Shown in pieces: positions 1-52,507 of a stretch of 52,507 nucleotides of DNA (position 1 is its first letter; each line of letters starts with the position of its first letter). Both the position numbers and the translations under genes were made by a program. The stretch is taken from IMG/VR virus record IMGVR_UViG_3300028388_005074, positions 1 through 52,507 of that record; one strand, 5' to 3'. The DNA is from a virus. The notes under the pieces are model-generated. The model was given only the letters and a program-made list of their open reading frames with translations, was not told the origin of the DNA and made no database searches.

Positions 1-165
1 CGTGCAGAACTTTGTGAGAGCCAGGGAGAGCTCATGCGAGACGCGTTGCTCAGTATAGCCCGTAGTACGTGTACATGTTCTGAAGCTCCTCGTGTAGCGC
101 TTGGGGCTCTTAGGGCTGCGAAAGTTCTTTCTTGGGGCGAGGAGCAGGAGTTCAGTGAAAAGTAA
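1..165 (+). CDS. Partial hypothetical protein (C-terminal 54 residues)
   Basis: The frame starting at base 1 is open from the window edge to TAA at 163-165, so this is the tail end of a gene that begins outside. The visible part is mostly helical in character (motifs LMRDALLSIAR and RVALGALRAAKVLSW) and ends in a Glu-rich tail. The next gene's GTG start at 155 and its GGAG-type ribosome site lie inside this frame, which is the tight packing seen in phage early-gene clusters. I recognise no family. It resembles the many short helical proteins of unknown function in phage accessory regions, but that is impression only. Confidence 0.55.
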   Translation, partial: RAELCESQGELMRDALLSIARSTCTCSEAPRVALGALRAAKVLSWGEEQEFSEK

Positions 166-316
166 ACAGATTGAATATGCTACGATTGAGCTTGATGGCC
201 TAGAGAAAAGCTGGGTGATTGAGCTTCCGATTCAACAAGCAATTGATATGGAGCAAGACGGATTCGAGATTCAATGGATCGAAAAGTCTTGGATAGATGA
301 TGGAAAAAGACACTAA
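155..316 (+). CDS. Small hypothetical protein, GTG start
   Basis: A 53-residue acidic protein of unknown function. I start it at GTG 155 rather than at the upstream in-frame codon at 101, because CAGGAG at 145-150 is a good ribosome site four bases before the GTG, and the longer form would lie almost entirely inside the upstream gene. The sequence reads as a short beta/alpha domain: EYATIELDGLEKSWVIELP looks like paired strands, followed by a helix with QQAIDME. It overlaps the upstream gene by 11 bases and the downstream one by about 20. Nothing visible assigns a function. Confidence 0.55.
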   Translation: MKSKQIEYATIELDGLEKSWVIELPIQQAIDMEQDGFEIQWIEKSWIDDGKRH

Positions 317-593
317 CGTAACCGCGCCGGATGAAATTTGGGCCAATGTCACTGCTTGGTCTTTCGGCCAAGCGCTTACTGGGGAATGGAATTATCAGGA
401 TGTCGGCTCGCCTGATGATACCAGATACATCCGCGCCGACCTTCTCGAAGCGGATGCCAAGCGAATCGCGGAGTTAGAAGCGGCGCTGTACGCAATTGCT
501 AGCCTTAACTCGTGGGGACGAGAAAGCTGGTGGGCCATACGGGCAAAAGCAATCGCCCGCGACGCACTTGGGGAGGGGAAGACTGATGAGTGA
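297..593 (+). CDS. Hypothetical phage protein with YIRADL/RIAELEAAL motif
   Basis: A 98-residue protein. Residues about 43-66 contain DDTRYIRADLL and RIAELEAAL, a combination seen very often in small uncharacterised phage proteins, usually a short strand (the 'YIRADL' signature) followed by an amphipathic helix. The C-terminal part is rich in Trp and Ala (NSWGRESWWAIRAKAIARDAL). Two adjacent ATGs at 297 and 300 could serve; there is only a weak purine stretch before them, so translation may be coupled to the overlapping upstream gene. Its stop overlaps the next gene's start region. The role is unknown. Confidence 0.6.
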   Translation: MMEKDTNVTAPDEIWANVTAWSFGQALTGEWNYQDVGSPDDTRYIRADLLEADAKRIAELEAALYAIASLNSWGRESWWAIRAKAIARDALGEGKTDE

Positions 594-792
594 TAATGAT
601 ATGTTTGCACTTAGTTTGTTCGGTGTTGCGCTATGTCTCACTGTGGCGTTTGCATCATCTTCAATTTCAAGAGGCAATGAAGTTAGAGCAATGTGCCGAG
701 AGTTTGCGGCCAGAGACATTTACTACAGCGCCTGTGAAAACTGGAACGCGACAAAATCACTACATCAACAGCTTCTTGAGAAGCAAAAATAA
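586..792 (+). CDS. Small single-pass membrane protein
   Basis: A 68-residue protein whose residues about 6-25 (MFALSLFGVALCLTVAFASS) form one hydrophobic segment, long enough for a transmembrane helix or an uncleaved signal anchor. The rest is soluble and contains two Cys (CREFAARDIYYSACEN). I start it at ATG 586, not at the longer upstream codon at 496, because GGAGGGG at 571-577 is a strong ribosome site at a suitable distance and the extension would simply overlap the previous gene. The ATG lies just before the upstream TGA at 591-593. The function is unknown; small membrane proteins in such clusters often modulate the host, but nothing here shows that. Confidence 0.6.
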   Translation: MSDNDMFALSLFGVALCLTVAFASSSISRGNEVRAMCREFAARDIYYSACENWNATKSLHQQLLEKQK

Positions 793-803
793 AGGAGATT
801 ATA

Positions 804-1043
804 ATGACTCGTGAAGAAATGATGACTGCTCTGAGCAATGGCATCTGCAGAGTAATCTTTACCAAAGTCAATGGTGAAGAGCGTGACATGTTGTGCACAC
901 GTGAAATGAGAAATATTCCGGAAGAATGGAGACCTCGGGGCACTGAGAAGTATTCCGACGATGTGATCCGGGCGTTTGATATCAATAAGAGTGAGTGGAG
1001 ATCGTTTAAGGTTGACAATGTTATTTCGTTTACTCCGAGCTAA
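804..1043 (+). CDS. DUF2693-like small protein (SH3-barrel-like)
   Basis: A 79-residue protein beginning MTREEMMTALSNGICRVIFTKVNG and ending with an RAFDINKSEWRSFKVDNVISF-type strand. This pattern (an N-terminal helix, 'CRVIFTKVNGEERDMLCT', then a closing 'vRAfdl..ke.wRsf..d.I') matches the small T4-like proteins annotated as DUF2693 or 'SH3 beta-barrel fold-containing', which resemble WYL-type barrels. Their biochemical role is not known to me. AAGGAG at about 792-797 precedes the ATG at a good distance. The assignment rests on motif memory, not a search. Confidence 0.6.
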   Translation: MTREEMMTALSNGICRVIFTKVNGEERDMLCTREMRNIPEEWRPRGTEKYSDDVIRAFDINKSEWRSFKVDNVISFTPS

Positions 1044-1067
1044 TAAATACAACTAAAAGGAGACGAT

Positions 1068-1277
1068 ATGGAACTGATTATTAGTCCTTGGGTGATGACA
1101 GCAATAGTCGGCGGTGGAATTTTCATTGTTAGTTTTTTGATTGGTCGGTCGTTTGGCACGTATGAAAAAGGAATTGTTGTCGAGGAGCTGATCAAATTGC
1201 TTTGCGAGCAGGGATATCTAAAATATCGCCATCTACCTGATGGCGAAATCGAGCTAATCAAGCTAAACGACAGTTGA
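1068..1277 (+). CDS. Small N-terminal membrane-anchored protein
   Basis: A 69-residue protein. Residues about 8-26 (WVMTAIVGGGIFIVSFLIG) form a clear membrane helix. The remaining 40 residues form a soluble cytoplasmic-type tail with YEKGIVVEELIKLLCEQGYLKYRHLPDGEIELIKL, which looks like a helix followed by a beta hairpin. AAAGGAGACGAT before the ATG is a strong ribosome site. An AATAAATAC stretch at about 1042-1050 resembles a degenerate T4-type late -10 element. The stop codon overlaps the -35 box of the next promoter. The function is unknown. Confidence 0.6.
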   Translation: MELIISPWVMTAIVGGGIFIVSFLIGRSFGTYEKGIVVEELIKLLCEQGYLKYRHLPDGEIELIKLNDS

Positions 1278-1302
1278 CCTTTATTCAAAAACATGCTATA
1301 GT
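1274..1302 (+). promoter_or_regulatory. Strong sigma70-type promoter with extended -10
   Basis: TTGACC at 1274-1279 and TATAGT at 1297-1302 are separated by 17 bases, and TGC directly before the -10 makes it an extended -10. A second, overlapping TATAGT follows at 1302-1307. It lies between the small-gene cluster and the gene at 1329 and would drive the 1329-gp33-gp32 transcript. It looks like a host-polymerase (early or middle) promoter, unlike the TATAAATA late promoters elsewhere in the window. Confidence 0.75.
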
Positions 1303-1328
1303 ATAGTATATGATGAAAGAGGTGAGAC

Positions 1329-1961
1329 ATGGCTCGTAAACCACAAACTGCCGAACAGATTGCTGCGCGTGTTGCAAAGATGAAAGCAACAAAGGCTGCC
1401 AAAAAGGCCGCGGCGCTTGAGCAAATTGGTGCCAAGACGACTAAGCCAAAAAAGGTCCGCACTAAACGAACGATGACTGCGGCTCAAAAAGCAGCCGCGG
1501 CCGAGCGACTACAGAAGGCACGCGAAGCAAAAGGTCCGTCGACCAATAGCACGATCGACGAAACAGTTCGCAATTTGCCGAGCGATGATCTGTTTAGCTT
1601 GACGAACGTCCGTCAGTGGATCAAGACGAATAAGCAGCTGTTGCAGGCGATGAGAGACTTCAAGAATAGCAAAGATAGTTCAGAGCGCGCGCGTTATACT
1701 GACATCGAGACGTATGTAGCTAACTTGGAGGCTTATCTTCGCACTGGTGTTTATCTTGACCATCGCTATGGCGAAGAACGTCAGAGCAAGGTTAAGATGG
1801 TTTCAGTTGCCATGTCGTATTATCCGGATGGCACGCCTAAGCGTTCTGCTGGCGTGTGGTATTCGGACATTGGAGTTTATACAGACGAAATGGCACAGAG
1901 AGATCATGAGCAACGAAGAGAAGCAATTTCTAACAAAAGCAAAATTCGCAAAGCTGGTTGA
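1329..1961 (+). CDS. Basic Lys/Ala-rich protein upstream of gp33
   Basis: A 210-residue protein. Residues 1-70 are extremely rich in Lys, Ala, Arg and Gln (AKMKATKAAKKAAALEQ, KAAAAERLQKAREAKG) and read as a flexible or helical, histone-like basic arm. Residues about 75-205 form a folded domain with LPSDDLFSLTNVRQWIK and YPDGTPKRSAGVWYSDIGVYTDEM. The latter resembles proteins found beside gene 33 in marine T4-like phages. In T4 the small DNA-binding protein DsbA precedes gene 33, so a DNA-binding role is a reasonable positional guess, but I see no homology to DsbA. GAGGTGAG before the ATG is the ribosome site. The 3' end overlaps gene 33 by 56 bases. Confidence 0.7.
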   Translation: MARKPQTAEQIAARVAKMKATKAAKKAAALEQIGAKTTKPKKVRTKRTMTAAQKAAAAERLQKAREAKGPSTNSTIDETVRNLPSDDLFSLTNVRQWIKTNKQLLQAMRDFKNSKDSSERARYTDIETYVANLEAYLRTGVYLDHRYGEERQSKVKMVSVAMSYYPDGTPKRSAGVWYSDIGVYTDEMAQRDHEQRREAISNKSKIRKAG

Positions 1962-2142
1962 AGAAATCGTTCGACGAGACAACCAGACGTACATTGATGC
2001 AGTAATTGTTGCATGCGAAGAAAATGAGGTGGACTTGGAGGATGCGCGCAAGTTCATTTCACCTATTATCAAAAACAAGCTTGAAGCGGAAGCGATGAGC
2101 TTGAATTTTTTGCCAAAACAGAACACGTTACCTGTTGATTAA
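1906..2142 (+). CDS. 33: Late promoter transcription accessory protein gp33-like
   Basis: A 78-residue protein. In T4, gp33 binds the RNA polymerase beta flap and links the late sigma factor gp55 to the sliding clamp, allowing late promoters to fire. The short helical protein here, with FLTKAKFAKLVEEIV, YIDAVIVACEENEVDLED and a C-terminal KFISPIIKNKLEAEAMSLNFLP, matches the gp33 proteins of cyanophage-type T4-likes, whose 'FI.P.IK.KlEaEA..LN.L' helix is the clearest signature. I place the start at ATG 1906, since the longer reading from 1747 sits entirely within the upstream gene. The many TATAAATA boxes in this window fit a phage that uses gp33/gp55 transcription. Confidence 0.75.
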   Translation: MSNEEKQFLTKAKFAKLVEEIVRRDNQTYIDAVIVACEENEVDLEDARKFISPIIKNKLEAEAMSLNFLPKQNTLPVD

Positions 2143-2213
2143 ACGGCATACATACCCCATTATTATGGATACTGTGGACAAACATAGATACGAAAAGATA
2201 CGGAGAAATACAT

Positions 2214-3095
2214 ATGGATTTTAAATCGCTTAAGCGTAATCGCACTGACCTTAGCAAGCTAGTAGAAGATGCAAAGCAAGCAGCAGGTCAGCAAGGTGGG
2301 CCGCGGGAAGACGATCGCTTCTGGCAGCCAACTCGTGGAAAAGATGGTAACGGATATGCCGTCATCCGCTTCCTCCCAGGCAAAGAAGACAACGGAACGC
2401 CGTGGATCCGCTATTGGGATCATGCGTTCAAAGGCCCGACCGGACAGTGGTACATTGAAAAGTCACTGACTTCTATTGGTCAGCCTGACCCCGTCAGCGA
2501 ATTGAACAGCAAAGACTGGAACAGTGGAATCGAGTCTATGAAGGCTGTTGTTCGCCAGCGCAAGCGCAATCTGCGCTACATTGCTAATATTCTTGTTCTT
2601 CACGATCCCGCAAATCCGGAAAACGATGGCCAGGTCAAGCTATATCGCTTTGGCAAGAAGATTTTTGACAAGATCACTCTTGCAATGCAGCCAGAGTTTC
2701 CTGATGAGGATCCAATTAACCCATTTGATATGTGGGAAGGCGCGGACTTTGTTCTAAAGATTCGCCAGGTAGAGGGATATCCCAACTACGACACTTCTAC
2801 GTTCAAGTCAGCTTCTCCTCTGAAGGGTGGTGATGACGCTGAGCTGGAAGAGATCTTCAACAAGCAGCATTCAATGGCCGAATGGGTCGATCCTGCAAAC
2901 TACAAGAGCTACGATGAGCTAAAGTCTCGTCTGCAGATTGTTCTTGGGGAGAGTGCTCCGCGGACTGTCAGAGAAGAAGTCTCGCTGGATCAGCAGGAGG
3001 CCCCTCGCGAGATGCCTACCGCAGAGAACACGTCGTTGGATGATGATCCAGATGATACGATGAGTTACTTTGCCAAACTGGCCAACGAAGATTGA
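2214..3095 (+). CDS. 32: Single-stranded DNA-binding protein gp32
   Basis: A 293-residue protein that coats ssDNA during replication, recombination and repair. The N-terminal LKRNRTDLSKLVED corresponds to the T4 gp32 cooperativity region (basic residues followed by Ser/Thr). The OB-fold core includes YAVIRFLPGKEDNGTPWIRY and RNLRYIANILVLHDP. The C-terminal tail (DDDPDDTMSYFAKLANED) is acidic, as expected for the partner-binding tail. The T4 zinc site (one His, three Cys) is absent: the protein contains no Cys at all. GGAG at 2202-2205 is the ribosome site; a weak host-type promoter (TTGATT, 17 bases, CATTAT) lies at 2135-2163. A terminator follows directly. Confidence 0.93.
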   Translation: MDFKSLKRNRTDLSKLVEDAKQAAGQQGGPREDDRFWQPTRGKDGNGYAVIRFLPGKEDNGTPWIRYWDHAFKGPTGQWYIEKSLTSIGQPDPVSELNSKDWNSGIESMKAVVRQRKRNLRYIANILVLHDPANPENDGQVKLYRFGKKIFDKITLAMQPEFPDEDPINPFDMWEGADFVLKIRQVEGYPNYDTSTFKSASPLKGGDDAELEEIFNKQHSMAEWVDPANYKSYDELKSRLQIVLGESAPRTVREEVSLDQQEAPREMPTAENTSLDDDPDDTMSYFAKLANED

Positions 3096-3098
3096 TAG

Positions 3099-3123
3099 AA
3101 AGCCCCGAGAGGGGCTTTTTTTT
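3099..3123 (+). terminator. Rho-independent terminator after gene 32
   Basis: AAAGCCCC, loop GAGA, GGGGCTTT, then a run of eight T (3116-3123). It stops the gp32 transcript. The T-run overlaps the stop codon of the convergent minus-strand tape-measure gene, so the site separates the two converging units, but the opposite orientation lacks a good T-tract. Confidence 0.9.
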
Positions 3124-4855
3124 ATCTACCCCATTGATACTGTATGCCATTTCCGCGCGCCATGTGCTTGTCGTATGTCTCGACGGGCATTGTAATCATT
3201 GTTGTTCCACCTCCACTAGGAGCTAGTGCTGGGGTCGGAGCAGAAGGAACATTGTTGACGACAATTGTTTGAGTAAACGCTCTTTGTATTTGTTCTAGAG
3301 CTTCTACACTGCGTTGTAGGGCGGCTGCAGTTTCTGACTGCAGCTTTTCTATTGCCGCACCAGTCTCCTGGTTTCGTGCTTCTATTTGAGCTCTTGTTGT
3401 TTGTATTGTTTTTTGATCACCGATTCCGATTTCGAACGGTGGTATTATTTCGTGTTCACCGCCACCCAACCATTTTGGTTTAGGAACTGTAATTTGCGGA
3501 AAGCTAAACCTAAAGTTTTCAGCTAATAACAAATACAATTGATCAGGAATGTTTTGGAATTTGCTAATTAAAAACTCAAATGATATTTTAAAATCGTTGA
3601 TTAACTTTGTTGCATAATAATCTAAATTAGCAGCTATGAGATCTTTAATTGACATGAATCCTGTCACTACGGATGAGATCATTCCCACGGCGCCATCTTT
3701 TACCGCGACTAATCTATTTGATATGTTTTCGAATCCTCCGAGGACAACATCAGAGATTCCTTTCATTACAGCGTCCGCGTCTAGATTGGCAAAAGTTTTC
3801 GACAAACTATCTTTTATTGCTGTAAATTTTGCAGGGATCTCGGCGGTTAGAAAATCTGTAAATGCTGTCCACTTATCCGACAAAAATGTTGTAAAATTAT
3901 CCCAAGCTCCTGTAATCATCGAAGTTAGTTGTGGAAACTTTTCTCCGATTGATGTTAACATTCCCCCCATTACAGACTGTATTCCGTCTGACGTCTCAAA
4001 GAACTTACGCTCATACCAACCCATAAACGTTCCATCTTCACCAAAATTTATACCGAACATATTAAAGATTCCGGTAATTGCACCATCAAAGATTGTTCGA
4101 ACTCCATTCATTAAACCAAACAATATTGTTTCCATCCCGCCAACAAAATCGCCGTCGATGAACTTTGAAAGCCCTGATATTACCCCTCCCACTGCAGTAG
4201 CAAGGCCCTCTATAGTGCGGCCAAGAAACCCTTGAATCGCAGCAACTGTATTATTCCAGCCTTCAACTATTCCAGCTATTGCGACACTCATCGTGTTTGT
4301 GTCGAGCAACCCATCAAACCAAGATGCTAGCTTTGTCCATGCTGGAACAATTGTTTCATTCCATGTTTTTCTTATCGACTCTACAGATTGCTGCACAGCT
4401 GGGTTTTGGTGAATGTCACGTAGTACATCAAACGCAAGGAACAGGCCGCCGAGCAGCAAGCCCCCACCTGCCATACGAGACACCCACTTTATTAATCCCC
4501 CAAACGGTAGTAAGTATTTCGTAACACTAGCTAACATTCCTGCCAGCCCTCCAATCGCTTTTGTAACTGGCGCAATAAACCGGCCGACATCGACAACATA
4601 TCGACTGAGAAATCCAGCCTGTTCAGTTACTTCGCGTTTAGATGAACCAACACCGTCTGAGATCAAAGAGCCATCAGCGCCTCGAATACGATTGCGTTGT
4701 TCAATCTTGTCTTCCAGCCCCCTAAGACCTTCACCTTGTTGCGTTACAAACCAATCACTAAACGATTGCCGAATCTGATCGAGAATCGTATTAGTTTCTT
4801 TTTGCTGATCGCTGTTTTCAGCTAATTGCTTTGAAATGTCGGCAAGAGTTGACAT
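3122..4855 (-). CDS. 29: Tail tape measure protein (gp29-like)
   Basis: A 577-residue protein, close to T4 gp29 (590), that would set tail-tube length and occupy the tube lumen. The N-terminal 90 residues are coiled-coil-like (QLAENSDQQKETNTILDQIRQ). Residues about 92-144 hold two strongly hydrophobic segments (GGLAGMLASVTKYLLPFGG and GGLLLGGLFLAFDVL), as usual for tape measures. The rest is long helical, amphipathic sequence, and the C-terminal end has coiled coil (ETGAAIEKLQSETAAALQRS). At about 1.5 A per residue it predicts a tail near 87 nm. GAGGA lies nine bases before the ATG, inside the 3' end of the gp51-like frame. Its place after gp26/gp51 supports the assignment. Confidence 0.8.
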   Translation of the reverse strand: MSTLADISKQLAENSDQQKETNTILDQIRQSFSDWFVTQQGEGLRGLEDKIEQRNRIRGADGSLISDGVGSSKREVTEQAGFLSRYVVDVGRFIAPVTKAIGGLAGMLASVTKYLLPFGGLIKWVSRMAGGGLLLGGLFLAFDVLRDIHQNPAVQQSVESIRKTWNETIVPAWTKLASWFDGLLDTNTMSVAIAGIVEGWNNTVAAIQGFLGRTIEGLATAVGGVISGLSKFIDGDFVGGMETILFGLMNGVRTIFDGAITGIFNMFGINFGEDGTFMGWYERKFFETSDGIQSVMGGMLTSIGEKFPQLTSMITGAWDNFTTFLSDKWTAFTDFLTAEIPAKFTAIKDSLSKTFANLDADAVMKGISDVVLGGFENISNRLVAVKDGAVGMISSVVTGFMSIKDLIAANLDYYATKLINDFKISFEFLISKFQNIPDQLYLLLAENFRFSFPQITVPKPKWLGGGEHEIIPPFEIGIGDQKTIQTTRAQIEARNQETGAAIEKLQSETAAALQRSVEALEQIQRAFTQTIVVNNVPSAPTPALAPSGGGTTMITMPVETYDKHMARGNGIQYQWGR

Positions 4856-4856
4856 T

Positions 4857-5045
4857 TTATATATTCCTCTGTCGGTCGATTGCTTCTTCTTTGCGTTTTA
4901 TATAATCTTTTAGTAGCGTAATGTAAACTTCTCTTTCCCACGGTAGCATATTCTCTATCTCATGCAATGACAAATTAAAATCAATCATTAATGTAAAGTT
5001 AGTTTGATAATAATTAACTAAATCTTCATGAGATAGAGCAATTAG
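4857..5045 (-). CDS. 51: gp51-like segment, probably the -1 frameshift extension of gp26
   Basis: This frame is open from the end of gene 26 to TAA at 4857-4859, 62 codons, one base before the tape-measure ATG. It encodes HEDLVNYYQTNFTLMID, LSLHEIENMLPWEREVYITL and LKDYIKRKEEA. The 'sl.EIE.M.PWER.iYi.LL..yi' pattern is what I remember for the small gp51-type hub-assembly proteins of T4-like phages, and it resembles the second domain of frameshifted tail assembly chaperones. There is no ATG, GTG or TTG start near its beginning. The first ATG (4988) would give only 43 residues and has no ribosome site. Expression is therefore most simply explained by a -1 frameshift from gene 26 (235 + 62 = 297 residues). 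Confidence 0.75.
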   Translation of the reverse strand, partial: LIALSHEDLVNYYQTNFTLMIDFNLSLHEIENMLPWEREVYITLLKDYIKRKEEAIDRQRNI

Positions 5046-5051
5046 AAAAAA
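4953..5051 (-). promoter_or_regulatory. Predicted programmed -1 ribosomal frameshift signal (gene 26 to 51)
   Basis: On the minus strand the slippery heptamer T TTT TTC lies at 5051-5045, followed immediately by the gene 26 stop TAA (5044-5042). Six bases after the heptamer begins CTCTATCTCATG (5038-5027), which is perfectly complementary to CATGAGATAGAG (4964-4953): a 12-bp stem with a 62-base loop large enough for a pseudoknot. Slippage of both tRNA-Phe by one base re-pairs TTT and TTT and continues CTA ATT GCT into the gp51-like frame. Heptamer type, spacer length and stem are all those of known -1 sites. Confidence 0.8.
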
Positions 5052-5749
5052 TCGTTGATTCCTTCCAATACAACGTCAAAATGATGGTTGCACGAACCAC
5101 AAGTCACATCAACCTTATGTGTTAGTTTGGGGATGTTATCAATATAATCACGGATCTTTGCGAATTGGTCTCTTGTTAATGCTTCAAGAAAGTTAACGAT
5201 TTCCGCACGTGGCTCATCAGCAAAGTTAATGACCTCGTCGTCGGTCATTAAGCAATCCATACATTGAATAATCATATCAAAAGTCATGTTGGTAATTGAC
5301 TCTTGTTTAGTAACGAGTCCAGATATAATATTGTAGGATGGCCATTTCATTTTGAGAATGATTTTGTCTGTCAATGGTATTTTGTTTGTATGGCCATCAG
5401 GAACTGAAACTGTTATATCGTCTAAATTAACAGTAAACTGAACAGAATCAGAGCAGTTAGGACACTTAGTCGAAACAGTTGCTTTCTCTCCAACTGATTT
5501 AGATCTAATTTGTAAAAACAAATACTCAACATCAAATGTGGTTAGGTCTTTGACGTTTAATTCATCAAAGACGCACGATTTTATTGTATCCGTGACAGCA
5601 TTTAATATTTGAGATTGATCTTGACTCTCAAACGCCAGCATTAGCAATTTTTCTTCTTTGACCAAGTAAGGTCTGTACATCACTTGCTGTTGCGTTGATG
5701 GGATTGTAATCTTGTACTTTGGGACTTCATTTATTTTTGGTAAAGCCAT
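5042..5749 (-). CDS. 26: Baseplate hub assembly protein gp26-like / tail assembly chaperone
   Basis: A 235-residue protein of the T4 gp26 baseplate type: an N-terminal PSTQQQVMYRPYLVKEEKLL segment and a helical middle. It has two Cys pairs, C96/C99 (KCPNCSDSV) and C217/C220 (TCGSCNHHF), that look like a zinc ribbon split between the centre and the C-terminus. In T4, gp26 acts in hub formation with gp51, 27, 28 and 29. Here it ends in TTT TTC TAA at a predicted -1 frameshift site, and the extended product would carry the gp51-like segment. It begins ten bases after the gp54-like gene and lies just before the tape measure. Confidence 0.85.
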   Translation of the reverse strand: MALPKINEVPKYKITIPSTQQQVMYRPYLVKEEKLLMLAFESQDQSQILNAVTDTIKSCVFDELNVKDLTTFDVEYLFLQIRSKSVGEKATVSTKCPNCSDSVQFTVNLDDITVSVPDGHTNKIPLTDKIILKMKWPSYNIISGLVTKQESITNMTFDMIIQCMDCLMTDDEVINFADEPRAEIVNFLEALTRDQFAKIRDYIDNIPKLTHKVDVTCGSCNHHFDVVLEGINDFF

Positions 5750-5759
5750 TATCTATATC

Positions 5760-6476
5760 CTATTTGGTAATGTTTGTCAAAATGCTTCCTATTGCTAGGT
5801 TGGTCAAATCATTTGTTTGGGATTGTTGGTTGAAATTTGAATACCACCGAGCGTATGTTACTGACACTCGCAATTCAATAAGACCATCCAATTCATTGTT
5901 GAGCGCAATTCCCTCAACTGTTGTTGGCCACGCGTCTTCTAGTGTGCACGTGTATATTACGTTTGCGCTGGTCAAAAAATCCAAGTCAAACTCTTGCTGA
6001 GCAAAGTTGATGGGGCCTAGATTCGGAAGTCTATTAATAACAGACGTTGGGAGTCCGGCAAGAGGAAATTGCTTGTTTAATAGTGGGAACCCAAATCCCT
6101 TTCTCAATTGACTAATGGTAATCTGTTTTGCATAATCAGATTTATAACCAATTTGATAAGTTGCTGGGTTGTACGCTAATTGCTGCCATTGTTCAAAATA
6201 CCTTTTTACACCATAATCATTCAACACAAGAAACGACATTGTGACATCATCTGTCGCAGATCCATAAGCAATTTTTTCTCTTTTTGTGCCAATTTCCCTG
6301 TCGTATGATAATATTTGACGGCCAGGTAAGGTAACGTCTCTACACAGCAGATTTAATTCGGAACTTGCGGCGGCGGCGCCTGGTAGCCGCGGAAGACTAA
6401 CAGTAAATAGGTTCGGCCGCGCCACGCCGTTTTTTGCGGAAAATAAACCTTTTAATTGCTCAACACTAGCTACCAT
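5760..6476 (-). CDS. 54: Baseplate tail tube initiator gp54-like (tube-fold protein)
   Basis: A 238-residue protein with the tube-protein fold signatures NGVARPNLFTVSLPRLPG and LLCRDVTLPGRQI, which closely parallel the tail tube protein at 46516 (ARPNLFKVTINFP, LCETAQLPG). It continues with MSFLVLNDYGVKRYFEQWQQ (as in T4 gp54 'isFr.d..c..y.am..W') and ends with VSVTYARWYSNF. A second tube-like protein encoded beside hub genes is expected to be gp54, the factor on which tube polymerisation starts. It overlaps the preceding gene by 11 bases. A gp19 paralogue of another role is possible but less likely. Confidence 0.72.
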   Translation of the reverse strand: MVASVEQLKGLFSAKNGVARPNLFTVSLPRLPGAAAASSELNLLCRDVTLPGRQILSYDREIGTKREKIAYGSATDDVTMSFLVLNDYGVKRYFEQWQQLAYNPATYQIGYKSDYAKQITISQLRKGFGFPLLNKQFPLAGLPTSVINRLPNLGPINFAQQEFDLDFLTSANVIYTCTLEDAWPTTVEGIALNNELDGLIELRVSVTYARWYSNFNQQSQTNDLTNLAIGSILTNITK

Positions 6477-7062
6477 TAATTATTCTCCTTGAGTCTGCAT
6501 AGACCCTTGCTTTGCTGGCCTTTTGGAAGTCGGCGGTTGGTAGGAAAACAGCAATTTCATACTCCGGTGCTGGGATCTTCGCAAATCGACTACGAACGTG
6601 CTCGGTCAAATAGTGCTTGATACAAGGCTTGAAATGTTTGTACCGGGCTGCTCGCTGCAGTAGGTTGTAAGTAATTGCAAACTTTGTGCTGTCGTCGTAT
6701 CTCTTGTTGTTTGTCACCTCCAGAAGCGCGTCTAGAAACTTGGCTCGCAGTATTGGCGGGAGGTAGTGCAGGTTGAGCCCGAGGAACCCGTTCTTCGCCG
6801 GTCCTAGCACGACTACGAGTGGGAAACTATCGTAGTATGGGAGCGTTTTTTTATGCTTTGGATCATAGAAAAAATGATACATGTGTCCTAGCACCTGATT
6901 ATCGTTAAGCTCTACTGGTTCTTCTAACATTAGCGCTCGACGATCGACACGTCGTAGTTGTTGCGCACGTTTACGAAACCAATCACGAGACTGCTTCGTC
7001 CGCGGCGTGATTCCTGCTCTAAAAGCTTCATATTCGAGGGTTTGAAATAAATTACTAGCCAT
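6466..7062 (-). CDS. Conserved T4-superfamily protein of unknown function
   Basis: A 198-residue protein with HMYHFFYDPKHKKTLPYYD, FPLVVVLGPAKNGFLGLNLH and YLPPILRAKFLDALLE. This pattern (a small beta-rich core followed by helices, with the end of the protein containing APEYEIAVFLPTADFQKAS) is shared by a widespread protein in marine T4-like phages whose role is not established. Its position between gp4 and gp54 suggests a virion or assembly role. No ribosome site is visible. An AATAAATA box (7075-7068, minus strand) sits only six bases before the ATG, so a late transcript from it could start at the ATG itself. Protein existence is near certain; function is not. Confidence 0.75.
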   Translation of the reverse strand: MASNLFQTLEYEAFRAGITPRTKQSRDWFRKRAQQLRRVDRRALMLEEPVELNDNQVLGHMYHFFYDPKHKKTLPYYDSFPLVVVLGPAKNGFLGLNLHYLPPILRAKFLDALLEVTNNKRYDDSTKFAITYNLLQRAARYKHFKPCIKHYLTEHVRSRFAKIPAPEYEIAVFLPTADFQKASKARVYADSRRIINGS

Positions 7063-7078
7063 ATCTATATTTATTGCG

Positions 7079-7106
7079 TTGACAAACTGAAAAATCTTTG
7101 TATAAT
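7079..7106 (+). promoter_or_regulatory. Consensus sigma70 promoter, plus strand, antisense to gene 4
   Basis: TTGACA (7079-7084), 16-base spacer, TATAAT (7101-7106): both boxes are perfect consensus. It points rightward in the gap between two minus-strand genes, so its transcript would run antisense through gene 4 and then in the sense direction into the gp48 operon. AAGGAG follows at 7108-7113. Confidence 0.75.
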
Positions 7107-7122
7107 AAAGGAGCGGTCCGTT

Positions 7123-7263
7123 GTGGTGGGCTGCAATACTATTGTTTTGGCCGAGCCTTTAGTGGTTTTAGCTTTGGTAGTGCTTTTGCTGTTTTTGGCA
7201 GGATACCGAGTTGCTGTAAGTGCTTTTCGGTCCAGATTTGAAATATCCATCCCTTCTTCTTAG
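7123..7263 (+). CDS. Candidate small membrane protein antisense to gene 4 (doubtful)
   Basis: A 46-residue frame starting at GTG 7123, nine bases after AAGGAG and directly downstream of the consensus promoter at 7079-7106. The product would have one hydrophobic stretch (EPLVVLALVVLLLFLAGYR) followed by a basic tail. Against it: the strand opposite a Lys/Pro-rich coding segment, as here at the gene 4 3' end, naturally reads as Leu/Phe/Val-rich, so the membrane helix may be an accident. The promoter plus ribosome site make it worth listing. Alternatively the transcript is an untranslated antisense RNA. Confidence 0.25.
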   Translation: MVGCNTIVLAEPLVVLALVVLLLFLAGYRVAVSAFRSRFEISIPSS

Positions 7264-7630
7264 CGTATTTATCTGCAGCTTTCCACTTATTTTGGTTCTT
7301 GATGTAAGTAAGAGATTCAGCAATATACCGCTTAGATTTGTTTGGGTTAGTCGGAGGGATTGTTTCTTTTTCTGGTTTTACTTCTATCATATATGTTTTG
7401 CCAGATCGATCTGTGAATACAAGATCAACAAAATATCTGTGGTATTTTTTATCTACTTCATACAGATATGGGACAATCGTTTCCTCACTTGACCACGACG
7501 TTACTGATGGGTTGTTGTCCAGCCACACAAAACAATGCCGTTCCCATAACGACCTGTATATTACGTTGTCGGGATTGCCCCTATACTTCGATCGATTTTT
7601 TACTTTATACTTGCCACTGTAAGTAGGCAC
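7139..7630 (-). CDS. 4: Head completion nuclease gp4
   Basis: A 163-residue protein of the T4 gp4 (head completion, also called gp50/gp4) family, which is needed to stabilise DNA-filled heads before tail joining. It has a PD-(D/E)xK nuclease core: E30 in YRSLWERH, D69 in HRYFVDLVF and E83-V-K85 in TYMIEVKPEKE, in the right order and spacing for a TnsA-like fold. The start is GTG at 7630-7628 with a GGGGGA-type ribosome site just upstream. The C-terminus is rich in Lys and Pro (KALPKLKPLKARPKQ). It is divergent from the gp48 operon across a 55-base promoter gap. Confidence 0.9.
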   Translation of the reverse strand: MPTYSGKYKVKNRSKYRGNPDNVIYRSLWERHCFVWLDNNPSVTSWSSEETIVPYLYEVDKKYHRYFVDLVFTDRSGKTYMIEVKPEKETIPPTNPNKSKRYIAESLTYIKNQNKWKAADKYAKKKGWIFQIWTEKHLQQLGILPKTAKALPKLKPLKARPKQ

Positions 7631-7640
7631 GGATCCCCCG

Positions 7641-7648
7641 TATAAATA
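7641..7648 (+). promoter_or_regulatory. T4-type late promoter before gene 48
   Basis: TATAAATA, the T4 late -10 sequence recognised by gp55-RNA polymerase with gp33 and the clamp, 38 bases before the gene 48 ATG, in the divergent gap between genes 4 and 48. Confidence 0.75.
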
Positions 7649-7685
7649 TTATCAAGTTAACAGTAATATTTAGCGGATTGTCTTT

Positions 7686-8627
7686 ATGAAGATACAACAA
7701 GGAACCGAACAAGGTCCTCGACTTAGATTTCCACTAACATCAGAGTATCCCGGTGTAATAGAATTCCGTCGTGTTAAAGTAATTCCACCAGAACTTGCGT
7801 GGGAAACAGTCGTTGACGTTGCGTCGACAATTGCAACCACGGTTGCTGATGAAGATGATAACTCACAAACAATTGACGGCGAATCGTACACAGTCAGTCA
7901 GAAAAAAACGGGGTATTTTTATAACCCATCAGCCAATGTCAGATTATATTTGCCTCAGGCCTTACAACTTGCTGATAACATTGGGTATGACAATACTGTT
8001 GAACTTGGCATAGTTGGTGGAATGGCGAACAGAGTGTTATCAGAAACGGGCAACTTAAGCAGCACTGCAAAGGCAATAGTTACATCTGCACAGCAAGGAC
8101 TGTCTTCTGTTACAGATCTAATCGGCAAGATTAGTTCTCCAGACGCCGCCCGAGTTGCGCTCGCGCGCGCGCCGCTGCCTCAGCCGATTGGTAACGCAGC
8201 AATTAATGCAGCACGTATTGCGTTGAATCCAAACCGCAAGACATTATTTAGAGATGTCCGCCCTAGAGAATTTTCATTTCAATATAAGTTGATTGCAAGT
8301 TCCCCAGCTGAAGCAAGAGCAATAAGTGGAATTGTTAATTTCTTTAGAACTGAAATGTATCCTGTCCCAACCCAAGCTCTCGAGAATCAACCCGAACAAC
8401 TCAAACTTGCTTACGATTATCCAAATATGTTTGACATTCGAATGTCTTATAATGGCAAACAAGTAGGATATAAAATGTTACCATGCTATCTCGTTTCGTT
8501 TAATGCAACATATAACCCCTCAAACATGGGGTATCATGTCGATGGCCATCCATCCGAAATGGATGTTACAATGACGTTCTTTGAAGAGCGGCCGATTGAT
8601 AGATCTGACGTTGAAAGAGGTTATTAA
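7686..8627 (+). CDS. 48: Baseplate tail tube cap protein gp48
   Basis: A 313-residue protein (T4 gp48: 364). gp48 sits on top of the hub and carries gp54 and the tail tube. Signatures are LRFPLTSEYPGVIEFRRV near the start, the long loop with NPNRKTLFRDVRPREFSFQY, EARAISGIVNFFRTEMYP, and the C-terminal strand YHVDGHPSEMDVTMTFFEE. The latter segments are highly conserved among T4-like gp48 proteins. It is the first gene of the operon after the late promoter and overlaps gene 53 by one base (TAATG). Confidence 0.88.
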   Translation: MKIQQGTEQGPRLRFPLTSEYPGVIEFRRVKVIPPELAWETVVDVASTIATTVADEDDNSQTIDGESYTVSQKKTGYFYNPSANVRLYLPQALQLADNIGYDNTVELGIVGGMANRVLSETGNLSSTAKAIVTSAQQGLSSVTDLIGKISSPDAARVALARAPLPQPIGNAAINAARIALNPNRKTLFRDVRPREFSFQYKLIASSPAEARAISGIVNFFRTEMYPVPTQALENQPEQLKLAYDYPNMFDIRMSYNGKQVGYKMLPCYLVSFNATYNPSNMGYHVDGHPSEMDVTMTFFEERPIDRSDVERGY

Positions 8628-9355
8628 TGAGTTACTTTAAGTATTTTCCTCGCGTATCCGATTATCAATTTGGTAATGAAAAAAGCAAAACAGCTTTTCA
8701 AAACTTATCAGTGTATGTTGATATCATTGACCAAATAAAAGATAATATTAGTTTTTACAGAAAGTACACTATTATAGATGGTGAAAGACCAGACCACGTT
8801 TCAACAAAATTGTACGGCGACCCCAAATATTATTGGACTTTCTTTTTGCTAAATGATCATCTTCGAGAATCAGGATGGCCGCTTCCAAATAGATTGCTTA
8901 CAGAGGAAATAGCCCGGCGATATCCAAACACGACTATTACTACTAGAGAACTATTTGCAGATAAATTTAAAGTGGGGCAGACAATTAGTGGAGTGACGTC
9001 AGGAGCGACTGGAACTATAATCCGCCGCCGGCTTGATTTTGGTCAGATTATCGTAACCGCGGTTCCTGACAGCTTTGTTGATAGCGAAATTATTCAGAGT
9101 GAAGTTGGAACAACTGTTGAAACGTTGTCGACATTTTCAGCTGAGCGTGAATACAATTCTATAGACCACTGGGAAGATGTCGATGGCAATTGGATAGATG
9201 TTGATCCAACAATAGGGACATCATCAATATATACACCAATTACAAAATATGATAAGTTGGTCGAATCAAATGAAAATCTTAGAGAGATAAAAGTATTAAA
9301 ACCAACGGCTCTGAGTACAATATACTCAACTTTTATTCAATCGCTAGGAACGTAG
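8627..9355 (+). CDS. 53: Baseplate wedge protein gp53 with inserted domain
   Basis: A 242-residue protein (T4 gp53: 196). gp53 joins wedges to each other and to the hub. The N-terminal half has FLKxx-like YFKYFP start, RKYTIIDGERPDHVSTKLYG and PKYYWTFFLLNDHLRESGWPL, the LysM-like 'dG.rPe.ls..lYg...ywwv.ll.N' core of the family. The end, NLREIKVLKPTALSTIYSTF, matches the T4 C-terminus. Between them, residues about 108-170 are an extra beta-rich module (KFKVGQTISGVTSGATGTII), absent from T4 but common in marine T4-likes. Confidence 0.88.
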   Translation: MSYFKYFPRVSDYQFGNEKSKTAFQNLSVYVDIIDQIKDNISFYRKYTIIDGERPDHVSTKLYGDPKYYWTFFLLNDHLRESGWPLPNRLLTEEIARRYPNTTITTRELFADKFKVGQTISGVTSGATGTIIRRRLDFGQIIVTAVPDSFVDSEIIQSEVGTTVETLSTFSAEREYNSIDHWEDVDGNWIDVDPTIGTSSIYTPITKYDKLVESNENLREIKVLKPTALSTIYSTFIQSLGT

Positions 9356-9356
9356 T

Positions 9357-10859
9357 ATGGATCAAAAACGCAGCGCCGCTTCTGCATATGATTTTGTACT
9401 AGAAGTTGCCGACCTTGAAACACCCAAAATTCCAAATAGAGTGTTTGATATTCGTAATATTATTATGGATATAGACATTTACGAATCTATTGACAATCCA
9501 TTTTTAACAGCTGTGGTTGGTATTAATGACGATAATGCAATATATTCTAAAATTAATTTCTCAGGCGTCGAGAAATTAACACTTGGAGTGCGTTTGCCTG
9601 AAGATCAATATAGAACAATCAAAAAGGTGTTCTATATTGATAAAGTTATAAAAAATATTCGAGCAAACGATCAACAATCGTATATTATGCTTCATTTAAT
9701 TGAGGATATCGGATATCTATCTGACTTTATAAACGTTAATAAAACGTTTAAGGGCAAAGGGAAGCAAATAATAGTTGATATTTTTAAAAATTATTTTGAT
9801 AGAGATATTGTAACTGATACGACATTGATAGGCCAAGACGCGCAACAACAAATGAAAATAATTGCGCCGAACATAACGCCATTGCAACTAGCGGACTGGG
9901 TTAAAGATAGAATTACAGGTCAGTACGGTGAACCGTATTATTTGTATTCAACCTTTCCATCTCAAAGCATTTATTTGCAGCCATTTAATGAAATGGTTGA
10001 TAAAAATCCAAAAATAACTCAGCCGTTTCGTTATTCGCAAGCGTTTACTAACACTAATGAAATGTCTATAAACGACCAGTTGTTTATTATAGACACACAT
10101 CATGATAATAATACATCTGATTTTATATCATTAAATAAAGAAGGATTTGTAAACACTAAATTTCTTTTTCATGATGTTAACCACAACTACACGTTTGGAC
10201 CGGGAAATGTTGATAAGACAGAGAATAATGGTTTTGTCTCGTCAGATGGGCTGGGAAAACGATGGACAGCATACGGACTTTTTGCAAACAGACAATTAAA
10301 TACTCCAGCTGGCCCAAAATCAACTGGAACAATGTTTCAAACACTACAAAACAACTATCCATCAGAAGCTACGCTTCCTTGGCGACTGCCTGACTTAAGT
10401 AAAAGCGAACAGACCGATGTTGGAGAAGAAGAGCTAGTGCATAATCGACCCGAAAGTCGCATTGTTACTCAATCATATGCTTCTTACGTGTATGACACGT
10501 GTGTCTCTACAGAGGGTTGTTATGCATATACCGAAGGTCGAAACGATCGCGATCATATGCTCAAAATTGACAGCAAAGCATTTCGTTCGTGGCTGACTAA
10601 TGAATCACTAACTTTTTCTGTTGCAGGTAGACTGTTCATTTCCGCCGACCAAAAAGTGCAAACGACAGTCGGAGCGAAAGCAAATTTACAGTTTACTACT
10701 AGTATTGGTGATAAATTATACGAAGACGCAAAAAGATCTGGTGAATACCTTTTATATGCAGCGAGACACTCCATGACTCGTGATGGAGGATATCGAGTTT
10801 ATTTTACAGCAGTTAAGTTAAACTATTCTGGCATTGGGACAAAAGAAGCTTTAAATTAA
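9357..10859 (+). CDS. 27: Baseplate central hub protein gp27-like
   Basis: A 500-residue protein (T4 gp27: 391). gp27 trimers form the hub ring under the tube and bind gp5. Visible signatures are an N-terminal FDIRNIIMDIDIYESIDNPF, typical of gp27/gpD-like hub domains, a middle NITPLQLADWVKDRI, and the C-terminal EYLLYAARHSMTRDGGYRVYF beta strand that closes the second barrel. Being directly followed by the gp5-like gene fits the gp27-gp5 complex. About 100 residues are extra compared with T4, mostly around 280-380 (linker-like, rich in Asn and Thr). Confidence 0.85.
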   Translation: MDQKRSAASAYDFVLEVADLETPKIPNRVFDIRNIIMDIDIYESIDNPFLTAVVGINDDNAIYSKINFSGVEKLTLGVRLPEDQYRTIKKVFYIDKVIKNIRANDQQSYIMLHLIEDIGYLSDFINVNKTFKGKGKQIIVDIFKNYFDRDIVTDTTLIGQDAQQQMKIIAPNITPLQLADWVKDRITGQYGEPYYLYSTFPSQSIYLQPFNEMVDKNPKITQPFRYSQAFTNTNEMSINDQLFIIDTHHDNNTSDFISLNKEGFVNTKFLFHDVNHNYTFGPGNVDKTENNGFVSSDGLGKRWTAYGLFANRQLNTPAGPKSTGTMFQTLQNNYPSEATLPWRLPDLSKSEQTDVGEEELVHNRPESRIVTQSYASYVYDTCVSTEGCYAYTEGRNDRDHMLKIDSKAFRSWLTNESLTFSVAGRLFISADQKVQTTVGAKANLQFTTSIGDKLYEDAKRSGEYLLYAARHSMTRDGGYRVYFTAVKLNYSGIGTKEALN

Positions 10860-10871
10860 TATGAGGAATTG

Positions 10872-11870
10872 ATGTCAAAAACTATTACGACAGATTTTTA
10901 TGGCGACATTACCAGATGGTTTATTGCTGAAGTTGTTGACAACGCAAACGACCCATTTAAACCGCCGCTAGGCCGTGTACGGATCCGCATTATTGGGCTT
11001 CACAACGCTGCCGTTGACGCCGGCGATTTGCCGTGGGCATCCGTTATGCTTCCGACAACCGAGGGTGGTGTTATGTCTGGGTTCCCGCCAAACCTCGAAA
11101 ACGGCGCGCAGGTATTTGGCATTTTTTTGGATGGTATTAACTCTCAAATGCCGTTGGTATTAGGATCAATTCCTCATAAAGTTGTTGATGGTTTTATAGA
11201 AGCGCAGACAACAGGGCAGGGCTATTCCGGAAACAATTCTCAACAGAGTACAAGAACCGGCGCGCAATTTTCAACCAACCCGGGTGATTATGGCGGGGCA
11301 TTGGAACCGATTCCTACCTCATCTGCAGCTGCAGAACAATGCTATAATTATTTTACGAGTTTAGGCCCAGAATGGACAGATGCTGTCGCTAAAGGAATTA
11401 TTGGCAATATAATTGTAGAATCAGGTAATTTTGATGAACGCATAGTTAGCTTGTCAAGTGGCGGTGACCTTGACGGTAATAGCTATGGAATTTGTCAGTG
11501 GAGAGCCAGCCGAGTGACTGGGCCGGACGGATTATTATCTTTTGCAAAAAGAAATGGAATACAACCTGGCAATTTAAGCACCCAGCTGCAGTTTATTAAG
11601 TACGAGCTCGATACCTTTGCTTATCTTGGAAAGGCAGGGCTATTTAAGTGCACAACACCAGCACAAGCAGCTGTTCAATTTATGAGAAAATTTGAGATCC
11701 CAGCTGAGCTACCGGATAGTAAAGGAGGAGGCACGAGCCGTTTTCCCGAGCCGCCATATTCAGCCAGCAGCGTATATCCTAGAAAAAAATACGGTGAAGA
11801 AGAAAGAATTGCTTACGCTGAAGGATTGCCTTACAGCGGAACATATTACAACTTGAGTGACCAATCATGA
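10872..11870 (+). CDS. 5: gp5-like hub: OB domain fused to tail lysozyme (Phage_lysozyme2 type)
   Basis: A 332-residue protein starting at ATG 10872. I prefer this to TTG 10869, which is too close to the GAGGA site. Residues about 5-115 are the gp5/VgrG OB domain (GRVRIRIIGLHN, DLPWASVMLP, FGIFLDGINSQMPLVLGSIP). After a linker, residues about 150-330 resemble the Phage_lysozyme2 tail-lysin family: GIIGNIIVESGNFDE with likely catalytic E183, SYGICQWRASR, and STQLQFIKYELD. T4 gp5 instead carries a GH24-type lysozyme and a C-terminal beta-helix. Here the helix is encoded separately at 13360. It would cut peptidoglycan during tail penetration. Confidence 0.85.
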   Translation: MSKTITTDFYGDITRWFIAEVVDNANDPFKPPLGRVRIRIIGLHNAAVDAGDLPWASVMLPTTEGGVMSGFPPNLENGAQVFGIFLDGINSQMPLVLGSIPHKVVDGFIEAQTTGQGYSGNNSQQSTRTGAQFSTNPGDYGGALEPIPTSSAAAEQCYNYFTSLGPEWTDAVAKGIIGNIIVESGNFDERIVSLSSGGDLDGNSYGICQWRASRVTGPDGLLSFAKRNGIQPGNLSTQLQFIKYELDTFAYLGKAGLFKCTTPAQAAVQFMRKFEIPAELPDSKGGGTSRFPEPPYSASSVYPRKKYGEEERIAYAEGLPYSGTYYNLSDQS

Positions 11871-13363
11871 CCGACTTAAGAAACATTAACGCAGAACTTC
11901 AAAACATTGCAGATAGATTTGATTTTAACGCAGTTGCTGAAAAAACATTTGAAGCTCAGCAAAAATTAACAGCGGCGGTATCAACAAATTTGGGGAAAAA
12001 CGTCAACGAAGTTATTAATGGCTTTCAGTCGTTGACACAAGAAATTGACGACACTATTGAAGACGCTCCTGCTGTGATTAACAGGGGAATCGCTATGCTG
12101 GTGGACGACCCCGGTGGTATCGATATTCGCAGTAAATTAACGTCGGCGGCGGGCGATTTGCAGAAGCTAACTGAGACAGCTGTTGGCGGTGGAATGCTAA
12201 AACTTGCGATATCTGCTGCTACACCTGAAGCATTATCAAAAACACTAAATGCGGTTTCGGCAGCTCCACTAAACAAAATTACCGACGCCGTCAAACAAAC
12301 AATGCCAGCAATTCCTAATGTTACAGATAAAATAGGCACCGTATTAAACGAAATTGAACGCGGACTATCTATTACAGAAGACTTAACAAAACAACTTAAT
12401 TCTTTTCAAACCCAACTTTCTGGAGCTTTAAATGAAGGGCTACAAGGAGTTGTTAATAATGTAGTTGAGAAAGTGACTGGCGACTATTTAGAAACAATTA
12501 CCGGAATTACTGCCGGCCAGCTGTTGCCTGACGCTCTTGAAACTCAAGTAAAGGCTTTTGTTCAAAACAAACAACTTTCCGAGGCTGCAACAATTCTTCA
12601 ATCGTTTTCTAATCTATCCACAACAGCAATTACCACAACGTTAGGCGCGATCCCAACGTCGTTATCTCAATTGCTGTCAGCTAATTTGCCACTATTAACT
12701 CAACCAATTAAAACAATTACTACCAACCAACCAACCAATCCAATTGTTGCTAATGAAACATACGTAGGATCTGAGCTAGAAGTTCAAGCTATATTATCGG
12801 CGGCCCAGCGAGATATAACAACCGTGGTCGTTGGATCTACAAAAACGCATGTCGATCAAGACGTAAAGGCAAATGATGCTCCTCAATGGCATTTTTTGAT
12901 TACTCGAAGTGGTGATTTGCAGCCTGTTGTTCCAATAGACCAACTTGGTAGCTATACTGCCAATTGGAACACAAACACTGTTGGAATAGCATTTGCTGGA
13001 GGAACTGGCGTAACTGCTAAAGAAGCCGCCGGCACTGATGTAGAATCTTTAGTAACATCAAGAGACTATACGAGAAAACAATGGAATACATTTGACATTT
13101 TTATGAAAACATTCTTTGCAGTATATCCATATGGGCAAGTTGTTGGCGTAAAAGATGTAGACGAAACAACCGGGTCTCCGGCATTTGATGTTCGCCAATA
13201 TGTAAAGGCGCGTTTTGGCAAAACAACAATTGTTGATGTTAATAACTCACCACCATCAATTGAACAATTGAGGTCTCTGATGGAAATTGTTGCAGCTGGA
13301 TTCTCCGCTATTCCTGATATTGAAGATGAACCTGTTGAAATACGAAGGGCAATCCCACAATGA
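11867..13363 (+). CDS. Hub-associated protein with degenerate N-acetylmuramoyl-L-alanine amidase fold
   Basis: A 498-residue protein that overlaps its neighbours by ATGA on both sides. Residues 1-300 are mostly helical (ELQNIADRFDFNAVAEKTFE, VNEVINGFQSLTQEIDDTIED). Residues about 310-460 follow the T7-lysozyme/Amidase_2 pattern: ITTVVVGST, APQWHFLITRSGDLQPVVP, WNTNTVGIAFAGG and VVGVKDVDETTGSPAFDV. The zinc ligands appear lost: the 'VH(C/H)' His is replaced by V322/G323, the 'GHxD' His by V428, and the '(C/D)PgFDv' Cys/Asp by S437. I infer a structural or glycan-binding role rather than catalysis. The fold call is by motif only. Confidence 0.65.
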   Translation: MTDLRNINAELQNIADRFDFNAVAEKTFEAQQKLTAAVSTNLGKNVNEVINGFQSLTQEIDDTIEDAPAVINRGIAMLVDDPGGIDIRSKLTSAAGDLQKLTETAVGGGMLKLAISAATPEALSKTLNAVSAAPLNKITDAVKQTMPAIPNVTDKIGTVLNEIERGLSITEDLTKQLNSFQTQLSGALNEGLQGVVNNVVEKVTGDYLETITGITAGQLLPDALETQVKAFVQNKQLSEAATILQSFSNLSTTAITTTLGAIPTSLSQLLSANLPLLTQPIKTITTNQPTNPIVANETYVGSELEVQAILSAAQRDITTVVVGSTKTHVDQDVKANDAPQWHFLITRSGDLQPVVPIDQLGSYTANWNTNTVGIAFAGGTGVTAKEAAGTDVESLVTSRDYTRKQWNTFDIFMKTFFAVYPYGQVVGVKDVDETTGSPAFDVRQYVKARFGKTTIVDVNNSPPSIEQLRSLMEIVAAGFSAIPDIEDEPVEIRRAIPQ

Positions 13364-15747
13364 CAGACAATATTGCAAAGACACCACTATCGTTTGGTGA
13401 TGTGACAAGCGAACTGCCAACGGCTATGATTGGTAGTTCGACGCTACACTATTCTGCTTATAACTATCCACTGTCACTCGGAGCTGTTGGTGCACCTGGA
13501 AGCGCTATTCAAGAACAAGATGTTCCAGCTCAATATCCTCACGTCAAGACCAATTTAACTCCAAGCGGTCACGTAATTCAGTACAACGACACACCGGCGG
13601 GCGAGCGAGTGTTAATTAAACACCGCACCGGTGCGGGAGTGGATATGTTGCCTGATGGATCAATTGCTATTTACGCAGCTGGAAAGCACTCATTGACGGT
13701 ACAAAAAGATGCAACAATTGTTATTGCTGGTAGTGCAAAAATACAAATTGATGGAAATTTTGACGTAGATGTTACTGGAGATTATAACATCAACTGCATG
13801 AATCATAATGTTAATATTCGAGGGAATCATTATACAGCTGTAAAAGGATCTCAAAGAACCGTAACCACAGGTAATTATGGCAATACGGTTAAAGGATCGT
13901 CAAGTGTTACCACTCTTGGAACATCAACTACAACAACACTCGGAAACACCAATTTGATTACAAAGGGAACGACGATGATGGCGTCCGAGGGTGACATGCA
14001 GATCGCTGGTGGTGGGGCTACAAAGGTTACTTCAGAAGCAGGAATTGACATTTCTTCCGACAATATGAATATCGCCGCAAACAGTATGACTGTAATCGGA
14101 TCCACAGGAACGATTGGTGGAGCGGGAGTTCACTTGTATGGGTACAACGCACATATTCAAAACACCGTGTATGGAACGTCTATGCAAGCAGAAACATTCC
14201 ATGGTGATTTAGAAGGAACTGCGCGCGATGCACAGGAAGCTGGAGTTGCGGGCGGTCTCGGGCCCGTGACAATTGGATCGCTGACCGCCACTGCAGTTGA
14301 TACAACTGCGACGGCTCTTCCCGATGCGGCATTAATGAAAGAATATCTTGAGGCGTCAGAAAAAGGCATAGTTGAAGTCAACATCGATCCGGGCGGCGAG
14401 ATTGTTAAGATGATTGACCGAACAGAATTTAACGGCGGTCTATCTCGTGATGACCTCCTTACATCTGAGATTCGACAAAAAATGCGTGATCCGGCAAACT
14501 ACAACAACGAGATATTTACTGGCAACCAAGTTGCAGCTGGACAACTAAGTCCATCTTATGCAAACACAGCTCCTCCGTCGATAGGACGAACATCGCCAAA
14601 CCAACCAAACACTTGGCGGTCGCCAAACACAGTTGGTGCGGTTGATCCGGGTTGGATCCGCCCAGGTCCTAAGCCCGCGCGGAAATCATTTTTGCCGGAC
14701 ATTGACCATTATATCAACGGCGAAAAGAAAATTGTCGAGTCAACAGAATTGTTGTCGGGAGTTCCTATTAGCAGGTTCCTCGGTAAAGGAACAACTCTCA
14801 ACCACATTGTAGATCCAACGCAACGTAGACAAATTGCTAGAAACCTACAGCTTCATGCGTGGTATCTAACTATCATAAACAGCGGTCAAGTATTCGATAG
14901 CTCTCTATACACTCTTAAAGTTCAAACAGGGTTGTATAAAGCCGGGCCGCGCGAAACACCAACACCAGAAAGCGTAAACGACCTTGCAACTAGAGGGCAG
15001 GCGGTTGCTTATCAATTAGTTAACAATTCTTCTGGAAAAGTTGAAATTGCTAAAACATATGATTTGGCAATATATTTAAAAGACTTTATTCCTTTTGACA
15101 AGCTAATTATTGATTACGACACATATCAACCAGACGGGAAGATGGATGTCGCTATTATTATTCAGACTCCAGCAATCCCTCCAAACTATACCGGAATTCG
15201 TTATCAAAACTTGATTGAAACGCGGTTTAATGGAAGTGTTCAAAGCTCTACAGATCTAATGGATCTCTATCAACCGCCAGGCAATCAAATTGACACATCA
15301 GGATTTTTAACTGGAACAGGAAGTCTGCCAAGCGACGGGGTTGTTGTTGCTTCCAATCCCAACCCCAATGCGCTGCCGAAGCAAAATATCATCGATGCAA
15401 TTGCAACTGCAGTTCGAGAATTGAGCGCCGCGCGCGGAGCTAGTTTTGCTGCAGTAATTACCCCTGAAGGTGGTAAGGCCGCTCGTAATTCTGGCACAAA
15501 GAATCACCCAGCGGGGGATGCGGCGGATCATTATCTAGTGCAAAACGGAACGCAGCTGCTTCCAAATCAAGCGCCGAGAGTGTATTCTCAATATCTTGAT
15601 ATTCTTAAAAACAATGCCCGCGCGCGCGGAATTACTATTGGCCTGGGAGGATATTCGTGGGGTGTACACTACGACGAATCTGGATGGAGACAGCAAGGGC
15701 AATATGCGGTCGTAACGTGGAATCAAGGTTTTGACGTGACGGCATAG
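13360..15747 (+). CDS. Central spike (gp5 C-terminal beta-helix type) with M15-like peptidase domain
   Basis: A 795-residue protein. Residues about 60-265 match the gp5/VgrG triple-stranded beta-helix: GHVIQYNDTPAGERVLIKHR, GVDMLPDGSIAIYAAGKHS, then repeated short strands (IQIDGNFDVDVTGDYNIN and others). The middle (about 325-600) is a conserved-looking phage region of unknown fold (SRFLGKGTTLNHIVDPTQRR, AIYLKDFIPFDKLIIDYD). The last 120 residues look like an M15/DUF882-type metallopeptidase: SGTKNHPAGDAAD (H716, D723) and SWGVHYDESGW (H770), i.e. HxxxxxxD...H. The gene follows the OB/lysozyme and amidase-fold genes, so the T4 gp5 functions are divided over separate polypeptides. RBS-independent ATGA coupling with the gene before it is likely. 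Confidence 0.75.
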   Translation: MTDNIAKTPLSFGDVTSELPTAMIGSSTLHYSAYNYPLSLGAVGAPGSAIQEQDVPAQYPHVKTNLTPSGHVIQYNDTPAGERVLIKHRTGAGVDMLPDGSIAIYAAGKHSLTVQKDATIVIAGSAKIQIDGNFDVDVTGDYNINCMNHNVNIRGNHYTAVKGSQRTVTTGNYGNTVKGSSSVTTLGTSTTTTLGNTNLITKGTTMMASEGDMQIAGGGATKVTSEAGIDISSDNMNIAANSMTVIGSTGTIGGAGVHLYGYNAHIQNTVYGTSMQAETFHGDLEGTARDAQEAGVAGGLGPVTIGSLTATAVDTTATALPDAALMKEYLEASEKGIVEVNIDPGGEIVKMIDRTEFNGGLSRDDLLTSEIRQKMRDPANYNNEIFTGNQVAAGQLSPSYANTAPPSIGRTSPNQPNTWRSPNTVGAVDPGWIRPGPKPARKSFLPDIDHYINGEKKIVESTELLSGVPISRFLGKGTTLNHIVDPTQRRQIARNLQLHAWYLTIINSGQVFDSSLYTLKVQTGLYKAGPRETPTPESVNDLATRGQAVAYQLVNNSSGKVEIAKTYDLAIYLKDFIPFDKLIIDYDTYQPDGKMDVAIIIQTPAIPPNYTGIRYQNLIETRFNGSVQSSTDLMDLYQPPGNQIDTSGFLTGTGSLPSDGVVVASNPNPNALPKQNIIDAIATAVRELSAARGASFAAVITPEGGKAARNSGTKNHPAGDAADHYLVQNGTQLLPNQAPRVYSQYLDILKNNARARGITIGLGGYSWGVHYDESGWRQQGQYAVVTWNQGFDVTA

Positions 15748-15755
15748 CATACGCC

Positions 15756-15763
15756 TATAAATA
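15756..15763 (+). promoter_or_regulatory. T4-type late promoter before gene 25
   Basis: TATAAATA, 22 bases before the gene 25 ATG and just after the spike gene stop. It begins the wedge operon 25-6-7. Confidence 0.75.
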
Positions 15764-15785
15764 ATATAAAACCAAAGGGTTATAT

Positions 15786-16229
15786 ATGGTTACTAGAGCT
15801 TTTGCAATAGAAGATGGCAATTTAAATCAACGCAGTCTTGTTACTGCGCGCACTCGGTTGTATAAGGATATTGATTTGTTGTTTATCACAAAACCATCTG
15901 GCGATGTTTATAAGAAAACTGATGCGGCGGCTGTTAAGCAATCTGTTAAAACCATTTTAATGACAAACTACGGGGAAAAACCGTTCCGCCCCGATTTCGG
16001 CGCAAATCTTCAGTCTATGTTATTTGAGCTAGCTGATGACGAATTAGCAACGACAATTGACATTGCAGTTCGACAAGCTATTGCTACATACGAACCAAGA
16101 GCTCGTGTGTTAAATGTAGTAGCAAATTCACAACCAGATCGGAATTTAGTTTCTGTGACAACCGAGTTTCAAATTTTAAGCACAGAAGAAGTCGTAGTGG
16201 TGCAAACAACTCTCTCAAGGCTAAGATAA
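15786..16229 (+). CDS. 25: Baseplate wedge protein gp25
   Basis: A 147-residue protein (T4 gp25: 132) that starts sheath assembly at the baseplate. It has the GPW/gp25 features: LLMTNYGEKPFRPDFGANL-like segment (here TILMTNYGEKPFRPDFGANL), followed by LFELADDELATTIDIAVRQA and the conserved EPR in YEPRARVLNV. The N-terminal YKDIDLLFITKPSGDVYKK matches T4-like gp25 proteins. It is the first gene after a late promoter, four bases before gene 6. Confidence 0.93.
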   Translation: MVTRAFAIEDGNLNQRSLVTARTRLYKDIDLLFITKPSGDVYKKTDAAAVKQSVKTILMTNYGEKPFRPDFGANLQSMLFELADDELATTIDIAVRQAIATYEPRARVLNVVANSQPDRNLVSVTTEFQILSTEEVVVVQTTLSRLR

Positions 16230-16233
16230 TAAA

Positions 16234-18048
16234 ATGGCTACAAATATTACATCGACCCAGCTTGATTTTCAAACAATCAAAAATAAGCTAAAAACGTATT
16301 TCGCGCAACAACCCGAGTTTGCTGATTATGATTTTGAGGGGGCAGGCCTTTCAAACCTACTTGATGTGTTGGCATATAACACTCATTTTAATGGATTGAT
16401 AGCCAATTTTGCTTTAAATGAAACGTTCTTAACAACAGCTCAATTGAGATCTTCTGTTGTGGCGCATGCAGAAACGCTTGGGTATAACCCTCAATCTAAA
16501 ACTGCTGCCGTTGCATATGTAACCCTACAGTTGGTTAATACCAGCGTTGATCGATCCTCAACCGTAACGTTGCCGGCACATACTCAATTCTCTGGTTCTG
16601 TAGACGGTTTAGCATACAACTTCCAAACACTAGAACCATACACTGCAACAGATAACGGAACAGGAATTTATCAGTTTGTTACTTCCCAGGGATCTACTAG
16701 TATTCCAATCTACGAAGGAACAATCACAACTAAAAATTTCTTAGTTGGCGACACGAGCGATCGCCAAGTATTTGTCATTCCAAATGCTAATATTGACACA
16801 TCAACATTAATTGTCAACGTATATCAATCATCAACGTCATCCACTTTTGCAACTTATACCAACATCAAAAACGCAATTACTGTTAATGCGGAATCTCGCG
16901 TGTATGATATTCACGAGGCGCCGAATGGGTTTTGGGAGATTCATTTCAGTGATGGGTTTACTCTTGGTAATGCGCCGACAGTTGGTAATAAAATTGTAAT
17001 TACATATCTTTCAACAAACGGCGAGCTTGCAAACGGAGCTACAGCGTTTCAACCAGCGACAACTGTTAGCATGGATGGTCAACAGTATGCTCTTACTGCA
17101 TTAACAGTATCACCCTCTGCTGGAGGCACTGATAAAGAAAACATAGAATCGATACGAGCAAACGCACCAATTACTTTTGCGTCTCAACAGCGCTTGGTAA
17201 CACCTCTTGATTACCGGGGACAAATTTTATCGAAATTTTCTTTAGTTGAGGATTGTATTGCTTGGGGTGGGGAAGATAATATTCCTGCTTATTATGGAAA
17301 AGTGTTGGTTAGTCTAAAATTTCAGGACAATGTCGATTCTGATGGAATAGTCAATACCAAATCAAATATAGTAAATAATCTAACCAACCACTTGGCAATG
17401 ATGTCAATTGATACTATGTTTGTTGATCCACAGGTGTTATATGTCGGATGCCAAACACGATTTAATTACGACACGTCTCTTTCAAACACCCCTATTGGTG
17501 TTGTGCAGTCGCAGGTACTAAACACAATAACAGATTATTTTAATACAACATTGGGAGGGTTTGGCTCGACGTTTAGACGATCAAACCTACTAACGAGTAT
17601 TGACGATATTTCTCCTGCAATTCTAAACTCTAGAATGGATGTTGTTTTGCAAAGACGTTTTACTCCAATTTTGGCAAACACGCAATCATATAGCATTGTA
17701 TTTCCTGTTCCACTCTCGACTGCAAACGGAATTGATTATGTTGTAACCAGCAATTCGTTTACTCACGGAGGTCAGCGAGTAACAATTGCTAATGAGTTGG
17801 TAGTTGGCAGTACTAAACTGCAGCTAATTGATCCTGAGTCTAATGTAATAGTAGATAATATAGGATCGTTTAGTCCTGAAACTGGAGTTATTAACTTAAT
17901 TGGGTTTACTCCGACGTCAATTAGTGGGGCGACTGATATTAAAATAAATGCGGTTCCGGCAAACCAATCCACTGTACAACTTTCTCAAAACTTTATATTT
18001 GACTTAGACTTGTCCACGTCATTCGTGATTGGTACGAGAGAGATTTAA
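16234..18048 (+). CDS. 6: Baseplate wedge protein gp6
   Basis: A 604-residue protein (T4 gp6: 660), the J-like wedge protein that dimerises into the ring closing the baseplate. The N-terminal half contains DYDFEGAGLSNLLDVLAYN, NETFLTTAQLRSSVVAHAE and LGYNPQSKTAA, the most conserved gp6 segment. The middle holds ITFASQQRLVTPLDYRG, the conserved baseplate-J-type motif. The C-terminal part is beta-rich with Asn/Thr/Ser-rich loops. It lies between gp25 and the gp7-like gene as in T4. Confidence 0.92.
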   Translation: MATNITSTQLDFQTIKNKLKTYFAQQPEFADYDFEGAGLSNLLDVLAYNTHFNGLIANFALNETFLTTAQLRSSVVAHAETLGYNPQSKTAAVAYVTLQLVNTSVDRSSTVTLPAHTQFSGSVDGLAYNFQTLEPYTATDNGTGIYQFVTSQGSTSIPIYEGTITTKNFLVGDTSDRQVFVIPNANIDTSTLIVNVYQSSTSSTFATYTNIKNAITVNAESRVYDIHEAPNGFWEIHFSDGFTLGNAPTVGNKIVITYLSTNGELANGATAFQPATTVSMDGQQYALTALTVSPSAGGTDKENIESIRANAPITFASQQRLVTPLDYRGQILSKFSLVEDCIAWGGEDNIPAYYGKVLVSLKFQDNVDSDGIVNTKSNIVNNLTNHLAMMSIDTMFVDPQVLYVGCQTRFNYDTSLSNTPIGVVQSQVLNTITDYFNTTLGGFGSTFRRSNLLTSIDDISPAILNSRMDVVLQRRFTPILANTQSYSIVFPVPLSTANGIDYVVTSNSFTHGGQRVTIANELVVGSTKLQLIDPESNVIVDNIGSFSPETGVINLIGFTPTSISGATDIKINAVPANQSTVQLSQNFIFDLDLSTSFVIGTREI

Positions 18049-18051
18049 TAA

Positions 18052-20925
18052 ATGACTGATACACTAACGGATTTTAATCGTCGACAAGTTGTATTGCATC
18101 CTGATAGAGTCCGCGAGATTCTACCAGAACATTTTCTCGATCAATATCCAAATTTTGTTAGGTTTCTAGAAGTATATTATCAGTTTTTAGATTCAGATGC
18201 GGCGCATGGTTTTACACAAACTGTTGCAGATTTGATAAAAGCGCGGGATATAGAAGGTACTTCATTATCGCAATTGAATACTTTATTAAAAGAGATAGGA
18301 TTAAACACCCTTAACATTAATTACTTTGATAATCCTAGGTTTGCTGCTAAGTTTTTAACAGATTTCTATAGGTCTAAGGGGTCAATTCTTTCGGCAGAAG
18401 CGTTTTTCAGAGCCTTTTATGGAATTGAAGCTTCAATTGAATACCCGAAGCGAAATATTATTATTGTTGGTGAATCGCCCATCGGTCCGGAAGACTTATA
18501 CGTTATTCAAGACGGCGCGCTTTATCAAATTTATTCGATTTTGATAAAATCAGAATTGCCAAGAGGAGTTTGGGATCAGCTATATAAGCAGTTTGTTCAC
18601 CAAGCTGGGTTTTATCTCGGTAGCCAAGTTATCATTGTTGCTATAAACAAATCTCCAACATCCGCTGAATCTCAACCTATAGCAATTGCTGATAGTGCGG
18701 GCAATAGCACTGTTTATATTGTAACGTCTAACGCTGTTGCTTCAGCTGACGAAGAATTGACGCTACACCTAGAAGACGAGACTCCAACCTTGAGAACGAC
18801 AGTTGATGAAACAATTGACAAGTATAGCGGCCTGACTGTTGGTCAATTGCAAGCTATGTATGAATCGCCAAGAGACATGATGTCTGTTGCAAAACCAAGA
18901 TTTGACCTTGATAGCGCGACAACGACCGACATGTCTAATACTATTGAAACGTTTGACCACGTTCAGTATCCATACGAACCAACAACCTTCTTTGAGCCTG
19001 GAATTGCAGTAGATAATATTATACTTAACGCTCCTGTTCTCGGCAATCCAACAGTTACCGATATTGTGTCTGACTTTAGTCCAGACAACATTGTAACGGG
19101 CGCGCCTACACTAGGAACAACATCCGCAACTGAATTGACAGTGGCCCCTCTATTCCTCAACTTTGCCGCTGATGCATACGAGCTCGATGGCACACCAATA
19201 TCGTTTGACAGTGCAGTTTCATATACCAGCTCTGGGGTAGATAGCGATTTCCGAGCATTGACAATGCTCATTGACAGTGATGGATATATTAAATTCACCC
19301 CACATAACCTGATGGCCGCGTCTAATGACTTCGGAAATTCAACTGTGTGGTTCGATGTTCTGAATTTGAATATAGATTCGGGAGTCAGCGATCCGGATGG
19401 TGGCAACAATGCGTTTACTCTAACTGAAACTGGTGGTGGTTTTGGGTATCTGTATGGCACATACCCTGGGGACAATTTCCACTGGTTTACAAATGCGTTT
19501 TATATTCGACGCCGCGCAGGAACTGGCCGAGTTGCAATGTATGACCCAAACATTACAGATATCACCGTTGCAATCGATTCCAACTGGCAGCTGTATTATG
19601 TGACTGATATCGGCCGCGCGGTAGGGACTGCAACAATCGGCATTCAAATGGAAGGTTCTGGCGATCAAATCGATATCTACGCAGCCCACTCATTTAGATC
19701 GGGCATCGGACTTACCAACGCTGGTGTGATGCCAATTGGTATGGCGAAGAATCCAGATCGTGCAGATACATATGTTCCAACAACGACAGGTCCTATAATT
19801 CTTCCTCGTCGTAATCACCACACTTTCAACGCTGTTGATAGTTCGTGGGATCGTGTGGGTCTTTATGTGGAATCAAAAACGCCAGCTACTAATCTAATTG
19901 CACTTAGCCAAGATTTTGTTTCGTCTTGGGGATCGTTTAATGCAGGAACGAGAACAAGAACTGCAATCTCTCCGGATGGAAAACTAAACGGAATTAGGCT
20001 TGTTGATGATGGCCTAACAGGAACTGGTGATGTTAGATTAACATATTCCACAACAACTGTAGAAACATCGACGGTTTACACTTTTTCATGCTTTATGAAA
20101 GCTGATCAACTAAACTGGGGATATCTCGGAACAGCTGGTTATACAACGCCTGCTAATGGCAACACATTCTTCGATCTTTCAACAGGTACGGTAGGAACCA
20201 CGGCGCCAGGACATCTAGCTAGAATTCAAAACTACGGTCGTGGTTGGTATCGCTGCTCTATTACGTTTACAACCGATGCAGCTGATACAGTCGGAACACC
20301 TATTATTGGTGTAGCGACCGCTGATAACAACACCACAGTTGATCGTGATGGGACATCATCAATTTATATCTTCGGAGCTCAATTTGAAAAGAACTTCGTT
20401 GCATCATCTTATGTCCCAACAACTGGCCGAACCGAAACTCGTAGAAACGAATTCGTCGATGTTCTATCCAATGTAATGAAATATTCTACAAGCGGCACAA
20501 CAATTCAAATGAGTGGAACTCTTGCTTATGGTGATGCTGATTCTGCTGCTGACGTTACCTTTATCAACTGGGAGCGAGATGCAGACGACTATATTCGTTG
20601 GACATTAAACACATCTGGTTCAAAAACTGGCGAAGTGACGTTTTCACAATCTGACAGCGGAACTCTAGATGTCGTCACTTCCGACAGCGCAGCATACGCT
20701 CCAGGCAACATTGTTCCGTTTAATATTGCAGCTCGGCACGGATCGACGTTTATTAATGGCGCTGTCGATGGAACCGCACTAACAGAAGACCTAACGCCAA
20801 CCGGGTTAGCTTTGCTTGGTTCTGCCAATCTATCAATTGGCTCTAACTTTACTGGAGTTATTTCTGTACTACAAGCGTGGGATTCGGATAAGGGTAATGG
20901 CGGAATAGCAGCTTACAGCTCGTAA
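18052..20925 (+). CDS. 7: gp7-like wedge protein reorganised into an adhesin (core + repeats + two CBM-like + LamG-like domains)
   Basis: A 957-residue protein. Residues 1-205 correspond to the C-terminal core of T4 gp7: ILPEHFLDQYPNFVRFLEVY, FLTDFYRSKGSILSAEAFFR, ASIEYPKRNIIIVGE and LPRGVWDQLYKQFVHQAGFY. The rest is unlike T4 gp7. Residues about 320-366 are two copies of the repeat also found at 35204 (NIVTGAPTLGTTSATELTV). Residues about 418-575 and 614-790 are two related jelly-roll, carbohydrate-binding-like domains (NLIALSQDF..., GRGWYRCSITFTTDA, SIYIFGAQFEKN, SSYVPTTG). Residues about 800-957 resemble a LamG-type sandwich. T4 gp7's own N-terminal half is missing. It probably both builds the wedge and displays binding domains. 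Confidence 0.8.
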   Translation: MTDTLTDFNRRQVVLHPDRVREILPEHFLDQYPNFVRFLEVYYQFLDSDAAHGFTQTVADLIKARDIEGTSLSQLNTLLKEIGLNTLNINYFDNPRFAAKFLTDFYRSKGSILSAEAFFRAFYGIEASIEYPKRNIIIVGESPIGPEDLYVIQDGALYQIYSILIKSELPRGVWDQLYKQFVHQAGFYLGSQVIIVAINKSPTSAESQPIAIADSAGNSTVYIVTSNAVASADEELTLHLEDETPTLRTTVDETIDKYSGLTVGQLQAMYESPRDMMSVAKPRFDLDSATTTDMSNTIETFDHVQYPYEPTTFFEPGIAVDNIILNAPVLGNPTVTDIVSDFSPDNIVTGAPTLGTTSATELTVAPLFLNFAADAYELDGTPISFDSAVSYTSSGVDSDFRALTMLIDSDGYIKFTPHNLMAASNDFGNSTVWFDVLNLNIDSGVSDPDGGNNAFTLTETGGGFGYLYGTYPGDNFHWFTNAFYIRRRAGTGRVAMYDPNITDITVAIDSNWQLYYVTDIGRAVGTATIGIQMEGSGDQIDIYAAHSFRSGIGLTNAGVMPIGMAKNPDRADTYVPTTTGPIILPRRNHHTFNAVDSSWDRVGLYVESKTPATNLIALSQDFVSSWGSFNAGTRTRTAISPDGKLNGIRLVDDGLTGTGDVRLTYSTTTVETSTVYTFSCFMKADQLNWGYLGTAGYTTPANGNTFFDLSTGTVGTTAPGHLARIQNYGRGWYRCSITFTTDAADTVGTPIIGVATADNNTTVDRDGTSSIYIFGAQFEKNFVASSYVPTTGRTETRRNEFVDVLSNVMKYSTSGTTIQMSGTLAYGDADSAADVTFINWERDADDYIRWTLNTSGSKTGEVTFSQSDSGTLDVVTSDSAAYAPGNIVPFNIAARHGSTFINGAVDGTALTEDLTPTGLALLGSANLSIGSNFTGVISVLQAWDSDKGNGGIAAYSS

Positions 20926-20932
20926 AATACTG

Positions 20933-20940
20933 TATAAATA
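20933..20940 (+). promoter_or_regulatory. T4-type late promoter before the 20968 gene and gene 8
   Basis: TATAAATA, 27 bases before the ATG at 20968, in the short gap after the gp7-like gene. Confidence 0.75.
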
Positions 20941-20967
20941 ATATCAAACGATTGTTAAAGGTATAAA

Positions 20968-21402
20968 ATGACAAGACAGAATATAGCACTTGGAACTTCT
21001 GCCAATGATGGCACCGGCGATTCCTTGCGCGCGGCTGGTACTAAAATCAATGAGAATATAGTTGAATTATATCAGCAGTTTGGTGGGGATAGCGACGTTC
21101 TTCCTGGTAAGGTCGTTTTACACAATAATATTACAGTCACTGCTGACGGCGCGTTGTCAGTTGCATTCTCATATTACGTTCTAAATAAAGCAACAGCACT
21201 TGCAATTTCACTTCCTGACGGAACATACGTTGGCGAAGAAAAAACATTTACCAACAGAGGCGTTGGAACTGCAACAATAACTCCATCTAATTTTGCTGGC
21301 GGGACGTCGTTTGCGCTTGCAACGGGAGAAGGGTGCAAAACCACGTGGGACGGCGCCAATTGGTACATTACAGCTAACAATAGCCAACTTACAATAGTTT
21401 AA
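20968..21402 (+). CDS. Small virion/fibre protein with TRQNIALGTSANDGTGDSLR motif
   Basis: A 144-residue protein. It opens with a motif common in short structural proteins of marine T4-like phages: TRQNI.lGt.aNDGTGDsLR.A..KIN.N..elY (here residues 2-38). The C-terminal 80 residues form a beta-rich tip (LPDGTYVGEEKTFTNRGVG, TTWDGANWYITANNS), a pattern typical of fibre or pre-tip domains. It lies between genes 7 and 8, so a baseplate-attached short fibre or wedge accessory protein is plausible. The precise role is unknown. Confidence 0.6.
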   Translation: MTRQNIALGTSANDGTGDSLRAAGTKINENIVELYQQFGGDSDVLPGKVVLHNNITVTADGALSVAFSYYVLNKATALAISLPDGTYVGEEKTFTNRGVGTATITPSNFAGGTSFALATGEGCKTTWDGANWYITANNSQLTIV

Positions 21403-21417
21403 TAAGGTTGTCCTTTT

Positions 21418-22734
21418 ATGGCCATTTTAATAACAGCACTAAAACAACAACTTCTGAATTATCTGGATTCTGATTTTAGATCTGGAAATAACAAGTACTA
21501 TCTTGGTATTGGCAGATCGCAGCTGTGGAATGATTCTGATGTCGCGACGGCGTCTGTTAATTCACGACAGGAAGTATTTAACTTTCAAACCAACCTTCAA
21601 GCTGTCAAACAAATGTCGGATATTTCTTATGTTGTTCCAAGAATTAATTGGTCAGCCGGCACTATTTACGAACCATACGACGACGCTATCGTCAGCAACA
21701 ATTCAGATTATTACGTTTTAACCAGCTCGAACGCGGTTTATGTTTGTCTACAACAGGGCCGAGATGCACTTGGTAACATTAGAACATCCGTCATTGAGCC
21801 TTCATCTACACTAGCTACTCCACAGACGACTGCTGATGGATATGTGTGGAAGTTTCTTTACTCTCTATCAGCGCTAGAAAGAAACCGGTTCCTTGCTGCA
21901 AACTACATGCCAGTCCGATACATTGATTCTTCTGATGGATCGATTCGAGAGGATGAGCAAGTAACAATTCAAAACGCAGCAGTTAATGGTCAAGTGATTG
22001 GCATTCAGGTTATCGATGGCGGAACTGGATATGCGTCCGCTCCCGCAGTTACTATTGTTGGAGACGGTGATAGTGCCACAGCTACTGCTACGATTAGCGG
22101 AGGATCTGTAGTAAAGGTTGAAGTGAGTAACTATGGATCAAATTATTCATACGCTAGTGTTCATTTTGCATCAGGGAATGCGACCGCAAGAACAATTTTA
22201 GCTCCTCCAGGCGGAATTGGCGCTGATCCAGTAAAAGATCTTAGGGCGTCTGCTCTTATGTTTAATTCGCAGCCAAGCGACACAGAAGGCGGCGAATTCC
22301 TAATTGATCAAGAATTTAGACAGGTCGGCATTATAAAAAATATAAGAACACCAAATGATTCCGACTTTACAAACATCGTTGGGATTGCTTTGAATAAACT
22401 AACTTTTGCACCAGGTGCAACTGGGTTTGTCGCTGACAACTTGATAGTCGGTGCAACATCTAATGCAAAAGCTTATATAGATTTTGTCGATTCTTCTGCA
22501 GGGGTTTATTATCACCAAGATCAGACGACTGGGTTTAGGTCCTTTATTACCGGCGAATCTCTATCATCCACCAATTTAAATGGGGTTTCTATTGTCGGAA
22601 CCGGGGTTGCTGATTCTGATCTTCCTGCTACTGTTGATAAGTATACTGGTGAGGTTTTGTATATTGACAATAGAACTGCAATCTTAAGGTCAAATGCGGA
22701 AACCCAAGATATTAAATTAATTGTTCAGCTATAA
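21418..22734 (+). CDS. 8: Baseplate wedge protein gp8
   Basis: A 438-residue protein (T4 gp8: 334). gp8 forms homodimers linking gp6, gp7 and gp10. The N-terminal 180 residues have the family features: KYYLGIGRSQLWNDSD, MSDISYVVPRINWSAGTIYE, NAVYVCLQQGRD, and TADGYVWKFLYSLSALERNR. Then comes IQVIDGGTGYASAPAVTIVG, a short repeat-like strand module seen in many phage structural proteins. A C-terminal insertion (DNLIVGATSNAKAYIDFVDS) resembles the extra module in gp53. Extra length is due to these modules. Confidence 0.9.
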   Translation: MAILITALKQQLLNYLDSDFRSGNNKYYLGIGRSQLWNDSDVATASVNSRQEVFNFQTNLQAVKQMSDISYVVPRINWSAGTIYEPYDDAIVSNNSDYYVLTSSNAVYVCLQQGRDALGNIRTSVIEPSSTLATPQTTADGYVWKFLYSLSALERNRFLAANYMPVRYIDSSDGSIREDEQVTIQNAAVNGQVIGIQVIDGGTGYASAPAVTIVGDGDSATATATISGGSVVKVEVSNYGSNYSYASVHFASGNATARTILAPPGGIGADPVKDLRASALMFNSQPSDTEGGEFLIDQEFRQVGIIKNIRTPNDSDFTNIVGIALNKLTFAPGATGFVADNLIVGATSNAKAYIDFVDSSAGVYYHQDQTTGFRSFITGESLSSTNLNGVSIVGTGVADSDLPATVDKYTGEVLYIDNRTAILRSNAETQDIKLIVQL

Positions 22735-22748
22735 CGGTATAATAAAAC

Positions 22749-25700
22749 ATGGTCAGCCAAGTTACCCAATCTCTCTTTGCATCAACATATAAAGACGATT
22801 ATGCTGATAGCGATAACTATCATCGAATTTTGTTTAACAGTGGGCGAGCTCTTCAAGCAAGAGAACTCACCCAGATGCAAACAATCATTCAAAGTGAAAT
22901 CGCGCGCTTTGGGAAAAACATATTTAAAGAGGGCGCGGCAGTAAATCCGGGTGGGGCAACATTAAATGCTGCATATGAATTTGTTAAGTTAAATACTTCT
23001 GTATTTGCTCTACCAGCAGATCCTAGCACAATATTAAATAACATATTTGTTGGCGACACTTCAAACCTTCGTGTTAAAATATTAGAGGTTGTCCCTGCAG
23101 AAGGATCTGATCCAGCGACCCTGTATATTCAATATCTCGGTGACGCTAGCGCGGGGGCGGCTACTAGTTTGCGTCTGACTCCTGGGGAAACAATCACAGA
23201 TGGCGCCAATACTCTTGTCATACAGACAACAAATACAACAGTAAATCCTGCGGTTGGACAAGGTGTTAAGATTTCAAGCGCGGAAGGCGATTTCTTTGCA
23301 CTTGGTCATTTTATCTACGCGCCGGCCCAATCATTAATCCTTAGCAAATACAGCTCTGACTTTACAGGAGTTGTTGGGTTTGTGGCCGCCGAAGATGTTG
23401 TCACATCAGCTGATAACCCAGCGCTGTTTGACAACCAAGGAGCAGTTCCAAACCCGTCTGCTCCGGGCGCAGATCGATATCGTATTCGATTGACGCTGAC
23501 CGAACAGTCGCTCGTTGACTCAGATCAGGTATTTGTTTATTTCGCAAATATCGTGGAATCGAGAATTGTTGAGACGGTGCAGGGAACAGATGATTATAAC
23601 AAAATCAATGATCTTCTCGCTCTAAGAACAAAAGAAGAATCTGGAAACTATGTTGTCCGTCAATTTAAATTAAAGTTTGATGAAGACTCGGATGCTGGGT
23701 TCTTGATTGCTGATATTTCTCCGGGGACAGCATATGTTAACGGATATAGAATTAACAAAAATACAACAACAAAAATCCGGCTGCCGAAACCAACCACTAC
23801 GGAAACAATTAATAATGAGGTTGTTGCAGCAAACTACGGCAATTATATTAACACCAGCAATTTGATCGGTATACCAAACACCAACCAGTGTGAGCAGTGG
23901 AATCTTAGATCAGCAACTGGGTATGGTGGGTCTACAATCGGAACCGCTAGAGTTCGAGCTGTACAAGAAGACGGAGGTGGGTATCGGTTATATCTATTCC
24001 GTGTGCAGATGGTTGGTAATAACAGTTTTGAATCGGTTCGTAGTATTGGATCGAGCGTCACCAATTATGCAGATCTTGTACTTGAAGCCGGTGTTGCTGT
24101 TCTTAAAGATGCTGCAAATAACGACCTGCTGTTTCCTTTACCAAATACCCGGCCTTCTACGATAACAGACATAAGCTTGCAGGTCGAGCGAGTTTTTGAG
24201 GGCGTCGCGACAGATGGGTCAGGAAACGCTACCGTTGGGCCGTTGTCAGGAAGCCAAACATTTGTTAATCTGACTGACTGGGTTGTTGTAGCTGATTCTG
24301 ATGGATCCAATTTGTCCAGCACTGTTACAATAACAGGTGCTGGAACCGGAAGCGCATCGATTACTGGAACCGGCGTTATTAGTGGATCCATTGACGTTAT
24401 TGCATATGTAAACATTCCTGCCGGCACGTCGAGAGCAAAAACACTAACAGAAACAACTGTTACTACGACTATTGATTCTGATGGCAACGGAACCCGGTTT
24501 ATTAACCTAGGCAAAGCAGACGTTTACGACGTATCGCGCATTCGCGACACCGATTCTGATGGAACAGACTTAACATCATCATTTATTTTTGATAATGGTC
24601 AACGCGACAATTTCTATGATGTCGGCCGCCTAATTCTTCGTAGTGGCCGGTCGATTCCCGCTGGAAACGTGTTTGCAAGATTTAGATATTTTAATCCCGG
24701 CGCTGGCGATTTCTACTCTGTTAACTCTTACAGCGGTATACCGTATGCTGATATTCCCTCTCATCGACTAGTAAATGGGCCGACTGTTGAGTTGCGGGAC
24801 GTGCTCGACTTCCGCCCAAGAATTAATGATGCAGGAACGGGATTTACAGGAACAGGATCAGCAGTTAACCCACTCCCACAGAACACTGACATTGTCACTC
24901 TTGATGCAACATATTACGAACCTAGATTTGATAAATTGACTGTTACAGAAGAGGGTGTGATTAGATTTGTTACCGGCGAGCCAGACCTCGATCCCAAGTT
25001 TCCAGAAACTCCTGGTAACAGTCTAGAAATATATCGCGTGCGATTTAACGCAAACACTCTCGATCCAGAAGATATTGGGATGCAGCCAATCGAGAACAAA
25101 CGCTACACCATGGCTGACATCGGCTTGCTCGAGAAAAGAATCGACAGGTTGGAAGAGTTTACAACACTCAGCATGCTTGAAATGGCGACGGAAAACGTTG
25201 CAGTGTTTGATTCATCAGGATTAATTCGTACAAAAGCTGGGTTCTTAGCAGATAATTTCTCGGACCATTTCTACTCAGCGACGTTTGAAGAAGATTATGC
25301 AGCTTCTATCGATCCTCGCGAAAGAGTTCTTCGCCCATTAGTAAATTCTAATAACATTAGAATAATCTACGATTCTGACCTATCAACCAACGTTGTGCTA
25401 AAGGGTGATAACTTATACATCAATTATACTGAAACGACATTGATCGATCAGCCTGTTGTTTCAAGGACAGAAAATATCAACCCATTTGCTGTTATTACTA
25501 GAAACAATAATATTCAGCTGTCTCCAGCTTCTGATGAGTGGAAAGAGACAAGAACGATTGCACCTCGCGTAATTGATGGCGGTGTGCGCCTTGATCGCAG
25601 CCAAGCAAGACTGTTCAATGAATGGCAATGGCAGTGGTCTGGTGTTCGGTTGGCAAATGCTAGAGTCGGTACGGTTCTTGGATCAGCGACGGCGGCGTCA

Positions 25701-27956
25701 TCAAGTACCAATACATCTACAACACAGCGCGGATTCAACACATTAACCACCACAGCGACAACAACTACTACAACCACTACAGTCGATAGAATTGTTGCTT
25801 CGGAAACAATTCGCGAGGTTGTTGGAACGCGTGTTGTTGATGTTGCTATTATACCGTTTATGCGCTCTCGTAAGGTTTACTTCAGAGTACGTGGACTAGT
25901 ACCGTATCAACGCTTCTTCCCATTCTTTGACGAAGTTAGTGTTTCGTCGTGGTGCCGCCAAGAAACTTTTAGAAGATTCGCTAGCGATACCACCGATTGG
26001 GGCAACAGATTCCGCAGCGCGGCGGCCCACCCAGAAGGATCTAGCAATCTTGTTTCGGATGCTAACGGAACAATTGAAGGATCGTTCTTTATTCCAAACA
26101 CATCCGCTCTACGGTTTAGAACTGGGACGCGTGAATTTAAGCTACTAAATGTTAGCGTTAATGACGAAAACCAGGCAACGTCTGTGGCGACTGGCAACTA
26201 CACGGCAAATGGAGTACTAGAAACTCTGCAGTCGACAGTTCGCTCAACCCGAGAAGTAACAGTCTCTTCTCGGAGAACGACGACATCGCGGACATCAAGA
26301 GTTACAGCAGTTACAGCACTGGATACCGGCACTCCAGAGGGCGTGTGGGACCGCGGAGGTGGCCGAGAAGATCGAGGCGATTTCGATCCACTCGCACAGT
26401 CGTTCTTCATCGATAATTCTGAGGGCGTGTTCATCACCAAAGCGCGGGTCTACTTTGCGTCTAAACCAACTGGCGGCGATGTTCCAACACCTGTTGAGTG
26501 CCAGATCCGCCCATTGGTCAATGGCTATCCAGCTTCAGATCAGATTGTACCAGGCGCCATTAAGGTTCTAACACCAGCTGAAGTCAATGTCGTTTCGACA
26601 CAAACCCAGGCGGGCGTATTGGCGACGCCGACCGATTTTGAGTTTGACGAACCGGTCTATCTAAATCCATTTACAGAATATGCAATTGTTCTACTTGCAG
26701 ACACAACTGCATATAATGTATACATTGCGCAAACAGAAGACTTTATCCTCGGCACAACACAGCGCAGAGTTTCAAGACAGCCTTCACTTGGATCGTTGTT
26801 TAAATCACAAAACGCTTCTACGTGGGAACCAGCTCAGAATCAGGATCTAACGTTTAGACTGTTCAGAGCAGACTTTGATACTGCTGGAGGAACAGCAGTA
26901 TTGGAAAATGCAGACGTTCCAGTTTTTGCGTTGGATGAAAATCCAATCCAATTGGATTCAGCGAGCAACTGGGCAACAGTATTCCATCCCAACCACGGAT
27001 TTGACTCTGGCGATACCGTAACAATTTACGGTCTCGATTCAGCAACAACTTATGGTGGAATACTTGGAACAAGCGTTCTTGGCAACAGAGTTGTTAGTTA
27101 TCCCGACCAAACAGGTTATAAAATTGCATTGGATTCTGCTGCTACGTCTTCCGTCGACATCGGAGGAACTTTGGTAGAGGCTTCGCAGAACATTATGTTC
27201 AATATTGCGTATCCATTCCTAGAAACTCTCGTCCCAGAGCTGACCAACCTATCAGCCACCGCAAAGTTTACAACGGGTAAATCGTATGCAGGGTCAGAGT
27301 CTAGGTTTGTTAAAGATACCACATTCAAGTCGATTGGTCTTCTGGAAAACAACTTGTCGACTGCTCCTAGAATGATAATTAATCCAGTCAACGAAGCTGT
27401 TCAGCTTGGCGCTGGGCAAAGATCGACAACAATGCAGGTTTCTCTATTGACGGGATCGTCATTCGTCTCTCCAGTAATCGACTTGCAAAGAGCTTCGATG
27501 ATCTTGATTGAAAATATTATCGACAAGCAGGACTCAGATAGAGACGCTGTAGGATTCAACACTCCTCTGACGTTTGTAGCTGAGACAGAACCAACTGGTG
27601 GATCTTCAATCGCCAAGCACATTACTGTTCCAGTAACTCTTGCTGAGCCGGCCGTCGGACTAAAAGTAATCGTTTCTGCCAACAGACCATCAGCAGCTGA
27701 TTTCCATATTTACTATAGAACAGGTGGTGAAGGATCAAATATTACAGATATTAATTGGACACTGCTGCCTCCAGAAGCAGCAATTCCATCAGACGAGAAT
27801 TCAGCTGTTTACAGAGAGTATCGATACCTCGCGGGGGGACTTGCAGGCGCACTTCCGGCGTTTACTCAATATCAACTAAAGATTGTTATGAGATCAACTA
27901 ACAGCTCGCGTGTACCAACACTAAAAGATCTGAGGGTAATTGCTCTTGCGGACTAA
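22749..27956 (+). CDS. Very large DUF4815-type baseplate/tail structural protein
   Basis: A 1735-residue protein. The N-terminal YKDDYADSDNYHRILFNSGR, ALQARELTQMQTIIQSEIAR and FGKNIFKEGAAVNPGGA are the DUF4815 signature, widely found in large T4-like tail proteins located beside gene 8 (the gp10-like position). About residues 980-1020 form a Ser/Thr-rich linker that ends in an unbroken Thr run; another Ser/Thr/Arg linker lies near 1160-1185. The C-terminal half holds sandwich-like domains (DPLAQSFFIDNSEGVFITKA, EYAIVLLADTTAYNVYIAQT) and ends with a phage tail pattern (QLKIVMRSTNSSRVPTLKDL). It likely forms part of the baseplate periphery and fibre attachment. Confidence 0.75.
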   Translation: MVSQVTQSLFASTYKDDYADSDNYHRILFNSGRALQARELTQMQTIIQSEIARFGKNIFKEGAAVNPGGATLNAAYEFVKLNTSVFALPADPSTILNNIFVGDTSNLRVKILEVVPAEGSDPATLYIQYLGDASAGAATSLRLTPGETITDGANTLVIQTTNTTVNPAVGQGVKISSAEGDFFALGHFIYAPAQSLILSKYSSDFTGVVGFVAAEDVVTSADNPALFDNQGAVPNPSAPGADRYRIRLTLTEQSLVDSDQVFVYFANIVESRIVETVQGTDDYNKINDLLALRTKEESGNYVVRQFKLKFDEDSDAGFLIADISPGTAYVNGYRINKNTTTKIRLPKPTTTETINNEVVAANYGNYINTSNLIGIPNTNQCEQWNLRSATGYGGSTIGTARVRAVQEDGGGYRLYLFRVQMVGNNSFESVRSIGSSVTNYADLVLEAGVAVLKDAANNDLLFPLPNTRPSTITDISLQVERVFEGVATDGSGNATVGPLSGSQTFVNLTDWVVVADSDGSNLSSTVTITGAGTGSASITGTGVISGSIDVIAYVNIPAGTSRAKTLTETTVTTTIDSDGNGTRFINLGKADVYDVSRIRDTDSDGTDLTSSFIFDNGQRDNFYDVGRLILRSGRSIPAGNVFARFRYFNPGAGDFYSVNSYSGIPYADIPSHRLVNGPTVELRDVLDFRPRINDAGTGFTGTGSAVNPLPQNTDIVTLDATYYEPRFDKLTVTEEGVIRFVTGEPDLDPKFPETPGNSLEIYRVRFNANTLDPEDIGMQPIENKRYTMADIGLLEKRIDRLEEFTTLSMLEMATENVAVFDSSGLIRTKAGFLADNFSDHFYSATFEEDYAASIDPRERVLRPLVNSNNIRIIYDSDLSTNVVLKGDNLYINYTETTLIDQPVVSRTENINPFAVITRNNNIQLSPASDEWKETRTIAPRVIDGGVRLDRSQARLFNEWQWQWSGVRLANARVGTVLGSATAASSSTNTSTTQRGFNTLTTTATTTTTTTTVDRIVASETIREVVGTRVVDVAIIPFMRSRKVYFRVRGLVPYQRFFPFFDEVSVSSWCRQETFRRFASDTTDWGNRFRSAAAHPEGSSNLVSDANGTIEGSFFIPNTSALRFRTGTREFKLLNVSVNDENQATSVATGNYTANGVLETLQSTVRSTREVTVSSRRTTTSRTSRVTAVTALDTGTPEGVWDRGGGREDRGDFDPLAQSFFIDNSEGVFITKARVYFASKPTGGDVPTPVECQIRPLVNGYPASDQIVPGAIKVLTPAEVNVVSTQTQAGVLATPTDFEFDEPVYLNPFTEYAIVLLADTTAYNVYIAQTEDFILGTTQRRVSRQPSLGSLFKSQNASTWEPAQNQDLTFRLFRADFDTAGGTAVLENADVPVFALDENPIQLDSASNWATVFHPNHGFDSGDTVTIYGLDSATTYGGILGTSVLGNRVVSYPDQTGYKIALDSAATSSVDIGGTLVEASQNIMFNIAYPFLETLVPELTNLSATAKFTTGKSYAGSESRFVKDTTFKSIGLLENNLSTAPRMIINPVNEAVQLGAGQRSTTMQVSLLTGSSFVSPVIDLQRASMILIENIIDKQDSDRDAVGFNTPLTFVAETEPTGGSSIAKHITVPVTLAEPAVGLKVIVSANRPSAADFHIYYRTGGEGSNITDINWTLLPPEAAIPSDENSAVYREYRYLAGGLAGALPAFTQYQLKIVMRSTNSSRVPTLKDLRVIALAD

Positions 27957-28176
27957 GAATTTAATTCCAGTAGAAGGGCATTCGCACCTAGCTCGTGATC
28001 CCACAACGGGCGCGATTGTCAATATAAATAAAACAGAAATACATCAAGCGCAAGAACGCAAAAAAGTTCGTAAAAACCAGCAAAAAGAATTGCAACACTT
28101 AAAACAAACTGTTGATCATTTAGCTGATGAAATGAATGAGCTCAAGCGACTAATTTTAAAACTAGTAGAGAAATAA
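27940..28176 (+). CDS. Small coiled-coil protein with LIPVEGHSHLARDPTTGAI motif
   Basis: A 78-residue protein starting at TTG 27940 (or 27946); GAGGG at 27933-27936 is a good ribosome site and the start lies inside the 3' end of the DUF4815 gene. The N-terminal NLIPVEGHSHLARDPTTGAI and NINKTEIHQAQERKK are recognisable from small proteins encoded among tail genes of marine T4-like phages. The rest is a strong coiled coil (LKQTVDHLADEMNELKRLIL). It is probably an assembly or virion accessory protein; the function is unknown. Confidence 0.7.
   Translation: MLLRTKNLIPVEGHSHLARDPTTGAIVNINKTEIHQAQERKKVRKNQQKELQHLKQTVDHLADEMNELKRLILKLVEK
28023..28030 (+). promoter_or_regulatory. Possible T4-type late promoter inside the coiled-coil gene
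   Basis: TATAAATA occurs here in the sense direction, within the coding sequence at 27940-28176 and about 150 bases upstream of the fibre gene at 28180. It could add transcription of the fibre cassette, or be a chance match in an AT-rich stretch. Confidence 0.35.
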
Positions 28177-28179
28177 CAG

Positions 28180-28941
28180 ATGGCTATTATTAATGTTAGT
28201 TTAACTGATCTAATTAGTGCTTGGGTTGATAAATTCAACTCTCTCAGCGCCCATGCAGGCGATCCTGCATTGCTCGCCGACTCCGATCTTGTTACCGCAA
28301 TTAATAACATTTCATTAAACACCACATTTGGTGAATTGACCGTAACTGGAAACGTTGATATTGCCGGTAATTTAACCCTTGGTGATTCTGCTAGCAACAC
28401 ACTAACATTTCCAGGAACGTTTACAGGCAATTTAATCCCAACCGCAGACGACACCTACGATGTTGGTAGTGCTTCTTTGCGTTGGAAAGATGCTTACATC
28501 GACGGTGTTGCTTACATTGATGCGTTTGTTTATAATGGGGTTCCGATTGCAACAACCGCAGCAGAGATTAATCTAATCGAAGGATTGACAGATTCTGCAC
28601 AGGTTCAACTAGATGCAAAGGTGGCGCGGACAAGCTCAACCGGTTCAGCTCAAATTCCTACTGGAACGGAAGCGCAAAGAGATGGATCGCCAACTGCTGG
28701 TTATTTCCGGTTTAATACGACAACTGGCCAGTTTGAAGGATATGATGGATCTGCGTGGGGTTCAGTTGGCGGCGGTGCAACTGGTGCAAACGGCGATGAA
28801 GTGTTCATTGAAAACGATCAAACAGTCACTTCCGATTATACGATTACAGCAGGTCGTAGTGCAATGAGCACCGGCCCAATAACAGTTGATAGCGGAGTTA
28901 CTGTGACAATTCCTGATGGATCAAGATACGTCATTGTATAA
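28180..28941 (+). CDS. Tail fibre-like structural protein with C-terminal VTVTIPdGSRYVIV module
   Basis: A 253-residue protein. Residues about 40-110 are short beta repeats typical of fibre shafts (VTGNVDIAGNLTLGDSASNT, DDTYDVGSASLRWKDAYIDG). Then comes IATTAAEINLIEGLTDSAQ, a segment common in marine phage fibre proteins, and a QIPTGTEAQRDGSPTAGYF-type pre-tip. The last 48 residues (GDEVFIENDQTVTSDYTI..., GVTVTIPDGSRYVIV) are a module repeated in the next gene and at 32052. It lies at the start of the fibre cassette. Confidence 0.65.
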   Translation: MAIINVSLTDLISAWVDKFNSLSAHAGDPALLADSDLVTAINNISLNTTFGELTVTGNVDIAGNLTLGDSASNTLTFPGTFTGNLIPTADDTYDVGSASLRWKDAYIDGVAYIDAFVYNGVPIATTAAEINLIEGLTDSAQVQLDAKVARTSSTGSAQIPTGTEAQRDGSPTAGYFRFNTTTGQFEGYDGSAWGSVGGGATGANGDEVFIENDQTVTSDYTITAGRSAMSTGPITVDSGVTVTIPDGSRYVIV

Positions 28942-28949
28942 GGTAGACT

Positions 28950-29348
28950 ATGGCACAAATTCTTAATGGCGACTCTGGATTTAGCGTAAGAATCAAACTA
29001 AACAATACTGGCATTCGTAAAAACACATTCGATGCCACCATAGCGCCAACTATTAACAACGATACTGATTCTGGATACGAAATCGGCTCGCTATTTTTTG
29101 TTCCATCAACTGGCCAAGTGTTTATCTCAACAGACGTTTCTTCTGGAGCAGCTACATGGACAAAGGTTGGTGGGGGGGCAACAGCTACCGGCGATGGTGG
29201 CGATCAGGTGTTTTTGACAAACGGCAATACTGTAACGTCAAGTTATACAATCGATAGCAATTTCAACGCTATTAGTGCTGGACCAGTCACTATAAATAGC
29301 GATGTAACAGTAACAATTCCAACTGGATCAAGATACGTGGTGGTTTAA
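28950..29348 (+). CDS. Short fibre protein sharing the GSRYVVV C-terminal module
   Basis: A 132-residue protein. The N-terminal part has SGYEIGSLFFVPSTGQVFIS, a pre-tip pattern seen in many fibre proteins. The last 48 residues (GDQVFLTNGNTVTSSYTIDS..., DVTVTIPTGSRYVVV) align along their whole length with the end of the preceding protein. It is probably one of several short trimeric fibre pieces built from shared modules. Eight bases separate it from the gene before. Confidence 0.6.
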   Translation: MAQILNGDSGFSVRIKLNNTGIRKNTFDATIAPTINNDTDSGYEIGSLFFVPSTGQVFISTDVSSGAATWTKVGGGATATGDGGDQVFLTNGNTVTSSYTIDSNFNAISAGPVTINSDVTVTIPTGSRYVVV

Positions 29349-29352
29349 ACAA

Positions 29353-29796
29353 ATGGCGATTATTCTAGATGGCACGAGCGGGATTACCGCTCCTTCAATA
29401 ACGGCTAATGCCGATTCTAGCACGTTTATTGGAATAAAAACTGATAAATTGTCTAATTCGGCGGGCACCGGCCCGGCAGAGCTAATTGATCAAAGTGCTG
29501 CAAAGGCACATGTACATTTCGATGCTGCGGGCGGAACCCCAACGATCGTTTCTGGGCGGGCTTTTAATGTTGCTAGTATTACTGACAATGCAGTGGGAAT
29601 TTATATTCCAAATTTTACCAACGCTATGGATACAAGCGAATATGCTGCTGGCGCAAGTCAAAAAGGCAGTACTGCCATAGACATAATTGTTTCTGGAAAC
29701 TCATTGACAACAACTGGGTATATTCGGTTTAGGGATGGTGCGGTGGACACAGATATAGACGGCGTGTCGTTTTGGCAATTTGGGACATTGGCATGA
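29353..29796 (+). CDS. Short fibre protein, FNVASITDNAVG-type
   Basis: A 147-residue protein. It has AKAHVHFDAAGGTPTIVSGR, FNVASITDNAVGIYIPNFTN and ends SFWQFGTLA. The 'f.v.siTDNgvG.y...fTn' core and the 'G.LA' end recur in the proteins at 32373, 32720 and (weaker) 33091, so these form a paralogous series. The module is common in marine phage fibres. Its stop overlaps the next ATG (ATGA). Confidence 0.6.
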   Translation: MAIILDGTSGITAPSITANADSSTFIGIKTDKLSNSAGTGPAELIDQSAAKAHVHFDAAGGTPTIVSGRAFNVASITDNAVGIYIPNFTNAMDTSEYAAGASQKGSTAIDIIVSGNSLTTTGYIRFRDGAVDTDIDGVSFWQFGTLA

Positions 29797-30893
29797 GTAT
29801 TCTTAACGTATCTAATATCAAAGGACGAACGGGCGGCGATGATGCTATAATTAACGGCATGCCATTGCGGCCTGGTTTTATTAACCCAACCAATAAGATT
29901 ATTAACGGAACTTTTGAAATTTGGCAGCGTGGCACATCCCAAACGTCTAATACGTATAGTTCAGCGGACCGGTGGAGACATACGGTGACCGGAGGAACTG
30001 GAACTCAATCACGACAAGATTTTACCGTTGGTACAAAATTTGGATCAAATAGCCCTCGTCATTTTCTTAGATTGGGAGTTACTGGTCAGTCACTAACATC
30101 CGATCGTTCGAGAACGATTAATGCGATTGAAGACGTTCGCACGTTTGCCGGCGAAACAATTACTGTCCTTGGTTGGGCAAAAAGAAACTCTGGCTCAGGA
30201 AATACAGCGATTAGTTTAAGACAAGTTTTTGGCACTGGTGGATCAACAAATGTTGAAGTTAACGCACCTAGCCAGATTGCACTGACAACCGCATGGCAGC
30301 CATTTGCATTAACATTTGACGTGCCATCTATCACTGGTAAAACTTTAGGCACCGATGCTAATGGATTCGAAGATCATGCGCTATGGGTAATGATATGGGC
30401 TAGTGCGGGATCCGACTATTCCGGAATATCAGCATCTCTTGGTATTCAAACCATCGAAGTTGATTTCTGGGGAATCCACACGCTTCTAGGAACGCACACC
30501 ACTGACGCTGTAAACTATTACAGAGCGCCGGATCGTGGAAAGGAATTTAATGACTGTCTTCGATATTATGAGCATTCGTATGCTTATGGAACATACCCCG
30601 GAGCAGCAACGTATACAGGAGCTAACGTCGATTATTTTGATACTACCTCGGCTAACGATGCGCAATCGACCATTTTCTTTACCGTGGCCAAAAGAACCAA
30701 TCTATACACAGAAGAAATTTATAGTCCGGTTACGGGAGCAAGCGCCAACTATTACGACTACACCGCTAGCACAGATCGCGCCTGTGATGCGGTAGGTGTT
30801 GGGAACCTTAGCATGAGAATGCGATCATCGGGTTCCATCGCCGGAGAGCGCGCTGCATATTTTCATTGGACGTGTGACGCGGAGCTTATTTAA
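29793..30893 (+). CDS. Fibre tip / carbohydrate-binding-like protein (paralogue 1)
   Basis: A 366-residue protein, started at ATG 29793 in an ATGA overlap. The core begins IINGTFEIWQRGTSQTSNTY and SADRWRHTVTGG, a signature of jelly-roll domains in phage fibres and spikes. It continues with FLRLGVTGQSLTSDRS and TITVLGWAKRNSGSGN and ends AAYFHWTCDAELI. The middle and end (EFNDCLRYYEHSYAYGTYPG) align with the next protein. These domains typically bind host surface sugars. Confidence 0.65.
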   Translation: MSILNVSNIKGRTGGDDAIINGMPLRPGFINPTNKIINGTFEIWQRGTSQTSNTYSSADRWRHTVTGGTGTQSRQDFTVGTKFGSNSPRHFLRLGVTGQSLTSDRSRTINAIEDVRTFAGETITVLGWAKRNSGSGNTAISLRQVFGTGGSTNVEVNAPSQIALTTAWQPFALTFDVPSITGKTLGTDANGFEDHALWVMIWASAGSDYSGISASLGIQTIEVDFWGIHTLLGTHTTDAVNYYRAPDRGKEFNDCLRYYEHSYAYGTYPGAATYTGANVDYFDTTSANDAQSTIFFTVAKRTNLYTEEIYSPVTGASANYYDYTASTDRACDAVGVGNLSMRMRSSGSIAGERAAYFHWTCDAELI

Positions 30894-32026
30894 TGTCGAC
30901 AATTCTAGCTGACATAGTCGATGGTGTTGACGACAACGGCGAGCTTTACGTCAACGGCCAAGAGTTTTCTCGCTGGTTCTTTAACAACGAAAATATGTAC
31001 ACCAATGGCACGTTTGAATATGGTCAGCGGCGAACAACTTTTGATTCCACGGCCCGCGCCGTCGGCGATCTTGCTATGGACGAGCACCGAATAAACTATC
31101 AGTTTAGCAACGGATCGTTACTAGGAACGCAAGAAACATTTCCTGTTGGTACAAAGCTCGGCATGAACACGCCGCGACATTTTTATAGAATGACTATATC
31201 GGGAACGCAACAGGGCGATGAGTTTGGCGTGGCATGGCTAAGAGGTACTATTGAAAAGATTGATGCTTTTAATGAACCATGGACGCTTCTTGGCTGGGCT
31301 AGGTCGGCTTATTCCAATTCAATTGTTGTTCGTGCCACTGCAGATGACATAATCATCGGCCGCGCTTCTATTGATCAGGGTGTAATTGAAACAACCACGA
31401 ATTGGCAGCCATTTGCTGTTCCGATGAATGTTTATGGATCGGCAGGATTATTTCCAGGGCCCGTTATCGACGGCGGAGTTGAAGATGAATCTAATATTGA
31501 TCTCAATTTTTGGATAATGAGCACGGATGATGAATCTCTCTATGGCGGCCTAAGAAAAGACAATCTAGCCAAACCAGGAGATCCCGTACAGATTGATTTG
31601 TGGGGATTGCATACTAGAATGGGCACCTGGTCAGCATCTGCCGCACCTGCGTATTATATTGCTCCTTCCCAAGCTGAAGAATATCTTAAATGTGCTAGAT
31701 ATTATCAAAAGTCATATGCCTTGGGAACAGCACCGGGTGCCGTAGACGAATATGTCGGAGCTGTAACAACGTATGGTAACACGGGAGGTTTGTATAGAGC
31801 AGGAATAACCGTTCCTGTGGTTCCTAAATTTCATACGCCCTTCGTCACAACATACAGTCCAGAGACAGGAGCTAGTGGACAAGTTCGCGTTGGCACGAGC
31901 AGCGGTGCGGATGTAGCCTCATCTGTGAGCAGAACAACGACGCATTTTCGAGTAATTAATAATGCGACATCTGGGACAGACGCACAAATGTATTTTCATT
32001 GGGCCGCGTCGGCTACTTGCGTATAA
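30893..32026 (+). CDS. Fibre tip / carbohydrate-binding-like protein (paralogue 2)
   Basis: A 377-residue paralogue of the preceding protein: NGTFEYGQRRTTFDSTA versus NGTFEIWQRGTSQ, FPVGTKLGMNTPRHFYRM versus FTVGTKFGSNSPRHFLRL, TTNWQPFAVPMNVYGSAG versus TTAWQPFALTFDVPS, CARYYQKSYALGTAPGA versus CLRYYEHSYAYGTYPGA, and MYFHWAASATCV versus AYFHWTCDAELI. The second motif Trp (IWQRG) has become Gly (EYGQRR). The start overlaps the previous stop by one base (TAATG). The stop lies within a late promoter. Confidence 0.65.
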   Translation: MSTILADIVDGVDDNGELYVNGQEFSRWFFNNENMYTNGTFEYGQRRTTFDSTARAVGDLAMDEHRINYQFSNGSLLGTQETFPVGTKLGMNTPRHFYRMTISGTQQGDEFGVAWLRGTIEKIDAFNEPWTLLGWARSAYSNSIVVRATADDIIIGRASIDQGVIETTTNWQPFAVPMNVYGSAGLFPGPVIDGGVEDESNIDLNFWIMSTDDESLYGGLRKDNLAKPGDPVQIDLWGLHTRMGTWSASAAPAYYIAPSQAEEYLKCARYYQKSYALGTAPGAVDEYVGAVTTYGNTGGLYRAGITVPVVPKFHTPFVTTYSPETGASGQVRVGTSSGADVASSVSRTTTHFRVINNATSGTDAQMYFHWAASATCV

Positions 32027-32029
32027 ATA
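32022..32029 (+). promoter_or_regulatory. T4-type late promoter before the 32052 gene
   Basis: TATAAATA overlapping the stop codon of the 30893 gene, 22 bases before the ATG at 32052. It divides the fibre cassette into two transcripts. Confidence 0.72.
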
Positions 32030-32051
32030 AATAAAAACAGGATTGTGAAGA

Positions 32052-32363
32052 ATGTCAATTAAACTAGATCCAAGTAAAGGAATAACGCTTCCTGGGAAAA
32101 CAAGGACTGATATTACATCAGTTGTGGGCCCAGATTCCGGCGCTTTATTTTATGATAGAACTGCAGGAGCGCCTATTATCCGTCGTGATAATGAGTGGGC
32201 TCATGTCGGTAGTGTTGGTTTTGTTTTTCGTCGCAACCCAAAGTCGCTAGATTCGGATTTTACTATTGGATCGACAGAAAACGCGTCGGCCGCCGGACCT
32301 CTAACGGTTACAACCGGAGTCACTCTAACGATTGATTCTGGCGGTGAGTTGGTAATTCTATAA
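32052..32363 (+). CDS. Short fibre protein with diverged C-terminal module
   Basis: A 103-residue protein. The N-terminus (KLDPSKGITLPGKTRTDITS, DSGALFYDRTAGAPIIRRDN) resembles pre-tip segments. The last 48 residues (SVGFVFRRNPKSLDSDFTIG, SAAGPLTVTTGVTLTIDSGG) are a diverged copy of the module that ends the proteins at 28180 and 28950. It is probably a short virion fibre. Confidence 0.55.
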   Translation: MSIKLDPSKGITLPGKTRTDITSVVGPDSGALFYDRTAGAPIIRRDNEWAHVGSVGFVFRRNPKSLDSDFTIGSTENASAAGPLTVTTGVTLTIDSGGELVIL

Positions 32364-32372
32364 GGATTAGAG

Positions 32373-32723
32373 ATGAGTACTATTAGAGCAACAACAGTTA
32401 GTGATCAAGTAGGAACTGGGCCTGCTACACTAACAGGCCAAAATGCCCCAAAAGCATACGCCTCCGGGTCATCGGAAACATTAACGCAGGGATTTAACAT
32501 TACGTCAGTCACAGACAATGGAGTTGGAAACTTCGGTTCAACGTTTACAAATACGATGGGATCCTCTGGGTATCCATATGGAACCGCCAGCCGCGGGTCA
32601 TCAGCAGATAGATTTGTCGGTACAGGAAACAACGCGACAACGGGCGTTAGCGCGTTTTGTTTTGATGGGACGACGCTAACGGACATGTCTTGGGGATTTA
32701 TTGCTGTGGGTGAATTAGCATGA
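32373..32723 (+). CDS. Short fibre protein, FNITSVTDNGVG-type
   Basis: A 116-residue protein with the series core GFNITSVTDNGVGNFGSTFT and end AVGELA. It starts MSTIRATTVSDQVGTGPATL, close to MSTIRVDNARPSAGGTAF in the next gene. It overlaps that gene by ATGA. Confidence 0.6.
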   Translation: MSTIRATTVSDQVGTGPATLTGQNAPKAYASGSSETLTQGFNITSVTDNGVGNFGSTFTNTMGSSGYPYGTASRGSSADRFVGTGNNATTGVSAFCFDGTTLTDMSWGFIAVGELA

Positions 32724-33094
32724 GTACAATAAGAGTAGATAACGCAAGACCATCAGCCGGAGGAACAGCTTTTTCTGTTCCGGATGGGTTGGCCAAGATG
32801 ACTTCATTCTTCGATGCGATCTCTGGCACTCCAACAGAAGAATATGGATATAACGTCGCCAGTTATACTGATAATGGTGTTGGTCTGTACTTTATTAACT
32901 ACACCAACGTTGTTAATCAAGGCGACCAACCAGGACAGGCGACGGCGACGGTGCTATTGAGCTCAAACCCAGATCAAACCAGGTGTTTGACTAGCAATAC
33001 ATCATACTTTTATTTTGTCCACAGTGAAGACGAACCGGCCGCGTACGCGGATGTATCTGTTAACCACGCTTGTGTATGGGGGCCATTAGCATGA
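32720..33094 (+). CDS. Short fibre protein, YNVASYTDNGVG-type
   Basis: A 124-residue member of the same series: MSTIRVDNARPSAGG start, GYNVASYTDNGVGLYFINYT core, and CVWGPLA end. It contains two Cys in the C-terminal third. Translation is probably coupled to its neighbours by ATGA overlaps on both sides. Confidence 0.6.
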   Translation: MSTIRVDNARPSAGGTAFSVPDGLAKMTSFFDAISGTPTEEYGYNVASYTDNGVGLYFINYTNVVNQGDQPGQATATVLLSSNPDQTRCLTSNTSYFYFVHSEDEPAAYADVSVNHACVWGPLA

Positions 33095-33480
33095 GTGTTA
33101 TTATTTCAGATACCGCAAACATTTTTACGTTAGGGAAGAAGGACGCTAGTCCTGCTCAAAACATTAGCGTAGATTACGTGTACAACTGTACTGCCAGAGT
33201 TTGGGGATATCACAGCACTAGTGGTGATACGGGTTCTGCTTCATATAATGTATCATCAAACACAGATCTTGGGCCTGGCAATTTTACATTTGCTACTGTA
33301 GTTACGCTAGCCCAAAACCCCAGCCCGATCGTTCATAGCGTAAGATCTGGGTTGGGAACTGATAAGCTTTCAGTAACAAATATGACCACAAACGAAGGTG
33401 AAGTTAATATTTGGGACGTGTCAGCCGCCGGCACCGTCGACGATGATGGATTTTTTATAGTTATGGGGAATTTTGCATAA
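33091..33480 (+). CDS. Short fibre protein, diverged member of the series
   Basis: A 129-residue protein started at ATG 33091 (ATGA overlap) rather than the longer in-frame codon at 33070, which would run back into the upstream gene. The core SASYNVSSNTDLGPGNFTFA is a diverged version of the 'fNv.s.TDnG.Gn' segment, and the protein ends VMGNFA, like the 'G.LA' ends of its neighbours. The overlap with the next gene is TAATG. Confidence 0.55.
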   Translation: MSVIISDTANIFTLGKKDASPAQNISVDYVYNCTARVWGYHSTSGDTGSASYNVSSNTDLGPGNFTFATVVTLAQNPSPIVHSVRSGLGTDKLSVTNMTTNEGEVNIWDVSAAGTVDDDGFFIVMGNFA

Positions 33481-33992
33481 TGAGCAATTGGAAACACACA
33501 ATTGAGGGTGTCGACTGGGCCTCTTATAAACTGTGGGAACGAGAGCAGATTTTTAAAGAGATCTGCAAGCAAAACAACGTTGAGCTTGAACAAGCGCCAT
33601 ATTCAATACTTTGGGAAGATCCAGACGATCTCGATGCGCCAATGAAGGTGACGTCACCATCACCAACATGGTGGGCAATGGCTCTTCATGGCAAAATATT
33701 GCCACCAGTTAGCGTTTATTGGGCTCTCAGAGACGACGAAGAAAAACCAGATTTTAAACAACATACGCGCGGATACTTGCTTCACAACACACAACCATTA
33801 GAAGCGATGACCGAAGAACAAGCAGTTGAATATTTGATTATGAAAGATATTCCAATGCGCGTTTGGAAAGATTATAATGGTAATCGCCAAATACTTAAGA
33901 TAATTCCTAGATACATGGTACCAGACGATAGGTCTTATCGCAATGCATGGAAAATAAAGCAAACGGAGAATGTAAACAATGTCGCAAATTAA
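33480..33992 (+). CDS. Putative tail fibre accessory protein with DDRSYRNAW C-terminus
   Basis: A 170-residue, mostly soluble protein that directly follows the fibre genes. The only motif I recognise is near the C-terminus, IPRYMVPDDRSYRNAWKI, which matches the 'p.DRtfRnAW' segment that usually opens the fibre-assembly-chaperone-like domain encoded by the next gene. The first 150 residues (PYSILWEDPDDLD, SPTWWAMALHGKILPPVSVY) are unfamiliar. It overlaps the next gene by 14 bases. I infer a fibre assembly or attachment role from context only. Confidence 0.5.
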   Translation: MSNWKHTIEGVDWASYKLWEREQIFKEICKQNNVELEQAPYSILWEDPDDLDAPMKVTSPSPTWWAMALHGKILPPVSVYWALRDDEEKPDFKQHTRGYLLHNTQPLEAMTEEQAVEYLIMKDIPMRVWKDYNGNRQILKIIPRYMVPDDRSYRNAWKIKQTENVNNVAN

Positions 33993-34347
33993 TATCAACG
34001 GAGAAATCCGCGAAGCGGCTGGACTCAAGCTTCCAGCTAGCGGAAGAGAATTTCGCGCGGCATGGCAGTTCAACGGAGACGCTGTCGAAGTTGATATGGT
34101 TAAAGCGCGTGAAATTCATAGAGAAAAACTACGTCGAGCAAGAAAGCCTTTACTCGAAGCGCTTGATGCTGAGTGGTTCCGAGCAATGGAATCTGGGGGC
34201 GATGTTGCTAGCATCGTCGCAAAAAAAGAAGCTCTGCGTCAAGTGACTAAGGACGCACGGATTGAATCTGCATCAACACCAGAAGAGCTTCTGGAGCTAG
34301 ATCTCGAATCTCTTATCAGCAAACCAAAAGGTCGCAAGAGCCGCTGA
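33979..34347 (+). CDS. Tail fibre assembly/accessory protein (EVDMxKAREIHRxKLR type)
   Basis: A 122-residue protein with SGREFRAAWQFNGDAVEVDM, KAREIHREKLRRARKPLLEA, LDAEWFRAME and KKEALRQVTKDARIESASTP. This is a widespread C-terminal domain in phage tail-fibre-region proteins ('DRTFR.AW..dG..i.vDM.KARei.Rd.iR..R...L..LD'), often annotated as tail fibre assembly or hypothetical. The remaining sequence is helical with a basic end (SKPKGRKSR). GGAG before the ATG is the ribosome site. Confidence 0.65.
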   Translation: MSQININGEIREAAGLKLPASGREFRAAWQFNGDAVEVDMVKAREIHREKLRRARKPLLEALDAEWFRAMESGGDVASIVAKKEALRQVTKDARIESASTPEELLELDLESLISKPKGRKSR

Positions 34348-34355
34348 TATAAATA
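34348..34355 (+). promoter_or_regulatory. T4-type late promoter before the 34392 gene
   Basis: TATAAATA followed by C, 36 bases before the ATG at 34392, directly after the stop of the accessory gene. Confidence 0.75.
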
Positions 34356-34391
34356 CAGCAGTAATGCGCAACCTACAGGAGAAATAAAAAA

Positions 34392-34772
34392 ATGGCATTT
34401 CTAGCAGATCGTGTTTTTGACAACGGACTTACCGTTCTTGACACCGAAGCAAACCGAATCGATATTATCGATTCTGGTCTTGGTGCACCAACGACTTTCG
34501 CTGAAGCAACTTCAACAAACTCGCTTGGGTTTAGTAGATCACTTTCAATCGGCGCGCCAGCTGATAGAGGCGGCGGCGGTCGTGAAGTTACCGTCGCGTC
34601 TATTTCCGACGGCACTGTTACTGGAACTGGTACAGCGGGATTATACGCTATTACCGACTCAGGTAACGACCGACTACTCGCTTGGGGCAATCTGACAACT
34701 TCTCAAGCTGTTACAAGCGGCAACTCATTTACGCTAACCTCATTCACAATTGGTATTCCTGATCCAGCTTAA
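34392..34772 (+). CDS. Conserved phage structural protein (MAFLADRVFDNGL type)
   Basis: A 126-residue, almost Cys-free, beta-rich protein: MAFLADRVFDNGLTVLDTEA, ADRGGGGREVTVASISDGTV and a C-terminal SFTLTSFTIGIPDPA. The pattern is familiar from small tail-region proteins of alphaproteobacterial phages, but I know of no proven role. AGGAG is the ribosome site. It has its own late promoter upstream and terminator downstream, so it forms a single-gene unit and may be made in quantity. Confidence 0.6.
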   Translation: MAFLADRVFDNGLTVLDTEANRIDIIDSGLGAPTTFAEATSTNSLGFSRSLSIGAPADRGGGGREVTVASISDGTVTGTGTAGLYAITDSGNDRLLAWGNLTTSQAVTSGNSFTLTSFTIGIPDPA

Positions 34773-34798
34773 TAGCTGAAAGGTTGCGTTACAAAACT

Positions 34799-34830
34799 TG
34801 CAAGGGGATTCGTCCCCTTGCATTTGTATT
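34799..34830 (+). terminator. Rho-independent terminator
   Basis: TGCAAGGGGA, loop TTCG, TCCCCTTGCA (10-bp perfect stem, 34799-34822), followed by TTTGTATT. It closes the unit 34348-34772. The TTCG loop is a stable tetraloop. Confidence 0.85.
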
Positions 34831-34853
34831 AATAACGCGGAGCTATAAAGTAC

Positions 34854-35207
34854 ATGGCTCGATCTCGGGGTATCGATTCAATAGGCCTAGAACACAATGA
34901 ACCTGTTTCCAACGGGGTTCATTGTTTGTCGGCCGAATCTATTTCGGTCGCCGCCCCAATAATAGATTCTCCAAGTAAATCACAAAAATATAGTTTTGGA
35001 GCGACGTCAATAACAACAGGCGTCCCAGCGCTCGACGGTACACCTTCCGTAGAAATAGTTGTTGTTGCCTATAGTTACGACAACGGTCTGCTTATTGTTC
35101 CCGCTCCACATATAATGTTGATTTACCACAGCCATTCCGTTTCCGCTAATGGAATAAACAGCCCGCCGCGCCGCAATATTAATCTCATCTGGGAAGGTGG
35201 CAGATGA
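34854..35207 (+). CDS. Short protein with one copy of the GAPxLGT-type repeat
   Basis: A 117-residue protein beginning MARSRGIDSIGLEHNEP. It includes KYSFGATSITTGVPALDGTP, a match to the 23-residue repeat unit of the next gene, and an earlier half-copy (LSAESISVAAPIIDSPS). The C-terminal part is unfamiliar (VPAPHIMLIYHSHSVSANG). GGAG is the ribosome site; the stop overlaps the next ATG. It may be a cap or base for the long repeat protein, but that is a guess. Confidence 0.5.
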   Translation: MARSRGIDSIGLEHNEPVSNGVHCLSAESISVAAPIIDSPSKSQKYSFGATSITTGVPALDGTPSVEIVVVAYSYDNGLLIVPAPHIMLIYHSHSVSANGINSPPRRNINLIWEGGR

Positions 35208-38200
35208 GCAATCACTGGATTTTACAGCAAGGCGCTTGGGACGACACTGGAGTATGGAGCGATAGTGATTTTTGGATCGATGCCAACGATCCACTAACCG
35301 CTGATAATATAACAGCAGGCGTTCCGGCGGTTGGGGAGATAACACTAACTCAACAACACAATTTTACAATAAAAACGGCAATTGGGCTAGATGGGGACGA
35401 ATCAGGAGACCTTCTGGCCGAGGGGGATGAATCAGGCGAGTTACTTACAGACGGCGATGCTGGAACATTATTGACTGGCCGGCCTGTTTTAGCAACAACA
35501 GAGCTTGACGAAGAAAACAATCTTCAGCCCGTTTCTATAGCAACATCAGCGCCAGTAATCAATACATCAGCTGTTAATCAAACTCACACTATATCTGCAG
35601 ATACTATTATAGTCGGAGCTCCAGCTGTTGGAACAACAGAGCTTGACGAAGAAAACAATCTTCAGCCCGTTTCTATAGCAACATCAGCGCCGGCAATTGG
35701 CACAACCACACTCGAAATCTCCACAATTGAATTTACTACAAGCAATATTGTTGCCGGCACTCCTTCTGTCAGTACAACAGAGCTTGACGAAGAAAACAAT
35801 CTTCAGCCCGTTTCTATAGTAACAGAAGCGCCGGCAATCGATACATCAGCTGTTAATCAAACTCACACTCTATCTGCAGATACTATTATAGTCGGAGCTC
35901 CAGCTGTTGGAACTTCCGACATCACACAGACGCACAGCCTAGATGCAAATTCAATTGCAACAGGAAATCCTTCTATAGGAACCACGGAAGCTGACGAAGA
36001 CAACTCTCTTGTTCCAGTCGATATCGTCACTGGTGTTGTAAGTTTACAAACATCTGAGATCGCCCAGACACACACGTTGACCGCAAATAATATACTATCT
36101 GGAGTTCCTGTGCTCCAGGCCGCGGCAATTGCGCAAACCCATGTTATCTCCACAGAAAACATTATTACAGATGCTCCTACACTAGGAACAACTGAAGCTG
36201 ACGAAGCGAATGCATTAATTCCAGTTGGGATTAATACTGGATCGCCAATTATTGGCACATCTGCTATCACACAAACCCAAAACATAAGCGCCAATAATAT
36301 TGTTTCTGAGGCGCCTGTAGTACAATCATCAATCATCACACAAAGTCATGTTTTGGTTGGAGAAGTTGTCAATTCGGGTAGTCCAACACTGGGCACAACA
36401 GAGCTAGATGAAAATAATGCATTAATCCCAGCTGGTATTGTCACCGCCGCTCCGATACTAGCAACAACTGAAGCTGACGAAGGCAACTTCTTAATCCCTG
36501 TTGCCATCGCCACCGGCACGCCGGAACTGGCAACAACAGAGCTTGATGAAGAAAATTCTCTTCAGCCAAGCTCAATCACATCGGGCAGTCCGACGCTAGG
36601 AACAAGCGCTATTAGTGAAGAGAACGCGCTGGCCGCAACTAGTATAGTAACAGGCAATCCAACGCTAGGGACAACAGAGCTAGATGAAAACAATGCACTA
36701 ATCCCAGCTGGTGTTGTCACCGCCGCTCCGATACTAGCAACAACTGAAGCTGACGAAGGCAACTTCTTAATCCCTGTTGCCATTGTTGCTGGCGTTCCGG
36801 AACTGGCAACAACAGAGCTAAGCGAAGAAAACGCGCTAACTACTACTAGCATAGTAACCGGCGATCCAACGCTAGGGACAACGGAAGCTGACGAAGATAA
36901 CGCTATTGTCCCTACTGGCATAGCAACCGGCGATCCAACACTAGACACCACCGAACTTGACGAAACAAATGCGCTCGCCACTGTTGCTATTACGACAAAT
37001 TCTCCTACGTTAGGAACAACAGAGCTAGACGAAACTAACGATCTATCGGCCGAGGAAATTGTAACGGGCGCTCCTGTTGTAGGAACAACTGAAGCTGACG
37101 AGGATAATACCCTTGTCCCAGTTGCTATAGTCGCTAATTCTCCAACATTACAAACATCTACGATCGCGCAGACACACGATTTAAGCGTCAATGGCGTGGT
37201 GTCGGGGGGTCCTGCACTCCAGACAGCTGGTATTGCGCAAACGCACGTCATAACCGCGGAAAACGTCGCTACGGGCGCGCCTACACTCGGCACAACGGAA
37301 GCAGACGAAGATAACTCTCTTGTTCCTGTTGGTATTGTCACCGGTCAGCCAACACTAGGTGCCACTGAACTCGACGAAACAAATGCAATTGTTGTGGTTT
37401 CTATTACAACAGGATTGCCAACACTAAACACCACCGAACTCGATGAAATCAATGCCCTAATAGCTGAAGGAATTGTAACGGGCGCTCCTGTTGTAGGAAC
37501 AACAGAGGCTGATGAAGACAACTCGCTACAACCAATAAACATCACGACAAGCGCGGTTGTTGTTGGCACGTCTAATATTAATCAAACGCACGTTATATCC
37601 ACAGAAAATATCGTAACGGATCAACCAACCGTAGATAACGCAGAGCTTGTCCAGCAGCAAGCGCTAACGCCGAGCAATATTAACTTCGGCGTTCCGACAG
37701 TCAGCGTAGCAGATATATCACAAACACACATCTTTGATGTTGTTGAAATAATAACAGATCTGCCCACTATTGGCACAACAGAGCTAGATGAAAATAACTC
37801 GCTGCAGCCAATGTCAATTGCTACAGACGCACCGACGTTAGGAACAACAGAGCTAGACGAAACTAACGCTCTATCGGCCGAGGAAATTGTAGCGGGAATC
37901 CCAGTTGTTGATCCAGCAACAATTTCTCAATCACATCAGCTACAATCTGTTGATATTACAACAGCCACGCCAATTATTAGCGAATCGAATATTAATCAGA
38001 CTCAATCGCTGAATGTTGGTGAAATTACGGCTGGTCAGCCAACAGTTGGTGAATCGACAATAGATCAGACGCAGGTTCTTGAGCCTGTTTCATTCAATGC
38101 TGGCCAACCAACACTCGGCGCTGCGGCGATTGAACAAACACATAACCTAGCCGGCAAATTAATAACAACTGGATTGCCAACACTTGGTACATCTGTACTT

Positions 38201-39970
38201 GTTGGCGAGGGCGATTACGGCGCGTTCTCAATTATAACTGATCAGCCAACAGTTGGTGAATCGACAATAGATCAGACGCAGGCTCTTGAAGCTGATGACA
38301 TTGCAACTGGTCAGCCAATAGTTAGCGAATCAACTGTTGATCAGACGCAGGCTCTTGAAGCTGATGACATTGCAACTGGTCAACCAATTGTAACGGATGC
38401 TACGATTGATCAAGATCATCAACTGTTGATAGATGCTATCGTAACTGATCAGCCAACAATCGGCGAATCGACGATAGATCAGACGCAGGCTCTTGAAGCT
38501 GATGACATTGCAACGGGCGATCCAATTGTAACGGATGCTACGATTGATCAACAGCATCAGTTGCCGGCAACTGAGATCGCTACAGGCCAACCTACAATTG
38601 GCGATACAGATATCGACGAAGGCAACTTTACCGTACCAGAAATTATTGTTACGGAAAGTCCTATCGTCGGCGAATCTACAATTGACCAAACACACAACAT
38701 TTCTGTTGACAATATAACAACAGCCGTGGCAGCTGTCAATGAAACAACCGTCAGTCAAACACACGACCTGGCGGCGACCAATATTATCATAGAAAATCCT
38801 GTTGTCGGTAGCCCGTCAGTTGGCCAAACAGAGGCTCTAGAGTCCCAAAACATCGTCACCGGTGAGCCCACTCTGCAAACAACAGAAGCGGATGAAGACA
38901 ACGCGATTGTTGTTACATCAATTGTGGCTGGCCAACCAACACTCGGCGACACTTCAATACAACAGCAGCACGATCTGCTAGCTGCTGGCGTGTTTGCTGG
39001 ATTGCCAGTTATTTCAACAACCCAAATACAACAGCAGCACGACCTGCTAGCAAACGGTGTTGTAACCGGCCAACCAACTGTTAACGTCACTGATATCGAC
39101 GAAGGTAACTTTACTATTCCAGCTGGCATTGTTGCCGGCGCGCCAATTGTGGCCTTCTCGGAGATCAACCAACAGCACAACATTTTTTCAGACGATATTG
39201 CTACTGCGCCAGTATTGGGCGCCGCCAATATCACGCAAACACACGACTTAATAGTCAGCGGCATTGTCGGCGCAGCGCCGGAACTTGGAACTACTGTTGT
39301 AGGTCAAGCAGAACAGCTAGAGGCAAATGAAATTGTTTCCGGCGCGCCAACTGTTGGTAATGCGGAGTTGGATGAGGGTAACGCTCTTCGGCCGGGCGCG
39401 CTCGTTACAGGAACGCCAACAATTGGCGCCACAACAATAAGTCAAACACATGCAATTGACAATGGAGATATTGTCGCGCCACCGCCGGTAGTTGGATCTC
39501 CAACGGGTGGATATGTAATTGAAGTAGATCCAACTGTTAGTGGATCTCCAGACATTGGCGAGACTACCGTCACCCAATCGCACACGTTGTCGGCAAATTC
39601 GATTGTGGGCAGCTCTCCTGAAGTTGGCAATGTAAATTATCAATCAATAAACAATCTACAGCCTATATCAATTATTTCTGGGCAACCGGATGTTGGCAAT
39701 ACGGAGTATATTGAAGGTCAACTAGCAGCGGGGGAAGATCTTACGACCGGAGAGCCAACAGTTGGCACACCGAATCTCATCCCATATGTTCCGCGTGCAG
39801 TTAATGCTACTGAAAATGAAGCAACCGCAAATAATATCATCATAAATACAGGCAACAGAAACGTTGTTGTTATTGACAATCAATATCCAAACAGCGCGGA
39901 TATTCAGCTAAGTAATAAACGCAACTTGACCACAATCGAAATAAATGGATTTAATAAGGTAATTACATGA
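35204..39970 (+). CDS. 1588-residue acidic repeat protein (about 65 copies of a 23-residue unit)
   Basis: After a short N-terminal Trp-rich start (NHWILQQGAWDDTGVW), almost the whole protein consists of units such as NALIPAGIVTAAPILATTEA and SLQPVSIATSAPAIGTT. The consensus is roughly 'aL.p..I.TG.PtLGTTElDE.N', with an alternative ending '...i.QTH.l.a'. The repeats contain many Asp/Glu and hardly any Lys, Arg or Cys, so the protein is strongly acidic. The last 70 residues (GYVIEV..., NNIIINTGNRNVVVIDN) are distinct and beta-rich. I infer a long, extended beta fibre or surface adhesin. The same unit occurs in the gp7-like protein and at 34854. I know of related repeats in other phage tail proteins but not their function. 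Confidence 0.75.
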   Translation: MSNHWILQQGAWDDTGVWSDSDFWIDANDPLTADNITAGVPAVGEITLTQQHNFTIKTAIGLDGDESGDLLAEGDESGELLTDGDAGTLLTGRPVLATTELDEENNLQPVSIATSAPVINTSAVNQTHTISADTIIVGAPAVGTTELDEENNLQPVSIATSAPAIGTTTLEISTIEFTTSNIVAGTPSVSTTELDEENNLQPVSIVTEAPAIDTSAVNQTHTLSADTIIVGAPAVGTSDITQTHSLDANSIATGNPSIGTTEADEDNSLVPVDIVTGVVSLQTSEIAQTHTLTANNILSGVPVLQAAAIAQTHVISTENIITDAPTLGTTEADEANALIPVGINTGSPIIGTSAITQTQNISANNIVSEAPVVQSSIITQSHVLVGEVVNSGSPTLGTTELDENNALIPAGIVTAAPILATTEADEGNFLIPVAIATGTPELATTELDEENSLQPSSITSGSPTLGTSAISEENALAATSIVTGNPTLGTTELDENNALIPAGVVTAAPILATTEADEGNFLIPVAIVAGVPELATTELSEENALTTTSIVTGDPTLGTTEADEDNAIVPTGIATGDPTLDTTELDETNALATVAITTNSPTLGTTELDETNDLSAEEIVTGAPVVGTTEADEDNTLVPVAIVANSPTLQTSTIAQTHDLSVNGVVSGGPALQTAGIAQTHVITAENVATGAPTLGTTEADEDNSLVPVGIVTGQPTLGATELDETNAIVVVSITTGLPTLNTTELDEINALIAEGIVTGAPVVGTTEADEDNSLQPINITTSAVVVGTSNINQTHVISTENIVTDQPTVDNAELVQQQALTPSNINFGVPTVSVADISQTHIFDVVEIITDLPTIGTTELDENNSLQPMSIATDAPTLGTTELDETNALSAEEIVAGIPVVDPATISQSHQLQSVDITTATPIISESNINQTQSLNVGEITAGQPTVGESTIDQTQVLEPVSFNAGQPTLGAAAIEQTHNLAGKLITTGLPTLGTSVLVGEGDYGAFSIITDQPTVGESTIDQTQALEADDIATGQPIVSESTVDQTQALEADDIATGQPIVTDATIDQDHQLLIDAIVTDQPTIGESTIDQTQALEADDIATGDPIVTDATIDQQHQLPATEIATGQPTIGDTDIDEGNFTVPEIIVTESPIVGESTIDQTHNISVDNITTAVAAVNETTVSQTHDLAATNIIIENPVVGSPSVGQTEALESQNIVTGEPTLQTTEADEDNAIVVTSIVAGQPTLGDTSIQQQHDLLAAGVFAGLPVISTTQIQQQHDLLANGVVTGQPTVNVTDIDEGNFTIPAGIVAGAPIVAFSEINQQHNIFSDDIATAPVLGAANITQTHDLIVSGIVGAAPELGTTVVGQAEQLEANEIVSGAPTVGNAELDEGNALRPGALVTGTPTIGATTISQTHAIDNGDIVAPPPVVGSPTGGYVIEVDPTVSGSPDIGETTVTQSHTLSANSIVGSSPEVGNVNYQSINNLQPISIISGQPDVGNTEYIEGQLAAGEDLTTGEPTVGTPNLIPYVPRAVNATENEATANNIIINTGNRNVVVIDNQYPNSADIQLSNKRNLTTIEINGFNKVIT
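35290..39770 (+). repeat. Tandem 69-base coding repeats
   Basis: The coding repeats have a mostly 69-base period. Some copies are almost identical at DNA level. A 46-base block starting ACAACAGAGCTTGACGAAGA recurs at 35495, 35633 and 35774. A block GCTCTTGAAGCTGATGACAT recurs near 38282, 38350 and 38488. Such identity beside diverged copies points to recent expansion or gene conversion. Confidence 0.8.
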
Positions 39971-40290
39971 CTTTTTATATAAAGCAAAATGACACCTCAC
40001 CTTCGATTCAGGCTACGCTTGAAAATGGTGATGGGCAAAAAGTCAATCTCTCGGGGTGCTCCATTCGTTTTTATATGAAAGAAATTGGTTCTGCTACAGT
40101 AAAGGTGGATGGTGCTGTAACCGTTGTTAATGAAAACACTGGATTAATTAGATACGATTGGGTTGATTCAGATACAAATGTAGCCGGTAATTACCACGGC
40201 GAGTTTCAGGTAACATATCCATCAACAAAAGTGGAAACTTTTCCCAATGATGGATATATTAAAATCAAAATAACTGATGATATTAAGTAG
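39967..40290 (+). CDS. BppU N-terminal-like baseplate/fibre adaptor protein
   Basis: A 107-residue protein matching the pattern of the BppU N-terminal domain, which links receptor-binding proteins to siphophage baseplates: KQNDTSPSIQATLENGDGQK, VNLSGCSIRFYMKEI, NTGLIRYDWVDSDTNVAGNY and TFPNDGYIKIKIT. It is only this domain, without a C-terminal extension. ATGA overlap ties it to the giant repeat gene, so it may connect that fibre to the virion. The family call is by motif. Confidence 0.65.
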   Translation: MTFYIKQNDTSPSIQATLENGDGQKVNLSGCSIRFYMKEIGSATVKVDGAVTVVNENTGLIRYDWVDSDTNVAGNYHGEFQVTYPSTKVETFPNDGYIKIKITDDIK

Positions 40291-40298
40291 GGATACCC

Positions 40299-41054
40299 AT
40301 GGCAAGACCAAATTCTAGATCAACTCTTTTGTCTCATTGTTTGGGACGCTTGGGTGAACCTGTTATCCAAGTCAATGTCGCTCCTGAACAATTAGAAGAT
40401 CGCCTTGACGACGCTTTAGATAAATTTTCGCAGTATCACTACGACGCTACGCATAGGGCGTATATCTCATATCAATTAACAGCAGCAGATATTACTAATA
40501 AGTATATTCCTGTCTCCGATTCTATTGCTTATGTAACAAAAGTGTTTGCATTCAACACAAGTTTCGGTAGCTCTTCTAGCTTTTTCGATATTAAATATCA
40601 AATGATGTTAAATGATATTACAAGCATCCATACGTGGTTTGGCGATCTAGCATATTACGATCAATTGCAGCAATACCTAACTACAATGGATATGCTTATT
40701 AACGGGCAACCACAAATTGAGTTTTCGAGAAAACAGAATAGAGTTTATTTATTTGGTAATATAGAAGATCAAGATATTGTTGAAGGTGATTGGGTTGTCA
40801 TGGAGGTTCTTCAGATTGTAGATCCTGATACATTTACCGAAGTGTGGAATGACGATTGGCTAAAAGATTACACCACTGCTCTAATTAAACGACAGTGGGG
40901 TCAAAATCTTATAAAGTTTGAAGGCATGCAGCTTCCAGGAGGTGTTCTTCTCAATGGCCGCCAAATTTATGACGACGCTATAGCAGACATTGAAAGACTA
41001 GAAGAAAAACTTCGCCTTGATAAAGAGCTTCCGCCAGAATTTATGATTGGATAA
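40299..41054 (+). CDS. 13: Neck protein gp13
   Basis: A 251-residue protein (T4 gp13: 309). gp13 caps the portal and forms the neck with gp14. It begins LLSHCLGRLGEPVIQVNVAP and EQLEDRLDDALDKFSQYHYD, the strongly conserved gp13 N-terminus, and ends with VWNDDWLKDYTTALIKRQWG and LLNGRQIYDDAIADIERLEE, also conserved. It starts the neck-terminase-sheath block in T4 order. Confidence 0.92.
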   Translation: MARPNSRSTLLSHCLGRLGEPVIQVNVAPEQLEDRLDDALDKFSQYHYDATHRAYISYQLTAADITNKYIPVSDSIAYVTKVFAFNTSFGSSSSFFDIKYQMMLNDITSIHTWFGDLAYYDQLQQYLTTMDMLINGQPQIEFSRKQNRVYLFGNIEDQDIVEGDWVVMEVLQIVDPDTFTEVWNDDWLKDYTTALIKRQWGQNLIKFEGMQLPGGVLLNGRQIYDDAIADIERLEEKLRLDKELPPEFMIG

Positions 41055-41057
41055 TAA

Positions 41058-41951
41058 ATGGTAACTAATCTATATTTTGAGCAGGGAGTTGCTTCCGAAC
41101 AGGACTTATATGAGAATATAGTCATTGAAGCTCTACAAGCTTACGGTCAGGATGTTTATTATCTGCCTCGCGATATCGTCAATGAAGATCTAATTCTAGG
41201 GGATGATATTCCTTCAAGATTTAACAGCTCATATCGCATTGAGATGTACATAGAAAATCTTGAGGGGTTTGATGGAGAAGGTGACCTGTTTACTAAATTT
41301 GGCGTTGAGATCCGCGATCAGGCGACTTTTGTCGTTGCGCGCAAGAGATGGACCCAAGCTGTAAAACGTCTTGATAATGAAATCAGCGGTGAGCGGCCGC
41401 GCGAAGGAGATTTAATTTGGCTTCCGATGAGCAAATCGCTGTTTCAAATAATGCACGTCGAGCACGAGCAGCCATTTTACCAATTGAAAAATCTTCCGAC
41501 ATATAAACTGCGCTGTGAGTTGTTCGAATACAGTGGCGAAGATTTTGATACCGGTCTTGGCGATGTCGACGCAATACAATATCTCGGATATCAGCAAATT
41601 CTCACACTTACTGATTCAGCAGATGTCAACTTTGTTGTCGGCAACACAGTTACTCAGTCGTTGAATTCTGGCATTACTGTAACAGGTGAAATTGCAGATT
41701 ACAACGATTCAGATAATACACTAGCGGTTGTACAGGTTGGAAATGATGATAGCGATGAAATTAGATTCCATATGTTTGTAACAGGCATTAACATTAAGTC
41801 AGTTGATTCAGATGGCAACACGTTAACAAGAACTGTTTCCGCTATTACAGAAGATCTTGCCGGCGAGAATGAACAAAATGAAGTGTTTAGAACAGAAGGT
41901 GCTGATCTAATCGATTTTACTGAAAGCAATCCATTCGGAGAACCACTGTAA
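41058..41951 (+). CDS. 14: Neck protein gp14
   Basis: A 297-residue protein (T4 gp14: 256) that completes the neck and joins head to tail. Signatures are QDLYENIVIEALQAYGQDVY, YLPRDIVNEDLILGDDIPS and IYIEN-like MYIENLEGFDGEGDLFTKFG. The middle has GDLIWLPMSKSLFQIMHVEH. Residues about 190-245 are an extra beta module (NFVVGNTVTQSLNSGITVTG) like that in gp53 and gp8. Separated from gene 13 by three bases and overlapping gene 15 by one. Confidence 0.92.
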   Translation: MVTNLYFEQGVASEQDLYENIVIEALQAYGQDVYYLPRDIVNEDLILGDDIPSRFNSSYRIEMYIENLEGFDGEGDLFTKFGVEIRDQATFVVARKRWTQAVKRLDNEISGERPREGDLIWLPMSKSLFQIMHVEHEQPFYQLKNLPTYKLRCELFEYSGEDFDTGLGDVDAIQYLGYQQILTLTDSADVNFVVGNTVTQSLNSGITVTGEIADYNDSDNTLAVVQVGNDDSDEIRFHMFVTGINIKSVDSDGNTLTRTVSAITEDLAGENEQNEVFRTEGADLIDFTESNPFGEPL

Positions 41952-42739
41952 TGTTTGGCTCTTATTTTTACCATCAGCGTATTAAAAAAAGCGTTGCTGT
42001 ATTTGGATCGCTATTTAATAACATTTACGTCGCCCGCACTGGCGCTGATAACACTCATGTTAGCCAAGAAAAGGTGCCTTTATCATATGCACCCAAACGT
42101 AAATTTATTGAGCGGCTAAGAGAAAATCCAGATCTAGACAATGACACAAAAATTGCTGTCAAATTACCTCGAATGTCGTTTGAGATGATAACAGTTGCGT
42201 ATGATCCAACCAGGCAGCTACAAAAGACAAATACGTTTAGCAGACCAAGTAATACAAGTCCTAGTTTTAGAAATAAATTTTATACCGGGGTTCCTTATAA
42301 TATTAGCTTTCAGCTAAACATTTACTCTAAAACGCACGATGATGCTCTACAAGTTGTAGAGCAAATTGTTCCATTTTTCAGCCCACAATACACTTTAACC
42401 GTTAAACCGTTTAAAGAATTTCCAGATGTAAAAGAAGATGTACCAATCACTCTCAATAATGTTACGTTTACTGATGATTATGAAGGCGCTTTAGAAGCGC
42501 GAAGAACAATTATCTACACTCTAGATTTTGAAATGAAGGTTACCTTCTACAGTGGGATTGAGGATGTTGGTGTTATTCGTAAGGCTATTGTTGAGCTATA
42601 TAATATGCATGGAGGTCTATATGATTCTGACATTCTTCTCGAAACGATTACTGTTGAACCCGATCCTCTAGATGCAGAAACAAAAAATGACGTGGTTGGG
42701 TACACCACAAATATTATACCAGCATTGGATAGTGCATGA
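41951..42739 (+). CDS. 15: Tail completion and sheath stabilizer protein gp15
   Basis: A 262-residue protein (T4 gp15: 272), the terminator hexamer at the top of the tail. It starts MFGSYFYHQRIKKSVAVFGS and LFNNIYVAR, typical of gp15, and continues with VPLSYAPKRKFIERLRENPD, PYNISFQLNIYSKTHDDALQ and VEQIVPFFSPQYTLTVKPF, all conserved segments of the family. It overlaps gene 16 by ATGA. Confidence 0.93.
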   Translation: MFGSYFYHQRIKKSVAVFGSLFNNIYVARTGADNTHVSQEKVPLSYAPKRKFIERLRENPDLDNDTKIAVKLPRMSFEMITVAYDPTRQLQKTNTFSRPSNTSPSFRNKFYTGVPYNISFQLNIYSKTHDDALQVVEQIVPFFSPQYTLTVKPFKEFPDVKEDVPITLNNVTFTDDYEGALEARRTIIYTLDFEMKVTFYSGIEDVGVIRKAIVELYNMHGGLYDSDILLETITVEPDPLDAETKNDVVGYTTNIIPALDSA

Positions 42740-43092
42740 ACGATTCTGACATGATATCAAATCTTGACTTTGAATTTTCGCGGCGTGTTTATTATGAGCT
42801 AATTAATAAAGGCTTAGAACAGCTTGATAGAGCTTCTGATTTAGCAGATCAGTTACAGCACCCTAGGGCGTTTGAAGTTGTGGGTAGCATTCTTAAGAAT
42901 GTTGCGGACACAAACGAAAAGCTTTTGGATCTCAGTAAAAAGAAAAAAGAAATTAGTGGCAAAATCGAAGAACCAAAAACGACAAACAATAATCTGTTTA
43001 TTGGTAGCACTTCAGAATTACAAAAGCTATTAATTGCCCCTCCCAAAGATGAAATAAACGTGACACCTGAATCCGATGAGCGCTCAGACTGA
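42736..43092 (+). CDS. 16: Small terminase subunit gp16
   Basis: A 118-residue protein (T4 gp16: 164). The helical core with RRVYYELINKGLEQLDRASD, QHPRAFEVVGSILKNVADTN and EKLLDLSKKKKEISG is the gp16 oligomerisation coiled-coil region. The N-terminal region is shorter than in T4. It regulates the gp17 motor and recognises DNA for packaging. It overlaps gene 17 by 17 bases. Confidence 0.88.
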   Translation: MNDSDMISNLDFEFSRRVYYELINKGLEQLDRASDLADQLQHPRAFEVVGSILKNVADTNEKLLDLSKKKKEISGKIEEPKTTNNNLFIGSTSELQKLLIAPPKDEINVTPESDERSD

Positions 43093-44689
43093 TCATTACC
43101 TCGGAAATGTAAATGTAAAAAAGGACGGCGTCGTCCACGAATTTACACAATACGAGATTGAAGAATACTTAAAGTGTATGAAAGACCCGTCATACTTTGC
43201 TATTAGGTATTGCAAAGTTATTTCTCTTGACAAAGGTCTGGTTCCGTTTAAGTTATATCCGTATCAAAAGAAAATGTTTGATCATTTTAATGCTAATAGA
43301 TTTAGCATTGTACTTGCTTGTAGGCAATCAGGAAAATCAATTTCGTCAGTTGCTTATTTGCTTTGGTATGCATTATTCCATCCAGACAAGACGATTGCAA
43401 TTCTAGCTAACAAAGGCCAAACTGCGCGCGAGATGTTGGCGCGCGTTACGCTAATGCTGGAGAACTTGCCATTCTTCTTGCAACCGGGTTGTAAGTCTCT
43501 AAACAAAGGTTCGATGGAGTTTAGCAACAATTCAAGAATTATTACAGCCGCGACAACCGGATCGTCGATTCGAGGGATGTCTATTAACCTGCTGTATTTG
43601 GACGAATTTGCATTTGTTGAAAATGCGGCAACCTTTTATACATCAACGTATCCAGTTATTTCGGCTGGTAAGGATACCAAAGTTATTATTACATCAACGG
43701 CAAATGGGGTTGGTAACACATATCACTCGATTTGGGAAGGTGCAACTCAGGGAACAAACGAATACAAGCCGTTTCGTGTTGATTGGTGGGACGTTCCTGG
43801 GCGAGATGAAGCTTGGAAAGCACAAACGATCCGAAATACGTCTCAACTACAATTCGATCAAGAATTTGGCAACACATTCTTTGGCACAGGCGACACGTTA
43901 ATTGCTCCGGAAGCTTTATTAAAGCTAAGAGCAAAAGAACCAATTAGATACACAGAAAACAATCTATGCAGAATATATGAAGAACCAGAAAAAGATCATA
44001 ACTATGTAATTACTGTAGATGTATCAAAAGGAATTGGCGGCGATTATTCGGTATTCAATATAATAGACATTACCACATCACCATTTAAACAAGTCGCTGT
44101 ATATCAAAATAACAAAATATCACCAATTCTTTTTCCAAATGTTATTTGGAAATACGCGCAAGCATATAATAATGCGTATGTTGTAGTCGAGTCCAATGAC
44201 CAAGGCGCAATCGTTTGTAATGGGTTATATTACGAGCTTGAATACGAACATCTGCATATCGAGTCGGCAATTAAAGCAGATAAACTCGGTATTATGATGA
44301 ATCGCAAAGTAAAACGTCTGGGCTGCTCTGCAATCAAAGATGTTGTTGAAAATAACAAAATAGAAATTGTCGATAAAGCAACTATTATCGAAATGTCAAC
44401 CTTTGTTGCAAAAGGACAATCATACGAAGCGTCAGATGGCAATCACGACGACTTGATGATGTCGCTGGTAATGTTTGGCTACTTTGCCACTAGTCATGCA
44501 TTTGGCGAGCTGACTGATATTAATATTAAGCACATGCTGTTCAATCAAATGATGAAAGATATTGAAGACGATACGTTACCGTTTATTCAATACGATGACG
44601 GGTCTGAATATATGGAAGTGTTGCAAGCCAGAGAAGATCCATGGCTCGTGGACAACTCAGAAGAGCACTTAGAGTGGGATCAAATTTAA
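43076..44689 (+). CDS. 17: Large terminase (packaging ATPase/nuclease) gp17
   Basis: A 537-residue protein (T4 gp17: 610) that powers DNA packaging and cuts headful ends. Walker A is ACRQSGKS with K87 and Walker B is LLYLDEFAF with D176/E177. The C-terminal RNase H-like nuclease has VITVDVSKGIGGDYSVF (D315), VVVESNDQGA and GNHDDLMMSLVMF (D458/D459). The adaptor region KCMKDPSYFAIRYCKVISLD before the ATPase is as in other T4-likes. It is shorter than T4 mainly at the termini. No intron or split is visible. Confidence 0.96.
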   Translation: MSAQTDHYLGNVNVKKDGVVHEFTQYEIEEYLKCMKDPSYFAIRYCKVISLDKGLVPFKLYPYQKKMFDHFNANRFSIVLACRQSGKSISSVAYLLWYALFHPDKTIAILANKGQTAREMLARVTLMLENLPFFLQPGCKSLNKGSMEFSNNSRIITAATTGSSIRGMSINLLYLDEFAFVENAATFYTSTYPVISAGKDTKVIITSTANGVGNTYHSIWEGATQGTNEYKPFRVDWWDVPGRDEAWKAQTIRNTSQLQFDQEFGNTFFGTGDTLIAPEALLKLRAKEPIRYTENNLCRIYEEPEKDHNYVITVDVSKGIGGDYSVFNIIDITTSPFKQVAVYQNNKISPILFPNVIWKYAQAYNNAYVVVESNDQGAIVCNGLYYELEYEHLHIESAIKADKLGIMMNRKVKRLGCSAIKDVVENNKIEIVDKATIIEMSTFVAKGQSYEASDGNHDDLMMSLVMFGYFATSHAFGELTDINIKHMLFNQMMKDIEDDTLPFIQYDDGSEYMEVLQAREDPWLVDNSEEHLEWDQI

Positions 44690-44695
44690 ACATTC

Positions 44696-44703
44696 TATAA
44701 ATA
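44696..44703 (+). promoter_or_regulatory. T4-type late promoter before the sheath gene
   Basis: TATAAATA, seven bases after the terminase stop and 63 bases before the sheath ATG, in the only gap of this block. It suits the high demand for sheath and tube protein. AAAAGGAAAAG before the ATG is the ribosome site. Confidence 0.78.
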
Positions 44704-44765
44704 TTGGTAATGAATTATTCTTATAATGACACGCTTATAATTGCTCACTGGAAAAGGAAAAGCAA

Positions 44766-46493
44766 ATGGCCATTTTCACTCCTTCAGAATCTCCAGCAGT
44801 AATCGTCAGAGAAATTGACCTTACGGGTGTTGTTCCAAATACCCAGTCAACAACCGGCGCTTATGTTGGAAACTTTCGTTGGGGTCCTGTAGAAGAAGTT
44901 ACACTAGTCGGCAACGAGGCTGAGCTAGTTAACGCTTTCGGTTCCCCTTCTGATAGTAATGCTGTAGATTTTCTATCTGCAGAATATTTCCTAAGATACT
45001 CCGGTAACTTAAACGTTGTTCGTATGATTGACAGCGATGCTGTTTCAGCTACAGACAGCGATTTTGGAGTTACTGTTGTAGTAAAAAACGAAGATAATTT
45101 TGCTGCGCAGCAATCAACCTTGGATTCGGCAAACGGAGTGTTTGTTGCAAGATATCCAGGTGCGCTGGGCAATGCTATTCGGATCTCTGTCTGCCCTGTT
45201 TCAACTGCCGATTCGGCTTTTGACAGCTGGACTTATGCCGGCGAGTTTGACGCCGCTCCAGGAACATCATCTTTTGCTGCTTCTATAGGTGCATCCAACG
45301 ACGAAATTCACGTTGTTGTTGCCGATCGCACTGGTGAGATCACAGGCACTCCTGGATCAATACTGGAAACATTCCCATTCTTGTCTGTTGCTTCAAACGC
45401 TAAGCGCGATGACGGCACGTCAAATTATATGCTTGACGTTCTCAACTCAGCATCCAACTTTGTATATCAAGTAGGCTGGGGATCAGGAAAGTTTGGATCT
45501 AACTTTGGCGCGGCCGCGATTGCAAGTAGAGATTTTCTAGATGCTTCTGTTGATAACGTGTATCAAAGAAACTTTGCTCGTGGCGTAAATTCAAGTGCTC
45601 TTGGTGCTGATGAATATGCTAACGGTTTTGCACTAATGTCAGATAAAGACACCGTGCAGCTAGATTTCTTAATTGCGCCATCAATGGTATCTCGAGTTTC
45701 TCAGACTACTGTAGTTAACGATCTTGTTTCAATTGCTCAGGCAACGCGCAAAGATTGTGTTGTCGTAGCATCACCAGCTCGAAACGACATCATTAACAAT
45801 AATTCGCCTGTCACAGACGCTGTTGCTACAGCCAACACACTAACAAATTCATCTTACCTCGTACTGGATAATAACTTCCTCAAGGTATATGACAAGTATA
45901 ACGACAAGTATCGTTGGATTCCTGCGTCTTCATCAACAGCTGGTATTATGGCTGCTACAGATCTAAATGCTGCTCCGTGGTTCTCACCAGCAGGCGCCCG
46001 GCGCGGTCAGTATCTAGGTATTACTTCTCTCGCTTATACTCCAACAAAGGCAGAGCGCGATACTCTCTATAAGGCTGGTATCAACCCAATTGCAAATCTT
46101 CCCGGTCAGGGAGTTCTGCTATATGGCGATAAAACCAAGCTAAATAGACCAAGTGCATTCGATCGTATCAACGTACGTCGTCTATTCTTGGTAATGGAAC
46201 GCGCGATCGCAATTGCAGCTCGCAACACGCTATTTGAATTTAACGACGAGTTTACTCGCGCTGAGTTTGTAAATATTGTTGAGCCGTTCCTGAGAGAAAT
46301 AAAAGGTCGTCGTGGTATTACAGACTTCCGTGTTGTATGTGATGAGACGAACAACACCCCAGCTGTTATCGATCGTAATGAGTTCATTGCTAGCATCTTC
46401 GTCAAGCCAGCGCGCTCTATCAATTACGTAACTCTAAACTTCGTAGCTGTTAGAACTGGCGTTGACTTTGAAGAAGTAGTTGGCACGGTATAA
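44766..46493 (+). CDS. 18: Tail sheath protein gp18
   Basis: A 575-residue protein (T4 gp18: 659) that forms the contractile sheath. It has the N-terminal SPAVIVREIDLTGVVPNTQS and AYVGNFRWGPVEEVTLVGNE, variable middle domains, and the conserved C-terminal core WFSPAGARRGQYLGITSLAY, INPIANLPGQGVLLYGDKT, NVRRLFLVMERAIAIAARNT and NYVTLNFVAVRTGVDFEEVV. It has its own late promoter and is followed closely by the tube gene. Confidence 0.96.
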   Translation: MAIFTPSESPAVIVREIDLTGVVPNTQSTTGAYVGNFRWGPVEEVTLVGNEAELVNAFGSPSDSNAVDFLSAEYFLRYSGNLNVVRMIDSDAVSATDSDFGVTVVVKNEDNFAAQQSTLDSANGVFVARYPGALGNAIRISVCPVSTADSAFDSWTYAGEFDAAPGTSSFAASIGASNDEIHVVVADRTGEITGTPGSILETFPFLSVASNAKRDDGTSNYMLDVLNSASNFVYQVGWGSGKFGSNFGAAAIASRDFLDASVDNVYQRNFARGVNSSALGADEYANGFALMSDKDTVQLDFLIAPSMVSRVSQTTVVNDLVSIAQATRKDCVVVASPARNDIINNNSPVTDAVATANTLTNSSYLVLDNNFLKVYDKYNDKYRWIPASSSTAGIMAATDLNAAPWFSPAGARRGQYLGITSLAYTPTKAERDTLYKAGINPIANLPGQGVLLYGDKTKLNRPSAFDRINVRRLFLVMERAIAIAARNTLFEFNDEFTRAEFVNIVEPFLREIKGRRGITDFRVVCDETNNTPAVIDRNEFIASIFVKPARSINYVTLNFVAVRTGVDFEEVVGTV

Positions 46494-46515
46494 TAGCGTC
46501 AAAGGAGAATAAACA

Positions 46516-47043
46516 ATGGCTATTCTAGGCGTAGATGACTTCAAGTCAAAGCTAAGAGGTGGTGGCGCTAGACCGAATCTCTTCAAAGTGACAATCAATT
46601 TTCCCACTTATGCTGGTGGGGACGTTGAACTAACTTCGTTTCTTTGCGAAACCGCCCAATTGCCCGGCTCGGTTATGGGAACAATTATTGTTCCTTTTCG
46701 TGGTCGACAGGTAAAGGTCGCAGGCGATCGCACGTTTGAGCCTTGGATTGTTCAGGTGATCAATGATACTGATTTTAATGTTCGCAATGCAATGGAACGT
46801 TGGATGAATGGTATTAATGCTCACTCAGCAAACACAGGTATTACGAATCCTGTCGATTATGAAGCTGATCTAATTGTAGAACAACTCGATCGTGATGGAT
46901 CCACAGTTAAGACATACAATATGCGTGGATGCTTCCCATCAAGCGTTTCTCCAATCGATTTGAATTATGCATCTAACGACGAGATTGAGCGGTTCCAGGT
47001 AACGTTTGAGGTTCAGTATTGGGAAAGCGGAACTACATCGTAA
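46516..47043 (+). CDS. 19: Tail tube protein gp19
   Basis: A 175-residue protein (T4 gp19: 163), the tube subunit through which DNA passes. Visible family features are GARPNLFKVTINFP, SFLCETAQLPGSVMGTIIVP, RGRQVKVAGDRTFEPWIVQV, INDTDFNVRNAMERWMNGIN and the final FQVTFEVQYWES. AAAGGAG is the ribosome site and a terminator follows. Confidence 0.96.
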   Translation: MAILGVDDFKSKLRGGGARPNLFKVTINFPTYAGGDVELTSFLCETAQLPGSVMGTIIVPFRGRQVKVAGDRTFEPWIVQVINDTDFNVRNAMERWMNGINAHSANTGITNPVDYEADLIVEQLDRDGSTVKTYNMRGCFPSSVSPIDLNYASNDEIERFQVTFEVQYWESGTTS

Positions 47044-47053
47044 TAAATAAGAA

Positions 47054-47080
47054 AAAGAGGGGCAACTCTTGCCCCTCTTT
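47054..47080 (+). terminator. Hairpin terminator between tube and portal genes
   Basis: AAAGAGGGGCAA, loop CTC, TTGCCCCTCTTT: a perfect 12-bp stem with a three-base loop. The T-tract after it is only the stem's own TTT, so termination may be partial, allowing reduced portal expression downstream of the abundant sheath and tube mRNA. Confidence 0.8.
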
Positions 47081-47097
47081 AACTGTAAGGGATGAAT

Positions 47098-48816
47098 ATG
47101 GCTGATAATGATGGATTAAATATTTTTGGTTTTCAGATTAAGCGCCTCTCAAGAGAAAAAGAGGATAAGCTTCAATCTATTGTTCCTCCTGTTGATGAAG
47201 ATGGCGCTGGCTACGTAACAGCAGCCGGGGCTCACTATGGAACATATGTAGATATCGATGGCAAAGATGGCGCTAAAGATGATCACCAATTAATTAGACA
47301 GTATAGAGCAACGGCTATTCATCCAGAAGTTGATGCAGCCATTGAAGATATTGTTGCCGAATCAATTGGCGCAAATGATGCTAAACAGCCAGTTACTCTT
47401 ATCCTCGATGCAGTAGATGCCCCTGAAAATATTAAAAAACAAATAATCGAAGAATTTGACAATGTCGTAGGAATGCTAAATTTCAATGATCTTGGGCATG
47501 ATATCTACAAGCGCTGGTATGTTGACGGAAGAATGTATCACCACTTAGTTGTTGACAACAATAACCTAAAAAGGGGTATTCAAGAAATTCGGCCGATTGA
47601 CGCCGCTAAAATTAAAAAAATGAAGCGAATTGAGCGCAAAAAAGATCCAGTAACCGGCGCCGCAATTATTAAAAACGTTGAAGAATTTTTTGTTTATCAG
47701 GAAAGACCAGGAACTACAAGCCAGGGTGTAAAGATTAGCCCCGATGCTATTAGCTATGTTACTTCTGGTCTACTAGACGAGCAACGAAAAAAGGTTGTTT
47801 CTCATCTTCATAAAGCTCTAAAACCAGTTAATCAGCTTCGTATGATGGAAGATTCGCTAGTAATTTATCGACTAGCTCGAGCTCCGGAACGCCGCATATT
47901 CTATGTGGATGTTGGTAACCTTCCTCGTGGAAAATCAGACGAATATCTAAAAAACATTATGGCTCGTTATCGCAACAAGCTGGTTTATGATGCTAATACA
48001 GGTCAGATTCGAGACGACCGCAAGCACATGTCAATGCTTGAAGACTTCTGGATTCCTAGAAGAGAAGGTCGAACGGCCACGGAAGTATCATCTCTACCAG
48101 GAGGTGAAAACTTAGGTCAGATTGAAGATATTATTTACTTTCAAAAGAGATTGTACAAATCTCTCAACGTTCCTATTAATAGACTAGAACAAGAATCTCA
48201 GTTTTCTCTTGGACGATCAACTGAAATAACTAGAGATGAACTTAAGTTTCAAAAGTTTATCGATAGACTTCGCTCTAGATTTAATCATCTATTCTATAAT
48301 ATTCTCAAAAAGCAGCTAATTCTCAAAGGTATTATTACCGAAGATGATTGGGATGAGTGGAAGAATGATATTATTGTTGATTACGTTAGAGATAATCATT
48401 TTACAGAGCTAAGAAATGCAGAGTTGTTTAGAGAGCGCCTGCAAACAGCTGACATGGCTCAACAATATGTTGGAACCTATTTCTCAAAAGAATGGGTGTG
48501 GAAAAATATATTCCACCTAGATGACGACGAAATTAAAGAAATGAAAACCCAAATGAAGAGTGAGATGGAAGATGGTGAGATTGCTGACCCAATGGCGATG
48601 GATCAGCAAAACCAGGTTCCGGAAGATAGTAATGCAGTCGAAGAGCCGCCCGTTCCACAAGAAATACCAGCTCCTGGTCCAGAAGAAAATGAAGATGGTC
48701 CAGAAGAAGATGAAGAAAATAAAACTTTGAATGCGCCCAGAAAAAAACAAAATGAACAACTAATACAAAAAGAACTTGAGCTTATAGAAAATATTTCTAA
48801 ATATTTGAGTAATTAA
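47098..48816 (+). CDS. 20: Portal protein gp20
   Basis: A 572-residue protein (T4 gp20: 524), the dodecameric portal at the packaging vertex. I start at ATG 47098, five bases after AAGGGA (47087-47092); ATG 47092 would overlap that site. It contains [85 protein letters not shown] and [20 protein letters not shown], all standard portal signatures. The last 80 residues add a Pro/Glu-rich acidic stretch ([20 protein letters not shown]) and a helical end, longer than in T4. Confidence 0.95.
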
Positions 48817-49916
48817 TGCGTGATGTAGTACATACAGGTCTTATTATAGCTCTTTTTGAGAAGTTAAAGGCTAATTTTTTAGAAGAGCAATCGTTTGTGG
48901 GCCCGCCGGGCCCACAAGGATTAAAGGGTGACAAGGGTGTTCCAGGCGATAAAGGCGCTCGAGGCGAAAGGGGGGATCTTGGCCCCAAAGGCGATAAAGG
49001 CGATAAAGGCGACCCGGGTCCGAAAGGCGATAAAGGCGACCCGGGTCCGAAAGGTGAGATTGGTCAACCAGGTCCTAGAGGACTAAAAGGTGAAAAGGGA
49101 GATAAAGGTGAAAAGGGTAAAGATGGGAATCCAGGGCCAGCCGGCCTCCGTGGGGAAACCGGCCCTCGGGGTGATAAAGGCGACAAAGGAGATCCCGGAG
49201 AGCGCGGACCAGCAGGTGTTAAAGGAGATCCCGGAGAGCCAGGAGAACGCGGCCCGGCCGGTGCTCAAGGGTTAAAGGGCGATCCTGGGGATCGCGGTCA
49301 ACAAGGAGATCCTGGACCGCAAGGACCAAAAGGGGATCGAGGAGATCCTGGACCGCAGGGCCCAGTTGGCCCAAGAGGCGATAAAGGTGATAAAGGCGAT
49401 AAAGGTGATCCCGGAGAGCCGGGTAAATCTGTTGCGCCAGAGGAGCTTGATGATTTAATAAAATCTAAACTCAATCCTCAGTTTGAGCAATATAACAAAT
49501 GGCGAGAAAATGTCAACAAGTCTCTCGCTTCTATAGGTGGAGGTGGTTCGTACAAATTGCTTGACAATGCTGATGTTGAGTTTAGTAAGCCTTCACAAAT
49601 GTCAACCAACGATGTTCTTATTTGGAATTCGAATAAGAACAAATTTGTAACTCTTAACATTGTTGATATTATAAATAGTATTCGAACGGAGTTAGAAATG
49701 CAATACGACCGACTGGTGTATGAAACAACAGTAAGTGGTGTTAATTATACTTATGTTGGCGAAGCAGCCCCTGGCTCCACCTCTAGTGAACCAGTCTGGC
49801 GAATAAAGCGCGTTGCGGAATTTTCAGATGGTAATACACAAGTGATTTGGGCAAACGACACTGAGGCGTTTGATAAGATTTGGGATGATAAAGAAACATA
49901 CACCTACGATGTGTAA
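48816..49916 (+). CDS. Collagen-like repeat protein
   Basis: A 366-residue protein. Residues 1-28 are helical ([20 protein letters not shown]). Residues 29-205 are 59 uninterrupted Gly-X-Y triplets rich in GDK, GDP and GPK, enough for a triple helix about 50 nm long. Residues about 206-250 are helical ([20 protein letters not shown]) and could trimerise. The C-terminal 110 residues form a globular beta domain with [20 protein letters not shown], a common 'L.Dv....p..gdvL.wn...g.f' fibre segment. The ATG overlaps the portal stop (TAATG). In T4 the small head genes 67 and 68 follow gene 20, so this is an insertion in the head module. It is probably a virion surface fibre; head or neck is not determined. 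Confidence 0.85.
48900..49430 (+). repeat. Collagen-type Gly-X-Y coding repeats
   Basis: Nine-base triplet repeats encoding GXY, with longer DNA duplications such as GGCGATAAAGGCGACCCGGG near 48990-49050. The G+C content is visibly above that of the surrounding genes. Confidence 0.9.
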
Positions 49917-49937
49917 ACATACAACGGAGAAACATAA

Positions 49938-52349
49938 ATGGCTCTAATTACAGATCCAGATCTACTATCGCAAGGTGCTCCTACAACAGTAGCAGACTTG
50001 GTGTTTGGAACGCCCACCGGATCAACAGTAACAATTACGTCAGCTGGCACTAGCCTTCCTGCTATGTCCGCTGGTGCTTATTTCGAAGTTCGGGGAAATG
50101 CAAACCCAAACAACAACGGCCTATACGTTGAGACGGGCGGCACGCCGAGTACCGGTTCTATTACAGCTAAAAAGCTTGCGGGCGATGGTGGAGCTGCACC
50201 GGTAGCGCAAGGTGCTGATTCAACAATTATTCTTCATCAAGAAGATTCTGCTGGCGAACAGAAGTCAGTATATTTTGACTTCTACAACAGAAAAATCTGG
50301 CTAATTAAGCAAGGTAATCTTTCTGTTGATGGTGTTACGTTGCAGGCTCTCTACTCATTTACAAAAGAAGAGTGGAAAACAGACAACACCCTGATTCCTC
50401 ACCCATTCCCATTCACAGCTATTACGCCAGAACAGTTTGAAGTTACAGACGATTGGGTATTTGAGGATTCGAGCATTAGCCCAGGTATTTTCACAACTAC
50501 TAGAAAGTTGATTCGTACTGGGGGTTGGAGAGAAGTTGATCAGTTTGATAATATCAGACAAGAGTATATCGGTGTTATCTCTCTGGGTTCATTCGAAGAC
50601 AACATTAACGACAATGCTTACTACCAGCAGGGCAACGACCCAACCGATACAACTGCGGCGACGTTCTTTACATTCGCTGGTCCGGTTAACGAAGCTGTTC
50701 GCACATATAATTATATCACCGATTCTAATGCAGGTGGTATTGCTATTACACTAAACAATACAATTACACGTACAACAGGCAGTTGGACGGCTGAAGGTTA
50801 CAAAACCGGCGGCCAGATTTCTATTGTTACGTCAGACACGGCTGGTAACGTTGGTGATTATGTTATCGATTCGGCCGGCACGTCGTCACTACGAGTTGTG
50901 GGAACAGGTTTGACAAACGATGCAGACGACGCTAACTTTACATCCGCTGTAAATGATAGAAACGTTCTAAACGTGTTCCTACGAGTTAGAGACTCGGATG
51001 TAAACGGTAAGACGTTTGCTCAGTCGACTCTCGGAGACATCGGTGTTACCGAAGTTGTGAACCAGGTGTATCGATTCCCGCTAACTAACGCGACTGACCT
51101 TAAAATTTCTGAAACTGACGTAACGATTGCTGGATCGTCTCCATATAATCAAATTGAAGTTCGTTACTTCGATCAGGCATTTACCCGTGATGTTGACGAT
51201 CCAACTGGATCTAACCCACGTGTCTTCGGTATTGTCATTGACGTTGGCACTCTATCTGGGGTCGATGGCGTTTCCAACGGCACGACGTCGTTCGCTACAG
51301 CTCAGGGTGGAATTCCAGCAACTGTATACGACGGTGGAACTCTTACAATCCACGAAGGCACAGACAAGGGTGATCACACAATTTCAACGGCTTCCGGTAC
51401 TACCGTTACGCTAAACTCTGCACTGACCGGATCAGAAACAAACCTATCGTTCACCATTCAACGTTCCACACCAGTTGTTGCAACAGCTGAAGAGATATAC
51501 GAGAAGGTTCAGTATCAACTACGTCAAGACAGCGACATTGATGCGACCGGTTCTGGTATTGTTACAGGCTCGACTGCTGACGGTCTTCTAAGATTCGTTG
51601 GTGATACTCTAGAAGCTGGCCAAGCAATTCCAACCAACCCCAATGGTGGTGGTTCTGGTGTTATTATCGAAGGGTTTGATGCAAACGACACCAACAGACT
51701 AACGTTCTACGACTCAGCCGGTCTTCCTCGTACATTCCCGTTCGTTGCTGCTGGTTCTATTGCATTCAACAACAACCTACAAAACGATGCGGATGCAAAC
51801 TTCTGGATGTTCTTCACATACACAACCAGAACAACCAACACAGATTATGCTATTACAGCAGCTTCTGGATCAAACGCAACATTTACTTCAACCGGCAATC
51901 TACCTACTCTTACGGCAGGTGATTATGTTGCTGTCAGTGGTTTTGCAAATCCGGAGAACAACGGTGTCTGGAGAGTGACGACGTTCACGTCAACATCAGA
52001 TATTGATATGTACAAAGTTGATGGTGAAAATGTTATCAACGAAGCGCCCGGCACAGCGGTTAACATTGACCAAAACCCAATTAACAGCCCAGACGCTATT
52101 ATTGTTAACAACAACGCGGGCATCCCGATTGCTGGATCGGTTTCGGCGCAGGCTTCAGTTAATTTCGACTTTGATTATGATAACAACACCCAGGGCGGAA
52201 GAACCTCTGGTACTGTCGCTGAGGTAACAATTCGAGCTATCGGATTTGATACAGCACAGTTCGTTGAAACGACTGGTCAGATTACTCGAGCTGTTGGTCT
52301 AACGTTCTCACTCGTTGCTGCTCTCGAAAGAAACTACGCGAACATTTAA
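49938..52349 (+). CDS. 803-residue virion structural protein with duplicated domain
   Basis: Residues about 30-82 (AGAYFEVRGNANPNNNGLYV) and 646-700 (AGDYVAVSGFANPENNGVWR) are copies of the same beta domain. Between them lies KSVYFDFYNRKIWLIKQGNL, TKEEWKTDNTLIPHPFPF and TAITPEQFEVTDDW, a segment I recognise from large structural proteins of T4-like and jumbo alphaproteobacterial phages. This is followed by further beta-sandwich modules (GGTLTIHEGTDKGDHTISTA). Cys is absent and Asp, Thr and Ser are frequent. CGGAG is the ribosome site. The role (tail or head surface) is unknown; its place behind portal and collagen genes would suit a head-associated or neck fibre protein. Confidence 0.65.
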   Translation: MALITDPDLLSQGAPTTVADLVFGTPTGSTVTITSAGTSLPAMSAGAYFEVRGNANPNNNGLYVETGGTPSTGSITAKKLAGDGGAAPVAQGADSTIILHQEDSAGEQKSVYFDFYNRKIWLIKQGNLSVDGVTLQALYSFTKEEWKTDNTLIPHPFPFTAITPEQFEVTDDWVFEDSSISPGIFTTTRKLIRTGGWREVDQFDNIRQEYIGVISLGSFEDNINDNAYYQQGNDPTDTTAATFFTFAGPVNEAVRTYNYITDSNAGGIAITLNNTITRTTGSWTAEGYKTGGQISIVTSDTAGNVGDYVIDSAGTSSLRVVGTGLTNDADDANFTSAVNDRNVLNVFLRVRDSDVNGKTFAQSTLGDIGVTEVVNQVYRFPLTNATDLKISETDVTIAGSSPYNQIEVRYFDQAFTRDVDDPTGSNPRVFGIVIDVGTLSGVDGVSNGTTSFATAQGGIPATVYDGGTLTIHEGTDKGDHTISTASGTTVTLNSALTGSETNLSFTIQRSTPVVATAEEIYEKVQYQLRQDSDIDATGSGIVTGSTADGLLRFVGDTLEAGQAIPTNPNGGGSGVIIEGFDANDTNRLTFYDSAGLPRTFPFVAAGSIAFNNNLQNDADANFWMFFTYTTRTTNTDYAITAASGSNATFTSTGNLPTLTAGDYVAVSGFANPENNGVWRVTTFTSTSDIDMYKVDGENVINEAPGTAVNIDQNPINSPDAIIVNNNAGIPIAGSVSAQASVNFDFDYDNNTQGGRTSGTVAEVTIRAIGFDTAQFVETTGQITRAVGLTFSLVAALERNYANI

Positions 52350-52369
52350 TAATAAGGATCCTCATAGTT

Positions 52370-52507
52370 ATGAAAATATCATTATCACAGACAGCTGAAA
52401 TACTTAGTAAAACAGAAGATGAAGTGATGTTCCTTAATCAATCTGGTAAGCTCCAGGCGGGGGTTAATGAAGATACCCTCGCCTGGGAGTTTAGCATAGA
52501 TGAAGTT
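52370..52507 (+). CDS. Partial small protein with HTH-like start (truncated by window end)
   Basis: The frame is open from ATG 52370 to the window edge, 46 codons. It begins SLSQTAEILSKTEDEVMFL and continues NQSGKLQAGVNEDTLAWEFS, which reads like a short helix-turn-helix of the MerR/excisionase-like type followed by a strand and the next helix. AAGGA lies 11 bases upstream. In T4 this position (after gene 20) holds 67, 68 and 21, and I do not see similarity to them in the visible part. Confidence 0.5.
   Translation, partial: MKISLSQTAEILSKTEDEVMFLNQSGKLQAGVNEDTLAWEFSIDEV

Follow-up and report, generated by a model that had tools for sequence, protein, structure and literature searches.

The window, that is, the whole stretch of DNA analysed, is an IMG/VR record of 52.5 kb from a T4-type phage, a virus of bacteria. 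Four coding regions follow one another on its minus strand in the order tube-26-51-tape measure, as in a G/GT-type tail assembly chaperone (TAC) locus, with the following features:

5760 to 6476, minus strand: tail tube protein gene, upstream of gene 26 (phrog_45, E = 1.6e-27)
5042 to 5749, minus strand: gene 26, putative short tail assembly chaperone (TAC-N), 235 aa, 0 frame
5060 to 5066, minus strand: Shine-Dalgarno-like GGAAGGA, 8 nt upstream of the heptamer, tentative candidate stimulator
5045 to 5051, minus strand: slippery heptamer T_TTT_TTC, 0-frame codons TTT TTC
5042 to 5044, minus strand: 0-frame stop TAA, immediately 3' of the heptamer
5027 to 5038, minus strand: 5' arm of the stem, CTCTATCTCATG, starting 6 nt after the heptamer
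4953 to 4964, minus strand: 3' arm of the stem, CATGAGATAGAG, register 99
4931 to 4942, minus strand: putative alternative 3' arm, CGTGGGAAAGAG, register 121 (that of most relatives), of which the window can form 11 of 12 pairs
4857 to 5051, minus strand: -1-frame extension, the "gene 51" domain (TAC-C), FF plus 62 codons, stop at 4859-4857
3122 to 4855, minus strand: tape measure protein gene, 577 aa (PHROG tape measure matches, E 1e-10 to 1e-11)

Gene 26 matched PF12322 (E = 2.4e-62) and phrog_150 (E = 3.1e-66). The -1-frame extension matched phrog_634, "baseplate hub assembly catalyst" (gp51, E = 2e-21), as well as the gene 26 family, phrog_150, at its C-terminal end. The start of the tape measure gene at 4855 lies 1 nt past the -1-frame stop. 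Its position before the tape measure gene, together with homology to T4 gp26 and gp51, places the locus in a well-known class of frameshifts. Elsewhere in the window, a gene for a gp32-type single-stranded DNA binding protein (2214-3095; PF08804, E 2e-44) is convergent with the tape measure gene, and a head-closure protein (7142-7630; phrog_218) also matches a TnsA-like endonuclease N-terminal domain (PF08722, E 1e-16). Two adjoining hub genes carry a Gp5 OB-like part with a Phage_lysozyme2 domain (10869-11870) and an Amidase_2-like domain just below the Pfam cut-off (11867-13363), possibly two cell-wall enzymes within one baseplate hub.

The AlphaFold2 model of the gene 26 product had a pLDDT of 92. 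Its most probable PDB match in Foldseek was the HK97 tail assembly chaperone 2ob9 (prob 0.84 and 0.72 for two chains), which over ~63-65 aligned columns was not significant by E-value (0.59-0.9), followed by an uncharacterised Bacillus protein, 3fgx (prob 0.60). By sequence, no significant PDB relative was found (best E 0.66). The model points to a TAC fold at a level that is not significant alone.

On the minus strand, the 3' end of gene 26 reads GAT TTT TTC TAA. The original prediction had placed the heptamer at 5051-5045 with an adjoining TAA and a six-base spacer (5044-5039), followed by a perfect 12-bp stem (5038-5027 with 4964-4953) that encloses a 62-base loop, and all of these elements proved exact to the base: CTCTATCTCATG can pair with CATGAGATAGAG at every base, and the arms are 62 nt apart. 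The claim that the -1 frame is open across the site and for 62 codons beyond it was likewise confirmed on the minus strand. From the heptamer this frame encodes FF and then 62 open codons, while 5' of the heptamer it is open for 8 codons only. Neither ATG, GTG nor TTG occurs in the window's -1 frame upstream of the heptamer or in the first 9 codons, and a search for an own start or Shine-Dalgarno sequence of gene 51 found none in the window and few in relatives. The GGAAGGA region was slightly more Shine-Dalgarno-like than synonymous resamples (145 loci, mean z -0.84).

Relatives were collected in three scans of IMG/VR and annotated phages, which yielded 208 loci with gene 26; the 145 that have the site and are non-redundant (≤85% identical over up to 400 nt) were used. 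A scan of viral contigs using the window protein alone gave no matches, and alignments were needed. T_TTT_TTN was present in 145/145 loci, with C (77), T (58), A (8) or G (2) as the last base. The codon 5' of TTT TTN was GAT, AGT, TCT, AAT, GCT, ACT or GGT in every locus, so that it encodes D, S, N, A, T or G and its third base is T despite free synonyms; under background codon use the chance of this is ~10^-15 (first 77 loci). The 0-frame stop lies 0 codons past the heptamer in 43 loci, 1 codon in 101 and 3 codons in one. Phages with the heptamer include Kyanoviridae and phages of Pelagibacter, Methylophilales, Rhizobium, Ochrobactrum, Vibrio, Cronobacter, Aeromonas, Acidovorax, Stenotrophomonas, Pseudomonas and Delftia. 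The only gene pairs without T_TTT_TTN were found in Salmonella phage Vi01 (Ackermannviridae; L004, ~3215-3400) and Vibrio phage D533 (L205, ~2190-2330), each with an Ackermannviridae-type gene 26 and a 51-like -1 frame behind it. In place of the heptamer D533 shows a TAATG overlap, and Vi01 has neither; thus the arrangement can exist without the T_TTT_TTN signal. Outside the 145 loci, L024 (listed a second time as L160), which the scan had missed, carries the heptamer TTTTTTC with the 0-frame stop ~nine codons later, which gives its short form a longer tail.

Coding constraint on the second frame begins at the slip. Over 43 codons in 140 loci we counted no stops in the -1 frame versus 736 and 615 in the other frames, and differences at -1 codon positions 1, 2 and 3 were 0.38, 0.25 and 0.57 (140 loci). 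The -1 frame is conserved and open from the slip onward, and upstream of the heptamer it is short and unconserved. Furthermore, a -1-frame stop directly abuts TTT TTT in 30/145 loci, so that only a shift inside the heptamer can reach the extension there.

Comparison with T4, whose gp26 and gp51 were reportedly the subject of work by Vladimirov, Gautam and Davidson in 2022, bears on what the extension belongs to. T4 gp26 matched PF12322 only, and gp51 (249 aa) matched PF12322 over residues 1-201 and phrog_634 over residues 147-246; hence T4 has the short and the long form as two genes. The predicted 26+51 fusion of the window aligns end to end with T4 gp51, colinearly and across the junction (segment INDFFLIALSHEDLVNYYQTNFTL). 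Judged by this homology, the putative fusion (TAC-NC) is a real protein class, represented by T4 gp51. T4 gp26 and gp51 are homologues of TAC-N and TAC-NC, encoded by two separate genes without a heptamer, whereas in the window one locus with a frameshift would make both forms. A 26/51 frameshift in T4 itself was considered and is impossible, the two genes being on opposite strands. The window's gene 51 is not a T4-style full-length N+C gene, as it holds the C part only, in the -1 frame and with no start codon. The Phe-Phe end of T4 gene 26 reads GAG TTC TTT, with FF kept and the heptamer lost, and serves as a natural control in which Phe-Phe persists where a frameshift is not needed. These data suggest that the separate genes of T4 replaced the frameshift.

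The 130 nt 3' of the heptamer were shuffled 5,000 times with dinucleotide content kept; none of the shuffled sequences had a perfect 12-bp arm beginning close to the heptamer, and 4 had one of 11 bp. A simple 12-bp stem alone is weak evidence, and synonymous-codon resampling, row permutation and slid registers were therefore used. Resampling of the window alone gave P = 0.006 for its stem. Across relatives, with the -1 protein fixed, the helix 4-10 nt past the heptamer exceeded synonymous resampling (mean z 2.4, n = 140); a helix score of ≥22 was reached by 37% of the 140 loci versus 1.4% in the synonymous resamples, while at two control arm positions it was reached by 1.4% of loci versus 1.5% and 0.4% in resamples. 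The row-permutation test gave an observed value of 0.805 versus a maximum of 0.799 in 2000 permutations. One set of loci, class A, had been selected in part by LSHD motif and stem, which inflates its paired percentage. The loci of the row-permutation test were picked by amino-acid motif only, and this test is free of that bias, as is the synonymous null. In addition, the predicted fold of the 110 nt past the site is more stable than that of dinucleotide shuffles (mean z -2.6, control -0.4). The 62-nt "loop" of the window is predicted to have structure of its own; for the hairpin as a whole the values are -24.5 kcal/mol and z -2.9 over 110 nt.

The 5' arm lies at one place in relatives and its 3' partner varies between lineages. 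Forty-one loci have their best helix in register 121, whose partner encodes PWERE; seven (the window, L019, L023, L029, L125, L170 and L174) have it in register 99 and ten in a local hairpin, register 42, with further registers in smaller groups; a strong simple helix is missing at the expected place in 60 loci (~43%). Constrained folds of the window gave -25.9 kcal/mol for register 99 versus -21.8 kcal/mol for register 121 (10 of 11 core pairs). For register 121 we found 32 compensatory double-change cells versus 12.7 in shuffled alignments, none of 500 of which reached that number, and slid controls gave 0 to 11. Compensatory changes in register 99 were G-C to C-G and U-A to C-G, and its covariation score was reached in 2/500 shuffles. 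On the gene 26 tree, at least 10 changes are needed among five named registers, a number of switches that is approximate because many branches are weak; the window (register 99) and L009 (register 121) group together as sisters there, with a local support of 96%. The stimulator may be a long-range stem with a fixed 5' arm, the 3' partner of which was swapped repeatedly (at ~62, 84, 9 and other distances), possibly as two competing stems that tune the chaperone ratio, a scheme that we advance tentatively and rate at somewhat below even chances. Partner turnover inside coding sequence, if true, would represent a novel form of frameshift control. Such a switching stem appears to be undescribed: no description of a conserved partner-switching stem was found in the literature searched, the coverage of which was incomplete.

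The original prediction had held that heptamer, spacer and stem follow the rules for -1 sites, which agrees with the 6-nt spacer, the helix above the synonymous null and the covariation. It had also proposed an alignment of the 26/51 junction; there, heptamer, spacer and stem are kept and covary in relatives, in support of -1 frameshifting. The contrary outcome that it had named, relatives having a gene 51 with a normal start and ribosome site and no heptamer, is not the pattern observed.

Public annotations imply a separate gene 51, whose translation would begin by termination-reinitiation at a start of its own, rare or overlapping. In the public phage records viewed, 51 is a separate, often truncated ORF or absent from the annotation, and no joined 26+51 CDS was found in the record regions viewed. 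Starts do occur in the -1 frame of some relatives, at no constant place: an ATG stands at codon 5, shortly after the stop, in 29 loci, and in 5/144 an ATG overlaps the 0-frame stop (TGATG/TAATG), where coupled separate translation would be allowed. These five (L196, L198, L199, L202 and L204, from phages of Rhizobium, Vibrio, Stenotrophomonas and Delftia) have the heptamer as well and could make free gp51 alongside the fusion. We consider a separate gene 51 very unlikely, as 75/144 loci, the window included, have no ATG, GTG or TTG in the -1 frame, either upstream or within its first 9 codons, and only 2/77 loci have a Shine-Dalgarno core before a candidate start. Moreover, the heptamer is kept at synonymous sites, the -1-frame homology starts at the heptamer and not at a start codon, and T4 carries the N+C fusion as one protein.

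An identical fusion protein would result if the polymerase, and not the ribosome, slipped on the run of 6 to 8 T and thereby produced an mRNA sub-population with 26 and 51 in one frame. Six T are, however, short for polymerase slippage, and in 77/145 loci the run consists of just six T with a C after it; the T_TTT_TTN phase is a hallmark of ribosomal slippage, as are the short spacer and the covarying stem, which makes the transcriptional route similarly improbable. Still less credible is that the heptamer reflects mere Phe-Phe conservation and the stem is a by-product of conserved LSHD and PWERE/SEIE codons. FF is indeed conserved and the arms lie within conserved amino-acid motifs, but this explanation is already contradicted by the data: the position 5' of FF, the third of a variable codon, holds T in 145/145 loci, T4 retains FF via TTC with no heptamer, the helices exceed synonymous resampling and third positions covary.

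We observed the sequence elements, a coding constraint in both frames, features that pin the shift to the heptamer, a predicted fusion homologous to T4 gp51 and a stem that covaries. A programmed -1 ribosomal frameshift at the end of gene 26 almost certainly makes both TAC-N and TAC-NC (26+51), as far as can be judged from sequence; slippage in vivo, the slip rate and the chaperone function are what we infer from it. Ribosomes translating gene 26 would meet T TTT TTC beside the stop codon, and the RNA stem, with its 5' arm 6 nt downstream, would make a minority of them slip back one base, possibly assisted by the upstream Shine-Dalgarno-like GGAAGGA. Most ribosomes would stop and release the short chaperone TAC-N (gp26, 235 aa), and those that slipped would continue in the -1 frame to yield TAC-NC, a gp26-gp51 fusion of 297 aa. 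As lambda G/GT do, both forms would recruit tail-tube subunits and coat the tape measure protein, the product of the next gene. Frameshifting at this locus implies that many public phage records mis-annotate it as two genes or omit the second. Related sites with differing stems would also offer a natural series for RNA structure setting a protein ratio and perhaps tail length.

The scheme is the same as in lambda G/GT and P2 E/E+E', where a short protein and a longer -1 frameshifted one are encoded between the tail tube or major tail gene and the tape measure gene. The P2 E/E+E' heptamer is T-rich. Work on these two tail assembly chaperone frameshifts reportedly goes back to Levin in 1993, Christie in 2002 and Xu in 2004. 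The locus studied here differs from lambda and P2 in its stop 0-1 codon past the heptamer and its covarying downstream stem. The lambda G/GT frameshift is summarised in PMC5009743.

The frameshift may already have been described for some of these phages. The original prediction held that none is known to be described for 26/51 of T4-type phages, which stands only in part, as the site is not clearly unreported: PMC12846349 credits Vladimirov et al. 2022 with poly-T slip signals in TAC-N genes of T4-like phages. According to the PRFect paper (PMC10885494), which cites the same work, some T4-like phages have short and fused long chaperone genes and no frameshift. The TACs of Vandenendeviridae and Andersonviridae resemble the window in an open -1 frame after TAC-N, a poly-T slip site and a downstream ORF annotated as a separate hypothetical gene; in contrast, their site is GTTTTT, the families are different and the available text reports no downstream stem (PMC12846349). 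For cyanophages, no described frameshift at 26/51 was found in the literature searched, which covered few subscription papers. Sullivan 2010 described cyanophage and marine vibriophage gp51 without the first ~200 residues, the same ORFs as here, and the available part of that paper gives no explanation (PMC3037559). The missing ~200 residues would be encoded by gene 26 and joined by the frameshift, hence the short cyanophage "gp51", and the published puzzle of a "gp51" of ~a fifth of T4's length in cyanophages and marine vibriophages, as stated in that part of the paper (PMC3037559), would thereby be explained.
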